From Stutzerimonas zhaodongensis (lineage in GTDB: Bacteria; Pseudomonadota; Gammaproteobacteria; Pseudomonadales; Pseudomonadaceae), in assembly GCF_003696365.1 (NCBI RefSeq), contig NZ_RFFM01000001.1:186001-250000 (forward strand): a DNA stretch of 64,000 nt, read 5' to 3'. This document shows, in pieces, positions 1 through 64,000 of this stretch. Made by a program: the position numbers and the translations under genes. The notes under the pieces were generated by a model. That model saw only the letters and a list, made by a program, of their open reading frames with translations, was not told where the DNA came from and did no database searches. Within the stretch, counting starts at the first letter, position 1. Each line of letters begins with the position of its first letter.

Positions 1-966
1 GATGGGCAGCCGTCCGACTGTCTGGTGCTGGCCAATCGCGACAGCCTCAGCGTGCTGCAGAACTTCGTCTACGGCGACACGCCGGAGCACGACGGTATCC
101 GCTGCGTGCTCGATGAATTGCGTCAGGCAGGCGCCGGCGGGCAATGGGAACTGATGCTCAACCAGCTCTCGGACCAGAGCAATATCCGCCAGCTGCCGCT
201 GAAGACGCTGCTGGTGCAACTCGAACTGCGCGGCATCATCGCGCCACGCTTCGCCTACTTTGCCGAATATCGTTTCAAGTACCTGCTCGAACCCGAAGTG
301 CTGGTCACCAGGTTCGAAGGCGAGCGGCGGCAGTTCGTCGAGGCCATCGTGCATACCTCGGCTCGTGCTCGGACCTGGTGCACCCTGGACTTCGACATGC
401 TCTACCAGCAGCACGGCGCCGACCGTGGGCGTGTGGTCAAGGCGTTGGAGTATTTCCAGGAGAAGGGATGGATCGAGCTGGAGAGCAAGCAGATGACAGA
501 CGTCTATGCGCTGCTCGATTCATCTTTCGATCTCGAAGCCCTGTGCGCCGAGCTGCATTCTTACTTCAAGCAGCATGAAGCGAGCGAAATTACCCGTATC
601 GACAACATGCTGGCACTGTTCGAATCCGCCGAGTGCTTGAGTCGTCGGCTGGCGGTGTACTTTGGCGATGATCAGGCCCCGCAGCGCTGTGGGCATTGTT
701 CGGTCTGCCGTGGGCGGGTTGCGCGATTGCCCGACCCGCCGGCGCTGGCGCCCCTGGAAGAGATGGACTTGAGCGCCCGCTGTGCAGACTTCAGCGAGCG
801 TTATCGGCAGCTCAAGGGCGCGCAGCCCAGTTCCGAATGCCTGACACGCTTCCTCTGCGGCATCAGCGTGCCGGTGTTCACCAAGCTCAAAGCCCGCCAG
901 ATTCCAGGTTTCGCCTCGCTCGAAGCCTACCCATATGCCGATGTGCGTGCGCGTCTGCTGGCCTGA
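1..966 (+). CDS. RecQ-family ATP-dependent DNA helicase, C-terminal part (cut by window edge)
   Basis: The frame is open from base 1, so the helicase motor domains lie upstream of the window. What is visible is the RecQ C-terminal region: a winged-helix-like part followed by the zinc-binding signature, with Cys in ECLSRR, then RCGHCSVC, around residues 213-235 of the visible part. The arrangement Cys-RR-x-YFGD followed by CxxCxxC is typical of RecQ zinc modules, which pack against the DNA-unwinding wing. After the zinc module there is a short tail rather than an obvious HRDC domain, which is common in the second RecQ-like helicase of pseudomonads. Family identity is clear; whether this is recQ itself or a paralogue cannot be decided from the fragment. 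Confidence 0.85.
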   Translation, partial: DGQPSDCLVLANRDSLSVLQNFVYGDTPEHDGIRCVLDELRQAGAGGQWELMLNQLSDQSNIRQLPLKTLLVQLELRGIIAPRFAYFAEYRFKYLLEPEVLVTRFEGERRQFVEAIVHTSARARTWCTLDFDMLYQQHGADRGRVVKALEYFQEKGWIELESKQMTDVYALLDSSFDLEALCAELHSYFKQHEASEITRIDNMLALFESAECLSRRLAVYFGDDQAPQRCGHCSVCRGRVARLPDPPALAPLEEMDLSARCADFSERYRQLKGAQPSSECLTRFLCGISVPVFTKLKARQIPGFASLEAYPYADVRARLLA

Positions 967-1223
967 GCTCGGGTTGATCGGGCGCGGCTGTGGATCAGCC
1001 AGGATTTCCAGTTGGTGCGCTGTCGCTTTGTCTAGGCCAGCGCCGCTAGCAGGGTTTGCTGGAGATAGAGCGCTTTAGCGGGTCCCGAGCCCGGGGCACC
1101 TAGTGAACGCCCGAGTTGAGTACCAGCAAGGGGGCTTTCAGTAGTTGTGCAAAAAACGACCAGTGGCCTGCTGGGTCGCTTGTCGCTGCCGATAGAACAC
1201 ACAAGCCCTCTAGGAGCGAAGCC

Positions 1224-2858
1224 ATGTCTCGCTTTCTCAATGATCTCGGATTCCGCTGGAAAATAACCCTCCCCATCGGCGCATTGGCCCTGCTGCTGAT
1301 ACTGATGGGTGTCTTTGGTATGCGTGGTATCGAGCGCGTTACCGAGTCCACAAAACAACTGGCGGATCGTCGTTTGCCTGCGATCGGTCTGCTGCTCAAC
1401 GCCGATCGAGATCTTTACCAGGCGTTTGTGGCTGAGCGCAGCCTGCTCGACAGCGATGCCGGAGATCACGTGCAGTCGTTGCGGGACAGCCATGCCGAGA
1501 ACGTCAAGCAGGCCTACGACCGGGTTCAGAAGTATGCAGCCATGCAGCCCAGCGCCGAGGCGATGGCGCTGGTCGAGCAGTTCAATCGTGAATTTCAGCA
1601 GTGGTCCGAAGTCTCCCGGCGGGTGCTGAGCCTGATCGATCTGGACCCTCAGGCGGCAAGTGCGCTGAGCTTTGGAGACAGCGAGGCGCGCTTCGACGCC
1701 ATGCGGGACGCCATCGACAAGCTGGGCGATCTGGAAGATGCCGCTGCAAACAGCGAAGGTGAAGCGGCCGTAGCTGACGGCGTAACCACGGCCAAGCAGC
1801 AGCTTGCGGTGCTGGTGGTCGGCCTGCTCGGTTGCGTGCTGCTGGTCATCTGCCTTCCATTGGTGGTTTTGCGGCCGATGCGTCGTCTGTTGGAGCGCGT
1901 TCAACAGATTGCAGAAGGTGATGGCGACCTGCGCGTGCGGCTTGAGGTTCGCTCAGCCGACGAGCTTGGGCAACTGGGCAATGCCTTCAATCGCTTCCTC
2001 GACAAACTACAACCTTTGATCGCCGAGGTTGGGCGGGTGACTGGCGAAGTTGACGCCGCTGCGCGTGACATGGCGAGAATGGCGACCACCAATGATCAGC
2101 TGATCAGCAGCGAACACGCTGCGGTCGACCAGGTCAGCACGGCGGCCACGCAGATGAGCGCTGCGGTGCATGAAGTTGCGCAGAATGCGCAGGGCGCCTC
2201 GGATGCGGCGCACGCCGCGCAGACTCAATCTCGCCAGGGCGCCGCGGTGGTCAATGACACGGTTCAGTCGATCCGCCAGTTGGCTCAGGAGGTGGAAAGT
2301 ACCTCGCTGACCATCGGCGCGTTGGCCGAAGAGACCAACAGCATCGGCGCTGTGCTCGAAGTGATTCGCGGCATCGCCGAGCAGACCAATCTGCTCGCGT
2401 TGAACGCCGCCATCGAAGCGGCCCGGGCAGGTGAACAGGGGCGGGGATTTGCCGTGGTGGCGGACGAAGTGCGGGCGCTGGCCGGGCGCACCCAGGACTC
2501 GACCAAGGACATTCAAGTGCGAATCGAGCGTTTGCAGGGGGGGGTTGGCAAGGCCGTACTGGCCATGCAAAGCGGCAGCAGCAAAGCGCGCGACAGCGTG
2601 GAGCGGGCTGCCGGAGTAGACCAGGTTCTGGCCGAGACCACTCATTCGGTGCAGCGCATCAACGACATGGCTGCGCAGATCGCGACTGCCTGCGAGGAGC
2701 AAAGCAGCGTCACCGAGGAGATCGCGCGCAACATCAGCGACATCCGTGATCTCTCCAACGATGCGGCAGCCAACTCAGCCAGCAGCATGCAAGCCAGTCA
2801 GCAGCTTTCATCGCTGTCACAGACGTTGGCGACGTTGGTCGGGCGCTTCCAGGTCTAA
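1224..2858 (+). CDS. methyl-accepting chemotaxis protein
   Basis: A 544-residue chemoreceptor. The start at 1224 is preceded by taggagcgaagcc; an upstream in-frame start gives a poor leader. Layout: transmembrane helix about 11-32, a periplasmic helical sensor region to about 190 (probably a four-helix bundle), a second transmembrane helix about 193-214, a HAMP linker beginning [11 protein letters not shown], then a long coiled-coil signalling domain. The CheA/CheW-binding hairpin tip is present as [20 protein letters not shown]. The protein ends in VGRFQV without a CheR/CheB-tethering pentapeptide, so adaptation would depend on other receptors or direct binding. The ligand cannot be inferred. 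Confidence 0.95.
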
Positions 2859-2870
2859 ATGCGGGCTCCT

Positions 2871-3065
2871 TCAGCGGGCAGCGAGCGCGCCCCACAGCAG
2901 CCGGCCAATGCCGGCATCGGTCGGCAGCAGCAGGAGGCTGAGCAAAAACACCAGCACCAGGCCGAGGATGTAGAACAGGCTCAGCCATCGCTGCTTGACT
3001 GGCCGGCGTGTCGTTGACGATGGGCCGGGCGGGGGGCCATCAGGCAAGGCGTGATTCGGGTGCAT
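2871..3065 (-). CDS. small single-helix membrane protein, hypothetical
   Basis: A 64-residue open frame convergent with the chemoreceptor. It has a proline-rich polar N-terminus, a basic stretch (RRPVKQR), then one strongly hydrophobic helix, WLSLFYILGLVLVFLLSLL, and a short tail. The positive-inside pattern suggests an N-in membrane protein. The upstream ribosome binding site is weak, and I do not recognise a family. It fills an otherwise empty interval and its hydrophobic segment looks selected, but it could still be a chance frame. Confidence 0.4.
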   Translation of the reverse strand: MHPNHALPDGPPPGPSSTTRRPVKQRWLSLFYILGLVLVFLLSLLLLPTDAGIGRLLWGALAAR

Positions 3066-3314
3066 CGTTGTCTCGATAGAGCGGGCTCAGCCGCTGCGGC
3101 GGGTCAGGGCGGCAAAGTAGACCGGAAAAGAAGTCATAATGCCACTACGGCGTGCGCGCACCGATCGAAGTGTGTCTAGCGCAAGGCGTTGGGCAGTCAC
3201 TTCGACCCCTGTAATAAACGGAAAAGCTCTTCTCGGCCGATCTTCCGGTGCTTCATGGCTAGTCGACCATACTCAACCGTCGACCTGCCGAATCGCCTCG
3301 TCCGGAGACTACAC

Positions 3315-4232
3315 ATGCAGACGCGCCGCCAGCTGCTTCATCGATCAGCCTTGTTAGCCTCATTCGCCGCGCTTGGATCGTTATGGCCTTCCATGGGCAG
3401 CGCCGCTCAGCTGCTGGCCACACGCAAGATCCCGGCATCGGGCGAGATGTTGCCGGTGATCGGGTTGGGTACGTCGATAACGCACAATGTGAGCCTGGAT
3501 AGCGCGGAGATGCAGCAGCTGCTCGAAGTACTTCGGGTCCTTGTGGAGGGCGGCGCACAGCTGATCGACACCGCGCCGAGCTATGGCAATGCCGACCGTG
3601 TGGTGGGTGAACTGGTGCAGCGGCAGAATGCGCGGGAGCGTGTCTTCCTGGCGACAAAGGTGTCATCCACTGGCAGTGCCCGCGGCATGGCGCAGATCGA
3701 AGAGAGCTTCAAGGCGCTGCAGACCGACACGATCGACCTGATCCAGGTGCACAACCTTCAGGACACCAGCACTCAGCTCGGCCTGCTGCGCGAGCTCAAG
3801 GAGCAGGGTCGCATTCGCTACGTCGGGGTGACGCATTACGTCGAGTCTGCCCATGACCGGCTCCTCGAGGTGCTCAAACAGGAGCCCGTGGACTTCGTTC
3901 AATTCAACTATTCCGTCAGCGAGCGCAACGCCGAGAAGCAGCTTTTGCCCTACTGCGCCGATAACGGCATCGCGACCTTGATCAATCGCCCCTTCACCCG
4001 CGGCAACCTGCTCTCTCGGGTCAAGGACAAGCCGCTTCCGGACTGGGCTGCCGAGATTGATGCCAGCTCCTGGGCGCAACTGCTACTCAAGTTCATCCTG
4101 GCGGAGCCGGCAGTTACGGCGGTAATCCCCGCCACATCCAACCCGCGGTACATGGCCGACAACATTCTTGCCGGGCAAGGACGGTTGCCGGATGCCCGCC
4201 AGAGGCAGCTGATCGTCGAAGCATTCGGTTGA
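3315..4232 (+). CDS. Tat-exported aldo/keto reductase
   Basis: A 305-residue aldo/keto reductase. The start at 3315 follows ccggagactacac and gives an N-terminus TRRQLLHRS plus a hydrophobic stretch ending near GSAA, a twin-arginine signal peptide, so the enzyme probably folds in the cytoplasm and is exported. The catalytic tetrad of the family is visible: Asp in IDTAPSYG (about residue 84), Tyr of the same motif (about 89), Lys in ATKVSS (about 115) and His in VHNLQD (about 145). The predicted reaction is NAD(P)H-dependent reduction of a carbonyl substrate. Export is unusual for an NADPH enzyme and leaves the cofactor source unclear. The gene for a nucleotide-transporter relative follows 35 bp downstream. 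Confidence 0.88.
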   Translation: MQTRRQLLHRSALLASFAALGSLWPSMGSAAQLLATRKIPASGEMLPVIGLGTSITHNVSLDSAEMQQLLEVLRVLVEGGAQLIDTAPSYGNADRVVGELVQRQNARERVFLATKVSSTGSARGMAQIEESFKALQTDTIDLIQVHNLQDTSTQLGLLRELKEQGRIRYVGVTHYVESAHDRLLEVLKQEPVDFVQFNYSVSERNAEKQLLPYCADNGIATLINRPFTRGNLLSRVKDKPLPDWAAEIDASSWAQLLLKFILAEPAVTAVIPATSNPRYMADNILAGQGRLPDARQRQLIVEAFG

Positions 4233-4267
4233 GTGCCCGTGCACCGCGTACCCGCGGAGACTGACCG

Positions 4268-5566
4268 GTGAGCACGTTCGCCACGCGCGCGGCCGCGCTG
4301 ATCAATGCCCGCCCTGGCGAATTGCGTGCCGCAGCGGCGGGTTTCGCGTTGTTCTTTTGCCTGTTTTCCGGCTATTTCATGTTGCGCCCGATACGAGAGT
4401 CGATGGGAATACAGGGGGGCGTCGATAATCTGCAATGGCTTTTCACCGCGACATTCTTCGCCATGCTGCTGGCAGTTCCGTTGTTCGCCTGGCTCAACTC
4501 GCGTGTGGCGCGCATTCACTACATCGACTGGGTCTACGGCTTCTTCTGCCTCAATCTCCTGCTTTTCGCCGGGCTGTTCTTCCTGCTGCGCGACAGCATC
4601 TGGCTGGCGCGCGTGTTCTACGTCTGGATCTCGGTCTACAACCTGTTTGTCGTATCGGTGGCCTGGAGCCTGATGGCTGACGTGTTCGACGCCCCCCAGG
4701 CGCGGCGCCTTTTCGCCTTCATTGCTGCCGGCGCCAGCGTTGGTGGTCTTGTCGGGCCCGCCATGAGCGCACTGCTGGTGGGGAGGCTCGGGGAGTTTGG
4801 CTTGATGTTGTTGGCAGCCCTTCTGTTGGCCACGGCGGTCGCGATCAAGCATTACCTGATGACCTGGAGAGAGGTGCAGGGCGCTGGCCGACCGGGCGCC
4901 GAACACTCAGAGAGCCCTCGTCGACCTGTTGCAGGCAATCCGTTCAGCGGGCTCACTCGTGTGCTGGGATCAGGCTATCTGCTGAGCATCGCGGTCTTCG
5001 TTCTGCTGCTGACCACGGCCAGTACGTTCCTCTATTTCGAACAGGCGCGGCTGGTGGCCGAACTGTTTCCCGATCGAGCGGAACAGGTAAGGGTCTTCGG
5101 GGCTATCGATTTCGTCGTGCAGGCCGGTGCACTGCTCTCGCAACTATTCATCACCGGACGCATCGCACAGCGGCTCGGCGTGAGAGTGCTGCTCACTGCC
5201 GTGCCGGCACTGGTTTTTCTGGGTTTCATCGGCCTGGCCCTTGCACCCACCTTCGCCGTACTGGCCGCGGTGATGATTGTGCGGCGCATTGGCGAGTACG
5301 CATTCGTCCGGCCGGGGCGCGAAATGCTCTTCGCCCCACTGGATGCCGAGAGCAAGTACAAAGCCAAGAACTTCATCGATACCGTGGTCTATCGCGGCGG
5401 CGATGCCGTGAGCGGGTGGACCAAGAGCCTGCTGGACAGCCTCGGGCATGGGGCATGGCTCGTGGCTCTTGTGGGCGCGATATGTGCGGCGATCTGGGGC
5501 GTTGTGGGCTGGTCACTCGGCGTACGCGCCGATCGGGCCAGCGCAAAGCATGAGCGCGGTAAGTGA
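4268..5566 (+). CDS. TLC/NTT-type nucleotide (ATP:ADP) transporter relative
   Basis: A 432-residue protein with about 11-12 hydrophobic helices, starting at a GTG shortly after gcggagactgacc. The motifs SGYFMLRPIRESMG near the N-terminus and YKAKNFIDTVVYRGGDAV near residue 360 resemble the TLC/NTT nucleotide carrier family, which in intracellular bacteria and plastids exchanges ATP for ADP. Free-living proteobacterial members are often annotated as MFS or NTP/NDP exchange transporters, and their substrates are generally not established. A substrate in a free-living pseudomonad cannot be inferred. The family is recognised with fair certainty; the nucleotide role is not shown here. Confidence 0.75.
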   Translation: MSTFATRAAALINARPGELRAAAAGFALFFCLFSGYFMLRPIRESMGIQGGVDNLQWLFTATFFAMLLAVPLFAWLNSRVARIHYIDWVYGFFCLNLLLFAGLFFLLRDSIWLARVFYVWISVYNLFVVSVAWSLMADVFDAPQARRLFAFIAAGASVGGLVGPAMSALLVGRLGEFGLMLLAALLLATAVAIKHYLMTWREVQGAGRPGAEHSESPRRPVAGNPFSGLTRVLGSGYLLSIAVFVLLLTTASTFLYFEQARLVAELFPDRAEQVRVFGAIDFVVQAGALLSQLFITGRIAQRLGVRVLLTAVPALVFLGFIGLALAPTFAVLAAVMIVRRIGEYAFVRPGREMLFAPLDAESKYKAKNFIDTVVYRGGDAVSGWTKSLLDSLGHGAWLVALVGAICAAIWGVVGWSLGVRADRASAKHERGK

Positions 5567-5737
5567 CGCGCGCAGGCTTGTCCTGTGGCGTTGCGCTATC
5601 AGCTGTATCACTTCACTGACCTGGATCAGCCGGCCTCGGTCAACGTCTGGAGACAATTGAGTCAGACGAAGCACCTGAACCTCGGCGGTTTCGGCGCCTC
5701 GAACCTAGTAGGTACGTCATCAATCAGGAGTAGTCGT

Positions 5738-6160
5738 ATGCATGTTCAAGTCAACAGCCATCACATCCCCGGCAGTGTCGAACTGCATGAATGGGTAGGT
5801 TCGACAATTGAGGAGCGGCTGGAGCGGTTCGACGATTTCCTCACCCGTATCGAGGTCCACATCGGCGACGAAAATGCTCAAAAGGCAGGCGCAGACGACA
5901 AGCGCTGCCAGATCGAAGCGCGTCCGAAGGGCCATCAGGCCGTATCGGTAACCCACAAGGCCGAATCGGTGCAGCTGGCCGTTGATGGTGCTGCAGACAA
6001 GATGCGTAACGCCCTGGAGCATCTGATGGGCAAGCTGGACACCAAGGTGCTTTCAGGTGGTGAGATCAACGATCCACTGCTCGACGAGCAGCCCCAGGCG
6101 GTAAAGGACGCCATGCTCGAAGAGGAATTCCTGGAAAAGCAGGAAGCGCTCGACAAGTAA
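5738..6160 (+). CDS. HPF/RaiA-family ribosome-associated inhibitor with acidic tail
   Basis: A 140-residue protein starting at 5738 after caatcaggagtagtcgt. The core MHVQVNSHHIPGS...EERLERF...HKAESVQLAVDGAADKMRNALEHLMGKL matches the HPF/RaiA (sigma-54 modulation) fold, which binds the 30S decoding region and helps form hibernating ribosomes in stationary phase. The length is intermediate: longer than short HPF (about 95-110 residues) and shorter than long HPF. The extra C-terminal part, from about residue 108, is rich in Asp, Glu and Gln (DPLLDEQP, LEEEFLEKQEALDK) and is not a canonical dimerisation domain. It is a single gene followed directly by a terminator. Confidence 0.85.
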   Translation: MHVQVNSHHIPGSVELHEWVGSTIEERLERFDDFLTRIEVHIGDENAQKAGADDKRCQIEARPKGHQAVSVTHKAESVQLAVDGAADKMRNALEHLMGKLDTKVLSGGEINDPLLDEQPQAVKDAMLEEEFLEKQEALDK

Positions 6161-6167
6161 TATGATC

Positions 6168-6194
6168 AGCCCCGGTGATCCATCGGGGCTTTTC
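6168..6194 (+). terminator. factor-independent terminator after the HPF-like gene
   Basis: Stem AGCCCCG / CGGGGCT with a 9-nt loop followed by TTTT, beginning 8 bases after the stop codon. Confidence 0.85.
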
Positions 6195-6298
6195 CGTCAC
6201 GGTTCAAGAAACGGGCCTGACGCGAATCTATACCCCGCTCGGAACCTGTCGCCGATGGCTCGTCTCGAATGGGCTTATCCCTGTTCGGTAACGACTTC

Positions 6299-6862
6299 AT
6301 GCAAATCATTCTGGTGCGTCACGGGCGGCCTGATCACGGCGGAGCGTCCTGGAGCACCCCTGCGGGCATGAAAACCTGGGTGGAGCGATATAACGCGGCC
6401 AACGTCGTCGGCCACGAACGTCCGGAGGCCCTGAAGCAACTAGCGGCGTCCGCTGAGATGGTGGTCTGCAGCTCGCTGCTGCGTTGCGTGGAATCGCGTG
6501 ATCACCTGCATTGCGAGTGCTCGAGTGAGCCTGATCCGCTATTCAAGGAAGCCCACCTCCCGCACCCTGACTGGAGGTTCCCCTTGATGCCGTCGCGGTT
6601 CTGGCGTCTCGCTTTTCGTACGGCCTGGTTTTTTGGCTTTGCGAGCAATACCGAGCCGGTCAAGGAGTCCAGACGGCGCGCGAGCGCCGCGGCTGACAAA
6701 CTCATCGAGCTGGCCGAAGCCCATGGAAGCGTCCTGCTGATGGGCCACAAGATCATGAATGCACTGATTGCTACTGAGCTGCGTCGACGTGGGTGGAGGG
6801 GGCCGGCAATGCCTCTGCTGTCCGGCTATTGGCACCCCAGTCGTTACCATAAGTCACCCTGA
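6299..6862 (+). CDS. histidine phosphatase family protein
   Basis: A 187-residue protein beginning MQIILVRHGRPDHGG, the phosphohistidine motif of the branch-1 histidine phosphatase (phosphoglycerate-mutase-like) superfamily; His at about residue 8 would be phosphorylated. The second catalytic His is in LLMGHKIMN at about residue 151. The start at 6299 places the RHG motif at the usual distance; an in-frame ATG at 6269 would add ten residues and cannot be excluded because neither has a strong ribosome binding site. The substrate is unknown. No operon partners are visible. Confidence 0.8.
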   Translation: MQIILVRHGRPDHGGASWSTPAGMKTWVERYNAANVVGHERPEALKQLAASAEMVVCSSLLRCVESRDHLHCECSSEPDPLFKEAHLPHPDWRFPLMPSRFWRLAFRTAWFFGFASNTEPVKESRRRASAAADKLIELAEAHGSVLLMGHKIMNALIATELRRRGWRGPAMPLLSGYWHPSRYHKSP

Positions 6863-6962
6863 ACGCTTACCAGCCCGCTCGAATACCTTCGGGCTGCGCT
6901 TTCCGTGCATGTGCTCCCTTCCTAAGCAAAACTGATTGCGCAGCAGACCGCTCTGGTTTGCA

Positions 6963-6980
6963 AGCTGAAACGTTTCAGCT
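6963..6980. promoter_or_regulatory. perfect 18-bp palindrome, Cra/LacI-family-type operator
   Basis: AGCTGAAACGTTTCAGCT is a perfect 18-bp inverted repeat. Its core TGAAACGTTTCA matches the known FruR/Cra operator pattern (TGAAWCSNTTHA type, LacI family). It lies 37 bp before the start codon at 7018. A possible -35 (TTGCAA, 6958-6963) and -10 (TAACGT, 6980-6985) flank it with 16-bp spacing, so a bound repressor would block RNA polymerase. The regulator gene is not in the window. Confidence 0.7.
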
Positions 6981-7017
6981 AACGTGATGGGAGATGCATA
7001 ACAACAAAGGAAGCGCT

Positions 7018-8226
7018 ATGACCCGTTTGTCCCTTCTCTGCGGCCTCGGCTTTTGCCTGGCTAACCAGGCCATGGCCTGGGAACAGGTTCTGATCGACCC
7101 CAATACCCCAGCCAGGAACTGGCAAGTGACCAGTGAAGAGCTCGGTATCCAGGCCGAGCGGCCGTTCAAGGTCAGCATGCGCACCCTCCACGGTGGTCGA
7201 CAGGAGGGTGTCAGCCTGATCGAAATCGACAACGGCGTGATGCGGATGACCATCGTCCCGAACCGCGGGATGAATGTTCTCGAGGCAGTGGCAGGTGACG
7301 TACGCCTGGGCTGGGACTCACCGGTGGACGAAGTGGTAAATCCGTCTTTTATCGAACTCAACGGCCGCGAAGGGCTTGGCTGGCTGGAAGGCTTCAATGA
7401 GCTGGTAACCCGCTGCGGATACGAGTGGGTCGGGCATCCTGGGGAAGACAATGGGGAGCTACTGACCCTGCATGGCCGCGCAGCCAATATCCCGGCGTCC
7501 CGGGTTGTGCTGCAGATCGATGAAAAGCCCCCCTACGTCATCCGCCTGCGTGGCGAGCTCAAGGAGAAGGCGTTCAAGAAGGTCGACTTCTCGATCATGA
7601 CCGAATTGAGTACCGAACCCGGTCGTCGCGGATTTTCTTTGCACGACACCCTGACCAATGAGGGTGACTACGCCAAGGAATACCAGGCCCTGTACCACAC
7701 CAATTTCGGCACACCCTTGCTCGAGCAGGGCGCTCGCTTCGTTGCGCCGGTCAAGCAGGTGTCACCGTTCAACGCCAAAGCTGGCAAGGAACTGAGTGAT
7801 TGGCAGACCTATCGTGGCCCGACGGCGGACTACGACGAGACCGTATTCAATGTGGTGCCTTTTGCCGATGAGCAAGGCGAGACATTGACGATGCTGCACA
7901 ACCGCAGCGCTGAGCTTGGTGTGACGGTCGGCTTCAATACCCGCGAACTGCCGGTCTTCTCACTCTGGAAGAACACCGACACCGAAAAGCAAGGCTACGT
8001 GACCGGCCTGGAACCAGGCACCAGCTATTCCTATAACCGGGCTTATCAGCGCCCGCTGGGATTGGTGCCGGCCATCGAGCCGGGTGAGCAGAAGCACTTT
8101 CATGTCAGCTACGACTTGCTGGTCAACAAGGCCGCTGTAGCGGATGCTCGCTCGCGCATCGAAGCGATCCAAGGCGATCGCAAAACTGAGGTCATAGAAA
8201 AGCCATTGGTTGATCTCGAGAACTGA
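7018..8226 (+). CDS. exported DUF4432 (aldose-1-epimerase-like) protein
   Basis: A 402-residue protein. The start at 7018 has aaaggaagcgct before it; the upstream ATG at 6994 lacks a ribosome binding site. The N-terminus MTRLSLLCGLGFCLANQAMA is a signal peptide, so the product is periplasmic. The body fits the DUF4432 branch of the galactose-mutarotase-like beta-sandwich superfamily, with RGMNVLEA, GWDSPVDEVV, an LHGRAANIPASRV stretch and LYHTNFGTPLLEQG. The likely ligand is a sugar or sugar derivative. A perfect Cra-type operator just upstream supports control by sugar-phosphate status. The exact reaction is not known for this family, and I cannot assign a substrate. Confidence 0.8.
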   Translation: MTRLSLLCGLGFCLANQAMAWEQVLIDPNTPARNWQVTSEELGIQAERPFKVSMRTLHGGRQEGVSLIEIDNGVMRMTIVPNRGMNVLEAVAGDVRLGWDSPVDEVVNPSFIELNGREGLGWLEGFNELVTRCGYEWVGHPGEDNGELLTLHGRAANIPASRVVLQIDEKPPYVIRLRGELKEKAFKKVDFSIMTELSTEPGRRGFSLHDTLTNEGDYAKEYQALYHTNFGTPLLEQGARFVAPVKQVSPFNAKAGKELSDWQTYRGPTADYDETVFNVVPFADEQGETLTMLHNRSAELGVTVGFNTRELPVFSLWKNTDTEKQGYVTGLEPGTSYSYNRAYQRPLGLVPAIEPGEQKHFHVSYDLLVNKAAVADARSRIEAIQGDRKTEVIEKPLVDLEN

Positions 8227-8294
8227 TTCGTTATTCAGGTGACTCGATGCCTGAAGGCGTAGTCGAGACCGCTAGACTGCGCCGCCGACGCTGC

Positions 8295-8312
8295 TATAGC
8301 CAAAGGCTTACA
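8295..8312 (+). promoter_or_regulatory. GacA-box-like upstream element of sRNA copy 1
   Basis: TATAGCCAAAGGCTTACA has the right half CTTACA of the GacA upstream activating sequence TGTAAG-N6-CTTACA with exact 6-nt spacing; the left half matches at 3 of 6 positions. It is centred about 67 bp before the inferred RNA start, as in rsm promoters. The same 18 bases (within a 22-base identical block) recur before copy 2. Confidence 0.6.
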
Positions 8313-8370
8313 AGACGTCGCGGCGTTCGGCGATTCTACTCACCACCTGAAATGCTTAATCTGCACCCAC

Positions 8371-8480
8371 TCTGAAGCGCAGGACGCGCTCAGGATCAGG
8401 AAGATCGACCATCGCCAGGACGGCAATCGAAGGGACTTCGACAAGGTCAGAAAAAACCCGCTTCGGCGGGTTTTTGCTTT
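8371..8480 (+). ncRNA. Rsm-type (RsmA/CsrA-titrating) small RNA, copy 1
   Basis: About 110 nt. The inferred start is near 8371, just after a -10-like ctgcac (8361-8366). Four GGA-presenting elements can be drawn: AGCGC-AGGAC-GCGCT (8376-8390), GATC-AGGAA-GATC (8394-8406), GCC-AGGAC-GGC (8414-8424, containing the CAGGACG consensus) and TCGAA-GGGAC-TTCGA (8427-8441). GGA in hairpin loops is the hallmark of RNAs that bind and sequester RsmA/CsrA proteins (RsmX/Y/Z). A terminator stem ACCCGC-TTCG-GCGGGT followed by T's closes it. The first ~55 nt are almost identical to the copy at 10633. Whether it is RsmX, RsmY or another named RNA such as RgsA cannot be settled by eye. Confidence 0.75.
8452..8475 (+). 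terminator. terminator of sRNA copy 1
   Basis: AAAAACCCGC-TTCG-GCGGGTTTTT: perfect stem with a stable TTCG loop and T-tract. Confidence 0.9.
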
Positions 8481-8607
8481 TCTGAGAAATAATATCCGGG
8501 ATCGCTGGCGTGATGTTTATCAATTCCAGCCGTTGGCGAAAGATGCAGGTAGCAATTATCTTCCCCCTCGTCGCGACGGCTTATTTCAAGTATTCAAATT
8601 CAAGACG

Positions 8608-8637
8608 AAAAAAAGCCCCGCCGAAGCGAGGCTTTTT
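8608..8637 (-). terminator. terminator of the cold-shock gene
   Basis: On the minus strand, AGCCTCGC-TTCG-GCGGGGCT followed by a run of T's, starting 13 bases after the csp stop codon. Nothing coding is visible between the sRNA and this terminator. Confidence 0.85.
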
Positions 8638-8649
8638 CTATCAGGCGTC

Positions 8650-8862
8650 TTAAGAGACTTGAACCTGATCGGCCTGCATTCCTTTCTGGCCTTTAGTAGC
8701 CATGAAAGAAACAGCTTGGCCTTCGCTCAGGCTTTTGAAGCCAGCGCTTTCGATCGAACGATAATGAACGAACAGGTCTTCGCTGCCGTCGGTCGGCGTG
8801 ATGAAGCCGAAACCTTTTTCATCGTTGAACCATTTTACAGTGCCATTTTGACGAGTAGACAT
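8650..8862 (-). CDS. cold-shock domain protein (CspA family)
   Basis: A 70-residue single cold-shock domain: N-terminal [18 protein letters not shown] includes RNP1 (KGFGFI, about residues 16-21), and LFVHY (about 29-33) is RNP2. It binds single-stranded nucleic acid and acts as an RNA chaperone. Length and composition are typical of pseudomonad Csp proteins. The ribosome binding site is in acctgggagatactc. The region upstream on this strand (8863 to about 9000) is a long non-coding stretch that could be a structured 5' leader like those of other csp mRNAs. Confidence 0.95.
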
Positions 8863-9220
8863 GAGTATCTCCCAGGTGTTTTAAGGCTGCAGCGCAGAAC
8901 CGTTCGGCGCCGAGACTGAGAAGCGAGAAGCAAAACGAACCGAGGAGATGAAACAGAGAAACATCATGCCGGGTGTCGAAGTGTTAATTGCGAAGCAGTG
9001 ATCCCGAATATACGCGGATAAAATTATAAGTACAGCTTTAGTTTGGTCAGCCAAATATTGGCGGACCTGATTTGATCTTATTGGTCCTTATGATTCCTGT
9101 ATTTGGCTAGACGTAGCTGTCTGCGATTATTGATATCGCGTTAATTGAGCGAATCCAAAATTAGTTTTTGTTGGAATTATATTTGTAGTTTTGAGCGTTT
9201 CTATAAAAAGGCTCAGGACT
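8863..9220. other. non-coding, partly AT-rich intergenic stretch
   Basis: About 360 bases without a convincing gene. The first ~140 bases probably hold the leader and promoter of the minus-strand cold-shock gene. From about 9000 to 9220 the DNA is clearly richer in A and T than the rest of the window, with runs such as ataaaattataag and ggaattatatttgtag. Such composition near promoters is a common H-NS/MvaT target, but that is inference. Confidence 0.6.
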
Positions 9221-9364
9221 ATGACTCCCCAAACATCTAAGGGATCTACGGCCCGTTTGTTTGCTGACGAGAGCCAAAACTCGCGATCAGCGGGAAGCGA
9301 AGACTTGTTTATCTGCGCGGTCCGAGCTCCGCCGGTGGTGAGTCTGCGCTATCTAAAACACTGA
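9221..9364 (+). CDS. possible 47-residue small protein
   Basis: ATG at 9221 after ggctcaggact, a fair Shine-Dalgarno, with a promoter-like ctataaaaagg just before. The reading frame runs 47 codons ([18 protein letters not shown]... ending LRYLKH) to a TGA at 9362. I recognise no family. Its position at the border of the AT-rich stretch, with apparent promoter and ribosome binding site, is the only support; it could be a chance frame. Confidence 0.25.
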
Positions 9365-9497
9365 ACGATCGCTTAGACGATCTGCATTATTTTGTGGACG
9401 TTATGCGTCCATACGCCACCGCTCGATAGGCAACATAGCTTCACCGGCTGGCAAACACCTCCAGCCGCTAAGCCATCTACCTATCGAGGAACTGATC

Positions 9498-10448
9498 ATG
9501 AGCACACTGAATCGCGCACTGACTCTCGCCACCCTTACCCTGGCGGCCGCTGTCACAGCACAAGCATCCCAGATTGCCGGTGCAAGCACGGCTGCTGTGC
9601 TCGGCAGCGAGCGGTCTGAAAGCTACGTCACCACTAAGGACGGTGTAAGCCTCTACTACAAGGACTGGGGGCCTCGTGACGGTCAGGTCGTTACATTCAG
9701 CCACGGCTGGCCTCTCAGCTCGGATAGCTGGGAGTCGCAAATGATGTTTCTGGCATCCAAGGGCTATCGCGTCGTTGCCCATGATCGCCGCGGTCATGGT
9801 CGCTCCAGTCAGCCGTGGGAAGGCAACGATATGGACCATTACGCCGATGACCTCTCAGCAATTCTTGAAGCCTTGGATCTGAAGGACGCGACGCTGATCG
9901 GCTTCTCGACCGGCGGCGGTGAGGTGGCGCGTTACATCGGTCGACATGGCACTGGCCGGGTGAAAAAGGCCGTGCTGGTTGCGTCGGTCCCGCCACAGAT
10001 GCTCAAGACTGATAGCAATCCAAACGGCGTTCCGCTGGAGGTGTTCGACGGGCTGCGTCAGGCTTCGCTTGAGAACAGATCGCAGCTTTATCTGGACATC
10101 GCCTCCGGGCCGTTCTTCGGCTACAACCGGCCAGGCGCAACACCGTCACAGGGGCTGATCCAATCATTCTGGGCGCAAGGCATGCAAGCGGGCCACAAAA
10201 ATACGTATGACTCGATCGCTGCTTTCTCGGCTACCGATTTTCGCGAAGACCTGGAGAAGTTCGATGTGCCGACGCTGGTGATTCACGGCGACGATGACCA
10301 GATCGTACCTATCGACACCTCCGCCCGCGCCTCGGCTGCCATCGTCAAGGACGCAAAACTGATCGTATATCCGGGGGCGCCGCACGGGTTGGCAGACACT
10401 CACAAGGACCGCCTGAACCAGGATCTGCTGGATTTCCTCGAGAAGTAG
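9498..10448 (+). CDS. exported chloroperoxidase/perhydrolase-type alpha/beta hydrolase
   Basis: A 316-residue protein with a strong ribosome binding site (cgaggaactgatc). The N-terminus, [19 protein letters not shown] then AQAS, is a signal peptide. The mature part is a cofactor-free haloperoxidase-like alpha/beta hydrolase: oxyanion [10 protein letters not shown], nucleophile elbow GFSTGGG with Ser at about 137, acid in HGDDDQIVP near 266, and His in APHGLAD near 296. Relatives hydrolyse esters and, with acetate and peroxide, form peracids. Most homologues are cytoplasmic, so the signal peptide is notable. It stands alone and is followed by a hairpin at 10458. Confidence 0.9.
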
Positions 10449-10457
10449 TGAGCTTCC

Positions 10458-10484
10458 GATCAGCCCCCGCAAGCGGGGCTGATC
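10458..10484 (+). terminator. stem-loop after the hydrolase gene
   Basis: Perfect 10-bp stem GATCAGCCCC / GGGGCTGATC with a 7-nt loop. No T-tract follows, so it may be an mRNA-stabilising hairpin rather than a strong terminator. Confidence 0.6.
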
Positions 10485-10556
10485 GCATTAGCCGTTGTGC
10501 TTTCAGGGCGCAGCAGGAGGGTTCGCTGGACAGCAGAACGCTGCGTTTGTTTCACC

Positions 10557-10574
10557 TATAGCCAAAGGCTTACA
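10557..10574 (+). promoter_or_regulatory. GacA-box-like upstream element of sRNA copy 2
   Basis: TATAGCCAAAGGCTTACA, identical to the element before copy 1 and at the same distance (centre about -67) from the inferred RNA start. The roughly 50 bases between box and -10 differ between the two copies, so the box itself appears conserved. Confidence 0.6.
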
Positions 10575-10621
10575 AGAATCGCAGTCATCAGCTATTTTGC
10601 CGGACCCATGGGAGGCCTAAT

Positions 10622-10627
10622 CTATAC
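10622..10627 (+). promoter_or_regulatory. -10 element of sRNA copy 2
   Basis: CTATAC within aatctataccc, a good sigma-70/sigma-S -10. Transcription would start at about 10633, at the first base where the two sRNA copies become nearly identical. Confidence 0.55.
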
Positions 10628-10632
10628 CCATC

Positions 10633-10740
10633 TCTGAAGCGCAGGACGCGCTGAGGATCAAGGAAGATCGACCATCGCCAGGACGGCAGCCGGAAGGATT
10701 CGGATGGTCAGAAAAACCCGCTTCGGCGGGTTTTTTGCTG
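10633..10740 (+). ncRNA. Rsm-type (RsmA/CsrA-titrating) small RNA, copy 2
   Basis: About 107 nt and a paralogue of the RNA at 8371 on the same strand. Elements: AGCGC-AGGAC-GCGCT (10638-10652), GATC-AAGGAA-GATC (10656-10669), GCC-AGGAC-GGC (10677-10687) and CCGGA-AGGA-TTCGG (10690-10703). The fourth hairpin has a different sequence from that of copy 1 yet still pairs around a GGA loop, which argues for selection on structure. It ends with the same terminator type. It should titrate RsmA/CsrA and so relieve repression of target mRNAs. Confidence 0.75.
10714..10737 (+). terminator. terminator of sRNA copy 2
   Basis: AACCCGC-TTCG-GCGGGTT followed by TTTT, the same design as in copy 1. Confidence 0.9.
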
Positions 10741-10970
10741 TCTGAAAAGTCATATGTGCCGCCATCCAGTGCTGGCTGAACGGCTCGCAAACGAAGCGCT
10801 CCCGCATTGTCGTCTCGCTGCAGCCTTATCTGACGCGATGACCCGTATTCCCCCCTCCTGCACAAATACCTTCTGCGACAGTAGCGACCAGGACTGCACT
10901 TATGCCGCAGGTGATGGTCCGGTGGTCATCCATTTCTATACCCAAGGATCCACCCGTGCGGCAGAGTCTG

Positions 10971-11633
10971 ATGAATCTTTTCCAGCGCTGGACTGCAGTC
11001 GCGGCCCTAAATAAGAAACGCACCCTGGTAGCCGTGACGGCCGTGACGGCCGTGTGCGGGGCGGGATTTCTAGCGCTGATGATGCTGCAGCCGCCTGAGC
11101 TAGCTGATTTATCCGAAGAAAATCGATACCAGCTACCTAACCTCAAAGCGCAGTGGGCACGGGGCGACTTAGTGGTGTTGGTGCGTCACCTGGAGCGTTG
11201 CGATAAGGAGGACTTCCCATGTTGGGAGGGCTCCGATGGCATTACATCCCGTTCAGTGGGAGTTGGGCGCGAACTCGGCGAGGACTTCTTCCAGCTTGGT
11301 CTCAGCAAAAGCGACATCTACAACAGCCCTTTGAGCCGAACGGCCCAGACAGAGCAGATCGTCTTCAAAGATGTCGGCAAAGACCAGGAGTGGTTGTATC
11401 GCTGCCGCGAAACCATGTTGGCCGATGCCCTGAAGAGCAAGATGCCGGGCAGGAATCTGGTGCTGGTAACCCATAGCAGCTGTATCGCCAAGTTCGAACA
11501 AGCACTGGGCTACGACAGCGATACACCTGATTACGGCACGTCCTTGTTCTTCTCAGCGACCGAAGCGCCGGGGTCGCTTGCCGCGCTGGGCTTCCTGGAT
11601 GCAGAGGATTGGTTCATCGCCTTGGGGTTCTGA
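10971..11633 (+). CDS. membrane-anchored Ais-like histidine phosphatase
   Basis: A 220-residue protein; the start at 10971 precedes a basic stretch and one transmembrane helix (about residues 20-40, VAVTAVTAVCGAGFLALMML), so the catalytic part is probably periplasmic. The phosphohistidine motif is VLVRHLERCDK (His near 72) and the second His is in LVTHSSC (near 168). RHxERCD plus nearby Cys residues resemble Ais/PmrG, the LPS core heptose(II)-phosphate phosphatase group, rather than cytoplasmic phosphoglycerate mutases. Cysteines at CDKEDFPCW could form a periplasmic disulfide. An earlier in-frame start at 10902 is possible but has no clear ribosome binding site. Substrate by analogy only. 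Confidence 0.7.
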   Translation: MNLFQRWTAVAALNKKRTLVAVTAVTAVCGAGFLALMMLQPPELADLSEENRYQLPNLKAQWARGDLVVLVRHLERCDKEDFPCWEGSDGITSRSVGVGRELGEDFFQLGLSKSDIYNSPLSRTAQTEQIVFKDVGKDQEWLYRCRETMLADALKSKMPGRNLVLVTHSSCIAKFEQALGYDSDTPDYGTSLFFSATEAPGSLAALGFLDAEDWFIALGF

Positions 11634-11659
11634 CACGCGCGCATGTTGCAATGGAGACG

Positions 11660-12574
11660 TCACACCCCGCGGCTGCCCTGGCTTTGAATGGCCATGATTT
11701 CACCGATGAGCCATTGCAAAGCTGCATCCCGCTCGCGTTGTGCCACGCTCACGATGTCCAGCTGGAAGGTGCCAAGGTCGAATGGCAGGTCGAAGAGCTG
11801 CAGCGGTAGCAACCCTGCGAAATGCCGAGCCAGCCCCGTCGGGAGTACGGCGGCGAGGTCACTGCTGGCTACGATGTGGGCGGCCTGCAGGTAGTTGGGG
11901 GTGGTGTAGACCACGCCCCGCGCCAAGTCGTGATCTTCCAGCCACTGGTCGACCATGCCCCGCGTCTGGCCACCATGAACCCACAGATGGCGCAGCCGCA
12001 GAAATGTAGTCAGATCGAGCTCCCCGTCGATCAACGGGTGTTGTTTGCGCAGCGCGACCTGCAGCGTTTCGCTGGCCCAGCGACGGCTATGGAAGCGGGT
12101 CGGCACATCAAGGAACCGCCCGACCGCCAGATCGATTTCACCGTTATCCAGTGCTGCGGCTGGCAGGGAAGGGGTCAAGTGCTCAATTCCCAGCTGAACG
12201 CCTGGGGCCACTTTCGCCAGATGGGCCATCAGCGGTGGCATGCAAATCAACTCAACGTAGTCAGTCACCGCGATGACGAAGCGCTGGCGGCTGGTGGCTG
12301 GGTCAAAGAAGTCACCCGCATTGAGCGTGTGCTCGATCTGCTGCAAGGCATCGCGGATAGGCGCTTCCAGGCTCAGTGCTCGCGGAGTGGGTTGCATGGC
12401 GCGGCCGACTCGCACCAGCAGCGGGTCATCGAGCAGTTCACGCAAGCGATTGAGCGCATTGCTGACCGCCGGTTGGCTGAGCGACAGGCGCTCGGCGGCG
12501 CGCGAGACGTTGCGTTCGCGCAGCAGCGCGTCTAGGACGCGGAGCAGGTTGAGATCGAAGCTGTAGATATTCAT
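11660..12574 (-). CDS. LysR-family transcriptional regulator
   Basis: A 304-residue LysR regulator with N-terminal winged helix-turn-helix (LLRERNVSRAAERLSLSQPAVSNALNRLR, split here as residues about 17-45) and a C-terminal inducer-binding domain, of the NodD/LinR-like type beginning MNIYSFDLNLLRVLDALL. It is divergent from the acyl-CoA operon that begins at 12678, the usual arrangement for a LysR activator and its target. The inducer is unknown, perhaps an acyl-CoA or the parent acid. An inverted repeat lies over its own start codon. Confidence 0.93.
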   Translation of the reverse strand: MNIYSFDLNLLRVLDALLRERNVSRAAERLSLSQPAVSNALNRLRELLDDPLLVRVGRAMQPTPRALSLEAPIRDALQQIEHTLNAGDFFDPATSRQRFVIAVTDYVELICMPPLMAHLAKVAPGVQLGIEHLTPSLPAAALDNGEIDLAVGRFLDVPTRFHSRRWASETLQVALRKQHPLIDGELDLTTFLRLRHLWVHGGQTRGMVDQWLEDHDLARGVVYTTPNYLQAAHIVASSDLAAVLPTGLARHFAGLLPLQLFDLPFDLGTFQLDIVSVAQRERDAALQWLIGEIMAIQSQGSRGV

Positions 12575-12582
12575 CTAATGAA
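12570..12582. promoter_or_regulatory. inverted repeat in LysR/operon divergent promoter
   Basis: TTCAT-CTA-ATGAA, overlapping the LysR start codon, with related ttcatcta again near 12622. It is a candidate binding site for the divergent regulator, compatible with autorepression. It is short, so chance is possible. Confidence 0.35.
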
Positions 12583-12677
12583 TCTGAATCATCACAAGAC
12601 TAAATTTCAAAAATAGTACCGTCTTCATCTAAGGTAGGTCTTCTGATTTTTCTGCCTTTGCGACGAGGACAGCTGCA

Positions 12678-13916
12678 ATGAGCCAAACCCGTTTCGATAT
12701 CCAGACCGCTGCCGTGATCGGCGCGGGCACCATGGGCCGCGGTATCGTCATGAGCCTGGCCAACGCCGGCGTGCAGGTGCGCTGGCTGGACAACAATCCC
12801 GAGATGCTGGAACAGGCGCTGGGCGCGGTGGCCGACACCTACGCGCACAACGTGCGGCAGGGCCGGATCGACGAGACTCAAGCGGCTGCGCGACGGGCCT
12901 GCATCAGCAAGGCGGCTGATTACCAGGCGCTGGCCGATGTCGATCTGGTGATCGAGGCGGTCTACGAAAACCTCGAGCTCAAGCAGAAGATCTTCCGCGA
13001 GCTGGACGGCATCGTGAAGCCGACCGGCATTCTTGCCAGCAACACCTCGGCGCTGGATATCGACGCCATCGCCGCCGTCACCGGGCGCCCGGAGCAGGTC
13101 GTGGGCCTGCACTTCTTCAGCCCGGCGCACATCATGAAGCTGCTGGAAATCGTCCGCGGCGCGAAGACCTCCAAAGCCGTGCTCGACGCCTCCACCGAAC
13201 TGGGCAAGCGCATGGGCAAGGTCAGTGTAATCGCCGGCAACTGCCCGGGCTTCATCGGCAATCGCATGCTCGCCACCTACGTGAGCGAGGCGCGGATGAT
13301 GCTGCTCGAAGGCGCCTATCCCCATCAGGTGGACGCCGCGCTGCAGGGCTTCGGCTTCGCCATGGGCCCATTCCGTATGTATGACGTGGTCGGTATCGAC
13401 CTGGAATGGCGCGCCCGCGAACTGGCCGGCAAGGGCCAGGATGAATCCGAGGTGCAGGTGGATAACCGTCTCTGTGAGCTGGGCCGCTTCGGTCAGAAGT
13501 CGCGCATGGGCTACTACCGCTACGCCGAGGGCAGCCGTCAGGCCGAGCACGATCCGGAAGTGGACGCCTTGGTGCAGCGCGAGTCCGAGCGCCTCGGCTA
13601 TGAGCGCCGCGAGATCGGCAGCGAAGAAATCCTCGAGCGCTGCCTGCTTGCGTTGGTCAATGAGGGCGCGAAGATTCTCGAGGAAGGCATGGCTGAGTCC
13701 TGCGCCGACATCGACACCGTCTACCTCTATGGTTACGGCTTCCCAGCTGAAGTCGGTGGGCCGATGACCTGGGCCGATCGTCAGGGCCTGCCGGCCATTC
13801 GTGATCGCCTCAACGCATTGGCCGAGCGCCACGGCGAGCACTGGCAGCCTGCGGGGCTGATCGACAGCCTGGCCACCCTTGGCGGTCGTTTCGCCGACCA
13901 CAAGAAGGAGGCGTGA
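12678..13916 (+). CDS. 3-hydroxyacyl-CoA dehydrogenase
   Basis: A 412-residue NAD-dependent dehydrogenase of the FadB/HAD type without an enoyl-CoA hydratase domain. The Rossmann motif GAGTMGRG is at about residues 16-23; the catalytic region GLHFFSPAHIMKLLEIV (about 144-160) carries the active-site His; two C-terminal 3HCDH domains follow. It would oxidise an L-3-hydroxyacyl-CoA to the 3-ketoacyl-CoA. First gene of a compact operon with an acyl-CoA dehydrogenase starting 2 bases after its stop. No thiolase or hydratase is in the cluster. Confidence 0.93.
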   Translation: MSQTRFDIQTAAVIGAGTMGRGIVMSLANAGVQVRWLDNNPEMLEQALGAVADTYAHNVRQGRIDETQAAARRACISKAADYQALADVDLVIEAVYENLELKQKIFRELDGIVKPTGILASNTSALDIDAIAAVTGRPEQVVGLHFFSPAHIMKLLEIVRGAKTSKAVLDASTELGKRMGKVSVIAGNCPGFIGNRMLATYVSEARMMLLEGAYPHQVDAALQGFGFAMGPFRMYDVVGIDLEWRARELAGKGQDESEVQVDNRLCELGRFGQKSRMGYYRYAEGSRQAEHDPEVDALVQRESERLGYERREIGSEEILERCLLALVNEGAKILEEGMAESCADIDTVYLYGYGFPAEVGGPMTWADRQGLPAIRDRLNALAERHGEHWQPAGLIDSLATLGGRFADHKKEA

Positions 13917-13918
13917 GC

Positions 13919-15709
13919 ATGGAATACAAGGCACCCCTGCGTGACATGCGCTTCGTGCTGCACGAGCTGTTCGATGCCACCGGTCATTGCGAATTGCTCG
14001 GCAACGGCCTGGACCGCGAGTTGATCGACGGCGTGCTGGAAGAAGCCGCGCGCTACACCGGCGGCGAGATCGCGCCGCTCAATCGCAACAGCGACGAAGA
14101 AGGCGTGACCCTGGAAAACGGCGAAGTGCGCACGCCGCAGGGCTTCGTCGAAGCCTACAAGCAGTACGTCGACAACGGCTGGGCGAGCATGACCGGGCCG
14201 ACCGAGTACGGTGGTCAAGGCTTTCCGCAGCTGGTGGCCTGCAACTTCCACGAGATGCTGATGGGCGCGTCCCTGTCCTTCCGCATCTACTCGGGCCTCA
14301 CCGAGGGCGCGGTGCTGGCGCTGTACAAGCACGGCAGCGACGAGCTGAAGAATGCCTATCTGGAGAAGCTGGTCAGCGGGAGCTGGAGCGGCACCATGTG
14401 CCTCACCGAGCCGCAGGCCGGCACCGACCTCGCCCTGCTGCGCACCCGGGCCGAGCCCCAGGCGGACGGTAGCTACAAGGTCAGCGGCAGCAAGATTTTC
14501 ATCTCCGGCGGCGAGCACGACATGAGCGAGAACATCGTGCACCTGGTGCTGGCGCGCCTGCCGGATGCGCCGGCTGGGGTGAAAGGCATCAGCCTGCTGC
14601 TGGTGCCCAAGTTCATCGCCAATGCCGACGGCACGCCGGGCGAGCGCAACGCGCTGAGCTGCGGCGCCATCGAGCACAAGATGGGCATCAAGGGCGCGGC
14701 CACCTGCGTGATGAATTTCGACGGTGCCACCGGCTGGGTTGTCGGCGAGCCGAACCAGGGCCTTGCCTGCATGTTCACCATGATGAACGACGCGCGCTTC
14801 CAGGTCGGCTTGCAGGGGCTTGGCATTGCCGAACAGGCTTATCAGGGCTCGCTGGCCTATGCTCGTGAGCGTCTGCAATCGCGAGGACTGGCTGGCGCGC
14901 AGCACCCGGACAAGGTCGCCGACCCGATCATCGTGCATCCGGACGTGCGGCGCATGCTGCTAACGCAAAAGACGCTGGTCGAAGGCAGCCGCATGCTGGC
15001 CGCCTACTGCGCCCGGCAGCTGGATCTCGAACACGGCCACCCCGAGCCGAGCTACCGCAAGGCCGCAAGCAAGCGCGCTGCGTTGCTGATCCCCATCGTC
15101 AAGGCGTTCTTCACCGACATGGGCCAGGAAGTCGCAAGCCTCGGCGTGCAGGTCTACGGTGGCCACGGGTATATCCGCGAGTGGGGCATGGAGCAGCTGA
15201 TGCGCGACAGCCGCATCACCCAGCTCTACGAGGGCACCAACGGTATCCAGGCGCTGGATTACATCCGCCGCAAGCTGCTCGGCGATGGCGGCGCGGAGCT
15301 ATCTGCGTTGCAGGCGGAATTCAGCGAGGTCTGTGACCGCCAGATCGACCGGCCGGCATTGCACGACATGGCCAGCAAGGTGCAGGCACGCATTGGCGAA
15401 TGGCGCGAGCTGACTGCCGAGATCATTGCTGCGACCGGCCGCGATCCGCAGGAAATTGGCGCGGTGTCGGTGGATTTCCTGCAGTACTCGGCGTATGTCC
15501 TGTTGGCGGGCTTGTGGCTGCAGGCCGCGGCGCGCGCCCAGGATGCGATGGAGCAAGGCAGCGGTGAAGAAGCGTTCTATCAGGCCAAGCTGGCCAGCGC
15601 GGATTTCTATCTGCGCCGTGTCCTGCCAAGGGCCAGTGCACATCGGGAAGCCATTCAGGGTGGGGCCGAATGTTTGATGGCGCTGCCGGAAAGCGACTTC
15701 GCGTTTTGA
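13919..15709 (+). CDS. acyl-CoA dehydrogenase (large, DmdC-like type)
   Basis: A 596-residue FAD enzyme. The ATG at 13919 is used because aaggagg lies 7 bases before it; an in-frame GTG at 13913 is less likely. Domains: N-terminal helical part, middle beta domain with MCLTEPQAGTDL (about residue 160), the four-helix C-terminal domain, and an extra C-terminal extension typical of the 590-600-residue class that includes 3-methylmercaptopropionyl-CoA dehydrogenase (DmdC). The catalytic base is in LYEGTNGIQ (Glu near 437). It introduces the alpha,beta double bond into an acyl-CoA; chain-length or substrate choice cannot be read from the sequence. Confidence 0.92.
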   Translation: MEYKAPLRDMRFVLHELFDATGHCELLGNGLDRELIDGVLEEAARYTGGEIAPLNRNSDEEGVTLENGEVRTPQGFVEAYKQYVDNGWASMTGPTEYGGQGFPQLVACNFHEMLMGASLSFRIYSGLTEGAVLALYKHGSDELKNAYLEKLVSGSWSGTMCLTEPQAGTDLALLRTRAEPQADGSYKVSGSKIFISGGEHDMSENIVHLVLARLPDAPAGVKGISLLLVPKFIANADGTPGERNALSCGAIEHKMGIKGAATCVMNFDGATGWVVGEPNQGLACMFTMMNDARFQVGLQGLGIAEQAYQGSLAYARERLQSRGLAGAQHPDKVADPIIVHPDVRRMLLTQKTLVEGSRMLAAYCARQLDLEHGHPEPSYRKAASKRAALLIPIVKAFFTDMGQEVASLGVQVYGGHGYIREWGMEQLMRDSRITQLYEGTNGIQALDYIRRKLLGDGGAELSALQAEFSEVCDRQIDRPALHDMASKVQARIGEWRELTAEIIAATGRDPQEIGAVSVDFLQYSAYVLLAGLWLQAAARAQDAMEQGSGEEAFYQAKLASADFYLRRVLPRASAHREAIQGGAECLMALPESDFAF

Positions 15710-15733
15710 GCTAATCGATCACAGGAGGCACCG

Positions 15734-16897
15734 ATGCATCCGTTCAGCTTTGCCACAACCGCTCAATTGATCTGCGAGCCCGGCTCGTCGCGCCGGCTGG
15801 CCAGCCTCTGCAAGGAGCGCGGGGCACGCTCGGTGCTGGTGGTGACCGACCCCGGCATCACCCGTTTCGGCCTGCTCAATGAAGTGCTGCCGGGCTTCGA
15901 GGCGGAAGGGCTGCAAGTCGCTGTGTACGATCAGGTCATCGCTGATCCGCCAGAAAATATCGTGATGGCTGCGGTCGAGCAGGCGAAAGCGTGCGGTGCC
16001 GATCTGGTCATCGGCTTCGGCGGCGGCAGCTCCATGGACGTAGCCAAGCTGGTGGCATTGCTGGCGCATCCTGACTGCAGTCAATCGCTGCAGGACATCT
16101 ATGGGGTCGGCAACGCCAAGGGTCAGCGCCTGCCGCTGATACAGGTGCCGACCACGGCGGGCACCGGCTCCGAAGTCACGCAGATCGCCATCATCACCAC
16201 CGGCGAGACGACCAAAATGGGCGTGGTCTCCACGCTGTTGCTGCCGGATCTGGCGTTGCTGGATGCCGATCTCACCCTCGGCCTGCCACCAGCGGTGACA
16301 GCGGCCACGGGCATCGATGCCATGGTGCATGCCATCGAGGCCTATACCAGTGCTTTGAAGAAGAACCCGATGTCCGACCTGTTGGCCCGTGAGGCGCTGC
16401 GCCTCTTGGCGGCCAATCTGGACGAGGCGGTGCATAACGGCAGCAACCGTGAGGCGCGCCAGGCCATGCTGCTGGGCGCCTGCCTGGCCGGGCAGGCGTT
16501 CGCCAATGCGCCGGTCGCCGCGGTGCACGCGCTGGCCTATCCGCTGGGGGGCAATTTCCATATTCCTCACGGCCTTTCCAACGCTCTGGTGTTGCCGCAG
16601 GTGTTGCGCTTCAACGTCAGCGCGGCGACCACGCATTACGGCGAGCTGGCGCCGATCATTCTCGGTGATCGACTGCGCACCGATGACCCTTCGACTTATG
16701 CCGAGCAGCTGATTGTGGAATTTGAGCAGATGAGCGCACGCGTTGGCCTGCCGACCCGGCTGCGTGATGCCGGTGTCCCCGAGGACATGCTGCCGCAACT
16801 GGCCAAGGAAGCGATGCTGCAGCAGCGCCTCTTGGTCAACAACCCGCGGGAAGTGACCGAAGCTGACGCCCTGGCGATCTACCGAGCGGCTTACTGA
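15734..16897 (+). CDS. iron-containing (group III) alcohol dehydrogenase
   Basis: A 387-residue iron-dependent dehydrogenase with a strong ribosome binding site (aggaggcaccg). The NAD-binding GGGSSMD motif lies at about 96-102. Metal ligands fit the family: Asp and His in GIDAMVHAIEAY (about 193-204), and two His in HALAYPLGGNFHIPHG (about 263-278). It probably interconverts an alcohol and an aldehyde. Placed in an acyl-CoA operon, it could feed an alcohol-derived aldehyde into acid activation, or reduce a product; the direction is not evident. Confidence 0.92.
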   Translation: MHPFSFATTAQLICEPGSSRRLASLCKERGARSVLVVTDPGITRFGLLNEVLPGFEAEGLQVAVYDQVIADPPENIVMAAVEQAKACGADLVIGFGGGSSMDVAKLVALLAHPDCSQSLQDIYGVGNAKGQRLPLIQVPTTAGTGSEVTQIAIITTGETTKMGVVSTLLLPDLALLDADLTLGLPPAVTAATGIDAMVHAIEAYTSALKKNPMSDLLAREALRLLAANLDEAVHNGSNREARQAMLLGACLAGQAFANAPVAAVHALAYPLGGNFHIPHGLSNALVLPQVLRFNVSAATTHYGELAPIILGDRLRTDDPSTYAEQLIVEFEQMSARVGLPTRLRDAGVPEDMLPQLAKEAMLQQRLLVNNPREVTEADALAIYRAAY

Positions 16898-16954
16898 CCC
16901 CACGTTGCGTCGCGTTCACGTGGCGCAGCGTCTGTTACCCCGAAGGATTACCGC

Positions 16955-17389
16955 ATGGCCGAACAACCGCAGCACCTGCGTACCGACTATCGCCACTTCC
17001 AGCCCATTACCACGCGCTGGCATGACAACGACATCTACGGCCACGTGAACAACGTCGTCTACTACAGCTATTTCGATAGCGCAGTGAATACCTATCTGAT
17101 CGAACGCGGCGGTCTGGATATTCACGACGGCGAGGTGGTGGGCTTCGTGGTCAGCTCCGCGTGCGATTACTTTTCGTCCATCGCCTTTCCGGACGCTCTG
17201 GAAGTTGGCTTGCGAGTCGGAAAATTGGGCAACAGCTCAGTGCAGTATGAACTGGCGATCTTCAAGGCTGGTGAGGCTCAGGCCTGTGCGGCGGGGCGCT
17301 TCGTCCACGTCTTCGTGGAACGCGTCAGCAACCGACCAACCCCGATTCCCGCTGGCTTGCGTCAGGCGTTGGAAGCATTGCTGGTGTGA
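16955..17389 (+). CDS. acyl-CoA thioesterase (4HBT/YbgC type)
   Basis: A 144-residue hot-dog-fold thioesterase preceded by ccgaaggattaccgc. The signature RWHDNDIYGHVNNVVYYSYF (about residues 22-41) includes the catalytic Asp and the helix start typical of the YbgC/4-hydroxybenzoyl-CoA thioesterase group. It hydrolyses an acyl-CoA to free acid and CoA. As the last gene of the operon beginning at 12678, it may release the pathway product or recycle CoA from dead-end intermediates. Confidence 0.88.
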   Translation: MAEQPQHLRTDYRHFQPITTRWHDNDIYGHVNNVVYYSYFDSAVNTYLIERGGLDIHDGEVVGFVVSSACDYFSSIAFPDALEVGLRVGKLGNSSVQYELAIFKAGEAQACAAGRFVHVFVERVSNRPTPIPAGLRQALEALLV

Positions 17390-17467
17390 GGAGGAATGTG
17401 GGGTAGAAGAGGAGCGGGGTTTAGCTGCACTGCATGGCCGGGATTGCGGGCCATGCAGCGGTGCTCT

Positions 17468-17493
17468 TGCCGCGCCAGTTCGCGCGGCAAGGT
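17468..17493 (-). terminator. hairpin downstream of the glycine-zipper gene
   Basis: Stem TTGCCGCGC / GCGCGGCAA with a short loop, just after the stop codon on the minus strand and between convergent genes. There is no T-tract, so termination strength is uncertain. Confidence 0.4.
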
Positions 17494-17501
17494 CAGCAGT
17501 A

Positions 17502-17963
17502 TCAGCGGTGATGTTTGTGTTTGTGCTTGTAGTGCCCTTTGGCTTTGCCGGGGTGACCGTAGTAACGGCGGTCGTCTCGGTAGCGGCGGTTGCCGCGATA
17601 GTCATCATCATCGCCGTAAGCATTGCCGATAGCGCCGCCTGCTCCGCCGCCTACCGCTGCACCGATCAGCCCACCGTTGCTGCCCCCGACCCGCTGACCA
17701 ATGACATTGCCGCCCGCTGCGCCCAGGCCGCCACCGATGGCCGCTTCGGTGCGGCTGCGCTTATCTGCACCGACCATGCCGCCAGCCGCGCCGCCTACGC
17801 CGGCACCAATGGTCGCGCCTGTCGAGCCGCCCAGGTGTTCGCCCACTACCGACCCAAGGGCTCCTCCGAGTGCGCCGCCCACTGCGGCTTCGGTGTTGCC
17901 TGCCATGGCCAGGCCGCTGCTGGCCAAGCCGAGAGAGAGGATGAGCAACTTCAATGACTTCAT
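17502..17963 (-). CDS. glycine-zipper outer-envelope protein
   Basis: A 153-residue protein; the start at 17963 follows agaggtgtcc and yields a signal peptide MKSLKLLILSLGLASSGLAMA. The mature part is built of GxxxG-type repeats (AAVGGALGGALGSVVGEHLGG and similar, about residues 25-110), forming predicted membrane-inserting or oligomerising glycine-zipper helices. The C-terminus is highly charged, rich in Asp/Arg/Tyr, then Lys/His (GKAKGHYKHKHKHHR). The His-rich end could bind metal or surface polyanions; that is inference. Family members are often annotated as glycine-zipper or Rick_17kDa-like envelope proteins. Confidence 0.75.
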   Translation of the reverse strand: MKSLKLLILSLGLASSGLAMAGNTEAAVGGALGGALGSVVGEHLGGSTGATIGAGVGGAAGGMVGADKRSRTEAAIGGGLGAAGGNVIGQRVGGSNGGLIGAAVGGGAGGAIGNAYGDDDDYRGNRRYRDDRRYYGHPGKAKGHYKHKHKHHR

Positions 17964-18104
17964 GGACACCTCTATGACAGCGCCGCTCTGCGGCGAGATT
18001 TGGCCCATAGACTGATCGTTTCCCTGTCCGGTTCCGGCTGCTCCGACGGTGTTTCCAGATTTTCGACGCGGTTCACGTTCTTGATCAGCACTTTGAATGG
18101 CCGC

Positions 18105-19193
18105 CTAGAGCAGGCTCTCACGACCCCATTGTTCCAGCGCCTGAGGCAGCGGCAGCACTTCGCCAGGGCGACTCAGGGCGTAACCCGGCAGACGAGCTAT
18201 GCATGTCTGGAACTCCGGGTCCTGCAGCACTTTCAGTAGCGCACCCATCGCCGGAAGGTCGAGGCTGTCTTCACGGCATAGCAGGCAGTAGTGCTCGCGC
18301 GCCATAGGAATGAATTCCAGGCCGAACTGGCGCGCAGCTGCCTCGACTCCGAAGCCCACGTCGGCCATGCCGCTGGCAACGTACGCAGCCACCGCTGCAT
18401 GCGTGAATTCCTCGTTGTGAAAGCCGGTAATCTTCATGCTGTCCAGCTCATCACGGCGCAGCAGGTCTTCGAGCAGCATGCGTGTGCCGGATCCCTGCTC
18501 GCGATTGACGAAGCGCAGCTCGCTTCGTCTCAGATCGGCCAGCCCCTTCACACCGTGCGGATTTCCAGGAGCCAGCATCAGCCCCTGTGTGCGCACCACG
18601 AAGGTGATCGCGCGCTGGTCCGGACGCATCCATGGCTGAATGCGGCTCATGCTCAGTTCGCCGAGCGGCCCTGCCGGCACGTGCAGGCCGGCGACTTCAC
18701 AGTCGTGACGGTGCAGCGCAATGATCGCCTCGTTGCCGCCGCGAAACTGCACCTCCCACTGCCAACTCGGATCTCTCTCCAGCCACTGGCGCAAGGCTGC
18801 GACGGCGAAGCCATGGCTGGCATGGATGCGCAGGCCGGGATTGCTTGCCTGCAACACTCGGTTCAGTTCCAGCTCCAATTCGCTGGCCAGATTGTCCAGC
18901 TGTGGTGACAGCCGGGCGCGAATACGCTGATCGGCCCACAACAGTTTCTCTCCCAGCGGCGCCAGGCGCGCGCCCTTGCCTCGTTCCAGCTCGATCAGCG
19001 GGCTGCCGAAGAATGCCTGCCACTTGCCCAGCAGATTCCACGCGTGGCGGTAGGAATACCCCACGCGTGCGGCGGCTTCAGTCAACTTGCCGGTGTCGTG
19101 CACCGCCTGCAGCAATGCCAGTCCTTGAGGGTCCAGGCTGCTGCCGTCGCTCTGGTGAAACCTCCATCGCGGCTGGATCTCGATTCGAATCAT
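18105..19193 (-). CDS. ModE-like HTH regulator with periplasmic-binding-protein-like sensor domain
   Basis: A 362-residue regulator. Residues about 20-90 are a LysR/ModE-type winged helix (LTEAAARVGYSYRHAWNLLGKW, in which the helix-turn-helix and wing contact DNA). The C-terminal two thirds (from GLRIHASHGFAV) resemble a molybdate/substrate-binding-protein fold (PBP-like domain) rather than a ModE TOBE domain. Such fusions are regularly found beside molybdoenzyme genes. It is divergent from the fds formate dehydrogenase operon, so it likely controls that operon in response to molybdate, tungstate or formate; the ligand is not shown. Confidence 0.85.
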   Translation of the reverse strand: MIRIEIQPRWRFHQSDGSSLDPQGLALLQAVHDTGKLTEAAARVGYSYRHAWNLLGKWQAFFGSPLIELERGKGARLAPLGEKLLWADQRIRARLSPQLDNLASELELELNRVLQASNPGLRIHASHGFAVAALRQWLERDPSWQWEVQFRGGNEAIIALHRHDCEVAGLHVPAGPLGELSMSRIQPWMRPDQRAITFVVRTQGLMLAPGNPHGVKGLADLRRSELRFVNREQGSGTRMLLEDLLRRDELDSMKITGFHNEEFTHAAVAAYVASGMADVGFGVEAAARQFGLEFIPMAREHYCLLCREDSLDLPAMGALLKVLQDPEFQTCIARLPGYALSRPGEVLPLPQALEQWGRESLL

Positions 19194-19392
19194 ATGATCT
19201 AGGCTTCATATTTGTTGATGAATATGACCATGTTAACTTGCATTTACCGGCCTGTAGCGGCTGGATAATAAGAACTTCATTTCATATGTGGGTCGCTTTA
19301 TTGGCGACGCCAGAGATTAGCCCTCGGTAACCGTGACTGAGGCGCTTGTCTCCCGACAGTACCGGTCATAGCCGCCGGCTGGAGCTTCGAAC
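19194..19392. promoter_or_regulatory. divergent regulator/fds promoter with CATAT repeats
   Basis: An AT-rich spacer in an otherwise GC-rich neighbourhood. It holds a cluster of TCATAT/ATATGA half-sites: CATATG over the regulator start (19191-19196), an inverted pair TCATATT-N8-AATATGA (19206-19227) and TCATATG (19282-19288). ModE-type regulators bind AT-rich inverted TAT repeats, so these are the best operator candidates for the divergent regulator. Confidence 0.5.
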
Positions 19393-19887
19393 ATGGCCAT
19401 TCTTTCCCAGCGCTTCGCTCCCGAGCAGTGTCAGGCTGTCGCCCGCGAGGTGCTGGCCGCCCGCCGCGGCCAGCCTGGCGCCTTGCTGCCAATCCTTCAC
19501 GATATTCAGGATCGCCTTGGTGCGGTACCGCCCGACCTTTTGCCGATGATTGCCGAGGAGCTGTGCCTGTCGCGCGCCGAGGTGCATGGCGTGGTCAGTT
19601 TCTATCACGATTTTCGCGCCAGCCCACCGGGTCGGCATGTGCTCAAACTCTGCCAGGCAGAGGCCTGCCAGTCGATGGGCGTAAAAGCGCTGACTGCCGA
19701 GATGGAGCAAAAGCTGGGCCTGCCGCTTGGTGAGACCCTCGAGGATGGCAGTCTGAGCTTCGAGGCGGTGTATTGCCTGGGTAACTGCGCCTGCGCGCCG
19801 AACGCGATGCTCAATGGCGAGTTGCATGGCCGCGTCGATGCGCAGGAGCTGCTGGCGCTGCTGGCTGAGCAGGAGTCCCGCGCATGA
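19393..19887 (+). CDS. fdsG: NAD-dependent formate dehydrogenase gamma subunit
   Basis: A 164-residue NuoE-like thioredoxin-fold subunit. Four cysteines at 87, 92, 128 and 132 (CQAEACQ and CLGNCACAP) form the [2Fe-2S] site. In soluble FdsABG complexes it passes electrons between the molybdenum subunit and the diaphorase subunit. Ribosome binding site ctggagcttcgaac. It overlaps fdsB by four bases (ATGA), indicating translational coupling. First gene of the fds operon. Confidence 0.95.
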   Translation: MAILSQRFAPEQCQAVAREVLAARRGQPGALLPILHDIQDRLGAVPPDLLPMIAEELCLSRAEVHGVVSFYHDFRASPPGRHVLKLCQAEACQSMGVKALTAEMEQKLGLPLGETLEDGSLSFEAVYCLGNCACAPNAMLNGELHGRVDAQELLALLAEQESRA

Positions 19888-21446
19888 ATCAGCCCATCAC
19901 CGTTTATGTGCCGCGCGACGTCACAGCCCTAAGCCTTGGCGCCGACAAGGTGGCCAAGGCCCTCGTTATGGAGGCTGCGGCGCGCGGTATCGAACTGAAT
20001 CTGGTACGCAATGGTTCGCGCGGACTGTTCTGGCTCGAGCCGCTGGTGGAGGTGGCGACCAGCGCAGGGCGCGTCGCCTACGGTCCGGTCAAGGCCAGAG
20101 ATGTTGCCGGCCTGTTCGACGCCGATTTTCTTGAAGGCGGGGCGCATCCGCTGGGTCATGGGCTGACCGAGGAGATCGAGTACCTCAAGCGCCAGGAGCG
20201 TCTGACCTTTGCCCGAGCCGGAATTACCGATCCGCTGTCGCTGGACGACTACATCGCTCACGACGGTTATCGCGGTCTCAGGCGCGCCCTCGGCATGACT
20301 CCCGACGCCATCGTTGCCGAGGTCACCGAATCAGGCCTGCGCGGCCGTGGCGGTGCGGCCTTCCCCACGGGCATCAAGTGGCGCACCGTGCTCGGCTGCG
20401 AAGCCGCGCAGAAGTACATCGTCTGCAACGCCGATGAGGGCGACTCTGGCACCTTCTCCGATCGCATGGTGATGGAAGACGACCCCTTCGTTCTGATCGA
20501 AGGCATGACCATCGCCGGCTTGGCCGTGGGTGCCACCATGGGCTACATCTACCTGCGTTCGGAGTACCCGCACGCCGAGGCCACCCTGAATGCTGCCATC
20601 GCCCGCGCATACGCCGCCGGCTATCTGGGCGATGACCTGCTTGGTAGCGGCAAGCGTTTCCACCTGGAGCTTCGCCGCGGAGCAGGCGCCTATATCTGCG
20701 GCGAGGAAACAGCCCTGCTGGAGAGCGTCGAAGGCAAGCGCGGCACTGTGCGGCCGAAGCCACCGCTGCCGGCCATCGAGGGTCTGTTCGGCATGCCGAC
20801 GGTGATCAACAACGTGATTTCGCTCGCCTCGGTGCCCATCATCCTCGACAAGGGTGGCGCCTATTACCGTGACTTCGGCATGGGTCGATCGCTCGGCACC
20901 TTACCCATTCAGCTGACCGGCAACATTGCTCGCGGCGGCCTGATCGAGAGGGCCTTTGGCATCACTCTGCGCGAGCTGCTCTACGAATACGGCGGCGGAT
21001 CGGCCAGTGGCCGGCCGATCCGCGCGGTACAGGTCGGTGGCCCACTTGGCGCTTATCTGCCGGAATCTCAGTTCGACACCCCTCTGGATTACGAAGCCTT
21101 CGCAGCACTTGGAGCGGTGCTTGGCCACGGCGGCATCGTGGTGTTCGACGACACCGTGGACATGGCCGACATGGCGCGTTACGCCATGGAATTCTGCGCG
21201 GTGGAGTCCTGCGGCAAGTGCACGCCCTGCCGGATCGGTTCCACCCGGGGCGAAGAGTTGCTCGAGCAAATCATCGTTGCTCGCTCGGAAGGTCCGCAGC
21301 CGGGCCGTATCGAGCTGCTCAAAAGCCTGTGCGACACCATGCTCGGCGCTTCGCTCTGCGCCCTCGGCGGGATGACTCCCTACCCTGTGATGAGTGCACT
21401 CAATCATTTTCCCGAGGATTTCGGCGACACCGCCGAAGCCCGCTGA
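19884..21446 (+). CDS. fdsB: NAD-dependent formate dehydrogenase beta (diaphorase) subunit
   Basis: A 520-residue NuoF-like subunit. An N-terminal thioredoxin-like domain (about 1-110) is followed by the FMN/NADH-binding domain with GRGGAAFPTGIKW (from about 153) and NADEGDSGTF, a SLBB region, and a [4Fe-4S] domain with SCGKCTPCRIG (about 441-451). It takes electrons from the iron-sulfur chain and reduces NAD+ to NADH in the cytoplasm. It sits between fdsG and fdsA with an overlap on one side and 15 bases on the other. Confidence 0.96.
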   Translation: MNQPITVYVPRDVTALSLGADKVAKALVMEAAARGIELNLVRNGSRGLFWLEPLVEVATSAGRVAYGPVKARDVAGLFDADFLEGGAHPLGHGLTEEIEYLKRQERLTFARAGITDPLSLDDYIAHDGYRGLRRALGMTPDAIVAEVTESGLRGRGGAAFPTGIKWRTVLGCEAAQKYIVCNADEGDSGTFSDRMVMEDDPFVLIEGMTIAGLAVGATMGYIYLRSEYPHAEATLNAAIARAYAAGYLGDDLLGSGKRFHLELRRGAGAYICGEETALLESVEGKRGTVRPKPPLPAIEGLFGMPTVINNVISLASVPIILDKGGAYYRDFGMGRSLGTLPIQLTGNIARGGLIERAFGITLRELLYEYGGGSASGRPIRAVQVGGPLGAYLPESQFDTPLDYEAFAALGAVLGHGGIVVFDDTVDMADMARYAMEFCAVESCGKCTPCRIGSTRGEELLEQIIVARSEGPQPGRIELLKSLCDTMLGASLCALGGMTPYPVMSALNHFPEDFGDTAEAR

Positions 21447-21461
21447 TCCGGAGGCACAAAT

Positions 21462-24296
21462 ATGGCCCTGTATCGTGAACTCGACTATGGCACCCCGGCC
21501 CGCACCGGCGCTCCGGTAACGGTGGAAATCGACGGCACGGCAATCAGCGTGCCCGCGGGCACCTCGGTGATGCGCGCCGCTCAGGAAGCCGGAATTTCGG
21601 TGCCCAAGCTGTGCGCCAGCGACAGCCTTGAGCCGTTCGGCTCTTGCCGGCTGTGTACGGTGGAGATCGAAGGCCGGCGCGGCTTTCCGGCTTCCTGTAC
21701 TACGCCTGTCGAGCCAGGCATGAAGGTACGCACCCAGAGCCCCAAGCTCGCAGAACTGCGCCGTGGCACCATGGAGCTGTACATCTCGGACCACCCGTTG
21801 GACTGTCTGACCTGCTCGGCGAATGGCAACTGCGAACTGCAGGACATGGCCGGCGTGGTTGGCCTGCGCGAAGTGCGTTACGACCCGGTGCAAACCCACC
21901 TTGCCGAAGCCAAGGACGAGTCCAATCCCTATTTCAGCTATGACCCAGCCAAGTGCATCGTCTGCAACCGTTGTGTGCGGGCTTGCGAAGAAGTGCAGGG
22001 CACCTTTGCGCTGACCATCGACGGGCGCGGCTTCGATTCGCGTATCGCCGCCGGCCAGGCCGAGGATTTTCTCGATTCCGAGTGCGTTTCCTGCGGCGCC
22101 TGTGTGCAGGCCTGCCCGACTGCGACGCTGATGGAAAAGACGGTGATCGAGATGGGTCAGGCCGAGCGCAGCGTTACCACTACCTGCGCCTACTGCGGCG
22201 TAGGCTGCTCGTTCAAGGCCGAGGTCAAGGGCAACGAAGTAGTGCGCATGGTGCCGAACAAGGATGGCCACGCCAACCATGGCCACTCCTGCGTGAAGGG
22301 CCGCTTCGCCTGGGGTTATGCCACCCACCCCGACCGTATCAAGACGCCGATGATCCGCGACAGTATCAACGAGCCCTGGCGTCCGGTGAGCTGGGACGAG
22401 GCGATTGGCTACGCCGCCCGGCGCTTCAAGGAAATCCAGGCGCAGTACGGCCAGAATTCGGTGGGCGGGCTGACGTCCTCGCGTTGCACCAATGAGGAAA
22501 CCTATCTGGTTCAGAAGTTGGTACGCGCCGCCTTCGGCAACAACAACGTCGACACCTGTGCGAGGGTTTGCCATTCGCCCACCGGCTACGGCCTGAAGGT
22601 TACGCTTGGCGAATCCGCCGGTACTCAGGACTTCGACTCGGTGTTGTCGGCCGACGTGGTGCTGGTGATCGGCGCCAACCCCACCGACGGGCACCCCGTC
22701 TTCGGTTCACAACTCAAGCGTCGGCTGCGCGAGGGCGCCCGGCTGATCGTTGCCGACCCACGCGGCATAGATCTGGTACGCGGTCCGCACGTCAAGGCCG
22801 ACCACCATCTGCAACTGCGCCCTGGCAGCAATGTCGCCCTGCTCAATAGCCTGGCGCACGTGATCGTCACGGAGAACCTGGTGGACGAGGCCTTTGTCGC
22901 CGAGCGCTGCGAAGCCGAGGCATTCGAACAGTGGCGCGCATTTGTCGGTGAGCAGCGCAACAGCCCCGAAACCATGCAGGAGCTGACCGGCGTGCCGGCC
23001 GCCACAGTGCGCGCCGCGGCGCGTCTGTACGCCACCGGCGGCAATGCCGCTATCTACTACGGCCTCGGTGTCACCGAGCACAGCCAGGGTTCGTCCACCG
23101 TCATGGCAATCGCCAACCTGGCCATGGCCACCGGCAATATCGGCAGACCGGGCGTGGGCGTGAACCCGTTGCGCGGGCAGAACAACGTGCAAGGTTCCTG
23201 TGACATGGGCTCTTTTCCGCACGAGCTGCCGGGTTATCGTCACGTTTCCGATCCGGTGGCGCGGCCACTGTTCGAAGACGCCTGGGGCGTCAAGCTGCTC
23301 GACGAGCCGGGCTTGCGCATCCCGAACATGCTGGCGGCGGCGCACGCCGGGACTTTCAAAGGGCTGTATATCCAGGGCGAGGACCCGGCGCAGTCGGATC
23401 CCGATACCCAGCACGTCACCGATGCGCTCAAGGCCATGGAATGTGTTGTGGTGCAGGACCTGTTCCTCAACGAAACCGCCAAGTTTGCCCACGTGTTCCT
23501 GCCTGGCGCCTCCTTCCTTGAGAAGAACGGCACCTTCACCAACGCCGAGCGGCGCATTTCGCCGGTGCGCAAAGTGATGCCGGCGCTGGCTGGCAAGGAA
23601 GACTGGGAAGTGACGGTGGCGCTGTCCAACGCCCTCGGCTATCCAATGAATTACACCCATCCGTCGCAGATCATGGACGAGATCGCCAGCCTGACCCCGA
23701 CATTCACCGGCGTCAGCTACGCCAAGCTCGATCGCATGGGCAGCATTCAGTGGCCATGCAACGACGAGGCGCCGGAAGGCACGCCGATCATGCATGAGGA
23801 CGCATTCGTGCGCGGCAAGGGGCGCTTCGTGATCACCGAGTTCATCGCCACTGATGAGCGCACCTCGCGCAAGCGGCCGCTGGTGCTGACCACCGGGCGT
23901 ATCCTTTCGCAGTACAACGTCGGGGCGCAGACACGCCGTACCGCCAACAAGGCCTGGCACGCCGAGGACATCCTTGAGCTGCACCCGGTTGATGCCGAAG
24001 ACCGTGGCATCAACGACGGTGACTGGGTCGGTATCAACAGCCGCGCGGGTGAGACGGTGATGCGCGCAAAGGTCACCCAACGCATGCAGCCCGGCGTGGT
24101 GTACACCACCTTCCACCATCCCGAGTCCGGTGCCAACGTGATCACCACGGACAACTCGGACTGGGCTACCAATTGCCCCGAATATAAGGTCACCGCGGTG
24201 CAGGTGCGCAAGGTGGAGGTCCCCTCGAAGTGGCAGCAGGAGTTCGACGCTTTCACCCGCGAGCAGGTGAACCTGCTGCCCGTGGTGCAGCTGTGA
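21462..24296 (+). CDS. fdsA: NAD-dependent formate dehydrogenase alpha (molybdenum/tungsten) subunit
   Basis: A 944-residue catalytic subunit with ribosome binding site ccggaggcacaaat. In order: an N-terminal [2Fe-2S] ferredoxin domain (GSCRLCTVEIEG), a NuoG-like Cys/His cluster (CLTCSANGNCELQ), two [4Fe-4S] motifs (CIVCNRCVRACEE, CVSCGACVQACP), the [4Fe-4S] of the molybdopterin part (CAYCGVGC) and the bis-MGD domains. The metal-ligand residue is Cys370 followed by His371 in ARVCHSPTGYG; no selenocysteine is needed. It oxidises formate to CO2 and can in related enzymes run in reverse. Maturation should require FdhD, encoded at the end of this operon. Confidence 0.97.
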   Translation: MALYRELDYGTPARTGAPVTVEIDGTAISVPAGTSVMRAAQEAGISVPKLCASDSLEPFGSCRLCTVEIEGRRGFPASCTTPVEPGMKVRTQSPKLAELRRGTMELYISDHPLDCLTCSANGNCELQDMAGVVGLREVRYDPVQTHLAEAKDESNPYFSYDPAKCIVCNRCVRACEEVQGTFALTIDGRGFDSRIAAGQAEDFLDSECVSCGACVQACPTATLMEKTVIEMGQAERSVTTTCAYCGVGCSFKAEVKGNEVVRMVPNKDGHANHGHSCVKGRFAWGYATHPDRIKTPMIRDSINEPWRPVSWDEAIGYAARRFKEIQAQYGQNSVGGLTSSRCTNEETYLVQKLVRAAFGNNNVDTCARVCHSPTGYGLKVTLGESAGTQDFDSVLSADVVLVIGANPTDGHPVFGSQLKRRLREGARLIVADPRGIDLVRGPHVKADHHLQLRPGSNVALLNSLAHVIVTENLVDEAFVAERCEAEAFEQWRAFVGEQRNSPETMQELTGVPAATVRAAARLYATGGNAAIYYGLGVTEHSQGSSTVMAIANLAMATGNIGRPGVGVNPLRGQNNVQGSCDMGSFPHELPGYRHVSDPVARPLFEDAWGVKLLDEPGLRIPNMLAAAHAGTFKGLYIQGEDPAQSDPDTQHVTDALKAMECVVVQDLFLNETAKFAHVFLPGASFLEKNGTFTNAERRISPVRKVMPALAGKEDWEVTVALSNALGYPMNYTHPSQIMDEIASLTPTFTGVSYAKLDRMGSIQWPCNDEAPEGTPIMHEDAFVRGKGRFVITEFIATDERTSRKRPLVLTTGRILSQYNVGAQTRRTANKAWHAEDILELHPVDAEDRGINDGDWVGINSRAGETVMRAKVTQRMQPGVVYTTFHHPESGANVITTDNSDWATNCPEYKVTAVQVRKVEVPSKWQQEFDAFTREQVNLLPVVQL

Positions 24297-24316
24297 GTCC
24301 TATCGCAGCGACCGCT

Positions 24317-24367
24317 CGCGGGGTGCGCATTGCGCCCCCGCGCAGCGCTTCGCACCCGGCCGGTGCG
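24317..24367 (+). other. two adjacent hairpins between fdsA and fdsD
   Basis: CGCGGGG (24317-24323) pairs with CCCCGCG (24336-24342), and CGCACC (24351-24356) pairs with GGTGCG (24362-24367). They fill the only sizeable gap inside the operon. There is no T-tract, so they more likely affect mRNA stability or partial termination. Confidence 0.5.
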
Positions 24368-24396
24368 GTTTTCAGCTCAATCAGCGGAGCACGTTC

Positions 24397-24642
24397 ATGG
24401 GCATGAATGCCACGCAATTGATCAGGATGGCCAATCAGATTGGCGCCTTTTTCGCCTCCCAGCCCGATGCCGAGCAGGCTCGCACGGACTTCGCGCTGCA
24501 TCTCAAGCGCCAATGGGACCCGCAGATGCGCACGGCACTATTCGCTCATCTGGATGCCACTGCAGGCGAAGGGTTGAACCCGTTCGTGCTGCAGGCTCTG
24601 GGCGGGATACGCGAGCAGATAGAACCGCAGGTACACGCCTGA
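24397..24642 (+). CDS. fdsD: formate dehydrogenase delta subunit
   Basis: An 81-residue FdsD-family protein (MGMNATQLIRMANQIGAFF..., with RQWDPQMRTALFAHL in the middle), preceded by cggagcacgttc. FdsD is part of soluble NAD-dependent formate dehydrogenases, where it aids assembly or stability of the complex; it carries no cofactor motif. Here it precedes fdhD, the reverse of the fdsC-fdsD order seen in some other operons. Confidence 0.93.
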   Translation: MGMNATQLIRMANQIGAFFASQPDAEQARTDFALHLKRQWDPQMRTALFAHLDATAGEGLNPFVLQALGGIREQIEPQVHA

Positions 24643-24681
24643 GTCGAATATCCTTACAGCTCGACTGCAAGGAACACCCTC

Positions 24682-25509
24682 ATGCCTCGTCCTGCGCCCC
24701 TTAGTACCACCATGTCCGACGGCAATTCAGCGCCGGACGCTTATACCTATGCCGAGCTGGATGACGCGGCAGGTTCGGGTAGCGCTGTACTGGCCGAAGA
24801 ATGCGCGCTGGCCATCGCGTATAACGGCATCAGCCATGCGGTGATGATGGTCTCGCCCAGTGCGCTGGAAGACTTCGTGGTTGGCTTCAGCCTGAGCGGC
24901 GAGGTGGTCGGCGGCATCGACGACATACACGACATCCAGCTCAATCGTCGCGGTGACGCATTCAGCGCCGAAGTGCAGATCGGCAACAGGGCGTTCTGGG
25001 CGCTCAAGGAGCAGCGGCGCAATCTGGCCGGCACCAGCGGCTGCGGGCTTTGCGGCGTGGAGGCGATCGAACAGGCGCTGCCGCAATTGACCGCTCTGGC
25101 GCCCAGCCCGTTGCCCCCGGCCGCGCATCTGCACGATTTGCGCGCGCGCATCAACGATGTGCAGCGCCTGGCACGGCAAAGCGGTGCTCTGCACGCCGCG
25201 CTGTTTGTCGACGAGCAGGGCGAGATCGTGCTGTGCCGTGAAGACATTGGCCGCCACAACGCGCTGGACAAGCTGATTGGCGCGCTGAGACGGGAGGGCC
25301 GTGACGGCCGTCATGGCTTCGCCGTGGTCACCAGCCGATGCAGTCTCGAGTTGATTCACAAGGCCGTGCGTGCGGGGCTTTCGACCCTGGTCAGCCTCTC
25401 GGCGCCGACCGACCTTTGCGTGCGCTGGGCGCGCCAGCACCACCTCAATCTGATCCACCTGCCGCATCACAACGCGCCGCGGGTCTATAGCCCCGGAGCT
25501 GGCGCGTAA
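24682..25509 (+). CDS. fdhD: formate dehydrogenase accessory sulfurtransferase FdhD
   Basis: A 275-residue FdhD/FdsC. The essential pair Cys121/Cys124 is in TSGCGLCGVEAI, and the conserved CREDIGRHNALDKLIG region follows at about residue 183. FdhD transfers sulfur from IscS-type desulfurase to the bis-MGD cofactor, making formate dehydrogenase active. Start at 24682 after aaggaacaccctc; an internal ATG at 24712 is possible. Last gene of the fds operon, convergent with the kinase gene that follows. Confidence 0.95.
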   Translation: MPRPAPLSTTMSDGNSAPDAYTYAELDDAAGSGSAVLAEECALAIAYNGISHAVMMVSPSALEDFVVGFSLSGEVVGGIDDIHDIQLNRRGDAFSAEVQIGNRAFWALKEQRRNLAGTSGCGLCGVEAIEQALPQLTALAPSPLPPAAHLHDLRARINDVQRLARQSGALHAALFVDEQGEIVLCREDIGRHNALDKLIGALRREGRDGRHGFAVVTSRCSLELIHKAVRAGLSTLVSLSAPTDLCVRWARQHHLNLIHLPHHNAPRVYSPGAGA

Positions 25510-25515
25510 TAGCGG

Positions 25516-27615
25516 TTACTGCCCGCGTGCCAGCATGTTTCGAACTCGTGTCGCAAATTTTTCGACGGCGAATGGTTTGCTGATCATATCCATATCGGTG
25601 TCGAGAAAGCCGCTGCTTGCCGCTTGCTCGGCATAACCGGTCATGAATAGAACACGCAAGCCGGGGCGATGCTGGCGGGCTATATCGGCGAGCTGGCGCC
25701 CGTTCATTCCTGGCAAGCCGACGTCCGAGACAAGCAGGTCGATGCGCGCGCCGGTTTCTAGAATCTTCACCGCCGCGTTAGCCTCGGCAGCTTCAAGCGC
25801 CGCATAGCCGAGCATGCTAAGGACGTCGACCACCAGCAGGCGCACGGCTGGATCATCTTCGACCACCAGCACGGTCTCGCCTTCCAGCGCCTGAGGCGTC
25901 TGCTCCAATTGCTTGGCCGTCTCGGCCAGTACGGCCATATCATGATGGGCCGGCAGATAAAGAGTTACCTCGGTGCCTTTGTCGGGCTCGCTGCAGATAT
26001 GCACGTGGCCGCCGGCCTGCCGTGTGAAGCCGTAGATCATCGACAGTCCGAGGCCGGTGCCCTGGCCAATGGGTTTGGTGGTGAAGAAAGGCTCGAAGGC
26101 CGCAGCCAGTACCTTTGGCGTCATCCCGCATCCGCTGTCCAGAACGCTCAGACTTACATAACGTCCCGGCGGCAGCTCGCCGACTTCGGACTGGTTCGCC
26201 AGAAGCACATTGGCGGTGGTGATGTAGAGACTGCCACCCTTGGGCATGGCATCCCGCGCGTTGATAACCAGATTCAGAAGAGCGCTCTCCAGCTGATTCT
26301 CGTCGCTGTTGGCTGGCCAGAGTTCGGGTTCAAGCTGAGCGTCGACAAGGATGTGGCTGCCCAGTGTGCGCACCATGAGATCGCGCATGGACTCCACCAG
26401 CGAGTTGAGGTCGACGCATTTGAGATTCAATGGCTGACGCCGGGCAAAGGCCAGCAGCCGGTGAGTCAGCGCCGCGGCGCGATTTGCCGAGGTCGTGGCG
26501 GCATCTATAAAGCGTTGGGTTTCGGTATGGCGCCCGGACTCGTTATAGCGCTGGATCAGATCCAGGCCGCCTATGATCCCGGTGAGCATGTTGTTGAAGT
26601 CGTGGGCAATGCCACCGGTGAGTTGGCCGACTGCTTCCATCTTCTGGGCCTGGCGCAGGGCTTCCTGCGCCTGCTCGCGGCTGGCCATTTCCGTGAGCAG
26701 CCGCTCGTAGACCTCCGCCAGTGCATTGGTGCGTTCCTGGACGCGGCTTTCAAGGGTCTCATTAAGCTCGCGCAACGACTGTTCGGCTTGCCAGCGCTCG
26801 GTTACATCCTGCGCCAGCACGAAGAAGCCCAGCACTTCACCGTGCTCATCGCGGCGTGGCAGGTAATGCATCAGCGACTGGCGCGGGTGCCCATCCTTGT
26901 GCGGCAGGTGCGCTTCGAAGACCACGTCCTCGCCGGCCAGCGTCCGGGCGATTTCGTTCGCGCGCACGCTGATGGCTCGCTCGCCGACCACCTCGACCAG
27001 GCTTTTGCCGTAAAGCCAGGCAGGTGAATGGCCGAACCATTCTTCGTAGTAGCGGTTGTTGTAGCGGTAGCGCTGCTCCTTGTCGACGTAGCCGATCAAC
27101 ACTGGCAGCGCATCGACGATCATCTTCATTTCGCTTTCCCGGTGGCGCAGCGCTTCTTCTGCGCTGTGGCGCATGCACAGGAGTTGCCCGCCAATCGACG
27201 CGCCATCGCGGACCGGGCTCAGCGACAGGTCGACCCAAACGCTCCCGCCTGTTTCGACGCCGTTGGAAAAACACTGATGGTGCAGCTGGATAGCGTTGCC
27301 CTGCGCAGCGCTCGCTCGTGCGTCGAGCAGTCCTGGCCAGACTGTGGCCCAGGTATTCGAGACCGGCTGCCCCAGCGCGGTGGGATGCTTACGGCCGATC
27401 AGTTCGGCATGGGCATCGTTGTACAGTTGCACGCCGGCTTCGCCCCAGAGCGCGCACATGGGCAGTGGGGCATCGAGCAATATGTCTAGCAGCACCCGCA
27501 GCGCGACAGGCCAGTCATCGAGCGGGCCCAGCGCTGTAGCGCTCCAGTCATGGTCCCTGATGCGTCGCCCCATTTCGCTACCGTCATGCGGCCAGAGCCC
27601 CGGATCTACTGCCAT
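25516..27615 (-). CDS. hybrid sensor histidine kinase/response regulator (soluble, PAS-type)
   Basis: About 699 residues from the ATG at 27615 (preceded by tggaagactt); the frame stays open further upstream. No transmembrane segment is visible. Order: an N-terminal PAS-like domain ([20 protein letters not shown] start, characteristic of a kinase group), a second PAS (about 160-290), coiled coil, HisKA with [13 protein letters not shown] (His near 338), HATPase_c ([24 protein letters not shown]) and a C-terminal receiver ([11 protein letters not shown]; phospho-acceptor Asp near 632 in [11 protein letters not shown]). It belongs to the HDFNN-type kinases. Signal and output are unknown; no partner regulator lies adjacent. 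Confidence 0.9.
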
Positions 27616-27786
27616 AAGTCTTCCATCAAGGTGCGGCGGTCGATCGACGACCTCACGTGTGGCGGCATTCACTTGCCTGGTGCGGTTCGGCGCATGCCTG
27701 CCCATCTGTGTACGTCATGCATGCGATTGCCCTTGTGACGCGGGGCTCGCTGGAAATCGAAGTTAAGCACGACGGCGGTGCTTCGT

Positions 27787-28467
27787 TCAGGTCGCATTGC
27801 CCTGAAGATTGCGAATCAGCTCCAGATAATCGTCGACGGCGGTGAACTCCTCGGTGTTTTTAGGCCCGCGGCGGCTGTCCGGCTCGCTGATCGCCAGCAG
27901 ATGGGCGATGCCGAATGCGCGAGCGCTACGCAGGACCGGCAGGCTGTCGTCGATGAAAAGAGAAGTGACCGGATCGAAATCAAGATCCGCCTTCAAGGCA
28001 TACCAGAACTGCGCCTGCTCTTTGGGAAACCCATAGTCATGGGAGCTGATCAGGCGGTCGAACCAGGGCGCCAGCTCGATGCGCTCAAGCTTGAGCGACA
28101 GCGAGTCACGGTGGGCGTTGGTGATCAGCACTACCTGCTTGCCGGACTGGCGCAACGCTGCGAGGAATTCGTCGGCTGCAGGCCGCAGGGCGATCAGCTC
28201 GGCGATTTCGCGCTTCATCTCGCGGATTGGCAGGTTCAGCTCCCGGGTCCAGAAATCCAGACAGTACCAGGTGAGTTTTCCCTCGTGCTCGTTGAACAGC
28301 GGCGCTAGTTCCATTTCCGCCATGGCGCGGCTGATGCCATGCAGCTCTGCATAGCGCTGGGGCAGGAATTCGAGCCAGAAATGGTTATCGAAATGCAGGT
28401 CCAGAAGCGTGCCGTCCATGTCCAGCAGGACGGTGTCGATCTCGGACCAGGGCAGCGAGGTGATCAT
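27787..28467 (-). CDS. yrfG: HAD-family nucleotidase YrfG (GMP/IMP nucleotidase)
   Basis: A 226-residue haloacid-dehalogenase phosphatase. Motif I is LLDMDGTLLD (Asp16, Asp18), motif II LITNAHRDS, and motif IV LFIDDSLPVL. The length and the SHDYGFPKEQAQFW stretch fit YrfG, a purine nucleotide 5'-phosphatase. The start at 28467 follows gaagagccaacc; the longer frame to 28533 has no good leader. It is divergent from nudE, the same pairing as in many gammaproteobacteria. Confidence 0.88.
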   Translation of the reverse strand: MITSLPWSEIDTVLLDMDGTLLDLHFDNHFWLEFLPQRYAELHGISRAMAEMELAPLFNEHEGKLTWYCLDFWTRELNLPIREMKREIAELIALRPAADEFLAALRQSGKQVVLITNAHRDSLSLKLERIELAPWFDRLISSHDYGFPKEQAQFWYALKADLDFDPVTSLFIDDSLPVLRSARAFGIAHLLAISEPDSRRGPKNTEEFTAVDDYLELIRNLQGNAT

Positions 28468-28588
28468 GGTTGGCTCTTCGTTTGGCGAGTGAGTAATGGT
28501 GCGACAGCGGTTGATTCGATGCAAAGCGTTCACGGTCAGCGCAAAAAGCCGGGTTATGATTGTGGTTCGCGTTTAAAGGATAGCTCCC

Positions 28589-29155
28589 ATGCGCCAGAAA
28601 CCTACCGTGCTTGCCCGAGAGATCGTTGCCACCAGCCGTCTGTTCCGCGTCGAGGAACTGCAGCTGCGGTTCTCAAACGGTGTCGAGCGTACTTACGAAC
28701 GGCTGGTCGGCAAGGGCGTCGGCTATGGGGCGGTGATGATCGTCGCGCTGGAAGCCGATGGCCGAGCACTGCTGATTGAGGAGTATTGCGGCGGCACCGA
28801 TACCTACGAACTGTCGCTGCCCAAAGGCCTGATCGAGCCGGGCGAAGATGTGCTCGACGCCGCCAATCGTGAGTTGAAGGAAGAGGCCGGATTTGGAGCG
28901 CGGAGTCTCGAGTTGCTGACCGAGCTGTCGCTCTCGCCCGGTTACATGAGCCAGAAGATTCAGGTGGTGCTCGCTCGCGACCTTTATCCCGAACAGCTGC
29001 CCGGTGACGAGCCGGAGCCGATGCGTGTCGATCGCGTGGATCTACGCGAACTCTCCAGCCTCATCCAAAACCCGCAGTTCACTGAAGGTCGCGCGCTGGC
29101 GGCCTTGTACCTGGCGCGTGATCTGCTGACCCAACGAGGGGAATTCGTCCTGTGA
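28589..29155 (+). CDS. nudE: ADP compounds hydrolase NudE
   Basis: A 188-residue Nudix hydrolase with ribosome binding site aaaggatagctccc. The Nudix box is intact as GLIEPGEDVLDAANRE followed by LKEEAGFG (about residues 80-102), with the catalytic Glu residues. NudE cleaves ADP-linked compounds such as ADP-ribose, NADH and Ap3A to AMP. It overlaps the cysQ start by four bases (GTGA), so the two are co-translated; both act on small nucleotide by-products. Confidence 0.94.
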   Translation: MRQKPTVLAREIVATSRLFRVEELQLRFSNGVERTYERLVGKGVGYGAVMIVALEADGRALLIEEYCGGTDTYELSLPKGLIEPGEDVLDAANRELKEEAGFGARSLELLTELSLSPGYMSQKIQVVLARDLYPEQLPGDEPEPMRVDRVDLRELSSLIQNPQFTEGRALAALYLARDLLTQRGEFVL

Positions 29156-29967
29156 GTCATCCCTATCTGGCACCGGTTATCGATCTGGTTCGCAAAGCCG
29201 GTCAAGCCATCCTTCCGCATTGGCGCACCGATGTGCAGGTGCACGAAAAGGCCGATGCATCGCCGGTGACTGCTGCCGATATGGCCGCCCATCACCTCCT
29301 GGCTGACGGGCTGCGTGGGCTGGACGCCGCTATTCCTGTCCTCTCGGAGGAAGATTGCGAACTCGGCCTGGGCGAACGCAGCGCCTGGACGCGCTGGTGG
29401 CTGGTCGACCCGCTGGACGGCACCAAGGAGTTCATCGCCGGCAGTGAAGAATTCACCGTCAACGTGGCGCTGATCGAACAGGGCCGCGTGCTATTCGGCG
29501 TGGTCGGCATCCCTGCCAACGGCCGCTGCTATTACGGCGGCGCGGATTTCGGCGCCTGGCGCGCCGAGGCGGACGGCGCTGCGCAACCGCTGCGGGTGCG
29601 ACAGCATCCTGCGGAGGGTTTCACCGTGGTAGCCAGCCGCCGGCATTCGAGCCCGGCGCAAGAGCATTTGCTCGACGGATTGCGCCAGCGCTTCGGAGAG
29701 CTGGTATTGGCTAACGTTGGCAGTTCATTGAAGCTCTGCCTGCTGGCCGAAGGCGCTGCCGATTGCTACCCGCGTCTGGCGCCAACCTCGCAATGGGATA
29801 CGGCTGCTGCCCAGGGCGTGCTCGAGGGGGCGGGGGGCGAGGTGCTCGATGTCGCCGGGGCTGTATTGACTTACGAGGCGCGCGAAAGCTACCTCAACCC
29901 ATCGTTTCTGGCGCTGCCTCGCAATGCCGAGTGGCGCGACGAGCTGATCGGGCTGGCGAACCGCTAG
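29152..29967 (+). CDS. cysQ: 3'(2'),5'-bisphosphate nucleotidase CysQ
   Basis: A 271-residue inositol-monophosphatase-fold enzyme. Metal-binding motifs: LSEED (near residue 65), DPLDGTKEF (from about 86) and WDTAAAQGVLEGAGG (from about 214). CysQ removes the 3'-phosphate from PAP (3'-phosphoadenosine 5'-phosphate) made during sulfate assimilation. It starts at a GTG that overlaps the nudE stop, giving a nudE-cysQ pair. Confidence 0.94.
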   Translation: MSHPYLAPVIDLVRKAGQAILPHWRTDVQVHEKADASPVTAADMAAHHLLADGLRGLDAAIPVLSEEDCELGLGERSAWTRWWLVDPLDGTKEFIAGSEEFTVNVALIEQGRVLFGVVGIPANGRCYYGGADFGAWRAEADGAAQPLRVRQHPAEGFTVVASRRHSSPAQEHLLDGLRQRFGELVLANVGSSLKLCLLAEGAADCYPRLAPTSQWDTAAAQGVLEGAGGEVLDVAGAVLTYEARESYLNPSFLALPRNAEWRDELIGLANR

Positions 29968-30065
29968 ACGAACGCCGTTACGGCCGCCCACCACCGGATC
30001 GGACTGGCCCGGACAGCAGCCATGCCAGGAACTCGCACCCTGGCCAAGCCAAGCGGAGCGTCGTT

Positions 30066-32930
30066 GTGTCGAAAACCCCTACCGGTATACGCCAATGGAT
30101 CTGGCGCGCCTTCGTCCAGACTGCGCTGATTCCACTGGTGCTGGTCGAGGTCGTGCTGGTCGCTACCTATCTGTTATCCAACAGCGCCATCCGCGACGCG
30201 CAGATCGAACACCTGCGCGAGACGGCGCTAGCCGAGCTGCAGGCCGCGGCAGCACTGGAGACACGGATAATCGACGAGCAACTTCAGCAGGTAGCGCGCT
30301 CGACCCGGCTGCTGCGCAACTTCACGGCACGCGCGCTGGCCGAAGATGAGCCTGTAGCTCCGCGGGCCTTGAGCTTCACCGAAGACGGGGTGCGCTACAG
30401 CCCCGAGAATGATGGTGGTGCTGCCAGCTTCTACTCAGGGGCGACGCCACCGGAGCACCAGGATTTGCAGAAGGTCGCCAGGCTGCACCGGCTCAATCCC
30501 CTGCTGATGGAGCTGCAGGCCGGCAATCCATTGATCGCCAGTCTCTACTTCAACAGCTGGGACAGTTACAACCACATCTATCCATGGTTCGACACGGCGC
30601 AGCAGTATCCGCCGGACATGAACATCCCGGACTACAACTTCTATTACCTGGCCAACGCCTGGCATAACCCCGCCCGCAAGGTGGTCTGGACCGATGTGTA
30701 CCTCGATCCGGCCGGCCACGGTTGGATGATGTCGGCCATCGCTCCGGTATACCGTGGCGATTTTCTCGAAGGCGTCGTGGGTGTAGATGTCACGGTGGGG
30801 GGCATCCTCGAGCAGATCGGCACCCTGCGCGTGCCGTGGAACGGCTACGCCGTGTTGGTCAGCCGTGATCTGAGCATCATGGCGTTGCCCGAAGCGGGTG
30901 AGCGCGAGTTCGGCCTGGACGAACTGACCAAACACTCCTACGACGAGGCGGTACGCCGCGAAATATTCAAACCCGAGGACTTCCGTCTTGATCGTCGTGG
31001 GCAGACACGCAAGCTGGCCCAGGCGCTGGCCGCCCAGAATGAGGGGGTGATGCGTCTCGAATTGGGCGGCGAGCAAAGGCTGGTCGCCTGGACAACGGTA
31101 CGGCAGACCGGCTGGCACCTGCTGGCGGTGGTCGATGAAGCCGAGGTCTTTAGCCAGACCAACGCCCTTGCCAATCGCTTTCAGCACATCGGCTATCTCA
31201 TGATTGCCGGTCTGGTGCTGTTCTACCTGGCGTTCTTTGCCTACATGTGGCTGCGTGCGCGCCGACTGAGCGAGTCGCTGCTGACGCCTATTTTTCAGAT
31301 ATCCACGATGATGGGGCAGATCGGACTGGGTCGACTGCGGCCGCAGCGTGTCGCTTCGGATATCCGCGAGCTCGATGATCTGGCGCAGCACACCCAGGCG
31401 ATCGGCGCTCAGCTGGAGCATAGTGAGTCTCAGCGCACCCAGGCCCAGGAGCGACTCGAGCTGGTTCTGGAGAGCGCAACGGACAGCCTCTGGGAATTCG
31501 ACACGCGTAGCGACACCCTGCAGTTGCGTGGCCGTCTGCCGGCGCGCTTCGGCCTGCCCGCGGCGCAGCTCAGCGAATCGCAGTTTCTGCAGCGCGTCCA
31601 TCCACAGGACCTTGCGCACGTGAAAGCCGAGGTGGAGCGCATGCACCGTGGCCATACCCTGCACTACGAAAGCGAGTTCCGGTTCGCCGATGCGCTTGGC
31701 GATTACCACTGGCTGCTAAGCCGGGGCCGGGTGCTCGAACGTGATCCTCAGACGGGCCAGGCGACACTGATCGCGGGCACTCATGTGGATATCGATGCAA
31801 TCAAGCGTGGCGAGGAAAACCTGCGCCTGGCCACCCAGCAAGCCCAGGCCGCCAATCAGGCAAAAACGCACCTGATCTCCAGCATCAGCCACGAACTGCG
31901 CACTCCGCTCAATGCCATTCTTGGCTTCGCTCAGCTGATGCGCATGGACTGCTCGCCGGATGCCGATCCCGAGGCCGCCGACTATCTGGATGAAATCCTG
32001 CTGGCCAGCCGTCATCTGAATCAGCTTCTCGGCGACATCCTCGACTGGTCCAGTCTGCAGGCTGAGCGGCCTCGGCTGGCGCTCGAGCGTGTTGAAGTCA
32101 CGGCGCTGATGCGTGAGTGCGCAGAGCTGGTAGCCCTCGATGTCCAGCGCCACGGCCTGCGGCTGGATTTCGACGTGCCGTCCGCTCCCATCGACGTGCG
32201 CGCCGAGCCGCGGCGTTTGCGTCAGGTGTTGCTCAACCTGTTGTCCAACGCCATCAAATACAACAGCCCTGCAGGGGCGATCCGGCTCAGTATCGAAATG
32301 GTCGCAGGCCAGGTGCGGCTGCAGGTCGAGGATACCGGGATGGGTATCGACGAGACCTTGCAAGCCAGGATGTTCGAACCATTCCAGCGGCTCGGCCGGG
32401 AAAGCTCGAACATTCAGGGCGCCGGCATCGGCCTGTCCCTGTGCCTGGAGTACGCCAAGTTGATGGGGGGCAGTATCGGCGTGAAGAGTGCGCCAGGCGC
32501 GGGGAGTCGATTCTGGATAGCCTTGTCGCCGCTCGACCCGAAGCGCCTGCCTCTGACTCGCGAACGGCCCCGGATTGTCTATGCCGAGGATGATCCGGCC
32601 AGTCAGTTACTGGTGCGCAAGGCCCTGGCGGAACTGGGCGAGGTTGTGGTGATCGGCAATGGTCGACAGGCGCTCGAGCAAGTGCTGGACGATCCGCCGG
32701 AGCTGTTACTACTCGATCTCAACCTGCCTGAGCTGGACGGCGAGCGCTTGCTGCATCTGCTGAGACAGTCGCCGGAGACGCGGCGGCTGCCGGTCATCGT
32801 CCTCAGCGCAGCCAGTGTGCGAAAGGACGAGATCGACTGTCAGGGCTGGTTGAGCAAACCCCTTGATCTGGAGGCGCTGCGCCGGCGGGTGCGTGACTGC
32901 CTGCAGGCGCTGGATCTGAGTCCGAACTGA
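30066..32930 (+). CDS. membrane hybrid histidine kinase with dCache sensor
   Basis: 954 residues from a GTG at 30066 with ggag seven bases upstream; the long open frame before it is not coding. A first transmembrane helix (about 16-40), a large periplasmic dCache domain (about 45-365; PDMNIPDYNFYYLANAWHNP and GWMMSAIAPVYRGDFLEGVVG are typical), a second transmembrane helix (about 376-398), a HAMP-like linker, a PAS domain (about 455-570), HisKA with SSISHELRTPLNAILGF (His near 608), HATPase_c (LLNLLSNAIKYN, GAGIGLSL) and a receiver domain with Asp near 884 in LLLLDLNLPELDG. dCache domains bind small molecules such as amino or carboxylic acids. No cognate output gene is adjacent. Confidence 0.93.
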   Translation: MSKTPTGIRQWIWRAFVQTALIPLVLVEVVLVATYLLSNSAIRDAQIEHLRETALAELQAAAALETRIIDEQLQQVARSTRLLRNFTARALAEDEPVAPRALSFTEDGVRYSPENDGGAASFYSGATPPEHQDLQKVARLHRLNPLLMELQAGNPLIASLYFNSWDSYNHIYPWFDTAQQYPPDMNIPDYNFYYLANAWHNPARKVVWTDVYLDPAGHGWMMSAIAPVYRGDFLEGVVGVDVTVGGILEQIGTLRVPWNGYAVLVSRDLSIMALPEAGEREFGLDELTKHSYDEAVRREIFKPEDFRLDRRGQTRKLAQALAAQNEGVMRLELGGEQRLVAWTTVRQTGWHLLAVVDEAEVFSQTNALANRFQHIGYLMIAGLVLFYLAFFAYMWLRARRLSESLLTPIFQISTMMGQIGLGRLRPQRVASDIRELDDLAQHTQAIGAQLEHSESQRTQAQERLELVLESATDSLWEFDTRSDTLQLRGRLPARFGLPAAQLSESQFLQRVHPQDLAHVKAEVERMHRGHTLHYESEFRFADALGDYHWLLSRGRVLERDPQTGQATLIAGTHVDIDAIKRGEENLRLATQQAQAANQAKTHLISSISHELRTPLNAILGFAQLMRMDCSPDADPEAADYLDEILLASRHLNQLLGDILDWSSLQAERPRLALERVEVTALMRECAELVALDVQRHGLRLDFDVPSAPIDVRAEPRRLRQVLLNLLSNAIKYNSPAGAIRLSIEMVAGQVRLQVEDTGMGIDETLQARMFEPFQRLGRESSNIQGAGIGLSLCLEYAKLMGGSIGVKSAPGAGSRFWIALSPLDPKRLPLTRERPRIVYAEDDPASQLLVRKALAELGEVVVIGNGRQALEQVLDDPPELLLLDLNLPELDGERLLHLLRQSPETRRLPVIVLSAASVRKDEIDCQGWLSKPLDLEALRRRVRDCLQALDLSPN

Positions 32931-32939
32931 CCCGCTGCC

Positions 32940-33929
32940 TCACTCGGCGCGCTCGCTGCAAAGGTCGACGGCGAACCAATGCTCGACCTCGGATTGCGGT
33001 AGGCCCGCACCAAGCAGCGAGAAAAGCTTGCCCAGCGCCGCTTCGCGAGTCATGCCACCGCCGGAGATCAGGCCTGTAGCAGCAAGCTTGCCACCCGCGG
33101 CGTAGATGTCGAAGTCGACATGCCCCTGCGGGCACTGACTGATGGCGACAAGCACGACACCGCGCCGATGTGCTTTCGACAGCGCATCCAGCAGTTGCGC
33201 ATCGTCGGACGGCCCGGTGCCGCTGCCGTAGCACTCCAGTACCAAGCCCTTCACGCCACTTTCCAGCACGCCATTGAGTTGCGCCGCGGTGATCCCGGGA
33301 TACAGCGGCAACACTGCAAGCGGGACCGGTCGGCGCGTCTGCCGGAAATCGAGCGAGCCGGGCACCGGCACGTGCTGACCTGTGCGCATCCTCGGCAACA
33401 CACCAAATGCCTCGAGGCTGGCCGTACCGAGTTTGCTGGCCCGCACGCCCGGCATCAGCTTGCCGCTGAAGAACAGCTGAACGCCCGTCTCGACACCGTT
33501 GGAAAGTGCCTGCATGGCGCCGAACAGATTGTCCCAGGCATCACTACCGGATACACCCGCGGGCAGCATCGAACCAGTCAGCACTACCGGGACTTCCAGC
33601 CCGAGTAACAAAAAACTCAGCGCTGCAGCGCTGTAAGCCAGCGTGTCCGTGCCATGCAGCACCAATACGCCATCGCAACCATCCTGCTCTACGCCGTTGC
33701 GAATCGCCTCGGCCATCGCCAGCCAGTTGCGCTGATTCATGTTGGCACTGTCTATCGGCGGCAGCAGCTCGCGGAATTGCCAGTCTGGCAGCTGTAGCGA
33801 GGGCAGCTGCGCCTGCTGAGCGCCTAGGCGTTCGGCAAAGCCAGAGGCGGGCATCAGGCCTTCGCTGCTTTGCTGCATGCCGATGGTGCCGCCGGTGTAC
33901 AGCACCAGGATATTTCTGGATGCCGGCAT
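32940..33929 (-). CDS. L-asparaginase (type I-like, cytoplasmic)
   Basis: A 329-residue asparaginase; the start at 33929 has aaaggagatcccc just upstream, so the longer frame is rejected. Active-site threonines are in LYTGGTIG (about residues 10-17) and VLHGTDTLAYSA (about 92-103). There is no signal peptide, which favours a cytoplasmic AnsA-type role, hydrolysing asparagine to aspartate and ammonia. Neighbouring alanine symporter, aspartase and dicarboxylate/amino-acid symporter genes suggest a local theme of Asn/Asp/Ala use. It is convergent with the dCache kinase. Confidence 0.92.
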   Translation of the reverse strand: MPASRNILVLYTGGTIGMQQSSEGLMPASGFAERLGAQQAQLPSLQLPDWQFRELLPPIDSANMNQRNWLAMAEAIRNGVEQDGCDGVLVLHGTDTLAYSAAALSFLLLGLEVPVVLTGSMLPAGVSGSDAWDNLFGAMQALSNGVETGVQLFFSGKLMPGVRASKLGTASLEAFGVLPRMRTGQHVPVPGSLDFRQTRRPVPLAVLPLYPGITAAQLNGVLESGVKGLVLECYGSGTGPSDDAQLLDALSKAHRRGVVLVAISQCPQGHVDFDIYAAGGKLAATGLISGGGMTREAALGKLFSLLGAGLPQSEVEHWFAVDLCSERAE

Positions 33930-34049
33930 GGGGATCTCCTTTATGAAACAGGGGCCTTGCCAGACCGCGGAGAACGGTTGCGTGCGCTCACGCGTGCTTC
34001 GTTTCACACGGCCTGAAAGGCCCCTGTCATGCAACGTCTCTGCCAACCG

Positions 34050-35495
34050 TTAGCGGGGCGCCACTGTGGTCGGGTTGATCGTTGCTCCAGACGCCCCGTG
34101 GCCACTCACCTTTGCAGGCCAGACGCTTGGGTCCAAATCCAGGTCGGCGAACTGCTTCGGATCGAATACCGGCGTCTCGATTCCGGCTTTGCGCTGGTTG
34201 TCGTAATCGCGCATCAGGCGCAGACCGACCTTGAACAGCAACGCCAGCGCGATCAGGTTGCAGATGGCGAGCAGTCCCATGGTGACATCGGCGAAGCCGA
34301 ATACCGTGCCCAGATCCTGGACCGATCCCCACATCACCAGGCCGATGACCATCACCCGGTAGAGCAGCACTGGCCAGCGCTTGCCCGTGAAGAAGCTCAG
34401 TGCGTTCTCGCCCAGGTAATAGTTGTAGATCAGCGTGGTGAACACGAACAGCAGCAGCGCGACGCTGATGAACACCCGGCCCCATTCGCCGACGACAGCG
34501 GCAACGGCGGTCTGGGTCAGAACGACGCCGGCCATGTCGCTGCCCGGCTCGAACACACCTGAGAGAATGATGATCAGCGCGGTGCAGCTGCACAGCACGA
34601 TGGTGTCGATGAATACGCTCAGCGACTGGACGATGCCCTGCGCGACCGGGTGCTTGACCTCGGCGACTGCCGCCACGTTGGGCGCGCTGCCCAGGCCGGC
34701 TTCGTTGGAGAACAGGCCGCGCTTGACGCCCATGATGATCGCCGCGCCAATGCCCCCGGCGAATGCCGGCTCGAGACCGAAGGCGCTGCGGAAGATGGTG
34801 CCGAACGCTTCAGGAATGGCGCCTGCATTGCTGCCAATGACGAAGATGGCCATGCCGATGTAGGCGAACGCCATGACCGGTACCAGTACGTCGGCAAACT
34901 TGGCGATGCGCTTGATGCCGCCAAAGATGATCAGACCGATCACCACCATCAGCACGATGCCGCTGACGAAGGTCGGCACACCAAAGGTGTCGTTCATCGA
35001 GCTGGCGACCGTGTAGGACTGCACGGCGTTGAAACCGAAGCCAAAGGTCACCAGCAGCAACAGCGAAACCACGATGCCCAACCAGCGCTGGCCCAGGCCG
35101 TGCTGGATATAGAACGCCGGGCCGCCGCGGTAGCCGCCGTCGGCTTCGCGGCGCTTGTACAGCTGAGCCAGGGAGCATTCGAAATAGCTGGTGGCCATGC
35201 CGACCAGCGCGACGATCCACATCCAGAAGATCGCGCCCGGGCCACCAAGCATGATGGCGACCGACACGCCGGCGATATTGCCGGCACCGACGCGCCCGGC
35301 GACGCTGAGCATCAGCGCCTGGAACGAACTGAGCTGGCCTGGTTGACGTTTGAAGGCTTCGCCGAAGATGCGAAACATGCTGCCGAAATAGCGAAACTGG
35401 ACGAATCGCGAGGCGATGGTGAAGTACAGGCCGAGGCCTATCAGCATCACGATGAGCAACTTGCTCCAGATGAGATCGTTGAGAAGATCGAGCAT
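34050..35495 (-). CDS. sodium:alanine symporter (AGCS family)
   Basis: A 481-residue integral membrane protein with about 11 helices. AGCS signatures include AGRVGAGNIAGVSVAIMLGG (near residue 66), GGPAFYIQHGL and MGVKRGLFSNEAGLGSAPN (near 250). These transporters couple Na+ (or H+) to uptake of alanine or glycine. It is divergent from an HTH regulator gene at 35649 and upstream of asparaginase on the same strand with a 120-bp gap. Confidence 0.94.
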   Translation of the reverse strand: MLDLLNDLIWSKLLIVMLIGLGLYFTIASRFVQFRYFGSMFRIFGEAFKRQPGQLSSFQALMLSVAGRVGAGNIAGVSVAIMLGGPGAIFWMWIVALVGMATSYFECSLAQLYKRREADGGYRGGPAFYIQHGLGQRWLGIVVSLLLLVTFGFGFNAVQSYTVASSMNDTFGVPTFVSGIVLMVVIGLIIFGGIKRIAKFADVLVPVMAFAYIGMAIFVIGSNAGAIPEAFGTIFRSAFGLEPAFAGGIGAAIIMGVKRGLFSNEAGLGSAPNVAAVAEVKHPVAQGIVQSLSVFIDTIVLCSCTALIIILSGVFEPGSDMAGVVLTQTAVAAVVGEWGRVFISVALLLFVFTTLIYNYYLGENALSFFTGKRWPVLLYRVMVIGLVMWGSVQDLGTVFGFADVTMGLLAICNLIALALLFKVGLRLMRDYDNQRKAGIETPVFDPKQFADLDLDPSVWPAKVSGHGASGATINPTTVAPR

Positions 35496-35648
35496 GGCGG
35501 AGGGTCTCTCTTGTTGTTTTGACGAATGAGGGGTGACGCAGGGCGGGAATGGTTGGCCAGAGGCGATATGCCATGCAATTGCGCGGGTCGCGGCGATCTG
35601 GCGCGAGTTGATGCTAGAATCGCGTCGCTCGCATCACAGGGATCGACC

Positions 35649-36470
35649 ATGCAAGACCATCTCGGCGCCAATCTCAAGCTGCTCTGCAGCCATTACCGTT
35701 CGATTGCCGAGGTATGCCGCAAGCTCTCGATCAACCGGGCGCAGTTCAACAAGTACCTGAACGGCCAGAGCCGCCCGACTGCACACAACCTCAAGCGCAT
35801 CTGCGATTTCTTCGGGGTCGAGGGTTACGAGCTGAGCCTGCCTGGCGAGCAATTCGCCCAACTGATCGGCCTGCGGCGGCACGATCAGGAGCGCATCGCT
35901 GCCAGTGATCCGCTGCTCGAGCTGTTCCAGCCGATGCGCGACAACGCCAACAGCCTGGCCCGCTATTGCGGTTATTACTTCGAATACGCCAACTGCATGT
36001 CGGTGCCGGGGCAGATCCTGCTGTCGCTGGTACATTTGCGTGAGGATCGCGGCAGCTTTGTTTTCGAGCGTCAGGAACGACAGGAGCAGTCGCGCCCGGA
36101 CAATCCCAAACAGGAAGACGGGGTAGTGCGCTGTCGCTATCTAGGTGCAGCCTTTTACCTGCAGGATCGGCTGTTTCTCATCGACTACGAGTCACTGACC
36201 GGCAACGAGATGAGCCAGACCATCCTGATTCCCAGCTTCAAGAGCCGCATTAGTCGGCTCAATGGCCTGAAGACCGGCGTATCCAGCGGCGACCGGCGTA
36301 CGCCGGCCTGCACACGCGTGGTGTGGGAATATCTGGGTACGGAGATCAACCGGGTCAATGCGTATCGGCAGGTGATGCTCTACGCCCTCGATGACACGCG
36401 CATTGATCCCGAAATCCGCGAGCGCCTGGCGGCGGCATCCATGCGTGATGGGCTGTTCGAGATCGAATGA
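35649..36470 (+). CDS. XRE-type helix-turn-helix transcriptional regulator
   Basis: A 273-residue protein; the start at 35649 follows cacagggatcgacc. The N-terminal 65 residues are an XRE-like helix-turn-helix (CRKLSINRAQFNKYLNGQ, RPTAHNLKRICDFFGV). The remaining ~200 residues form an unassigned domain with the pieces GYYFEYANCMS, RCRYLGAAFYLQDR and SFKSRISRLNGL; it probably senses a ligand or mediates oligomerisation. Divergent from the alanine symporter, which makes that gene a plausible target. The family is recognised as XRE-like; its function is not known to me. Confidence 0.8.
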   Translation: MQDHLGANLKLLCSHYRSIAEVCRKLSINRAQFNKYLNGQSRPTAHNLKRICDFFGVEGYELSLPGEQFAQLIGLRRHDQERIAASDPLLELFQPMRDNANSLARYCGYYFEYANCMSVPGQILLSLVHLREDRGSFVFERQERQEQSRPDNPKQEDGVVRCRYLGAAFYLQDRLFLIDYESLTGNEMSQTILIPSFKSRISRLNGLKTGVSSGDRRTPACTRVVWEYLGTEINRVNAYRQVMLYALDDTRIDPEIRERLAAASMRDGLFEIE

Positions 36471-36553
36471 ACCAGCTCGCCGCGAGTGTCGGACGGCTGT
36501 TGCTGCATTGCTAGGCGCAGAAGAGAGGCGGGAGATGTGTGGCGGATTTTCGT

Positions 36554-36580
36554 CTCGATGGCGACGTGTGCGCCATCGAG
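36554..36580. terminator. bidirectional hairpin between convergent genes
   Basis: Perfect 10-bp stem CTCGATGGCG / CGCCATCGAG with a 7-nt loop. It lies between the ends of the XRE regulator (+) and the binding-protein gene (-), followed by GTTTC on one side and GAAAAT on the other. Confidence 0.55.
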
Positions 36581-36593
36581 CGTTTCAGGCGAA

Positions 36594-37352
36594 TCAGCAG
36601 AGTTCTGGGTGTTTGGTGCAGGTGCCGTAGCCCTCGGTCTTCATATCGTCCAGCGCCTTCTGCAGACGGGTGACGACTTCATCGGGGGTGTCCAGATTCA
36701 ATGCCAGGTACAGCGGCGCTGAGTTGAATACCAGCACTGTGTTCAGGCCGGCGACGCCCTCCTGCTTGGCGTAGTAGCGCCAGACCGGATCGGAGGTCGC
36801 CCAGAGGTCGATCTTGCCGGTGAGCAGTTTTTGCAGGTTTTCCTGATCGCGTAGCGAGTTGACGGGCGTCAGGCCCTGCGCTTCGACACGCTGGCTGACT
36901 GCGCTGCTCTTGTAGGCGCCGATGGTGTAGCCCTTGGCCTGTTCCAGGCTGGTCAGCTTCAGGCTGGAACCTGGAGCCGAGAGCAGTACGCTTTCGTACT
37001 GCGCGATCGGGCCGACCCACTTGAACAGTGGGCGGCGCGCATCGGTCATGGACGTCGAGAAAAGGCCGTGATTGGGTAGATCCAGCGTCGATTGGTAGAT
37101 GCGATCCCATGGGAAACGCAGGGTCATCGAATAGGGAATGTCGGCGCGCTTGAACATTTCGCGCACGGTGGTTGCGCTGATGCCCTCTATATTTTCCTCG
37201 CGGGCGAAGTTCTTGCCGCCATCAGCCATGTTGAAAGGCGGGAAGTTTTCGGTCTGCAGGACCATTTCGTAGCCCTTCGGAAGCTCCGCCTGAGCGAGCG
37301 GCGCGCCGATAATCGAGCTGAACAACAAGGTGATGGCGAATAATTTGCGCAT
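36594..37352 (-). CDS. orphan periplasmic solute-binding protein (SBP_bac_3 type)
   Basis: A 252-residue protein; start at 37352 after cggaggcccc. Signal peptide MRKLFAITLLFSSIIGAPLAQA, then a binding-protein fold (TENFPPFNM, REENIEGISATTVREMFKRAD, SMTDARRPLFKWVGPI). It ends in a Cys-containing tail, GTCTKHPELC. The sequence looks like the amino-acid-binding family 3 branch found without permeases, sometimes acting in signalling. No transporter permease is adjacent, so ligand and partner are unknown. Confidence 0.85.
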   Translation of the reverse strand: MRKLFAITLLFSSIIGAPLAQAELPKGYEMVLQTENFPPFNMADGGKNFAREENIEGISATTVREMFKRADIPYSMTLRFPWDRIYQSTLDLPNHGLFSTSMTDARRPLFKWVGPIAQYESVLLSAPGSSLKLTSLEQAKGYTIGAYKSSAVSQRVEAQGLTPVNSLRDQENLQKLLTGKIDLWATSDPVWRYYAKQEGVAGLNTVLVFNSAPLYLALNLDTPDEVVTRLQKALDDMKTEGYGTCTKHPELC

Positions 37353-37611
37353 GGGGCCTCCGAGGAATCGGCGGATTCTACGCACGGTGCAAAATTCAGG
37401 ACTTGTGCCGGGTCACGGTTTTGGAGTGCGGATCAGTGCACGGTTTAGGCATTGCGGAGCTGAACAGGAAGGTGGGGCTGAAACTTTCAGCCTGGGCAGG
37501 CATCTCAGGCCGTTTGCCCTGCTACGCCTCGATCCGTCGGTTTGCAGGCGTTGCAGGGCGCTGACTTGAAGTCGCAAGCGGCGCCTCGCTCGCAGGCACC
37601 GCCTCTCAGAC
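37353..37611. other. intergenic region, no gene seen
   Basis: About 260 bases between two minus-strand genes. It would contain the binding-protein promoter and the 3' end of the symporter mRNA; an imperfect GC-rich hairpin (about 37578-37602) is the only structure noticed. Confidence 0.5.
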
Positions 37612-38871
37612 TTACTTCTTATTGACGCTGTCGTAGATGTCGCGGTCCAGTTCGTTCTCGCTGCGCCCGACCAGCGTGGTAGTCATCAGGTCACCGGCAA
37701 CGTTTACGGTGGTGCGGGCCATATCGAGGATTCGGTCGATCCCGGCGATCAGTGCCACGCCTTCAAGCGGCAGGCCGGCTGCGGTCAGGACCAGCCCGAG
37801 CATGATCAATCCGGCTCCCGGAATACCGGCCGTTCCGATCGAGGCCAAGGTCGCGGTGAGGATGATCATCAGGTATTGGCCCGCGCTGAGGTCGATTCCG
37901 AACGCCTGGGCGATAAAAAGCGCCAGAACGCCCTGGTAGATCGCCGTACCGTCCATATTGATCGTCGCACCCACTGGCAGCACGAAGCCCGCTACGCCTT
38001 CGGATATCCCGAGGTTCTTGCGCGCGCACTCGATCGACACCGGTAAGGTTCCTGAGCTGCTCGAGGTGCTGAAAGCAACTGCCAGAGCGGGTGCGATGCC
38101 CTGCAGAAAGCGCAAGGGGCTGAGCCGGCCCACCAGCCCCAGCAGGCCGCCGTAGACCAGCAGCACATGCGCGATGCTGGCCATGTAGATCACGCCGATG
38201 ACGCCGGCCAAGGGCAGCAGCACCTCCGCACCATGGCTGCCGACCACTCCCGCGGTAAGTGCGAAAACACCGAAAGGCGCAACGCGCATCACCAGATCGG
38301 TAAGCTTGTAGAAGGTCTCGGCCAGGCCATCGAAAAGGCGCACGGCCGGCGCTGCGCGCTCGCCCACCAGGTTCATGCTCACGCCTAGCGCAATGGCAAA
38401 GACGATGATCTGCAGGATATTGCCCTCGGCAAAGGCCGTGACCGGGTTGCTCGGCACCAGACCGACCAGGATGCTCACCAGAGAAGGCGCCTGTTTGGCC
38501 TCGGTAGTGGTGCTAGCAACCATGTTCATCCCCTCTCCGGGACTGAACAGAGCACCGAACAGCAGGCCGATACTGACCGCGAAGGCGGTGGTTATCAGAT
38601 AGATAACTATGGTCTTGATGCTGATGCGGCCGAGCTTGGCGCTGTCTTGCATGGAGGTGATACCCGCGACCAGCGAGACGAACACCAACGGCACGATCAG
38701 CATCTTGATGGCATTGAGAAACAGTGTGCCAATCGGCGCCAGAATCAGCGCCTTTTCTTTGAACAGCAGGCCGGTGGCAATGCCGAGTGCCAGGCCTATC
38801 AGAATCTGCTGCCACAGGGCGAGGCGCCCGAGCAGGCGAAAGGGTGTACGAAGGGTGGTGCTCTGGTTCAT
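37612..38871 (-). CDS. dicarboxylate/amino acid:cation symporter (DAACS family)
   Basis: A 419-residue transporter of the GltP/DctA/SstT superfamily. Hallmarks are the serine-rich re-entrant loop AFSTSSSSGTLPVS (about residue 266) and the NMDGTAIYQG motif (about 305), followed by GIPGAGLIM. It takes up glutamate, aspartate, C4-dicarboxylates or a neutral amino acid with Na+ or H+. Its position downstream of aspA on the same strand suggests aspartate or fumarate as a substrate, but the substrate class cannot be fixed by sequence reading. Confidence 0.92.
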   Translation of the reverse strand: MNQSTTLRTPFRLLGRLALWQQILIGLALGIATGLLFKEKALILAPIGTLFLNAIKMLIVPLVFVSLVAGITSMQDSAKLGRISIKTIVIYLITTAFAVSIGLLFGALFSPGEGMNMVASTTTEAKQAPSLVSILVGLVPSNPVTAFAEGNILQIIVFAIALGVSMNLVGERAAPAVRLFDGLAETFYKLTDLVMRVAPFGVFALTAGVVGSHGAEVLLPLAGVIGVIYMASIAHVLLVYGGLLGLVGRLSPLRFLQGIAPALAVAFSTSSSSGTLPVSIECARKNLGISEGVAGFVLPVGATINMDGTAIYQGVLALFIAQAFGIDLSAGQYLMIILTATLASIGTAGIPGAGLIMLGLVLTAAGLPLEGVALIAGIDRILDMARTTVNVAGDLMTTTLVGRSENELDRDIYDSVNKK

Positions 38872-38930
38872 GCGGGTACCTGTTTGTTGTTCTTATTGAA
38901 ACGGACCGTCGGATGCGGCCCGGTTGAAAC

Positions 38931-38950
38931 GCGCCCGATATATCGGGCGC
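38931..38950 (-). terminator. palindromic terminator of aspA
   Basis: GCGCCCGATATATCGGGCGC, a perfect 20-bp palindrome, 18 bases after the aspA stop on the minus strand and followed there by GTTTC. It folds as an 8-bp stem with a TATA loop and separates aspA from the symporter gene. Confidence 0.6.
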
Positions 38951-38967
38951 TGTAGCGTCGCCTGGTG

Positions 38968-40392
38968 TCAGGCTTTAAGCGGCACCAGTCGCGGCGCGAT
39001 CATGTTTTCCGGGCGCAGGATGTCGTCGAGCGTGGCGTCGTCCAGCAGCCGCTCTTCACGCACCAGCTCCAGCACGCCTCGACCGGTGAGCAGCGCCTGG
39101 CCCGCGATCCGTGTGGCATTCTCGTAGCCGATGTAGGGATTCAGCGCGGTGATCAGCCCGATGGAGCTTTCCATCAGCTGACGGCAGCGATCCTCGTTGG
39201 CGGTGATGCCGACGATGCAATGCTCACGCAGCATGTCCATGGCGCGCTGCAGCAGGCGAATCGAGTCGAACAGCTTGAAGGCAATCAATGGCTCCATGAC
39301 GTTGAGCTGCAACTGCCCGGCTTCGGCGGCCATGGTCAGCGCCAGGTCGTTGCCGATCACCTCGAAGGCGACCTGATTGACCGCTTCGGGAATCACCGGG
39401 TTGACCTTGCCCGGCATGATCGAGCTTCCGGGTTGCCGCGCCGGCAGGTTGATTTCATTGATACCGGTGCGCGGTCCGCTGGAGAGCAGGCGTAGATCGT
39501 TGCAGATCTTCGAAAGCTTCACCGCCAGGCGCTTGAGCATGCTGGAGAAGGTAACGAAGGCGCCCATGTCCGAAGTGGCCTCGATCAGGTCCGCAGCGGG
39601 CTTGAGCGGATGGCCGCTGATGGTTGCCAGACGTTGCACGGCCAGGTTCTGGTAACTCGGATCGGCATTGATGCCGGTGCCGATGGCCGTGCCGCCGAGG
39701 TTCACCTCGACCAACAATTGCGGCGCTATAAGGCGCAGGTGCTCCAGGTCCTCTCCCAGGGTGGTGGCGAACGCGCGGAATTCCTGGCCCAGGGTCATGG
39801 GCACCGCGTCTTGCAACTGGGTGCGTCCCATCTTGAGAATGTGCGCAAACTCCGCGGACTTGCCAGCGAACGCCTGGACCAGGCTGTCGAGGCTGGCCAG
39901 CAAGGTGTCATGGCCGAGCAGCAGGCCGAGGCGAATGGCGGTGGGGTAGGCATCGTTGGTGGACTGGGCCATGTTCACATCGTTGTTCGGATGCAAATGC
40001 TGGTACTCACCCTTGGGGTGGCCCATGTACTCCAGCGCCAGATTGGCGATCACTTCGTTGGCGTTCATGTTCGTCGAGGTGCCGGCGCCCCCCTGGATCA
40101 TGTCGACGACGAACTGATCGTGGTGCTCGCCACGAACGAGATGGGCGCAGGCCTGACTGATCGCCATGTGCTTGGCGTCGCTGAGGTGTCCCAGTTCGCG
40201 ATTGGCGTCCGCTGCCGCCTGCTTGACCATGGCTAGGGCTACTACCAGCTTCGGAAAGTGCGAGAGCGGCACACCGGAGAGGTGAAAATTGCGCACAGCA
40301 CGCAGAGTCTGGATGCCGTAATAAGCGTCAGCGGGAACTTCCAAAGAGCCAAGCAGATCTTTTTCGAGGCGGAATGATGCAGCGGAGGACAT
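38968..40392 (-). CDS. aspA: aspartate ammonia-lyase
   Basis: A 474-residue fumarase/aspartase superfamily enzyme. The signature loop GSSIMPGKVNP (near residue 321) carries the catalytic Ser; GGAGTSTNMNANEV and HPNNDVNMAQSTND match the other conserved regions. It converts aspartate to fumarate and ammonia. The start at 40392 gives the usual family length; two further in-frame starts (40404, and GTG at 40422) lie just upstream with no clearer ribosome binding site. Divergent from a LysR regulator and upstream of a DAACS symporter. Confidence 0.93.
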   Translation of the reverse strand: MSSAASFRLEKDLLGSLEVPADAYYGIQTLRAVRNFHLSGVPLSHFPKLVVALAMVKQAAADANRELGHLSDAKHMAISQACAHLVRGEHHDQFVVDMIQGGAGTSTNMNANEVIANLALEYMGHPKGEYQHLHPNNDVNMAQSTNDAYPTAIRLGLLLGHDTLLASLDSLVQAFAGKSAEFAHILKMGRTQLQDAVPMTLGQEFRAFATTLGEDLEHLRLIAPQLLVEVNLGGTAIGTGINADPSYQNLAVQRLATISGHPLKPAADLIEATSDMGAFVTFSSMLKRLAVKLSKICNDLRLLSSGPRTGINEINLPARQPGSSIMPGKVNPVIPEAVNQVAFEVIGNDLALTMAAEAGQLQLNVMEPLIAFKLFDSIRLLQRAMDMLREHCIVGITANEDRCRQLMESSIGLITALNPYIGYENATRIAGQALLTGRGVLELVREERLLDDATLDDILRPENMIAPRLVPLKA

Positions 40393-40585
40393 GAGGGTTC
40401 TCATCCGAGAGATAAGCGGCACATGCCGCGAGGGCCGCTAACATAGGGCTTGAGCCCATTTCCCTGCCAATGCCGTTAAACGCTGGGTCATGCACAATCG
40501 GCATAGAACCCATGTGACGCCGTTTCGCTGACAAGCGTTATTGCTGCACTTGGCATTCCGTTTCCGATCCGCCGGAGTCGCTTTT

Positions 40586-41512
40586 TTGAACATCGAAACC
40601 AAATGGTTGGAAGACCTGATCGCGCTGGCCTCGACCCGCAGTTTTTCCCAGGCGGCTGAGCGGCGCTTCGTGACCCAGCCCGCCTTCAGCCGGCGTATCC
40701 GCAGCCTGGAAAATTGTCTCGGTTTGACCCTGGTGAACCGCGCCAAGACCCCGATCGAGCTGACCGAGGCCGGCCAGCTGTTCCTGGTCACGGCGCGCAA
40801 CATGATCGACCAGCTCGGCGAGGTGGTGCACTACCTGCACAATCTCGAAGGACAGCGTGGTGAGGTGTTGCAGATCGCCGCCGCCCACTCGTTGGCGCTG
40901 GGCTTCTTTCCCGAATGGCTGGCGAGACTGCGTCAGGACGGCGTGCCGGTGAACAGCCGGCTGGTGGCGACCAACGTCGGAGAGGCCGTGCATTCGTTGC
41001 GTGAGGGCACCTGCGACCTGATCCTCGCTTACTACGACCCGGACGCTGCGCTGCAAATGGACCCGGAGCTATTCCCGTCACTCTCGCTTGGGCGTACCGA
41101 AATCGTGCCCGTCTGCGGAGTCGATGCAGCGGGCGAGCCTCTATTCGATCCGGACAGCGGCCAGACCGTCCCATTGTTGGCCTATAGCGCCGGCGCTTCG
41201 CTGGGGCGTTCGGTCAACCTGCTCCTGCGCCAGCGCGGTCTGCGTTCATCGACGGTCTACGAGACAGCCATGGCCGACAGCTTGAAAAGCATGGCGATGC
41301 AGCGCCTGGGCCTGGCCTGGGTGCCTCGGCTGAGCGTAACTGCCGAGCTGGAGCGCGGCGAGCTGGTAGTTTGTGGTGGCGAGCACTGGCGGGTGCCGCT
41401 GGAGATTCGCCTGTACCGCTGCGCACTGGTACGCAAGGCGCCGGTGCGCTTGCTTTGGCGCAAGCTGGAAGCGGGAGCGGGGCAGGGCGTAGAGGGGTTA
41501 TTGGTGGAGTGA
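40586..41512 (+). CDS. LysR-family regulator resembling HypT (YjiE)
   Basis: About 308 residues starting at TTG 40586, with cggag eight bases upstream; no in-frame ATG fits the family N-terminus. The beginning, (M)NIETKWLEDLIALASTRSF, and SQAAERRFVTQPAFSRRIRSLE form the winged helix; this N-terminus is very like E. coli HypT/YjiE, the hypochlorite-responsive regulator. The later parts AAAHSLALGFFPEWLA and LREGTCDLILAYYD fit the same group. In E. coli, methionine oxidation activates HypT; whether equivalent Met residues serve here needs alignment. It is divergent from aspA, so aspA control is an alternative role. Confidence 0.82.
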   Translation: MNIETKWLEDLIALASTRSFSQAAERRFVTQPAFSRRIRSLENCLGLTLVNRAKTPIELTEAGQLFLVTARNMIDQLGEVVHYLHNLEGQRGEVLQIAAAHSLALGFFPEWLARLRQDGVPVNSRLVATNVGEAVHSLREGTCDLILAYYDPDAALQMDPELFPSLSLGRTEIVPVCGVDAAGEPLFDPDSGQTVPLLAYSAGASLGRSVNLLLRQRGLRSSTVYETAMADSLKSMAMQRLGLAWVPRLSVTAELERGELVVCGGEHWRVPLEIRLYRCALVRKAPVRLLWRKLEAGAGQGVEGLLVE

Positions 41513-41580
41513 GCCGCCGTCCGCTGGCAGCGTCATGGTTGCGGCGACTACGCAGCTTGCTTGCTGTCGGCCCGGTTGCA

Positions 41581-41610
41581 CCGATCGCCAGCAAGCTGGG
41601 CTCCTACAGG
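41581..41610. repeat. pseudomonad REP-like sequence
   Basis: The stretch with GATCGCCAGCAAGCTGG and GCTCCTACAGG matches the general style of Pseudomonas REP elements (…GCAAGCTCGCTCCTACAG…). A partial partner (gcagcttgcttgctg, 41552-41566) lies inverted just upstream. It is between convergent genes, the usual REP location. I saw no second complete copy in the window. Confidence 0.55.
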
Positions 41611-41615
41611 CTGGT

Positions 41616-41637
41616 GCTAGGGCCGTGCGGGCCTAGC
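41616..41637. terminator. hairpin between convergent regulator and adhP
   Basis: GCTAGGGCC / GGGCCTAGC with a 4-nt loop and one mismatch, immediately before the adhP stop codon region. It may end either transcript. Confidence 0.4.
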
Positions 41638-41643
41638 GCGTTG

Positions 41644-42666
41644 TTACATGCTCATCACGATCCGGCCTTCGATGGTCCCGGCGCGCATCTGGTCGAATAT
41701 CTGATTGATGTCGTCAAGCTTGCCGCTGTGGATGGTGGCCTTGACCAGACCCTCTGCGGCGAAGTCCAGCGCTTCCTGCAAATCTGCGCGGGTGCCGACA
41801 ATGGAGCCGGTAATGCTGATTGCCTTGAGCACGACATCGAATATCGGTGTCGGGAAATCTCCCGGTGGCAGCCCGACCAGGGCCACCGTGCCGTGCCGTC
41901 GTGCCATGCCGATGGCCTGGCCGAAGGCGCTGTTGGACACCGCCGTGACCAGCACCCCATGCGCACCGCCTATATCGCGTTGAATGACTTCGACCGGATC
42001 CTCCTTGCGCGCATTGATGGTCAGGCTGGCACCGAGCTTTTTCGCCAGTTCCAGCTTGGCATCGTCGACGTCCACCGCCGCTACGTGCAGGCCCATTGCC
42101 TTGGCGTATTGCACGGCCACATGACCCAGTCCGCCGACGCCTGAGATGACCACCCACTGGCCGGGTCGGGCGTTGGTTACCTTCAGGCCCTTGTACACCG
42201 TCACGCCGGCGCAGAGGATCGGAGCGATCTCGTCGAAGGCGACTTCTTTGGGCAGGATGCCGACGTAATTGGGGTCAGCCAGGACGTACTCCGCATAACC
42301 GCCATTCACCGAATAGCCGGTATTTTGCTGCTCGGCACAGAGCGTTTCCCAGCCAGTCAGGCAGTGTTCGCAGCAGCCGCAGGCGCTGTACAGCCAGGGC
42401 ACTCCGACGCGGTCACCTTCCTTGACCCGGCTGACACCGCCACCTACCGCGGCAACGTAACCTACGCCTTCGTGGCCGGGAATGAAGGGCAGCGGCGGGC
42501 GCACGGGCCAATCGCCCTCCACGGCATGCAGGTCTGTATGGCAGACGCCACAGGCTTCGATCTTGACCAGTATCTGGCCCGGGCCGGGCAATGGGACTTT
42601 CACCTCTTCGATACGCAGCGGTTCACCGTAGGTATGCGCCACGGCGGCTTTCATCGTCTGGTTCAT
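41644..42666 (-). CDS. adhP: zinc-dependent alcohol dehydrogenase AdhP
   Basis: A 340-residue medium-chain dehydrogenase. Start at 42666 after acaggagacgcatc. Catalytic zinc: CGVCHTD and GHEGVG; structural zinc: [15 protein letters not shown] (four Cys). NAD-binding motif [17 protein letters not shown] near 172. Length and the [14 protein letters not shown] stretch match propanol-preferring AdhP, which oxidises short primary alcohols to aldehydes or the reverse. Monocistronic by spacing. Confidence 0.94.
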
Positions 42667-42801
42667 GATGCGTCTCCTGTGCGTCGGAACTGGCAGTCTC
42701 CATGTCTGATCCAAGCCAACATTGACCTCAGGCAAGGTTAGCGCTCATTCACTGCTTTGCCAGACGCGCGGTCACGGGTGCCGGGCGGTCTGGGCTTGCG
42801 A

Positions 42802-42807
42802 TATACT
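42802..42807 (+). promoter_or_regulatory. -10 element upstream of purE
   Basis: TATACT within gcgatatactgcg. Transcription from about 42813 would give a leader of roughly 105 nt before the purE start. No good -35 is evident. Confidence 0.45.
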
Positions 42808-42849
42808 GCGCGGCCTTTTGGTCGGACGGTTTCCGACCCTGTACCTGCA

Positions 42850-42875
42850 CGGCCGCGCTGCTATCAGCGCGGCCG
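42850..42875 (+). promoter_or_regulatory. strong hairpin in the purE leader
   Basis: Perfect 11-bp stem CGGCCGCGCTG / CAGCGCGGCCG with loop CTAT, followed by TTGTT, 43 bases before purE. It lies inside the predicted leader and could act as an attenuator or as an mRNA 5' stabiliser. Confidence 0.55.
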
Positions 42876-42917
42876 TTGTTCCTGATGCGCCTTAGGGCGC
42901 CGAAGCGAGGCACGACG

Positions 42918-43409
42918 ATGACCGCACTGGTAGGCGTGATCATGGGCTCCAAGTCCGACTGGTCCACCTTGAGCCACACCGCAGATATGCTGGAAAAGCT
43001 CGGCATTCCGCACGAAGTCACCGTGGTGTCTGCGCACCGCACGCCCGATCTGCTGTTCCAATATGCCGAACAGGCCGAGTCACGTGGGTTACGTGTGATC
43101 ATCGCCGGCGCAGGCGGTGCTGCGCATCTGCCGGGCATGTGCGCAGCCAAGACTCATCTGCCGGTGCTCGGCGTGCCGGTGCAGTCCTCGATGCTCTCGG
43201 GAGTGGATTCGCTGTTGTCGATCGTGCAGATGCCTGCCGGCGTACCGGTTGCCACTTTGGCAATCGGCAAGGCAGGGGCGATCAACGCCGCGCTGTTGTC
43301 AGCCAGCATCATTGGCCATGAGTTTCCCGAATATCACGCCGCGCTGAAGACGTTTCGCGACGAACAGACTCAAACCGTGCTCGACAATCCGGATCCGAGG
43401 AACGCGTAA
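42918..43409 (+). CDS. purE: N5-carboxyaminoimidazole ribonucleotide mutase
   Basis: A 163-residue PurE, class I. The start at 42918 gives [20 protein letters not shown]; the GSKSDW loop, SAHRTPD and GGAAHLPGM motifs bind the substrate. It moves the carboxylate of N5-CAIR to give CAIR in purine synthesis. It overlaps purK by one base (TAATG). Confidence 0.97.
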
Positions 43410-44494
43410 TGAAAATTGGCGTGATCGGTGGCGGCCAGCTCGGTCGCATGCTGGCCCTGGCAGGAACTCCGCTGGGTATGAATTTCGCATTCCTCGATCC
43501 TGCGCCGGACGCTTGTGCGGCGGCCCTGGGGGAGCATCTTCGCGCCGATTATGGCGATCAGGACCATCTGCGCCAGCTGGCTGACGAAGTCGACCTGGTG
43601 ACCTTCGAGTTCGAGAGCGTGCCGGCTGAAACGGTCGCATTTCTCTCGCAGTTCGTACCAGTTTATCCAAGCGCCGAGGCGCTGCGCATCGCCCGCGATC
43701 GTTGGTTCGAGAAGTCGATGTTCAAGGACCTCGGTATTCCCACGCCCGAGTTTGCCGATATCCAGTCCCAGGCCGATCTCGATGCTGCCGCGGCCAACAT
43801 CGGTCTGCCAGCCGTGCTCAAGACCCGTACGCTCGGCTACGACGGCAAAGGCCAGAAGGTGCTGCGCAAGCCCGCTGACGTCACCGGCGCCTTTGCCGAG
43901 CTTGGCAGCGTGCCCTGCATTCTCGAAGGTTTCGTGCCTTTCACCGGTGAGGTGTCGCTGATTGCCGTGCGTGGGCGTGACGGCGAAACCTGTTTCTACC
44001 CGCTGGTTCACAACACCCATGAAGAGGGGATCCTGCGGTTGTCGGTTGCCAGCAGCAATCACCCTCTGCAGATCTTGGCTGAAGATTACGTCGGGCGAGT
44101 GCTGAACGAGCTGAATTATGTCGGTGTGCTGGCCTTCGAATTCTTTGAGGTCGACGGCGGGCTCAAAGCCAATGAAATTGCGCCCCGTGTGCACAATTCA
44201 GGTCACTGGACCATCGAGGGCGCCGAGTGCAGCCAGTTCGAAAATCATCTGCGTGCCGTTAGCGGTCTGCCGCTGGGATCGACGGCGAAGCTGGGCGAGA
44301 GCGCCATGCTCAACTTCATCGGCGAAGTGCCTGACGTGGCAAAAGTCATCGCCGTCGAAGACTGCCATTTGCACCATTACGGCAAGGCGTTCAAGGTCGG
44401 GCGCAAGGTCGGGCACGCCACGCTGCGCTGCCCGGACCGAGCCACACTTGACCGCCAGATCACCGCTGTCGAGTCGTTGATCGCCCGGGACTAG
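43409..44494 (+). CDS. purK: N5-carboxyaminoimidazole ribonucleotide synthase
   Basis: A 361-residue ATP-grasp enzyme. N-terminal GGGQLGRMLALAG, the ATP-grasp glycine loop (KTRTLGYDGKGQKVL), and a metal-binding EIAPRVHNSGHWTIEG stretch near residue 255 are clear. It makes N5-CAIR from AIR, ATP and bicarbonate for PurE. Second gene of purEK, translationally coupled with purE. Confidence 0.97.
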   Translation: MKIGVIGGGQLGRMLALAGTPLGMNFAFLDPAPDACAAALGEHLRADYGDQDHLRQLADEVDLVTFEFESVPAETVAFLSQFVPVYPSAEALRIARDRWFEKSMFKDLGIPTPEFADIQSQADLDAAAANIGLPAVLKTRTLGYDGKGQKVLRKPADVTGAFAELGSVPCILEGFVPFTGEVSLIAVRGRDGETCFYPLVHNTHEEGILRLSVASSNHPLQILAEDYVGRVLNELNYVGVLAFEFFEVDGGLKANEIAPRVHNSGHWTIEGAECSQFENHLRAVSGLPLGSTAKLGESAMLNFIGEVPDVAKVIAVEDCHLHHYGKAFKVGRKVGHATLRCPDRATLDRQITAVESLIARD

Positions 44495-44549
44495 CCCTCC
44501 GGCCGTCTGGCTTGTTTCATCCTCCGGCGAACTGGCAAGCGCTCCTCAT

Positions 44550-44580
44550 GTCCGAGAGTACGTGACGTAAATTCTCGGAC
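44550..44580 (+). promoter_or_regulatory. nested inverted repeats before the GlsB-like gene
   Basis: Outer repeat GTCCGAGA (44550-44557) / TCTCGGAC (44573-44580), and within the loop TACGT-G-ACGTA (44559-44569). The structure ends directly before the ribosome binding site (ttaaggaga). It could be a 5' hairpin or an operator. Confidence 0.5.
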
Positions 44581-44596
44581 CTTAAGGAGACTGCCA

Positions 44597-44848
44597 ATGG
44601 GCATCATCGGAACTATCATCATCGGCCTGATCGTAGGTCTCATCGCACGCTTCCTGAAGCCGGGTAACGACAGCATGGGCTGGATCATGACCATCCTGCT
44701 GGGTATCGGCGGTTCGCTGCTGGCCACCTATGGCGGTCAAGCGCTGGGTCTTTATGAGGCGGGTGAAGGTGCGGGCTTTATCGGCGCAGTGGTCGGTGCG
44801 ATCATCCTGCTGGTAATCTACGGCATGGTTAGCGGCCGTAAACACTGA
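44597..44848 (+). CDS. GlsB/YeaQ/YmgE-family small membrane protein
   Basis: An 83-residue protein with ribosome binding site ttaaggagactgcca. It has three hydrophobic segments: GIIGTIIIGLIVGLIARFL, GWIMTILLGIGGSLLATYG and FIGAVVGAIILLVIYGMV. This is the transglycosylase-associated (GlsB/YeaQ/YmgE) family, whose members are inner-membrane proteins often induced by stress; molecular function is unknown despite the family name. An unusual double inverted repeat lies right before its ribosome binding site. Confidence 0.9.
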   Translation: MGIIGTIIIGLIVGLIARFLKPGNDSMGWIMTILLGIGGSLLATYGGQALGLYEAGEGAGFIGAVVGAIILLVIYGMVSGRKH

Positions 44849-44898
44849 TACGCCCAGGGCCGCGCCCTGCGGCCCCGTTCTACCACCGCTTGGTTGCC

Positions 44899-45429
44899 AT
44901 GCGCCAGATAGCCCTTTCCCTCCTGCTTCTCATACATTCCTTTGCTTACGCGGCTCCAGCCGAGCTCGATTGGCTTGAACTGATGCCTCCCGAAGACCGC
45001 AAGGCTTTGGAGGAAATGCCTGAAATCGAACATGATTCACCCGAATCGGATGGTTTCAGTGATCAGGGCGGGCTCAAGCAAGGCGCCGGTTTGCCGGAGG
45101 TGATGTATTCGGCCAAGACCGTATCGGCGCTGGACGGCAAGCGTATCCGCCTGGGCGGTTATCCAGTTCCGCTGGAAACCGACAACAAAGGCCGCAGTAC
45201 GGAGTTCTTCCTTGTCCCTTATCCAGGGGCCTGCATCCATGTTCCGCCACCGCCGCCTAATCAGATCGTCATGGTTCGCTATCCGGCCGGCGTCATGCTG
45301 GACGACATCTATGCGCCGCTTTGGGTGGACGGAACGCTGAAGATCGAACCGGTCAACAACGATCTGGCTGAAGCGGCCTACGCTATTTCCGACGCTGAAG
45401 TGATTCTTGTGGACGAAAGCGATTTCTAG
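44899..45429 (+). CDS. DUF3299 exported protein
   Basis: A 176-residue protein with signal peptide MRQIALSLLLLIHSFAYAAPA. The body contains GKRIRLGGYPVPLE, EFFLVPYPGACIHVPPPPPNQIV and an acidic N-terminal stretch, matching DUF3299 proteins, which in pseudomonads often accompany ABC-type export systems but here stand alone. A Cys in the PGACIHVPPP loop is conserved in the family. The stop codon overlaps the GTG start of the next gene by one base. Its role is unknown. Confidence 0.8.
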   Translation: MRQIALSLLLLIHSFAYAAPAELDWLELMPPEDRKALEEMPEIEHDSPESDGFSDQGGLKQGAGLPEVMYSAKTVSALDGKRIRLGGYPVPLETDNKGRSTEFFLVPYPGACIHVPPPPPNQIVMVRYPAGVMLDDIYAPLWVDGTLKIEPVNNDLAEAAYAISDAEVILVDESDF

Positions 45430-46115
45430 TGAGCGCTCCCATGCGACTTGCAGCATCTCAGCGCCGAGCGTTTCGAGAGTTGGCATCCCACACCGAGGGG
45501 ATCGACCAGGCGGTGTATCAGGCGCTGGGAAAAGATCCGCTGGAGCCGATCATCGGGCTCGGGCCGGCTGACGCGCCCCTCGCTTTTTTCGGGCGCGATC
45601 CCGGTCGCGAGGAGGTTCGCTACGCGGAGCCCTTCATCGGCAGCGGCGGCCAACTGGTGCGACGTGGCCTGTATCGACACTTGTATGGCGCGGACATGCC
45701 CGACTTCGAGGCGAGCCGGTCGGTGGGTGATGGCTACTTCTGGATCAACACCGTGCCCTACAAGCCGGTCGGCAATCGCGCCTGGTCGATGGCGGTCAAG
45801 CGCCGCTTCCATCCATTGATGCGCCAGCTGTTAATCGACAACTGGCACGGTCGCGACATCGTCACGCTGGGGCGTGAAGCCTTCCTCTGGTTTGGGCTGG
45901 ACCAGCCACGGGTGGAAAGGCAGCGGCTCGAAGGATTCTGGCAACGAGACGACCGCTTCTCCGCTCACTGCGATATCGAACTGGCTTCAGAACAAGGCAG
46001 TTCGCGTCAGTTTCGTCTGCATCCGCTGCCACATCCCTCACCGCTCAACGTGATCTGGTTCAAGCGCTTTCCGGCACTGCTGGAAGCGCGACTGCAACAG
46101 CTGCTTGGCCGATAA
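45429..46115 (+). CDS. uracil-DNA glycosylase superfamily protein
   Basis: 228 residues from a GTG that overlaps the upstream stop; ATG 45441 is an alternative. Motif A-like AFFGRDPGREEVRYAEPFIG and the motif B-like HPLPHPSPLN near the C-terminus mark the UDG superfamily (mug/family-4-like fold). No [4Fe-4S] cysteine set is seen. It may excise uracil or another damaged base; this branch is poorly characterised. Confidence 0.78.
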   Translation: MSAPMRLAASQRRAFRELASHTEGIDQAVYQALGKDPLEPIIGLGPADAPLAFFGRDPGREEVRYAEPFIGSGGQLVRRGLYRHLYGADMPDFEASRSVGDGYFWINTVPYKPVGNRAWSMAVKRRFHPLMRQLLIDNWHGRDIVTLGREAFLWFGLDQPRVERQRLEGFWQRDDRFSAHCDIELASEQGSSRQFRLHPLPHPSPLNVIWFKRFPALLEARLQQLLGR

Positions 46116-46117
46116 CT

Positions 46118-47197
46118 TCAAATATCGGCGCCGTGACGGCGCATGAAACTCAGATCGAGATGGTTCTTCCAGACGCCAAACACGTCGCCTTCGGCTGCCA
46201 GCCCAGCCCAGCTCAACATCGCACCTCCTTGGCCATCAGCCAGCAGAGCGAGGGTGTGTGCCTGCGGGTGATAGCGGCGCAGCGGTTGGCCGATGGCAAC
46301 CAGAGAGAGGTTGGTTGCCAGCACCCGTGCCTGGCGTACGGCATGCACACCGTTCCGCGCAACGCCGGGCATACTCGCGCAGTCGCCGCTGGCGAATACA
46401 TGGGGATGTGAACGGCTCTGCAGCGAAGGTGAAACCTCGACGAATCCCTGCCCATCGAGCCGCAAACCTGATTCGCGCAGCCATTCCAATGGACTGGGTC
46501 CGGTTGCGACGACCAGCCGTCGGCCGCGCCAGCACTGTTCACCGTTCCCGATCAGCGTGTTGCCGTCCACACTATGGATTGGCGTATGTTCGCTGACCGT
46601 GACGCCAGCTGCGCCGAGATGGCGCAGCGCCAGGCGGCGAAGGCGCGGCGCATGGTCGATCAGCAGCTCGCCCGCGGTGAACAGGCTGATTGCGGGTACG
46701 CGCCCCGACATGGCCAGCGCCAGCTCGACACCTGCCGCCCCGCCGCCAAGAACGGCGACCGGTTCAGGCGCTTCTTCCCACTGCTGCCAGCGACGGATGA
46801 AATCTGCGAAGGGCTTTACCGAGAGCATCTCCATGCCGTCACCGGTCTGCTCTGGTACCCAAGGCAACGATCCGAGGTTGAGCGACAGCCAGGTGCTGCG
46901 CAGGCTGACGCCCGTTGCCAGCAACAGTTCGGGTGTTTCGGGTTGCAGCGCGACGATGGTGCCCTGGACGAACTCCACGTCAGCCGCCGCGCATAGCTTG
47001 GGCAGCGCCACGCGGCACTGACGAGGTTGATAACGTTCGGCTACCACGCCGGGCATCATTCCGGAATACCAGGCATGAGGCTCTGCCGACACAAGCCCGA
47101 TCCGGCCCATGGGGCGGTCACGGCTGGCCCACTGTCGAATCACGCCGAGGTGACTGTGTCCGGCGCCGGCAAGGAGCAGATCGAAGTCAGTGTTCAT
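46118..47197 (-). CDS. FAD-dependent pyridine nucleotide-disulfide-type oxidoreductase
   Basis: A 359-residue flavoprotein. The N-terminal FAD motif is LLLAGAGHSHLGVI, the NAD motif PVAVLGGGAAGVELALAM (near residue 146), and FASGDCASMPG binds FAD near 265. The HSHLGVIRQWA start and the absence of a redox CxxxxC fit the NDH-II-like group that is often fused or linked to SelD (selenophosphate synthetase); no selD or selenouridine gene is in the window. Its electron acceptor is unknown. It is convergent with the UDG-like gene. Confidence 0.82.
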   Translation of the reverse strand: MNTDFDLLLAGAGHSHLGVIRQWASRDRPMGRIGLVSAEPHAWYSGMMPGVVAERYQPRQCRVALPKLCAAADVEFVQGTIVALQPETPELLLATGVSLRSTWLSLNLGSLPWVPEQTGDGMEMLSVKPFADFIRRWQQWEEAPEPVAVLGGGAAGVELALAMSGRVPAISLFTAGELLIDHAPRLRRLALRHLGAAGVTVSEHTPIHSVDGNTLIGNGEQCWRGRRLVVATGPSPLEWLRESGLRLDGQGFVEVSPSLQSRSHPHVFASGDCASMPGVARNGVHAVRQARVLATNLSLVAIGQPLRRYHPQAHTLALLADGQGGAMLSWAGLAAEGDVFGVWKNHLDLSFMRRHGADI

Positions 47198-47419
47198 GGT
47201 GCATCAGAAAAAGGCTGATGCGGCTGGAGACGGGCGTACGCAAACTACCAAACAGCTGGGCTGCATCCATGGCAAGCGTCCTTCGAGCGTTACGGTCCAC
47301 CTCCGGACGGCGCACCGGACAGGCGCGCCGCGCTACGGCAAGGTGTTGTCGCCAGTATAGACGCTGCGCGGCAGCCAGCTCTTCACGGTGTTCGTGTTGC
47401 AGGTGCTGATCCTGCTCCC

Positions 47420-48310
47420 CTATAGCGGCTCGACCCCTATCGAGACGCTGAGCGTGTGGCTTGCCCCCGGCTCAAGGCAAACCATATCGCTCATCACGTT
47501 CGCGGTTTCGATGCAAAGCATGCGCTGCCAGGCGTCGTCGGCGAATTGGGATAGCCGCTTCGCCTTCTCGATCCAGGGATTCCAAAGCACTGCGGATTGC
47601 GAGCCGCGAGTTTCGAGAGTGATGCGCCGACCTGCGCCCGTATCGCAGAGGGACAGCGTAGGCGGCAGGTCCAAATAGATGCGGTCGGTCTCGCCTGTAA
47701 ACAGCAGGTTCCCTTCCTGTTTGCGCTGTTCCCAGCCCTCGAGTGTCTCGATGTACGGACGACCATCGAGGCCCTCGACCGTGACCTGATGAATGTCGCT
47801 GATGGCGAAGTAGCTATGCAGCGCCTGTGACAACGCCACCGGCGTGTCGCCTCTGTTATGACTGGCAAGCGACAGGTGCAGCCGCTGATCGAGTCGAATT
47901 GTCAGGGTAGGCTCGACGGCATGCGGCCAATCGGGCAAGGCGTTCGGGTCCGCACAGACGAATTCCAGTGTTCCCCCATCGACGTCGCTGTAGGAATTCT
48001 TAAGCGTCCAGTCGATGCCCCGCACCAGGCCATGGGCGGGCGGCTGGCTGCCCTCGAAACCATCCTGTATGGCCTGAGGATTGCGCGCGAGGTCGCCGAA
48101 CCATGGCCAGCAGACCGGAACGCCACCACGTACCGGCTGGCCACGGACGAACGAGGCTTCTTCGCTCAGCCAGATGATCGGCAGGCCTGGCCCGCGGGTG
48201 TAGCTGAGAACCTGTGCACCCTGTTCGGCGACCACCAGCTCGGCGTCGTCGTGGCGGATGCGCCAGCAGGCGAGTTGGTCCATTTCGATGCGCTGGATAT
48301 CGACGGGCAT
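47420..48310 (-). CDS. D-hexose-6-phosphate mutarotase (YeaD type)
   Basis: A 296-residue galactose-mutarotase-fold enzyme; start at 48310, the rest of the frame upstream lacks a ribosome binding site. Signatures: GVPVCWPWFGD, HGLVRGIDW and SQALHSYFAISD (catalytic His region near 170), VLWNPWIEKA and CIETANV. Interconverts alpha and beta anomers of hexose 6-phosphates. Located before the ABC amino acid transporter operon on the same strand but separated by its terminator. Confidence 0.92.
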   Translation of the reverse strand: MPVDIQRIEMDQLACWRIRHDDAELVVAEQGAQVLSYTRGPGLPIIWLSEEASFVRGQPVRGGVPVCWPWFGDLARNPQAIQDGFEGSQPPAHGLVRGIDWTLKNSYSDVDGGTLEFVCADPNALPDWPHAVEPTLTIRLDQRLHLSLASHNRGDTPVALSQALHSYFAISDIHQVTVEGLDGRPYIETLEGWEQRKQEGNLLFTGETDRIYLDLPPTLSLCDTGAGRRITLETRGSQSAVLWNPWIEKAKRLSQFADDAWQRMLCIETANVMSDMVCLEPGASHTLSVSIGVEPL

Positions 48311-48405
48311 GGGCGGTCTCTTGGTCGTGGGTGAGTAGAGCGTCTGACTGCTAGGTCGCTGCAGGATTCCGAGGTCAACGCCGCGGCGGTAAAACTGGCA
48401 GGCGT

Positions 48406-48435
48406 AAAAAAGGGCCGGCATCAGGCGCGGCCCTT
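48406..48435 (-). terminator. terminator of the basic amino acid ABC operon
   Basis: On the minus strand, AGGGCCG / CGGCCCT stem followed by TTTTTT, 20 bases after the last permease gene. Confidence 0.82.
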
Positions 48436-48454
48436 CATTGCTGCTGCTCGGTGG

Positions 48455-49144
48455 CTAGCGGCCCTGACAGGCGTCCACGCGCAGCCAGCGTTCCAGCAGT
48501 TTGAACCCCTGCATCAGGACGAACGCGATGATCAGGTAGATCAGGCCGGCAGTGAGGAACATTTCCTCGTGCTGGTACGTGCGCGCCGCGATCTTGCGTG
48601 CCATGCCGGTCAGCTCCAGCAGGGTGATGGTGCTCGCCAGGGCGCTGGCCTTGAGCATCAGAATCACTTCGTTACTGTAGGCCGGCAGGCCGATTCGCGT
48701 GGCGCGCGGCAGGATGATGTGTCGCAGCGCCTGGGAACGGGACATGCCCAGCGCGCGGGCCGCTTCGACTTCACCGGCGGGCACGTTCTGGATCGCGCCG
48801 CGCAGGATCTCGGCGATGTAAGCGGCCGTGTGCAATGTCATGGTGATGATGGCGCACCAGTACGGATCGCGCAGGAATGGCCACATCCAGCTCTGGCGAA
48901 CCACCTCGAACTGGGCCATGCCGTAGTAGACAAGGAACAGCTGGACCAGCAACGGCGTGCCGCGGAAAAAGAAGATGTAGCCATAGGGCAATGCACGCAC
49001 CGCAAGCAGGCGCGAGGAACGCGCAATGCCCAGCGGCAGCGCAAGGATCAACCCTGCAACCACCGAAACGCCGACCAGTTGCAACGTCAGCCAGGCGCCC
49101 TCTAGAAAGCTTGGTAGCCACTTGATGAACAATTCCCAGCTCAT
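48455..49144 (-). CDS. amino acid ABC transporter permease (HisM-like)
   Basis: A 229-residue inner-membrane permease with about five helices. The EAA loop is EAARALGMSRSQALRHIILPRA, which contacts the ATPase. It belongs to the histidine/arginine/ornithine (HisM/ArtM) group. The start overlaps the stop of the upstream permease gene by four bases. Last gene of the operon 51442-48455. Confidence 0.93.
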   Translation of the reverse strand: MSWELFIKWLPSFLEGAWLTLQLVGVSVVAGLILALPLGIARSSRLLAVRALPYGYIFFFRGTPLLVQLFLVYYGMAQFEVVRQSWMWPFLRDPYWCAIITMTLHTAAYIAEILRGAIQNVPAGEVEAARALGMSRSQALRHIILPRATRIGLPAYSNEVILMLKASALASTITLLELTGMARKIAARTYQHEEMFLTAGLIYLIIAFVLMQGFKLLERWLRVDACQGR

Positions 49145-49836
49145 GCGGCACTCCTGACGAAGCCGCGGCCAGCGCGTTTTTCAAGAAAGTGCATACCGGT
49201 CATCGCGATTACCGTCAGGCCCAAATAGATGAGGGCGGCAACGACGAAGAAGGTGAACGGCTCTTTGCTGGCCGTCACGGCGATTTGCGAGCTGCGCATG
49301 ATCTCTTCCAGGCCGATCACCGAGACCAGCGCGGTGTCCTTCATCAGGATCATGAACAGGTTGCCCAGACCTGGCAGCGCCAGGCGCCACATCTGTGGGA
49401 GGATCAACTTGAGAAAGATCCGCCGCTTGCCCAGCCCCAGTGCGAGACCGGCTTCACGATGGCCCTTGGGGATGGCCAGCAGCGCGCCACGAAACACTTC
49501 GGTCGCATAGGCTCCGAAGCACAGCCCGAGGGCGATGGTGCCCGCGACGAAGGGGCTGAGCGCCAGATTGGCGATGCCGAACACTTCGCCAACTCCGCGC
49601 ACCAGGCTGATGGTGCCGAAATAGATCAGCAGTACCCAGAGCAATTCGGGCACGCCACGGACGATGGTCGAATAGGTGCCGCCGACCCAGCGCAGAGCTG
49701 CGTATGGCGAAGTTTTGGCCAGCGCACCCAGCAGCCCGAGCACCAAGCCCAGAGCGAGGGCCGCGACAGCCAGTTGAATGGTCATCCAGGTGCCGGCGAG
49801 CAACGCCGGACCGAATCCATGAAGGTCAGGAATCAT
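49141..49836 (-). CDS. amino acid ABC transporter permease (HisQ-like)
   Basis: A 231-residue permease paralogous to the following one, with the EAA loop REAGLALGLGKRRIFLKLIL. Forms a heterodimer with the HisM-like subunit. Between it and the binding-protein gene is a strong intercistronic hairpin (49851-49887), which probably lowers permease relative to binding-protein expression. Confidence 0.93.
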   Translation of the reverse strand: MIPDLHGFGPALLAGTWMTIQLAVAALALGLVLGLLGALAKTSPYAALRWVGGTYSTIVRGVPELLWVLLIYFGTISLVRGVGEVFGIANLALSPFVAGTIALGLCFGAYATEVFRGALLAIPKGHREAGLALGLGKRRIFLKLILPQMWRLALPGLGNLFMILMKDTALVSVIGLEEIMRSSQIAVTASKEPFTFFVVAALIYLGLTVIAMTGMHFLEKRAGRGFVRSAA

Positions 49837-49850
49837 AAGGGCTCAAACAC

Positions 49851-49887
49851 CAAAGCCCGGCCTACCATTATTGGCGGCCGGGCTTTG
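49851..49887 (-). terminator. intercistronic stem-loop between binding protein and permease genes
   Basis: Perfect 12-bp stem CAAAGCCCGGCC / GGCCGGGCTTTG with a 13-nt loop, directly after the binding-protein stop codon. There is no T-tract of note; it probably acts as partial terminator or as a barrier to 3' exonucleases. Confidence 0.7.
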
Positions 49888-49898
49888 ATTCAGACGGA

Positions 49899-50654
49899 TC
49901 AGTAAATGTCGAAAGGGAAGTACTTGGCGTTCAGTTTCTCGTAAGTGCCATCGGCTCTGATTTCCGCCAGGGCCTTGTTCAGCTTCTGGCGCAACTCGTC
50001 ATTACCCTTGCGCACCGCAATGGCGATCTTGTCGTTGTCGAACACCGGCTCGCCCTTGAACTCGAAGTTCTTGCCTGCATCGCTCTTGAGCCATTCCCAC
50101 TGTACGAAGGAGTCGGCAAGGATGCCATCAACCCGGCCCGAGGCCAGGTCGAGGTAGGCGTTTTCCTGGGTGTCGTAGAGCTTGATGTCCACGACCTTGT
50201 CCATGTTGTCCTCGAGCCACGTCCCGGCAATCGTTGCCCGCTGGGCGCCGATGGTCTTGCCTTTCAGATAGCTCTCGTCAGTCTTGAAGTCGACCGATTT
50301 GGGCGCCACGAACTGCAATTTGTTGGTGTAGTAATGATCGGTGAAGTCGACAGCGTTCTTGCGCTCTTCGGTGACCGACATCGAGGCGGCGAGGAAGTCG
50401 AACTTGCCGGCGTTCAGCGCGGGAATGATGCCGTCCCAGTCGGACGTTACCACTTCACACTCGACTTCCATCTTGGCGCAGAGGGCGTGCGCGACGTCCA
50501 GATCGAAGCCGACGACTTGGCCGCTGGCATCGATGAGGTTGAAGGGTGGGTACGCGCCTTCGGTACCGATGCGCAACTTGTCAGCGGCAAAGGCATTGGC
50601 GCCGAGCATCAGAGTGGCGGCGGCAGTCAGCAGAATCTTCTTATAGCTTTTCAT
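49899..50654 (-). CDS. periplasmic basic-amino-acid-binding protein (ArgT/HisJ-like)
   Basis: A 251-residue protein; start at 50654 after atggagcaacaccgc. Signal peptide MKSYKKILLTAAATLMLGANAFA. The mature protein, RIGTEGAYPPFNLIDASGQVVGFDLD and ALCAKMEVECEVV (with a conserved Cys pair), fits lysine/arginine/ornithine/histidine binding proteins. It captures the ligand and delivers it to the HisQM-like permease. Second gene of the operon after the ATPase gene. Confidence 0.93.
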   Translation of the reverse strand: MKSYKKILLTAAATLMLGANAFAADKLRIGTEGAYPPFNLIDASGQVVGFDLDVAHALCAKMEVECEVVTSDWDGIIPALNAGKFDFLAASMSVTEERKNAVDFTDHYYTNKLQFVAPKSVDFKTDESYLKGKTIGAQRATIAGTWLEDNMDKVVDIKLYDTQENAYLDLASGRVDGILADSFVQWEWLKSDAGKNFEFKGEPVFDNDKIAIAVRKGNDELRQKLNKALAEIRADGTYEKLNAKYFPFDIY

Positions 50655-50668
50655 GCGGTGTTGCTCCA

Positions 50669-51442
50669 TTAGCGATGGCTGGACATGAACTGTTTACAGC
50701 GTGCCGATTGGGGATTGTCGAACACCTGCTCCGGCGTTCCCTGCTCTTCGACCAGGCCCTGGTGGAGGAAGACCACCTCACTGGAAACCTGCTTGGCGAA
50801 GTTCATTTCATGAGTGACCAGCAGCATGGTGCGACCCTCATCGGCCAGCGACCTGATCACCGTAAGCACTTCTTGTACCATTTCCGGGTCGAGAGCCGAG
50901 GTCGGCTCGTCGAACAGGATCACCTTGGGCTGCATGGCCAGGGTGCGCGCAATCGCGGCGCGTTGCTGCTGGCCACCCGATAGCTGGTTCGGATAAACGT
51001 GGCGCTTGTCGGCGATACCGACTTTGGCGAGCAACGCCTCCGCTATCTCTGTCGCCTCGGCTTTGCTCTGGCCCAGCACGCGACGAGGCGCCTCGATGAT
51101 GTTGTCGAGCACGCTCATGTGCGGCCAGAGATTGAAGTTCTGGAACACGAAGCCCAGTTTGCTGCGCATCAGGTTGATCTGCTTGGCGTCCGCGGCAACC
51201 AGGTCGCCGTCTTTGGCGCGCTTGAGTCGCAGCTGCTCGCCGGCCACGAGGATTTCGCCCTCGTTGGGGTTTTCCAGCAGGTTGATGCAGCGCAGAAATG
51301 TGGATTTTCCGGACCCTGAAGAGCCGAGGATGGAAATCACGTCACCATCGCGAGCGGTCAGCGAGATGCCTTTGAGAACTTCCAGATCGCCGTAGCGCTT
51401 GTGCAGATTGCGGATTTCCAGTGCGGGTATGGCCTCGGCCAT
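50669..51442 (-). CDS. amino acid ABC transporter ATPase (HisP-like)
   Basis: A 257-residue ABC ATPase with ribosome binding site gaggaagctca. Walker [11 protein letters not shown]-loop [11 protein letters not shown], signature LSGGQQQR, Walker B VILFDEP and the H-loop VTHEMNF are all intact. It energises the histidine/arginine-type importer encoded downstream. First gene of the operon; a hairpin (GAACAG-GGGG-CTGTTC, 51460-51475) lies in its leader. Confidence 0.95.
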
Positions 51443-51649
51443 TGAGCTTCCTCTTCTCGGAACAGGGGGCTGTTCCTGCTCCGTTTCTATGTAAATTGCG
51501 CTCCGGCCAACTGCTCGCCATCCTGGCGAGGCGCAAACCTAGCATGGGCGGGGGCATGCGCCAAGCGCGATGCGGCGCAGAGCGACGTGACCGCTCGGTC
51601 ACCCTTGCCGGGCCCTGACCTATAGAGTTACCTCCAGACAGGAAGTAAA

Positions 51650-51678
51650 GCAGGCCAGACCGCATGTCGCCCGCCTGC
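51650..51678 (-). terminator. possible terminator of the BCCT transporter gene
   Basis: GCAGGC / GCCTGC stem with a long loop just after the stop codon, followed on the minus strand by TTTACTT. Weak. Confidence 0.35.
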
Positions 51679-51687
51679 TGTTTGTTT

Positions 51688-53748
51688 TCAGGACGACGGG
51701 TTGGTCTTGGGCAATTCCGGGTCGTCCGTAAGCATCTCGTCATGCTCTGCCATTTTCCACGGCAGGCTTCCCGGCGAGATGTGCAGGAAGTGCAGGTATT
51801 TCTCGAACTGGTCGAGTATGTCGCTGATGATGTCGGCCTGGTCATACCCGTAGATGTCGTAATGCTGCCCGCCCCGGCGCAGGAAGACTTCAGCGCGATA
51901 GTACTGTTCATCGGCCTCCGGCCCGTCGGACAGTGCGAATGCCGGCATGGCGTAACCCACTGCGCGGATCTCGTAGATGAAATCGACCTGGTCCTCTTTG
52001 ATTACTTCCAGATAGAGCCGTGAATGGGCCTCATCCGTGTGCACCTCGGCGTTCCATTCCTGGCCGCTGAGTTCGCGCTGCACCCGGCGCATGGCTTTCA
52101 GCACCGTGCTGCTCATGAATCCGTCCACGTCTTCCCTGCTTGGGAAACTGACCATGCCCGCGAGGCGTTTCTTCCACAACCCGGGACCTGCATTGCTCGC
52201 CAGGCGGCTGCCTTGCATATGGCTCTGCAGGCTGGTTTCGTGGTGGCCTTCGATGACCAGCGCGCGCCACATGCCCAGCGCGGCGATCATCATGATGATG
52301 GCGAAGGGCAGGGCGCTGGCGATGGTCATGGTTTGCAGGGCGCTGAGGCCGCCAGCCAGGAGTAACGTTCCGGCGACTAATCCTTCGATGCTGGCCCAGA
52401 AAACCCGTTGCCAGACCGGTGTGCGGAGGGCGCCACCTGCGGCAAGCGAGTCGATCACCAGTGAGCCGGAGTCCGACGAGGTCACGAAGAAGGTGATGAT
52501 CAGCACTACCGCGAGAAACGAGGCGATGGACGTCATTGGTAGCAGTTCGAACAGCTTGAACAGCGCGATGGCGTTGTCCGCCTGAACATCGGAGATCAGC
52601 GAGGTGTAGCCCTCGACCATGATCAGATGCAGGGCCGTGTCGCCGAATACCGAGAACCAGAGAAAAGTAAAGATGGTGGGCACGAACATGACGCCGAAGA
52701 CGAATTGGCGAATGGTCCTGCCGCGGCTGATCTTGGCAATGAACAGACCGACGAAGGGCGACCAGGCAATGGTCCAGCCGAAGATGAACAGTGTCCAGTT
52801 GCCGATCCAGTCACTGCGACTGTAAGCCTGGAGATTGAAGGTTCGCTCGATGATGTTGTTCAGGTAGCTGCCCGTGTTCTGCAGAAAGGTTTCGAGAATG
52901 AAAATCGTCGGGCCGACCAGAAACACGAAAACCATCAGGCCGATCGCCAGAACCATGTTCAGCAGCGAAAGATTCTTCACGCCCTTGTCGAGGCCGGCGA
53001 CTACCGAACAGATTGCCAGGCCCGTAATGATGGCGATCGCGATCAGTTGCACGTTTATGCTGATCGGGATCGACGGCCACAGGTAGTTGATCCCGGCATT
53101 GATCTGGGTGACAGATAGGCCAAGCGTCGTCGCGATACCGAACAACGTGCCGAGAATGGCGAAGATGTCCACCACATGCCCGATGGGTCCGTATATGCGC
53201 TCGCCGATGATCGGGTAGAGCGCCGAGCGCATGGACAGCGGTAGGCCGTGTCGGAACGAGAAGTAAGCCAGCACCAGACCGGTCAGGCCGTAGATGGCCC
53301 AGATGTGGAAGCCCCAGTGGAAAAAGGCGATCTGCATTGCTTGCTTCGCGGCATCGACAGTTTCCGCGGCGCCTGCGGGGGGCGCGGCATAATGCAGGAC
53401 AGGTTCGGCCACTCCGAAGAACAGCAGTGCGATGCCATAACCGGCCGAGAAGAGCATGGCAAACCACGCAGGAAAACTGTACTGAGGCTCGGCGTGGTCC
53501 GGCCCCAGCTTGATGCTGCCCCACGGCGTCATCGCGATACCGACGATGAAGACCAGGAAGAACGCCACCGACAGCATGTAGAACCAGCCGAAATTGGTGG
53601 TGATAAAGGCCAGCGTCGAACTGAAGACCTCTCCAGCCAGCTCAGGGTTACTGATGGTGCCAACTACCAGAAGCAGGGTGACGACTACGGCGGGTATGAA
53701 TACTGGGAAGAGGATCACGGCCTTGGGTAGCTTCTTTTCTGCTTCCAT
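51688..53748 (-). CDS. BCCT-family choline/betaine transporter with long C-terminal domain
   Basis: 686 residues. About 12 transmembrane helices to residue ~510, with the BCCT signature FIFGWTIAWSPFVGLFIAKI (near 322) and GPIGHVVDIFAILGT. The ~170-residue cytoplasmic tail (from GSRLASNAGPG) has the features of BetT-like C-terminal domains (HTDEAHSRLYLEVI, HYDIYGYDQADIISDIL) that regulate activity by osmotic strength. It imports choline or another trimethylammonium compound with H+ or Na+. Stands alone on the minus strand. No bet genes are adjacent. Confidence 0.92.
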   Translation of the reverse strand: MEAEKKLPKAVILFPVFIPAVVVTLLLVVGTISNPELAGEVFSSTLAFITTNFGWFYMLSVAFFLVFIVGIAMTPWGSIKLGPDHAEPQYSFPAWFAMLFSAGYGIALLFFGVAEPVLHYAAPPAGAAETVDAAKQAMQIAFFHWGFHIWAIYGLTGLVLAYFSFRHGLPLSMRSALYPIIGERIYGPIGHVVDIFAILGTLFGIATTLGLSVTQINAGINYLWPSIPISINVQLIAIAIITGLAICSVVAGLDKGVKNLSLLNMVLAIGLMVFVFLVGPTIFILETFLQNTGSYLNNIIERTFNLQAYSRSDWIGNWTLFIFGWTIAWSPFVGLFIAKISRGRTIRQFVFGVMFVPTIFTFLWFSVFGDTALHLIMVEGYTSLISDVQADNAIALFKLFELLPMTSIASFLAVVLIITFFVTSSDSGSLVIDSLAAGGALRTPVWQRVFWASIEGLVAGTLLLAGGLSALQTMTIASALPFAIIMMIAALGMWRALVIEGHHETSLQSHMQGSRLASNAGPGLWKKRLAGMVSFPSREDVDGFMSSTVLKAMRRVQRELSGQEWNAEVHTDEAHSRLYLEVIKEDQVDFIYEIRAVGYAMPAFALSDGPEADEQYYRAEVFLRRGGQHYDIYGYDQADIISDILDQFEKYLHFLHISPGSLPWKMAEHDEMLTDDPELPKTNPSS

Positions 53749-53921
53749 ATGTCGTTCTGGTCTCTGGTTGGAGAGTGGGACGGAAAACGCGCGGTGGCTC
53801 CCGAAGTGAAAGTGCTATCGGAAGGGTAGACGGTGTTTCGCCGCGGATTACTCCCCAGAATTGTCATCGATGTTCGGGTTGAAGGCCCGGTACGCCCCTC
53901 CAGCTCGCGGAAAGTTCGTGC

Positions 53922-54740
53922 TCAGTAGGCTGCTTCGAGCTGATGACGACGCAGGATCGCCGGCACTGTACCGTCGGCAATGGCCTGGTCCATCGCCTGC
54001 TGGAATGCCTCGAACTGTGCCTCGCTCACGGTCTTGCGGGACAGCCCTATGCCATAGGTGATAGGGCCCATTTCACCTGCTTCCCGAAGGCCCGCGATGC
54101 CTTCCTCGTCGATCAGATGCCAGGCGACGTCCTGGTTGAGCACGGCCAACCCTTCCTTGCCGAACCGGCCGGAGTGCAGCATGCGCAACAGGCGACGATT
54201 GTCAGCCGTCAGGTGCAGGCGTACGTCGGGCACCGACTTGAGGCGTTCGGACAGTATGTAGGACGTTCCGGATGGGCCGTACACGCCAATCAGTCGGCCA
54301 GCGAGGTCGCTCGGTTTGTTGAAGACAAAGGTGCTGTCGGTTCGAGCGAAGACGCTGTAGCGCGTAGTGACCAGCATTCGGCTGATGTGGAAGATTTCTT
54401 CGCGCTGCGGAGAACGGACAAGGGTGAAGATGCCATCGGCGAGGCCCTGCTCTGCCATTTGCAGGGACCGACGCCACGGATACAGCGTAATCGTGCAGGG
54501 TTGATGCAGGCGCGCGCAAATCGCCTGCACCACTTCCACCAATGGGCCGCCCGCGCTGACGCCGGCACTCGGCGTGGTATCAAAGGTGGGATCGGCGGGG
54601 TAGGTGAAGGGTGGAAAATCCTCGGTTACGAAATGCCACTGTTGCGCATTGGCCTGAGCGGCAGCAGAGATCAATCCGATCATCAGGATGGTAGTTACCC
54701 ACTGCACTGCTTGGCTCCTTGGGTGTTGGCTGCATTCCAT
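53922..54740 (-). CDS. orphan periplasmic solute-binding protein
   Basis: A 272-residue protein with signal peptide (hydrophobic WVTTILMIGLISAAA, cleavage near AQANA). The mature protein starts QQWHFVTEDFPPFTYP and shows CARLHQPCTITLYPWRRSL and ADGIFTLVRSPQREEIF, the family-3 binding fold in the EDFPPF branch related to the protein at 36594. There is no permease nearby. It sits before the TonB receptor gene on the same strand with a 135-bp gap, so a link to it is possible but not shown. Confidence 0.82.
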   Translation of the reverse strand: MECSQHPRSQAVQWVTTILMIGLISAAAQANAQQWHFVTEDFPPFTYPADPTFDTTPSAGVSAGGPLVEVVQAICARLHQPCTITLYPWRRSLQMAEQGLADGIFTLVRSPQREEIFHISRMLVTTRYSVFARTDSTFVFNKPSDLAGRLIGVYGPSGTSYILSERLKSVPDVRLHLTADNRRLLRMLHSGRFGKEGLAVLNQDVAWHLIDEEGIAGLREAGEMGPITYGIGLSRKTVSEAQFEAFQQAMDQAIADGTVPAILRRHQLEAAY

Positions 54741-54876
54741 GGCGACATGACGCAGCCAGACGCTGCCCGATGCGGCTTCGTCTAGCTGCTACCAGCCTAG
54801 CCCAGAATTAAGTCAGAGCGGCTAAAACTATCCGAGACTTAAGATGCCGTACCCTGGATCGCGGCTGCAGTATCGA

Positions 54877-57009
54877 TCAGAAACTCACCTGATATCCCAG
54901 CATCAGCGTGCGTCCTCGACCGTTGAATACCCGGCCGTCTCGCGTGAGTTTCGTTCCGGTGTTGGCGGCTTGCGAGTAATAGGTCAGGTAGTCCTTGTTC
55001 ATCAAGTTCTCGATCCCAACGCTCACTTCGCCAACTGGCAGGCGATAACCCACAAAAGCATCCACCAGCGTATAGCCATCGAACTCCAGACCGGGGGTGT
55101 CGAAATCCCGGCTGGCATAATGATTGGCCTGCAGCAGACTGTGCAGGTTATCGCTCCAGTTCGCCTGCCAGCTGACACCGTAGCGATCCGGCGAGATGTT
55201 CGCGCCGTTCAAGTCGGTATCCACCTTGCCGTCGCCGTCTGTGTCGGAGCGGCCATTGACCTGCGCATACATCAGCTTCAACCGGTGCATGTCATTAACT
55301 TTCCAGCCGCCGGTGAACTCCACCCCATCGATCTCCGTGCGTTCACGGCGGATCTGGTAAACGCCGCCCACGCTGTCCAGGCGCGATCCCAGATCAGCAT
55401 CGGACTCGTAATAGCTGATCTCCGCATCGAATGGGCCATGGTTCAGACGAAAACCGATCTCCCGGTTCTCGGTGACCACTGGCTGCAAGTCCAGGAAGTT
55501 GTCGACACTAGTACCGGGCGTCCCGATGCCCCGCAGTACGCGGCCCACATCAGGCATGCCGAACCCTTCGGAGTAATTGGCGAACAGTTGTATCCAGTCG
55601 GTCATCTGCCAGACTAGTCCGGCGTTGTAGAGCGTTTCTTCGAAGTTTGGGTTGCCACCCTCGACGTCGACACCGCCTAGCGCAGGATTGGTCGAGGCGA
55701 TGGTCCTGAAGCCGTCAACGTTCAAATCGGCGAACTCGTGTCGTGCGCCGACGAAGAGCGTCAGGTCCTCAAGCGCGCGGATTTCGGCCTGGAGAAAAGG
55801 CGCATAGTTTCGGAACACGGTTTCCGGCACCCACTCGCGGTCAGTGAGGATCAACTGTTGGCTGGTTGTGTCCTGCAACACGTCGAGACCGCCGGTCAGC
55901 ATCAGACGGTCATTGAACATGCCGTCACGGCTGAGGGTCAGCTTGCCACCTATCTTGTCCGACTCGTTCTGCGATTGATCGAACAACGTGCCGACTGGTG
56001 CAATGCCCGCATCCTGAAATGTCCCGTTATTGCCGCCACCGAATCGCCCGCGGAAGCGCTGAGTGTAGAGCTGCAGCCCCAGCTCGTTGCCGTACAGGTC
56101 TGCGTGTTTGTAGGACAGGCTCGTCGCCAACACTTCGTTTTGGGGCGCTTTGCCCAGTGGGTCGCCTTTGCGTGAGGTCGCCGGGATGTCGGCATCCGCA
56201 TCGCCGGGTACGTTGACGTATTCGTGCTCGCCCTCGACCTGGTAACGATTGACCATCAGACCGATGTTCTGATTGTCGTCCAGCCAGTAACCGAGCTTGA
56301 GCAGCAGATCAGTGCTGGTTGAGTCCATGACATCGCCCTGGGTGTCATCGACACCGATCAGGTTGCCCTTGGCGTCATAGAACATGCCCTGAGTCTGCCA
56401 GCTGGTGCCGACCAGGTAGTCGAAGTTGCCTTGAGTACCTTCGACTCTGTAGTCCAGCTTGTAGCCAAGCCCTTCGGACTCGTAATCGGTGGGAGCGGTG
56501 AAGCTAATCCCAGCGTGCTGACGCAGCGTCCCGCTTTCTGGACGGCGGGTGACGTAATTGATGATGCCGCCCGTGGCACCCAAGCCGTGCTCGGCACTGG
56601 CGCCATGGATCACCTCGATGCGCTCGACCATCGACAGATCAATCACGTACCCGTCGCGCTGGCTATCTCGCAAAGGCGTGGATTGTGGCACGCCATCGAT
56701 GAGAATCAGCGCGGAACGACCGCGAAAGGTCTCACCTGCACTGCTCATCTTCTGCCGGCTTGGCGAGTAGGACGGGATCAGATTGCTCAGCACCGCACCG
56801 TGATCTGAAGTGATCGACAGTTGCTGTTCGATCTGCTCACGACTGATCACTGTGATCTTCTGCGGTGTTTTGCCCGCTTCGCTTCTGGCTCGTGTCGCAC
56901 TGATGGTAACGGCTTCAAGTTCGGTCGCTTCATCAGCCTGGGTCGGCATGGAGGTAAGCGAGAGGGTAGCGAGGGATACGGAAAGGCACAGACAGGTTTT
57001 GCGAAACAC
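54877..57009 (-). CDS. TonB-dependent outer-membrane receptor (probable siderophore/iron type)
   Basis: 710 residues from a GTG at 57009 with gggagcctcgc before it. Signal peptide to about QADE; a TonB box region (TELEAVTISATRAR), plug domain (GRSALILIDGVPQST, VIHGASAEHGLGATGGIINYVTRR) and a 22-strand-type beta barrel ending in the C-terminal Phe (TLMLGYQVSF). Imports an iron chelate or similar large ligand with energy from TonB. A candidate Fur box lies 52 bases upstream. The exact siderophore is not assignable. Confidence 0.93.
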   Translation of the reverse strand: MFRKTCLCLSVSLATLSLTSMPTQADEATELEAVTISATRARSEAGKTPQKITVISREQIEQQLSITSDHGAVLSNLIPSYSPSRQKMSSAGETFRGRSALILIDGVPQSTPLRDSQRDGYVIDLSMVERIEVIHGASAEHGLGATGGIINYVTRRPESGTLRQHAGISFTAPTDYESEGLGYKLDYRVEGTQGNFDYLVGTSWQTQGMFYDAKGNLIGVDDTQGDVMDSTSTDLLLKLGYWLDDNQNIGLMVNRYQVEGEHEYVNVPGDADADIPATSRKGDPLGKAPQNEVLATSLSYKHADLYGNELGLQLYTQRFRGRFGGGNNGTFQDAGIAPVGTLFDQSQNESDKIGGKLTLSRDGMFNDRLMLTGGLDVLQDTTSQQLILTDREWVPETVFRNYAPFLQAEIRALEDLTLFVGARHEFADLNVDGFRTIASTNPALGGVDVEGGNPNFEETLYNAGLVWQMTDWIQLFANYSEGFGMPDVGRVLRGIGTPGTSVDNFLDLQPVVTENREIGFRLNHGPFDAEISYYESDADLGSRLDSVGGVYQIRRERTEIDGVEFTGGWKVNDMHRLKLMYAQVNGRSDTDGDGKVDTDLNGANISPDRYGVSWQANWSDNLHSLLQANHYASRDFDTPGLEFDGYTLVDAFVGYRLPVGEVSVGIENLMNKDYLTYYSQAANTGTKLTRDGRVFNGRGRTLMLGYQVSF

Positions 57010-57057
57010 GCGAGGCTCCCAGTGTTGGACTTTTTTGTGGGAGCGAGAAAGTAAACT

Positions 57058-57077
57058 AAATGAAAATTACTTTCATT
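57058..57077 (-). promoter_or_regulatory. candidate Fur box
   Basis: On the minus strand TGAAAGT-A-ATTTTCA matches the 7-1-7 Fur pattern TGATAAT-N-ATTATCA at 11 of 14 positions. It is 52 bp upstream of the TonB receptor start and is AT-rich against a GC-rich background. Confidence 0.5.
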
Positions 57078-57141
57078 AAGATTTTGCTACGGGCTCCCGT
57101 TCACTGGCCAACACCGCTGGCTGCGAACGGATAGGAGTCGC

Positions 57142-57621
57142 CTAGCGGCTGCCGCGTTGCTGCTGACGCCACTCCCACGGTGGTTGCTGATCGGCTTTGG
57201 GTAATGACCACAAGCCACGACCAAGCTCGCGTGCTACTGCTTCCATATTGAGAAGGGTGCGATCGTCCAAATGGCCGCGATTGGCCCATGCGCATCCGGT
57301 CCGCACCAGCTCTGAATTGATGTCGCGGTCGCCAAGCTTGACCTGCGCCAATGTCCGTCCACGGCCGTCGCGGCCCTTTATTGTCAAGGTCACCGTTTTG
57401 CCGAAAATGTTGCTGGCAAGTGCCTGTCTCGCCTGGCTGCCATAGGGCTGCCGAAGTTCGGGGCTATCGATCTCCGCTAATCTGACCCGGATTTGCTCAC
57501 CTGTAGCACCAACGCAGCTGAAGCTGTCGCCGTCTGCGATACCGGTCACCCGACAGTCGAGCGACTCGGCAGATGCAGGAAGGGTAAAGATGAGCAAGAA
57601 GGTGGCTAGAGCGCGCAACAT
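57142..57621 (-). CDS. exported thermonuclease (SNase) family protein
   Basis: A 159-residue SNase-fold protein; start at 57621 has ggaag just upstream. Signal peptide MLRALATFLLIFTLPASA. Catalytic region: IADGDSFSC, RVRLAEIDSPE and GRDGRGRTLAQVKL with the Arg and Asp/Glu positions of staphylococcal nuclease. Probably a calcium-dependent periplasmic or secreted nuclease. Stands alone. Confidence 0.88.
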   Translation of the reverse strand: MLRALATFLLIFTLPASAESLDCRVTGIADGDSFSCVGATGEQIRVRLAEIDSPELRQPYGSQARQALASNIFGKTVTLTIKGRDGRGRTLAQVKLGDRDINSELVRTGCAWANRGHLDDRTLLNMEAVARELGRGLWSLPKADQQPPWEWRQQQRGSR

Positions 57622-57794
57622 GAAGGCTTCCATGCAGAATCTGGGCGGCGAGATTAACAGGCTGTTTAGCCGCCGAACCGGCGCCAGGTCTCATGGGTAA
57701 AGCCGGATTTGCCCTGTAATAGCAAACCGTGAACTGATATGGGCGCCTAGGCGCGGGATCTGCCAGCTCATCCAAGGGAAGAAACCGCGAACAA

Positions 57795-57818
57795 CAAAAA
57801 GCCCGCACTGGGCGGGCT
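57795..57818 (-). terminator. terminator downstream of tRNA-Phe
   Basis: On the minus strand AGCCCGC / GCGGGCT with loop CCAGT followed by TTTTGTTG. Confidence 0.85.
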
Positions 57819-57862
57819 TCTTGTGCTTTCGGGTGGTTTTCGCACCACCTGAAATTAATAGA

Positions 57863-57938
57863 TGGTGCCCAGGGACGGAATCGAACCGCCGACACGGGGA
57901 TTTTCAATCCCCTGCTCTACCGACTGAGCTACCTGGGC
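57863..57938 (-). tRNA. tRNA-Phe (GAA)
   Basis: A 76-nt complete tRNA on the minus strand: acceptor GCCCAGG / CCTGGGC, D arm TAGCTCAGTCGGTAGAGCA, anticodon stem GGGGATTGAAAATCCCC with anticodon GAA, T-arm GGTTCGATTCC, and an encoded CCA. Followed by a terminator. Adjacent to yggX. Confidence 0.98.
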
Positions 57939-58066
57939 AACGGGGCGCTATTAGACGGATTTGGCTTTTGCCTGTCAAGCGCGCTCAGGAAAATATTTAG
58001 CCAGAACGGGCGTTTAGCGTAATCGAAGCCGTCAGGGCGGCCGGAGCAGCACCGCCAGCCCATCAT

Positions 58067-58339
58067 TTACTCGCTTGGCGGAACGTAGCCTTCAGCCTGT
58101 GCGTACTCCTCGCCGGAGAGGAACTTGTCCATCTCTGTCTGGAGGAATTTGCGATCTTCGGCATTCATCATGTTCAACCGCCGCTCGTTGATCAGCATGG
58201 TCTGGTGCTTTTGCCAGTCGTCCCAGGCTCTCTTCGATACGTTGTTGTAGATGTCCTCACCCTTGGCTCCCGGATATGGCGGGCGCTCCAGGCCAGGAAG
58301 TTCTTCTTTGTACTTGCGGCAATTCACGGTGCGGGTCAT
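58067..58339 (-). CDS. yggX: Fe(2+)-trafficking protein YggX
   Basis: A 90-residue Ygg[25 protein letters not shown] with the conserved Cys7, then [18 protein letters not shown]. It protects iron-sulfur proteins from oxidative damage and assists iron handling. It overlaps mutY by four bases (mutY-yggX coupling), a pairing common to gammaproteobacteria; MutY is itself a [4Fe-4S] enzyme. Confidence 0.97.
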
Positions 58340-59418
58340 GGCATCTCTCCTGCGTTCAATTCGGCAGCGGCGCGCTTGAGCAGCGTCTTCACCGGGGCGG
58401 CGAGCCCCAGTCGCGGCGGGGTGGCGAGGTTATACCAGAGCCAGTCAGCCTCGGCCACGACCCCGGCGGGGGTCCGCACTCTGATGAGCCAGGGCTCGAT
58501 GGCGAGCTGGAAGTGACTGAAGGTGTGGGTCAGGCCGGGCAGCTCACGACGATCCTGCATCTGCAGAGAATGGCGCTGGGCGAGGATATCCAGCGCCGCA
58601 AGATCTTCTAGTTCCGGAAGGCTCCAGAGGCCGCCCCATAGCCCCGTCGAAGGGCGGCGATAGAGCAGGATTGCGCCCTCCGGGTTAGCCAGCAGCGGCA
58701 TCAGGGTGCGCTTCTGTGGCAGCGCTTTGCGGGGTTTCGGCACGGGGAATTCCGTTTCGCGACCCAGCAGATGAGCACGACAGCCCGAGCGCAACGGACA
58801 GAGCAGGCAGGTGGGCTTGCTGCGGGTGCAGAGCGTGGCGCCCAGGTCCATCATCGCCTGGGTGTAATGATTGACGCGTTGCTGCGGCGTGAAGCGCTCG
58901 GCAGCTTCCCACAATTGCTTGGCCACCTTCGGCTCGCCGGGATAACCCTGCTGTGCCACATAGCGCGCAAGGACGCGCTTCACGTTGCCATCGAGGATCG
59001 GCGCGCGCAGGCCCATGCTCAGGCTGGCAATGGCCCCCGCGGTGGAGCGACCAATTCCGGGAAGCTCGGCGAGCTGCTCGACGCAACGTGGAAACTCGCC
59101 GCCGTGGTCGGCAACTATCCGTTTGGCGGTCTTGTGCAGATTGCGGGCGCGGCTGTAGTAGCCGAGGCCGGTCCAAAGGTGCAGCACCTCGTCCTCGTCG
59201 GCACTGGCCAGGGCTTCCACGGTGGGAAGTGCTTCCATGAACCGGTCAAAGTATCCGAGAACTGTGCTGACCTGCGTCTGCTGCAGCATGATCTCCGACA
59301 CCCAGACCCGGTACGGAGTAATGCGCTGCTGCCACGGCAGATCCTTGCGACCGTGACGGTCATACCAGTCCAGCACGGCAGCCCCGAACTGCTCGGGGCT
59401 CATGGGCTCGGCGATCAT
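58336..59418 (-). CDS. mutY: A/G-specific adenine glycosylase
   Basis: A 360-residue MutY. Helix-hairpin-helix [15 protein letters not shown] (with catalytic Asp region [12 protein letters not shown]), the [4Fe-4S] set [17 protein letters not shown] and a C-terminal NUDT1-like domain that recognises 8-oxoG ([20 protein letters not shown]). It removes A opposite 8-oxoguanine. Start at 59418 overlaps the AsmA stop (ATGA). Middle gene of asmA-mutY-yggX. Confidence 0.97.
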
Positions 59419-61640
59419 CGATTGAACAAGCCTTTGAGGGCGTCCTTGAGTTCGGGGCTGACCTTGTCTCCGAGCTTCTCTTCGATGGTCTTGTTGAGCT
59501 TTTCACCGGCCAGCCTGGCGGCGATCTTGCCGAGGCGGTCGTTATCGAAGCGGCATGCCTTCGCACCCAGCTCCAACGGACCGCGACAGCGCAGCGGCCA
59601 TTCGATGCCGACGTAACGCTCATTGACCTCGCAGGCCGGGTCGGGCATTTCACCCTTGTCGCCCTCGACCAAGATGCCGACGCGATAATCCATGCCCAAA
59701 ACGCGCAGATCGACGTCGCCTTCGCCGTTGACGGTAAGGCCCGGAATACTCGCTTTCAGGTCCGGGTTACTGGCGACGCCGTTACGCAGGGTCAGGTTGC
59801 CTTTGAGTTCGCGGAAAGGTGTGTCCTTGCCACGCGGCTCGCTGGCCAGCGGTTTGCGGTTGAGCGTCGAAATGGCCCGGCATAGCTGCTGCTCAAGGTT
59901 TGCATCGACGAGGATGCCATTGTCGATGATGAAGCCGATCTTGCCGTTGAGGTTGTCGATCCAGGCCTTCTGGCTGTTGCCCCGAGTCTGGATGTCGCTG
60001 TCCAGATTAATCAGGCCCTTGATTACTTCCTTTTCGCCCTGGCTTCGCATCAGGCGCTCAACCGGGACGCGCACCAGGCGCGTCTGTGCCGTCATCAACG
60101 GTGCCTCTGGGCGCACGTCAACGCTCGCTGAAGCTTCGAGGCGCCCGTTATAGAGGCCACTGCGCAGCTCTTCTAGGGTCAGCAGCCCACCTGCGGTGCG
60201 TGCCCTAAGGGCGAAGTTTTCGAGTGGCAGCTGAATGGCTGTAAAGCTGCCGATGTCCAGCTTGATGCGGGTGTCCAGGATGCGCAGGGTGCTGATCGGA
60301 AGGACCGATTCTTCGCTCCAGGCGTGCTGGGTCGGCTTATCTGGCAGAGGTGTGGTGCCGCTACCGATCACGGCAGCTTCAGTGGCGTCGACCTCGGATC
60401 GGCGCGCGGCCCCGGCGGCGTTTTCCTTTTCCGGCGGCGGCAGATAGCGGTCAAGATTCAGCCGATCGCCCTTGAGATCCACTCGCAGTGCCTGCTTGGC
60501 GAAATCGCTGACACCGACGTTTCCGGTAAAGGTGCTGCCATCCAGTTTCAGATTGAGTTCTTCGAAGGTCAGGCTCGTCGCGGTACCGGCAAGGCGGGTG
60601 ACCAGCTCGGCCTTGGTCAGGGCGGTGCTGTCAGCCATGGGCGGTAGTTGCTGCCCGGCGCTGTCGAGGAATTCACGCAGATTGAATTCGGCGATGGACA
60701 GGGTGCCAGCGACTTTCGGCTGATTCTGCAGGTTACGCAGCTTCAGCTCACCAAGGCCGCGCAATTGGTTGGCGGTGAATTTCAGGCTTGTCCATTCGGC
60801 AACGTCGGCGGCCAGGTCAGCCAGCAGTTGTCCCTGCGCGCTGAAGGAAAGAGTCTTGCCCTGCAGCGGCTCACCGGACGCTTCGCCACTCAGGCGCAGG
60901 TCCTCGAGTTGGTAGCGCTGCAGTTTGGTATCGAAACGCAGCGCCCCCTGTAGCTCGGTACGGGCACGCATCACAGGTTTGTTGCTGCCAAAAAAGGCGT
61001 TGAGCTTGAGCGGGATCGACGTGGCTTCGCGGATGGCGCCCGTGGTCAGCTCGATGCCCTCGGCGCTGAATTGCTGGCCGGTTTTTGCGTCGTGGTAGGT
61101 GACGCGCGCATCGCTGACGGTCAGGCTGTCGATATCGAGCTGCAGAGGGCGTCTGGGTTTCTCGGCTGCCTGCTCATCGGCTGGCGTCTGGGTCTGATCC
61201 GCTGACTGCGACTGCTCGGGCTGCGCTTCATTGGTCTCCGGCTGGCCGACACCTTCCCAATTGCCTTTACCGTTCTCGTCACGTGCCAGCATCAGGTTGA
61301 GGCCGTTGAGCGTTATGTCGCTCATTTGCACCTCACGATTGAGCAGCGGCATGACGCGAACAGACAGGCCCAGCATGCGTAGATCGGCGAAAGGCTGCTG
61401 CGGTGTGCGCACGCTGGCCAGGGTGGTGTCGTGGAGTTCCAGGCCAAGCCAGGGGAACAGGCTCCAGCCGATGTCGCCGGCAATATTGAGTTCAAGGCCG
61501 GCCTTGTCGCGGGCCAGGGCGCGAATCTCGTCCTTGTAGTCGTTGGGGTCGAACAGATGGGTCAGGGCAAAGCCCAGTGCGACGATGAGCAGCAGCAACC
61601 CGAGGATTACCAGGCCCAGGATTTTGCCGAGCGCTTTCAT
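59415..61640 (-). CDS. AsmA family protein
   Basis: 741 residues; start at 61640 after aaaggacctgttc. N-terminal anchor [20 protein letters not shown], then [21 protein letters not shown] and [14 protein letters not shown], the AsmA signature, and a long periplasmic beta-rich region ending in the AsmA C-terminal domain. AsmA-like proteins span the periplasm and are thought to move phospholipids between inner and outer membranes. First gene of the mutY cluster. A low-complexity Glu/Gln-rich segment (about residues 145-170) interrupts the N-terminal part. Confidence 0.92.
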
Positions 61641-61794
61641 GAACAGGTCCTTTGTGTTTGGCGTTTTCAAAGGCAGCGAGTATAGCGCCCCAAGCAGGTG
61701 GCTTTAGTCGCAGCGCATGTTGGAGTGGTTGCCTGCGCCCGGGTTCCGGGATGACCGGCAGCGCTGACCTATCCGGCGTGTTGAGACGGCGGCC

Positions 61795-62193
61795 CTAGAG
61801 TGAATCGAGCGGTAGATGCGTCCGGGCCGCCAGCGCCTGTGCTTCGAGGTGATCGCGTGGCGCGGCAAGATGCAGCTCCTTCCCGGCTTCGCCAGCCAGA
61901 CGCAGGCTCTCCTCGAGAATGCGCTTGCCGACGCCGCGACGGCGGGTGATTTTGCGCACGCACAGATGTGAAAGGCGCCAATGCGGTTCACCCCGTTGCA
62001 GAAGCCCTGCGCCCAGCAGGCGATCATTGAAGCGCCCGGCGATCAGGCTGTGATCGGCCAGTCCCGCCTCGATCAACGCTGCTGCATCGGCGTGCGGTGC
62101 CAATAGCCATGCCGGGGCATCGGCGAATATCTTCGCCAGATCGATTCGATCCTGCTGGCTTGGGTCGGTTACGGTTTCGACGAATACGGGCAT
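61795..62193 (-). CDS. PanZ-like GNAT domain protein
   Basis: A 132-residue GNAT-fold protein; the start at 62193 follows caggtcagc, and the longer frame lacks support. Features: WRLSHLCVRKITRRRGVGKRI, the acetyl-CoA loop (RRRGVGKR). It resembles PanZ/PanM, the acetyl-CoA sensor that promotes maturation of aspartate decarboxylase PanD in CoA synthesis. No pan genes are in the window. It could instead be an ordinary N-acetyltransferase. Confidence 0.7.
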   Translation of the reverse strand: MPVFVETVTDPSQQDRIDLAKIFADAPAWLLAPHADAAALIEAGLADHSLIAGRFNDRLLGAGLLQRGEPHWRLSHLCVRKITRRRGVGKRILEESLRLAGEAGKELHLAAPRDHLEAQALAARTHLPLDSL

Positions 62194-62422
62194 GCTGACC
62201 TGGCGTGCTGGGTGGTAATGGTTCAAGCATAACCGTGCAGGCGTGCATGCGCACGGTAGGCCAAAGGCCGCTGTATCAGCGGTAGCCGGTGGCGCTCGGA
62301 CTGCGGCGGGGAAGCCGCTGGTCTGCACGACAAATGCAGCGAGGGCGGCGACACGCTCGGATCCTCGGGCGTACGGCGCAGGTTCGAGCATGCTCCGCGT
62401 ATCCCGACCTGCGGGTTTGGCC

Positions 62423-62428
62423 TATAAT
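62423..62428 (+). promoter_or_regulatory. -10 element upstream of hisB
   Basis: Consensus TATAAT in ggcctataatgcgg, 38 bases before the hisB start; no good -35 seen. Confidence 0.55.
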
Positions 62429-62465
62429 GCGGCTCTTTTTCGCCCCACGATCAGCGGAGCTGTTG

Positions 62466-63059
62466 ATGTCCGAACGTACGGCTTACGTAGAGCGCAATAC
62501 CCTGGAAACCCAGGTGAAGGTCACCATCAACCTGGATGGCACCGGCAAGAGCCGCTTCGCCATTGGTGTGCCTTTTCTTGAGCACATGCTTGACCAGATT
62601 GCCCGTCATGGCCTGATCGATCTGGACATCGAATGCCAGGGCGATCTGCATATCGACGATCACCACACTGTGGAGGACGTCGGCATTACCCTCGGTCAGG
62701 CCTTTGCCAAGGCCGTTGGCGACAAAAAGGGCATGACCCGCTACGGGCATTCCTACGTGCCACTGGACGAAGCGTTATCGCGTGTCGTGATCGACTTTTC
62801 GGGGCGTCCGGGTCTGCAGATGCATGTCCCTTACACCCGCGCCACCGTCGGTGGCTTCGATGTGGATCTGTTCCAGGAATTCTTCCAGGGCTTCGTCAAC
62901 CACGCCTTGGTTACCCTGCACATCGACAACCTGCGCGGGCACAACACCCATCATCAGATCGAAACCGTATTCAAGGCCTTCGGCCGCGCGCTGCGCATGG
63001 CGGTGACGCTGGACGAGCGCATGGCCGGCCAGATGCCCTCGACCAAGGGTTGCCTGTAA
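62466..63059 (+). CDS. hisB: imidazoleglycerol-phosphate dehydratase
   Basis: A 197-residue monofunctional HisB; start at 62466 after gcggagctgttg. Metal-binding motifs [32 protein letters not shown] are intact. It dehydrates imidazoleglycerol phosphate to imidazole acetol phosphate in histidine synthesis. The first visible gene of the his operon; it overlaps hisH by one base. Confidence 0.98.
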
Positions 63060-63697
63060 TGCAGACCGTTGCAGTCATCGATTACGGCATGGGCAACCTG
63101 CATTCGGTAGCCAAGGCGCTCGAGCACGTCGGTGCCGGTCGGGTACTGATCACCAGTGACGCGCAGGTCATACGCGAAGCTGATCGTGTAGTGTTCCCAG
63201 GCGTAGGTGCGATCCGCGATTGCATGGCCGAGATTCGCCGTTTGGGCTTCGACGAGCTGGTGCGTGAGGTCAGCGTTGATCGACCATTTCTAGGTGTTTG
63301 CGTTGGCATGCAGGCACTGATGGAGCGCAGCGAAGAAAACGGCGGCGTCGACTGCATTGGCCTGTTTCCTGGTCAGGTTCGCTTCTTCGGCAAGGATCTG
63401 GAGGAAGACGGTGAGCGCCTCAAGGTGCCGCACATGGGTTGGAACCATGTGGAGCAGGCCGTAAGCCATCCGCTTTGGCACAACATTCCCGCTGACGGCC
63501 GATTCTACTTCGTGCACAGCTATTACATCGAAGCGGGCAACCCCCGTCAGGTCGTCGGTCGCGGCCATTATGGTCGGGACTTCGCGGCGGCGCTGGCCGA
63601 TGGCTCGCGCTTCGCGGTGCAGTTCCACCCCGAGAAGAGCCACACCCACGGCCTGCAGTTGCTGCAGAACTTCGCCGCCTGGGATGGCCGGTGGTAA
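63059..63697 (+). CDS. hisH: imidazole glycerol phosphate synthase, glutamine amidotransferase subunit
   Basis: A 212-residue class I amidotransferase. The catalytic triad: Cys in [12 protein letters not shown] (near residue 81), and His/Glu in QFHPEKSH (near 192/194). Supplies ammonia to HisF. Overlaps both neighbours by one base (TAATG), so the his genes are tightly coupled. Confidence 0.98.
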
Positions 63698-63957
63698 TGA
63701 GCCGGGCGAAGCTAAAGGCACCCGTCCTGACGCTTGACTCCTCTCAGGAACAGGCCGCGCAGCAGGTCATCAAGCGCTTTCTGGAAGATCGCTTCGAGCT
63801 GGAGCTGGGCTCGTTCGAGGCGCAGGAAGTGCTTGATCTTTTCGCTCGCGAAATTGCTCCGCTCTACTACAACAAAGCGATTTTCGACGTGCAGACGCAC
63901 TTGAAGGAACGGTTCGAGAGCATCGAAAGCGATTTATGGGCACTCGAAAAGAGCTGA
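63697..63957 (+). CDS. DUF2164 family protein
   Basis: An 86-residue protein with QQVIKRFLEDRFELELGSFEAQEVLDLFA and APLYYNKAIFDVQTHLKERFESIESDLWALE. This is DUF2164, a short helical family of unknown function commonly found between hisH and hisA in pseudomonads. The start overlaps the hisH stop by one base. Confidence 0.92.
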   Translation: MSRAKLKAPVLTLDSSQEQAAQQVIKRFLEDRFELELGSFEAQEVLDLFAREIAPLYYNKAIFDVQTHLKERFESIESDLWALEKS

Positions 63958-63990
63958 CCTCATCCAATTTGATTTAGACAGGTTCAAGCC

Positions 63991-64000
63991 ATGCTGATTA
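63991..64000 (+). CDS. hisA: start of hisA (cut by window edge)
   Basis: ATGCTGATTA begins MLI-, fitting MLIIPAIDLKDG, the usual N-terminus of HisA (ProFAR isomerase), after aggttcaagcc. The identification rests on only three codons and on gene order hisB-hisH-DUF2164-hisA. Confidence 0.6.

Follow-up and report, generated by a model that had tools for sequence, protein, structure and literature searches.

Two predicted operators of a divergent, LysR-like FdsR-type regulator enclose the putative fds promoter of Stutzerimonas zhaodongensis

Analysis of a 64,000-nucleotide stretch of DNA (the window; genome G000, 4.67 Mb) showed that the region between fdsG and a divergently encoded regulator gene carries two conserved inverted repeats, O1 and O2. 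On balance, these are probably two operators of an FdsR-type, LysR-like regulator that would activate fds, repress its own gene, repress fds from O2 and respond to formate (Table 1). The parts of this reading differed in strength. Judged from the sequence, binding of the regulator to O1 and O2 is very likely, repression of its own gene is likely and activation of fds from O1 is only slightly less so, while a role of O2 as a repression or loop site is possible and more tentative. In the proposed mechanism, a regulator dimer on O1 (centred at about -44.5 of fds) would touch RNA polymerase and turn on fds from an extended -10 promoter without a good -35, and the same dimer would cover the regulator start codon and limit its own synthesis. 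O2, spanning roughly +23 to +42 relative to the predicted fds start, would join O1 in keeping the promoter silent, possibly through looping of the DNA, until a signal, most likely formate, binds the PBP domain.

Table 1. Genes and observed or predicted elements of the fds locus (positions of the window)
Feature	Position	Strand	Remarks
Regulator gene (362 aa)	18105..19193	-	LysR/ModE-like winged HTH, linker helix, PBP_like domain; most likely FdsR-type
Operator O1 (predicted), ATATGAT-N6-TTCATAT	19192..19211 (arms 19192-19198 and 19205-19211)		overlaps regulator start codon
AATATGA (unit 3), right arm in the earlier note	19221..19227		present in the window, not conserved
Candidate -10 TAACAT for the regulator gene (tentative)	19230..19235	-	overlaps fds -10
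Extended -10 TGTTAACTT (TGnTAnnnT), predicted fds promoter	19231..19239	+
Operator O2 (predicted), ATAAGAA-N6-TTCATAT	19268..19287 (arms 19268-19274 and 19281-19287)
fdsG	19393..19887	+	first operon gene; NF004638 above cut-off
fdsB	19884..21446	+	PF01512, PF10589
fdsA	21462..24296	+	formate dehydrogenase alpha subunit; TIGR01591 above cut-off
Probable fdsD (81 aa)	24397..24642	+	open reading frame
fdhD/fdsC	24682..25509	+	sulfurtransferase; PF02634, TIGR00129 above cut-off

The intergenic island lies between the minus-strand start codon of the regulator (ATG at 19193) and fdsG (19393). The GC content was 0.39-0.42 in 100-base windows from 19150 to 19299 compared to mostly 0.6-0.7 around it, which bears out the AT-rich island described in an earlier note on this DNA. 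The four CATAT units of that note were all present: TCATATG at 19190-19196 (unit 1), whose CAT at 19191-19193, read on the minus strand, gives the ATG of the regulator, TCATATT at 19206-19212 (unit 2), AATATGA eight bases further on (unit 3) and TCATATG at 19282-19288 (unit 4). The cluster had been placed at 19191-19288, a start that is one base late. The hexamer TCATAT, counted on either strand, was found in five copies in 19190-19289 compared to a mean of 0.31 in local dinucleotide shuffles, and none of 2000 shuffles reached five copies. Two of the five copies overlap (TCATATGA), so they mark four places. Five of the nine copies in the window fell within this segment, while over the 64 kb as a whole the hexamer was not enriched (11 copies expected compared to the 9 present). 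The CATAT units are genuine and much denser here than chance predicts. The pair TCATATT-N8-AATATGA is by itself unremarkable, as 68 of 1000 local shuffles reached a single perfect 7-bp inverted pair with a spacing of 3-12. The operon downstream has the gene order G-B-A-D-C, with probable fdsD (a name that we take from its position and sequence) before fdhD/fdsC, compared to the fdsGBACD named for C. necator.

Alignment of the close orthologous promoters (24 loci including the window, 21 distinct promoter sequences; closest named orthologues in Pseudomonas and Stutzerimonas) showed both O1 and O2, each scoring at least 9/10, in 24/24 loci, and fdsG adjoined the regulator in all of them. The earlier note had proposed conservation across fds operons as a check, and the sites were indeed kept in fds promoters beside the divergent regulator. 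Among the 21 distinct promoters, the invariant block at O1 was CATATG-N8-TTCATATTTG, in which the first CAT is the start codon, and the invariant block at O2 was ATAAGAACT-N4-TTCATAT; read as dyads, the two share a 7-6-7 layout. Invariant positions made up 10 of the 12 non-coding arm positions of O1 and 14/14 of O2, or 24/26 in total compared to 19/156 in the remaining non-coding spacer; the p-value of 4e-16 for this difference is descriptive since the arms were picked after viewing the alignment. The conserved arms face the opposite way from the pairing that the earlier note had drawn and form ATATG-N10-CATAT, so that unit 1 pairs with unit 2, and unit 4 pairs with a cryptic left arm, ATAAGAA, which had not been listed. 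One of the sites lies over the regulator start codon, as autoregulation needs, and this agrees with the autoregulation that had been suggested. By eye, TAnCAT, the candidate -10 of the regulator, was found in 20/21 distinct promoters and was not kept in Marinobacter. An extra stretch in the fds leader between O2 and fdsG, of about 140 bp in L002, L003 and L037 and about 48 bp in L006, leaves O1, the promoter and O2 untouched.

The core dyad was also found among distant relatives. Relatives of the regulator are encoded at 90 loci; grouping by shared 14-mers left 54 non-redundant ones, among which the whole close group counts once. ATATG-N10-CATAT (at least 9/10) occurred 58 times in 38 of the 54 loci compared to 1.6 +/- 1.3 in 20 shuffles, with the other spacings from 0 to 16 as a further control. 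In 17/54 loci no O1-like dyad (8/10) lay close to the start codon; a second dyad within 40-130 bp was present in 33 of the 37 loci with O1 at a score of at least 8/10 and in 21/37 at 9/10 or more. Inspection by eye showed that O1 is a perfect palindrome in Halomonas (L048-L050), that in Marinobacter O2 seems to run into the region of the fdsG start and that L127-L129 carry ATATG-N11-CCTAT instead. Two plasmid loci added later had the dyad in 2/2. Direct CATAT-N11-CATAT repeats were apparently enriched (69 windows, both strands counted) and were set aside because a one-base shift of CATAT gives ATATG with four of five letters unchanged, which makes them largely the same sites as the dyad. The arrangement in the earlier note, in which a dimer would occupy TCATATT-N8-AATATGA and the two TCATATG units would serve as additional half-sites, is a most improbable one: the pair is perfect in the window, but its right arm was exact in 1/24 close loci (the window itself) and invariant at 0/7 positions among the 21 distinct promoters, and the everted form CATAT-N10-ATATG was found in 3 windows compared to the 58 occurrences of the dyad in the 54 loci. 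In the 1.9-Mb genome G732 the regulator gene is present three times, at L111, at L134 and at another place (contigs C20 and C32); one copy adjoins fds and another an aldehyde dehydrogenase gene.

The distance between O1 and the putative -10 element was fixed. Of 76 loci that have an O1-like site scoring 7/10 or more, 52 carry the extended -10 motif TGnTAnnnT beginning exactly 19 bp after O1; the close group contributes 24 of these, and every other distance was seen at most once. Among non-redundant loci, TAnnnT was found at 22 bp after O1 in 25/37, with the next best distance in 3. C[AC]TAT-N22-TAnnnT, a pattern defined post hoc from looking at the locus sequences, was present in 28/54 compared to a mean of 3.1 over all distances, and the spacing was missing in the other 26/54. 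The runner-up distance for this pattern was 38 bp (11 loci), which would arise if the distance to this element were taken from the opposite arm; on the other strand, the best half-site-to-minus-10 spacing was 13 bp in 7/54 loci, with nothing at 22 bp. L115 and L134, in which O1 lies away from the start codon, retained the spacing to the -10, one of the two plasmid loci had it exactly, and L065 had TGnTAnnnT at 16 bp instead of 19 bp. No preferred distance was found for TTG as a -35. Counting from the -10 element, fds transcription is predicted to start near 19246, which would place O1 at about -54 to -35 and the centre of O2 near +32, with the predicted promoter between the two. Other promoter candidates were rejected. 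TATAAG near 19265 was not kept as an fds -10 outside the Pseudomonas-type group by eye, hence the invariant TGnTAnnnT was preferred. A sigma-54 promoter has the order GG-N10-GC, which was absent by eye from the CATGnTAnnTTGC block in the close alignment. The match of a promoter scan lay on the minus strand only, inside O1 over the start codon, and was not usable.

The position of O2 downstream of the predicted start, together with an O1 that abuts the -35 region, also fits a simple repressor in which both sites block RNA polymerase until a ligand releases the protein, with no activation from O1. We consider this unlikely, as an O1-to-minus-10 spacing exact to 1 bp across distant genera and a poor -35 are what one expects of an activator, and the title of the R. 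eutropha fdsR paper (Oh and Bowien 1999) speaks of "dual control". For the preferred reading of activation from O1 with repression from O2, the O1-O2 distances were 65-120 bp and clearly favoured a single helical phase when all sites were counted (R 0.60, n=33); with the 21 strongest sites the phasing was weak (R 0.45, null probability 0.08), so looping remains a suggestion. The cooperative binding that the earlier note had put forward is thus pointed to by the phased distances, weakly.

The occurrence of the dyad followed the regulator. Within the genus, the regulator and fdsG were found in the same 10 of 56 genomes, while in a phylum sample of 398 genomes an fdsG relative was found in 84 (E up to 1e-30) and a regulator relative in 26 (E up to 1e-40). 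The 29 distant fdsG loci with the best scores outside the window, a set not drawn at random, had a dyad scoring 9/10 or more in 0/25 promoters without the regulator and in 4/4 with it, those four being from genomes already in the regulator set. Taken with the 24/24 close loci, this tracking supports the earlier proposal that the sites go with the divergent regulator. In the window's genome, O1 was the only exact match to WTATG-N10-CATAT, and O1 and O2 were the only places within one mismatch of ATATGAA-N6-TTCATAT, so the protein probably acts locally, on a single target region. A further 39 places were found, two of them at two mismatches and 37 at three, compared to 7 for the reversed pattern. 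Of the two closer ones, L099 lies among polysaccharide-like genes by eye, and L098 (G000:C1:445700-445719) is the palindrome ATATCAAAAAGTTTTGATAT. No regulator relative was found in viral contigs by the peptide patterns used.

Domain searches with the regulator showed PF00126 HTH_1 (LysR) at the N-terminus with 28.2 bits (cut-off 26.6) and PF12727 PBP_like as sensor with 192.5 bits. LysR_substrate PF03466 (24.8 bits, cut-off 28) was below cut-off and ModE TIGR00637 (37.2 bits, cut-off 98.5) far below; TOBE and HTH_17 were absent among the Pfam matches with E up to 0.001. The structure model (pLDDT 93.4) had a linker helix at 79-114, and the best Foldseek matches were full-length LysR-type regulators (8sbf, E 2e-16 over 321 columns). 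The whole-chain superposition on LysR-type regulators was poor (TM 0.41), so the domains are either arranged differently or match domain by domain. The sensor domain matched phosphate-binding proteins, ModA and LysR effector domains about equally (Z 15.4-17.5). The earlier note had described a fusion of a ModE HTH with a PBP domain; the sensor part of that description holds and the ModE part is half right, and with HTH_1 above and ModE below cut-off and a LysR-like fold, LysR-like regulator with a PBP_like sensor is the better description. The protein has HTH_1, a long linker helix, a PBP-fold effector domain, a divergent gene and likely autoregulation in common with LysR-type regulators, but PF12727 takes the place of their LysR_substrate domain. 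The LysR-type operator is a T-N11-A box upstream near -65; in contrast, O1 is an even-centred 20-bp dyad at about -44.5 (T19195-N12-A19208 and hence no T-N11-A), and a second dyad lies past the predicted start.

The winged HTH is also related in sequence to that of ModE (TIGR00637, below cut-off; PDB 2ijl), from which the regulator differs by having no TOBE sensor. The Mo-box consensus, given as ATCGNTATATA-N6-TATATANCGAT in a passage of PMC545781, is likewise a dyad with N6 between its arms, while the site described here is ATATGnn-N6-nnCATAT. A canonical ModE, or a general DNA-bending factor, acting on the island would draw on its AT-rich stretch and on the weak ModE-type HTH similarity of the local regulator. 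This is very improbable, as no Mo-box with up to three mismatches was found at the fds promoter and the dyad tracks the regulator and not fds. A ModE-like gene elsewhere in the genome (94.2 bits, 4 bits below the cut-off of 98.5) has the genome's only perfect Mo-box next to it, thus the fds sites are not Mo-boxes. That Mo-box, at G000:C12:287179-287202 (L141), lies about 110 bp before the matched ModE-like stretch at 287313 (L139). The TaoR family (Rajeev 2019, as cited in PMC11980592), whose regulators are tied to tungsten enzymes, resembles the window regulator in combining an HTH with a PBP-like sensor, here PF12727; TaoR-like proteins are described in that passage with helix-turn-helix-17 while the window regulator has HTH_1.

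At L122 and L126, FdsG is very close to PDB 6vw7, which we take to be from C. necator, and a family member with both dyads is divergent from fdsG (dyad scores 10 and 8 of 10 in L122, 9 and 9 of 10 in L126). The regulators of L122 and L126 are 46% and 42% identical to the window regulator. The window regulator is therefore most likely an FdsR, a likeness drawn through these two loci. FdsR of Ralstonia eutropha/Cupriavidus necator is described as an fds regulator with a formate-inducible promoter, dual control and autorepression: Oh and Bowien (1999) name dual control of fds by fdsR in their title, a 2018 paper (PMC6182179) cites the R. eutropha fdsR paper among natural autorepressors, and passages of PMC7057948 describe a formate-inducible FdsR/promoter pair in C. 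necator (inducer formate, Km 130 uM) and, in one set-up tested, no significant induction of the formate promoter. Among the open papers listed in literature searches, none was recognised as mapping the O1 and O2 operators. The operator definition, the fixed promoter geometry and the spread beyond fds are additions made here, and the 1999 paper may already have mapped the sites.

A tree of 76 of the 90 regulator relatives separated a clade of 52 from a clade of 24 (95/88). Partner genes, mostly labelled from frames and tblastn with eight partners checked, were fds (44), aldehyde dehydrogenase (5), metal-free NAD formate dehydrogenase (1), MFS transporter (1) and a porin on a long branch (1) in the former, and tungstate-transport-like genes (12), porins (8) and others (4) in the latter. 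The partner of L063 was an NAD-dependent, metal-free formate dehydrogenase above cut-off, the partners of L111 and L120 were aldehyde dehydrogenases, and those of L072 and L080 were Porin_O_P and Alginate_exp. The TupA-like partner of L066, the TupB-like partner of L071 and the MFS partner of L116 were below their named cut-offs; in G594 the MFS gene lies between the regulator and fdsG, hence it does not count as a separate partner. One plasmid-borne relative is encoded facing FdhF/YdeP and fdhD. Members of the sister clade adjoin tungstate-transport-like genes or porins (L066, L068, L069, L071-L074, L076, L077, L080, L082); the divergent loci among them (L071, L072, L073, L076, L077, L080, L082) have two dyads of at least 8/10, and the tup-type operon loci (L066, L068, L069, L074) do not. 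The likely anion-binding loop residues S126, H127, R231, T237, R238 and H265, placed in the cleft from secondary structure, were conserved in both clades. Clade-specific residues were three weak ones (positions 150, 276 and 283) with no obvious switch.

Formate is, on this evidence, the probable ligand, because the partners include fds, the metal-free formate dehydrogenase of L063 and FdhF/YdeP with fdhD, and because C. necator FdsR responds to formate in the passages of PMC7057948. An alternative with the same operators and regulator has molybdate or tungstate as the signal: the PBP domain would report metal supply, so that the Mo formate dehydrogenase is on with metal and metal-free isoenzymes and importers are steered otherwise. 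An oxyanion is favoured by the likely pocket residues that the fds-linked clade shares with the tup/porin-linked one, by the PBP_like sensor, whose closest folds include phosphate- and molybdate-binding proteins tied with LysR effector domains, and by TaoR, an HTH and PBP-like regulator that controls a tungstoenzyme according to PMC11980592. Set against it are the FdsR response to formate, the separate ModE-like gene with its perfect Mo-box, and the split of the fds-linked clade, which includes a metal-free formate dehydrogenase partner, from the tup/porin clade. Metal sensing is possible in our judgement and considerably less probable than not, and the formate reading was retained.

The operator definition ATATG-N10-CATAT replaces a guessed site and predicts controlled promoters and transcript starts at fds, at metal-free formate dehydrogenase genes and at porin or tungstate-transport-like genes. 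Such a regulator-operator pair is needed by formate biosensors and formate-fed strains. Formate-linked and tungstate-linked members have the same likely pocket residues, which raises the question of whether the same anion is sensed. It is conceivable, though rather unlikely, that these proteins make up a LysR-fold family with an unusual operator pair enclosing the promoter, in which a dyad locked to the -10 (at about -44.5) and a phased downstream dyad would combine activation by contact with repression by a loop. Sensor residues would then be common to formate-oxidation and tungstate-uptake circuits, and formate use may be tied to metal supply through a single anion signal.
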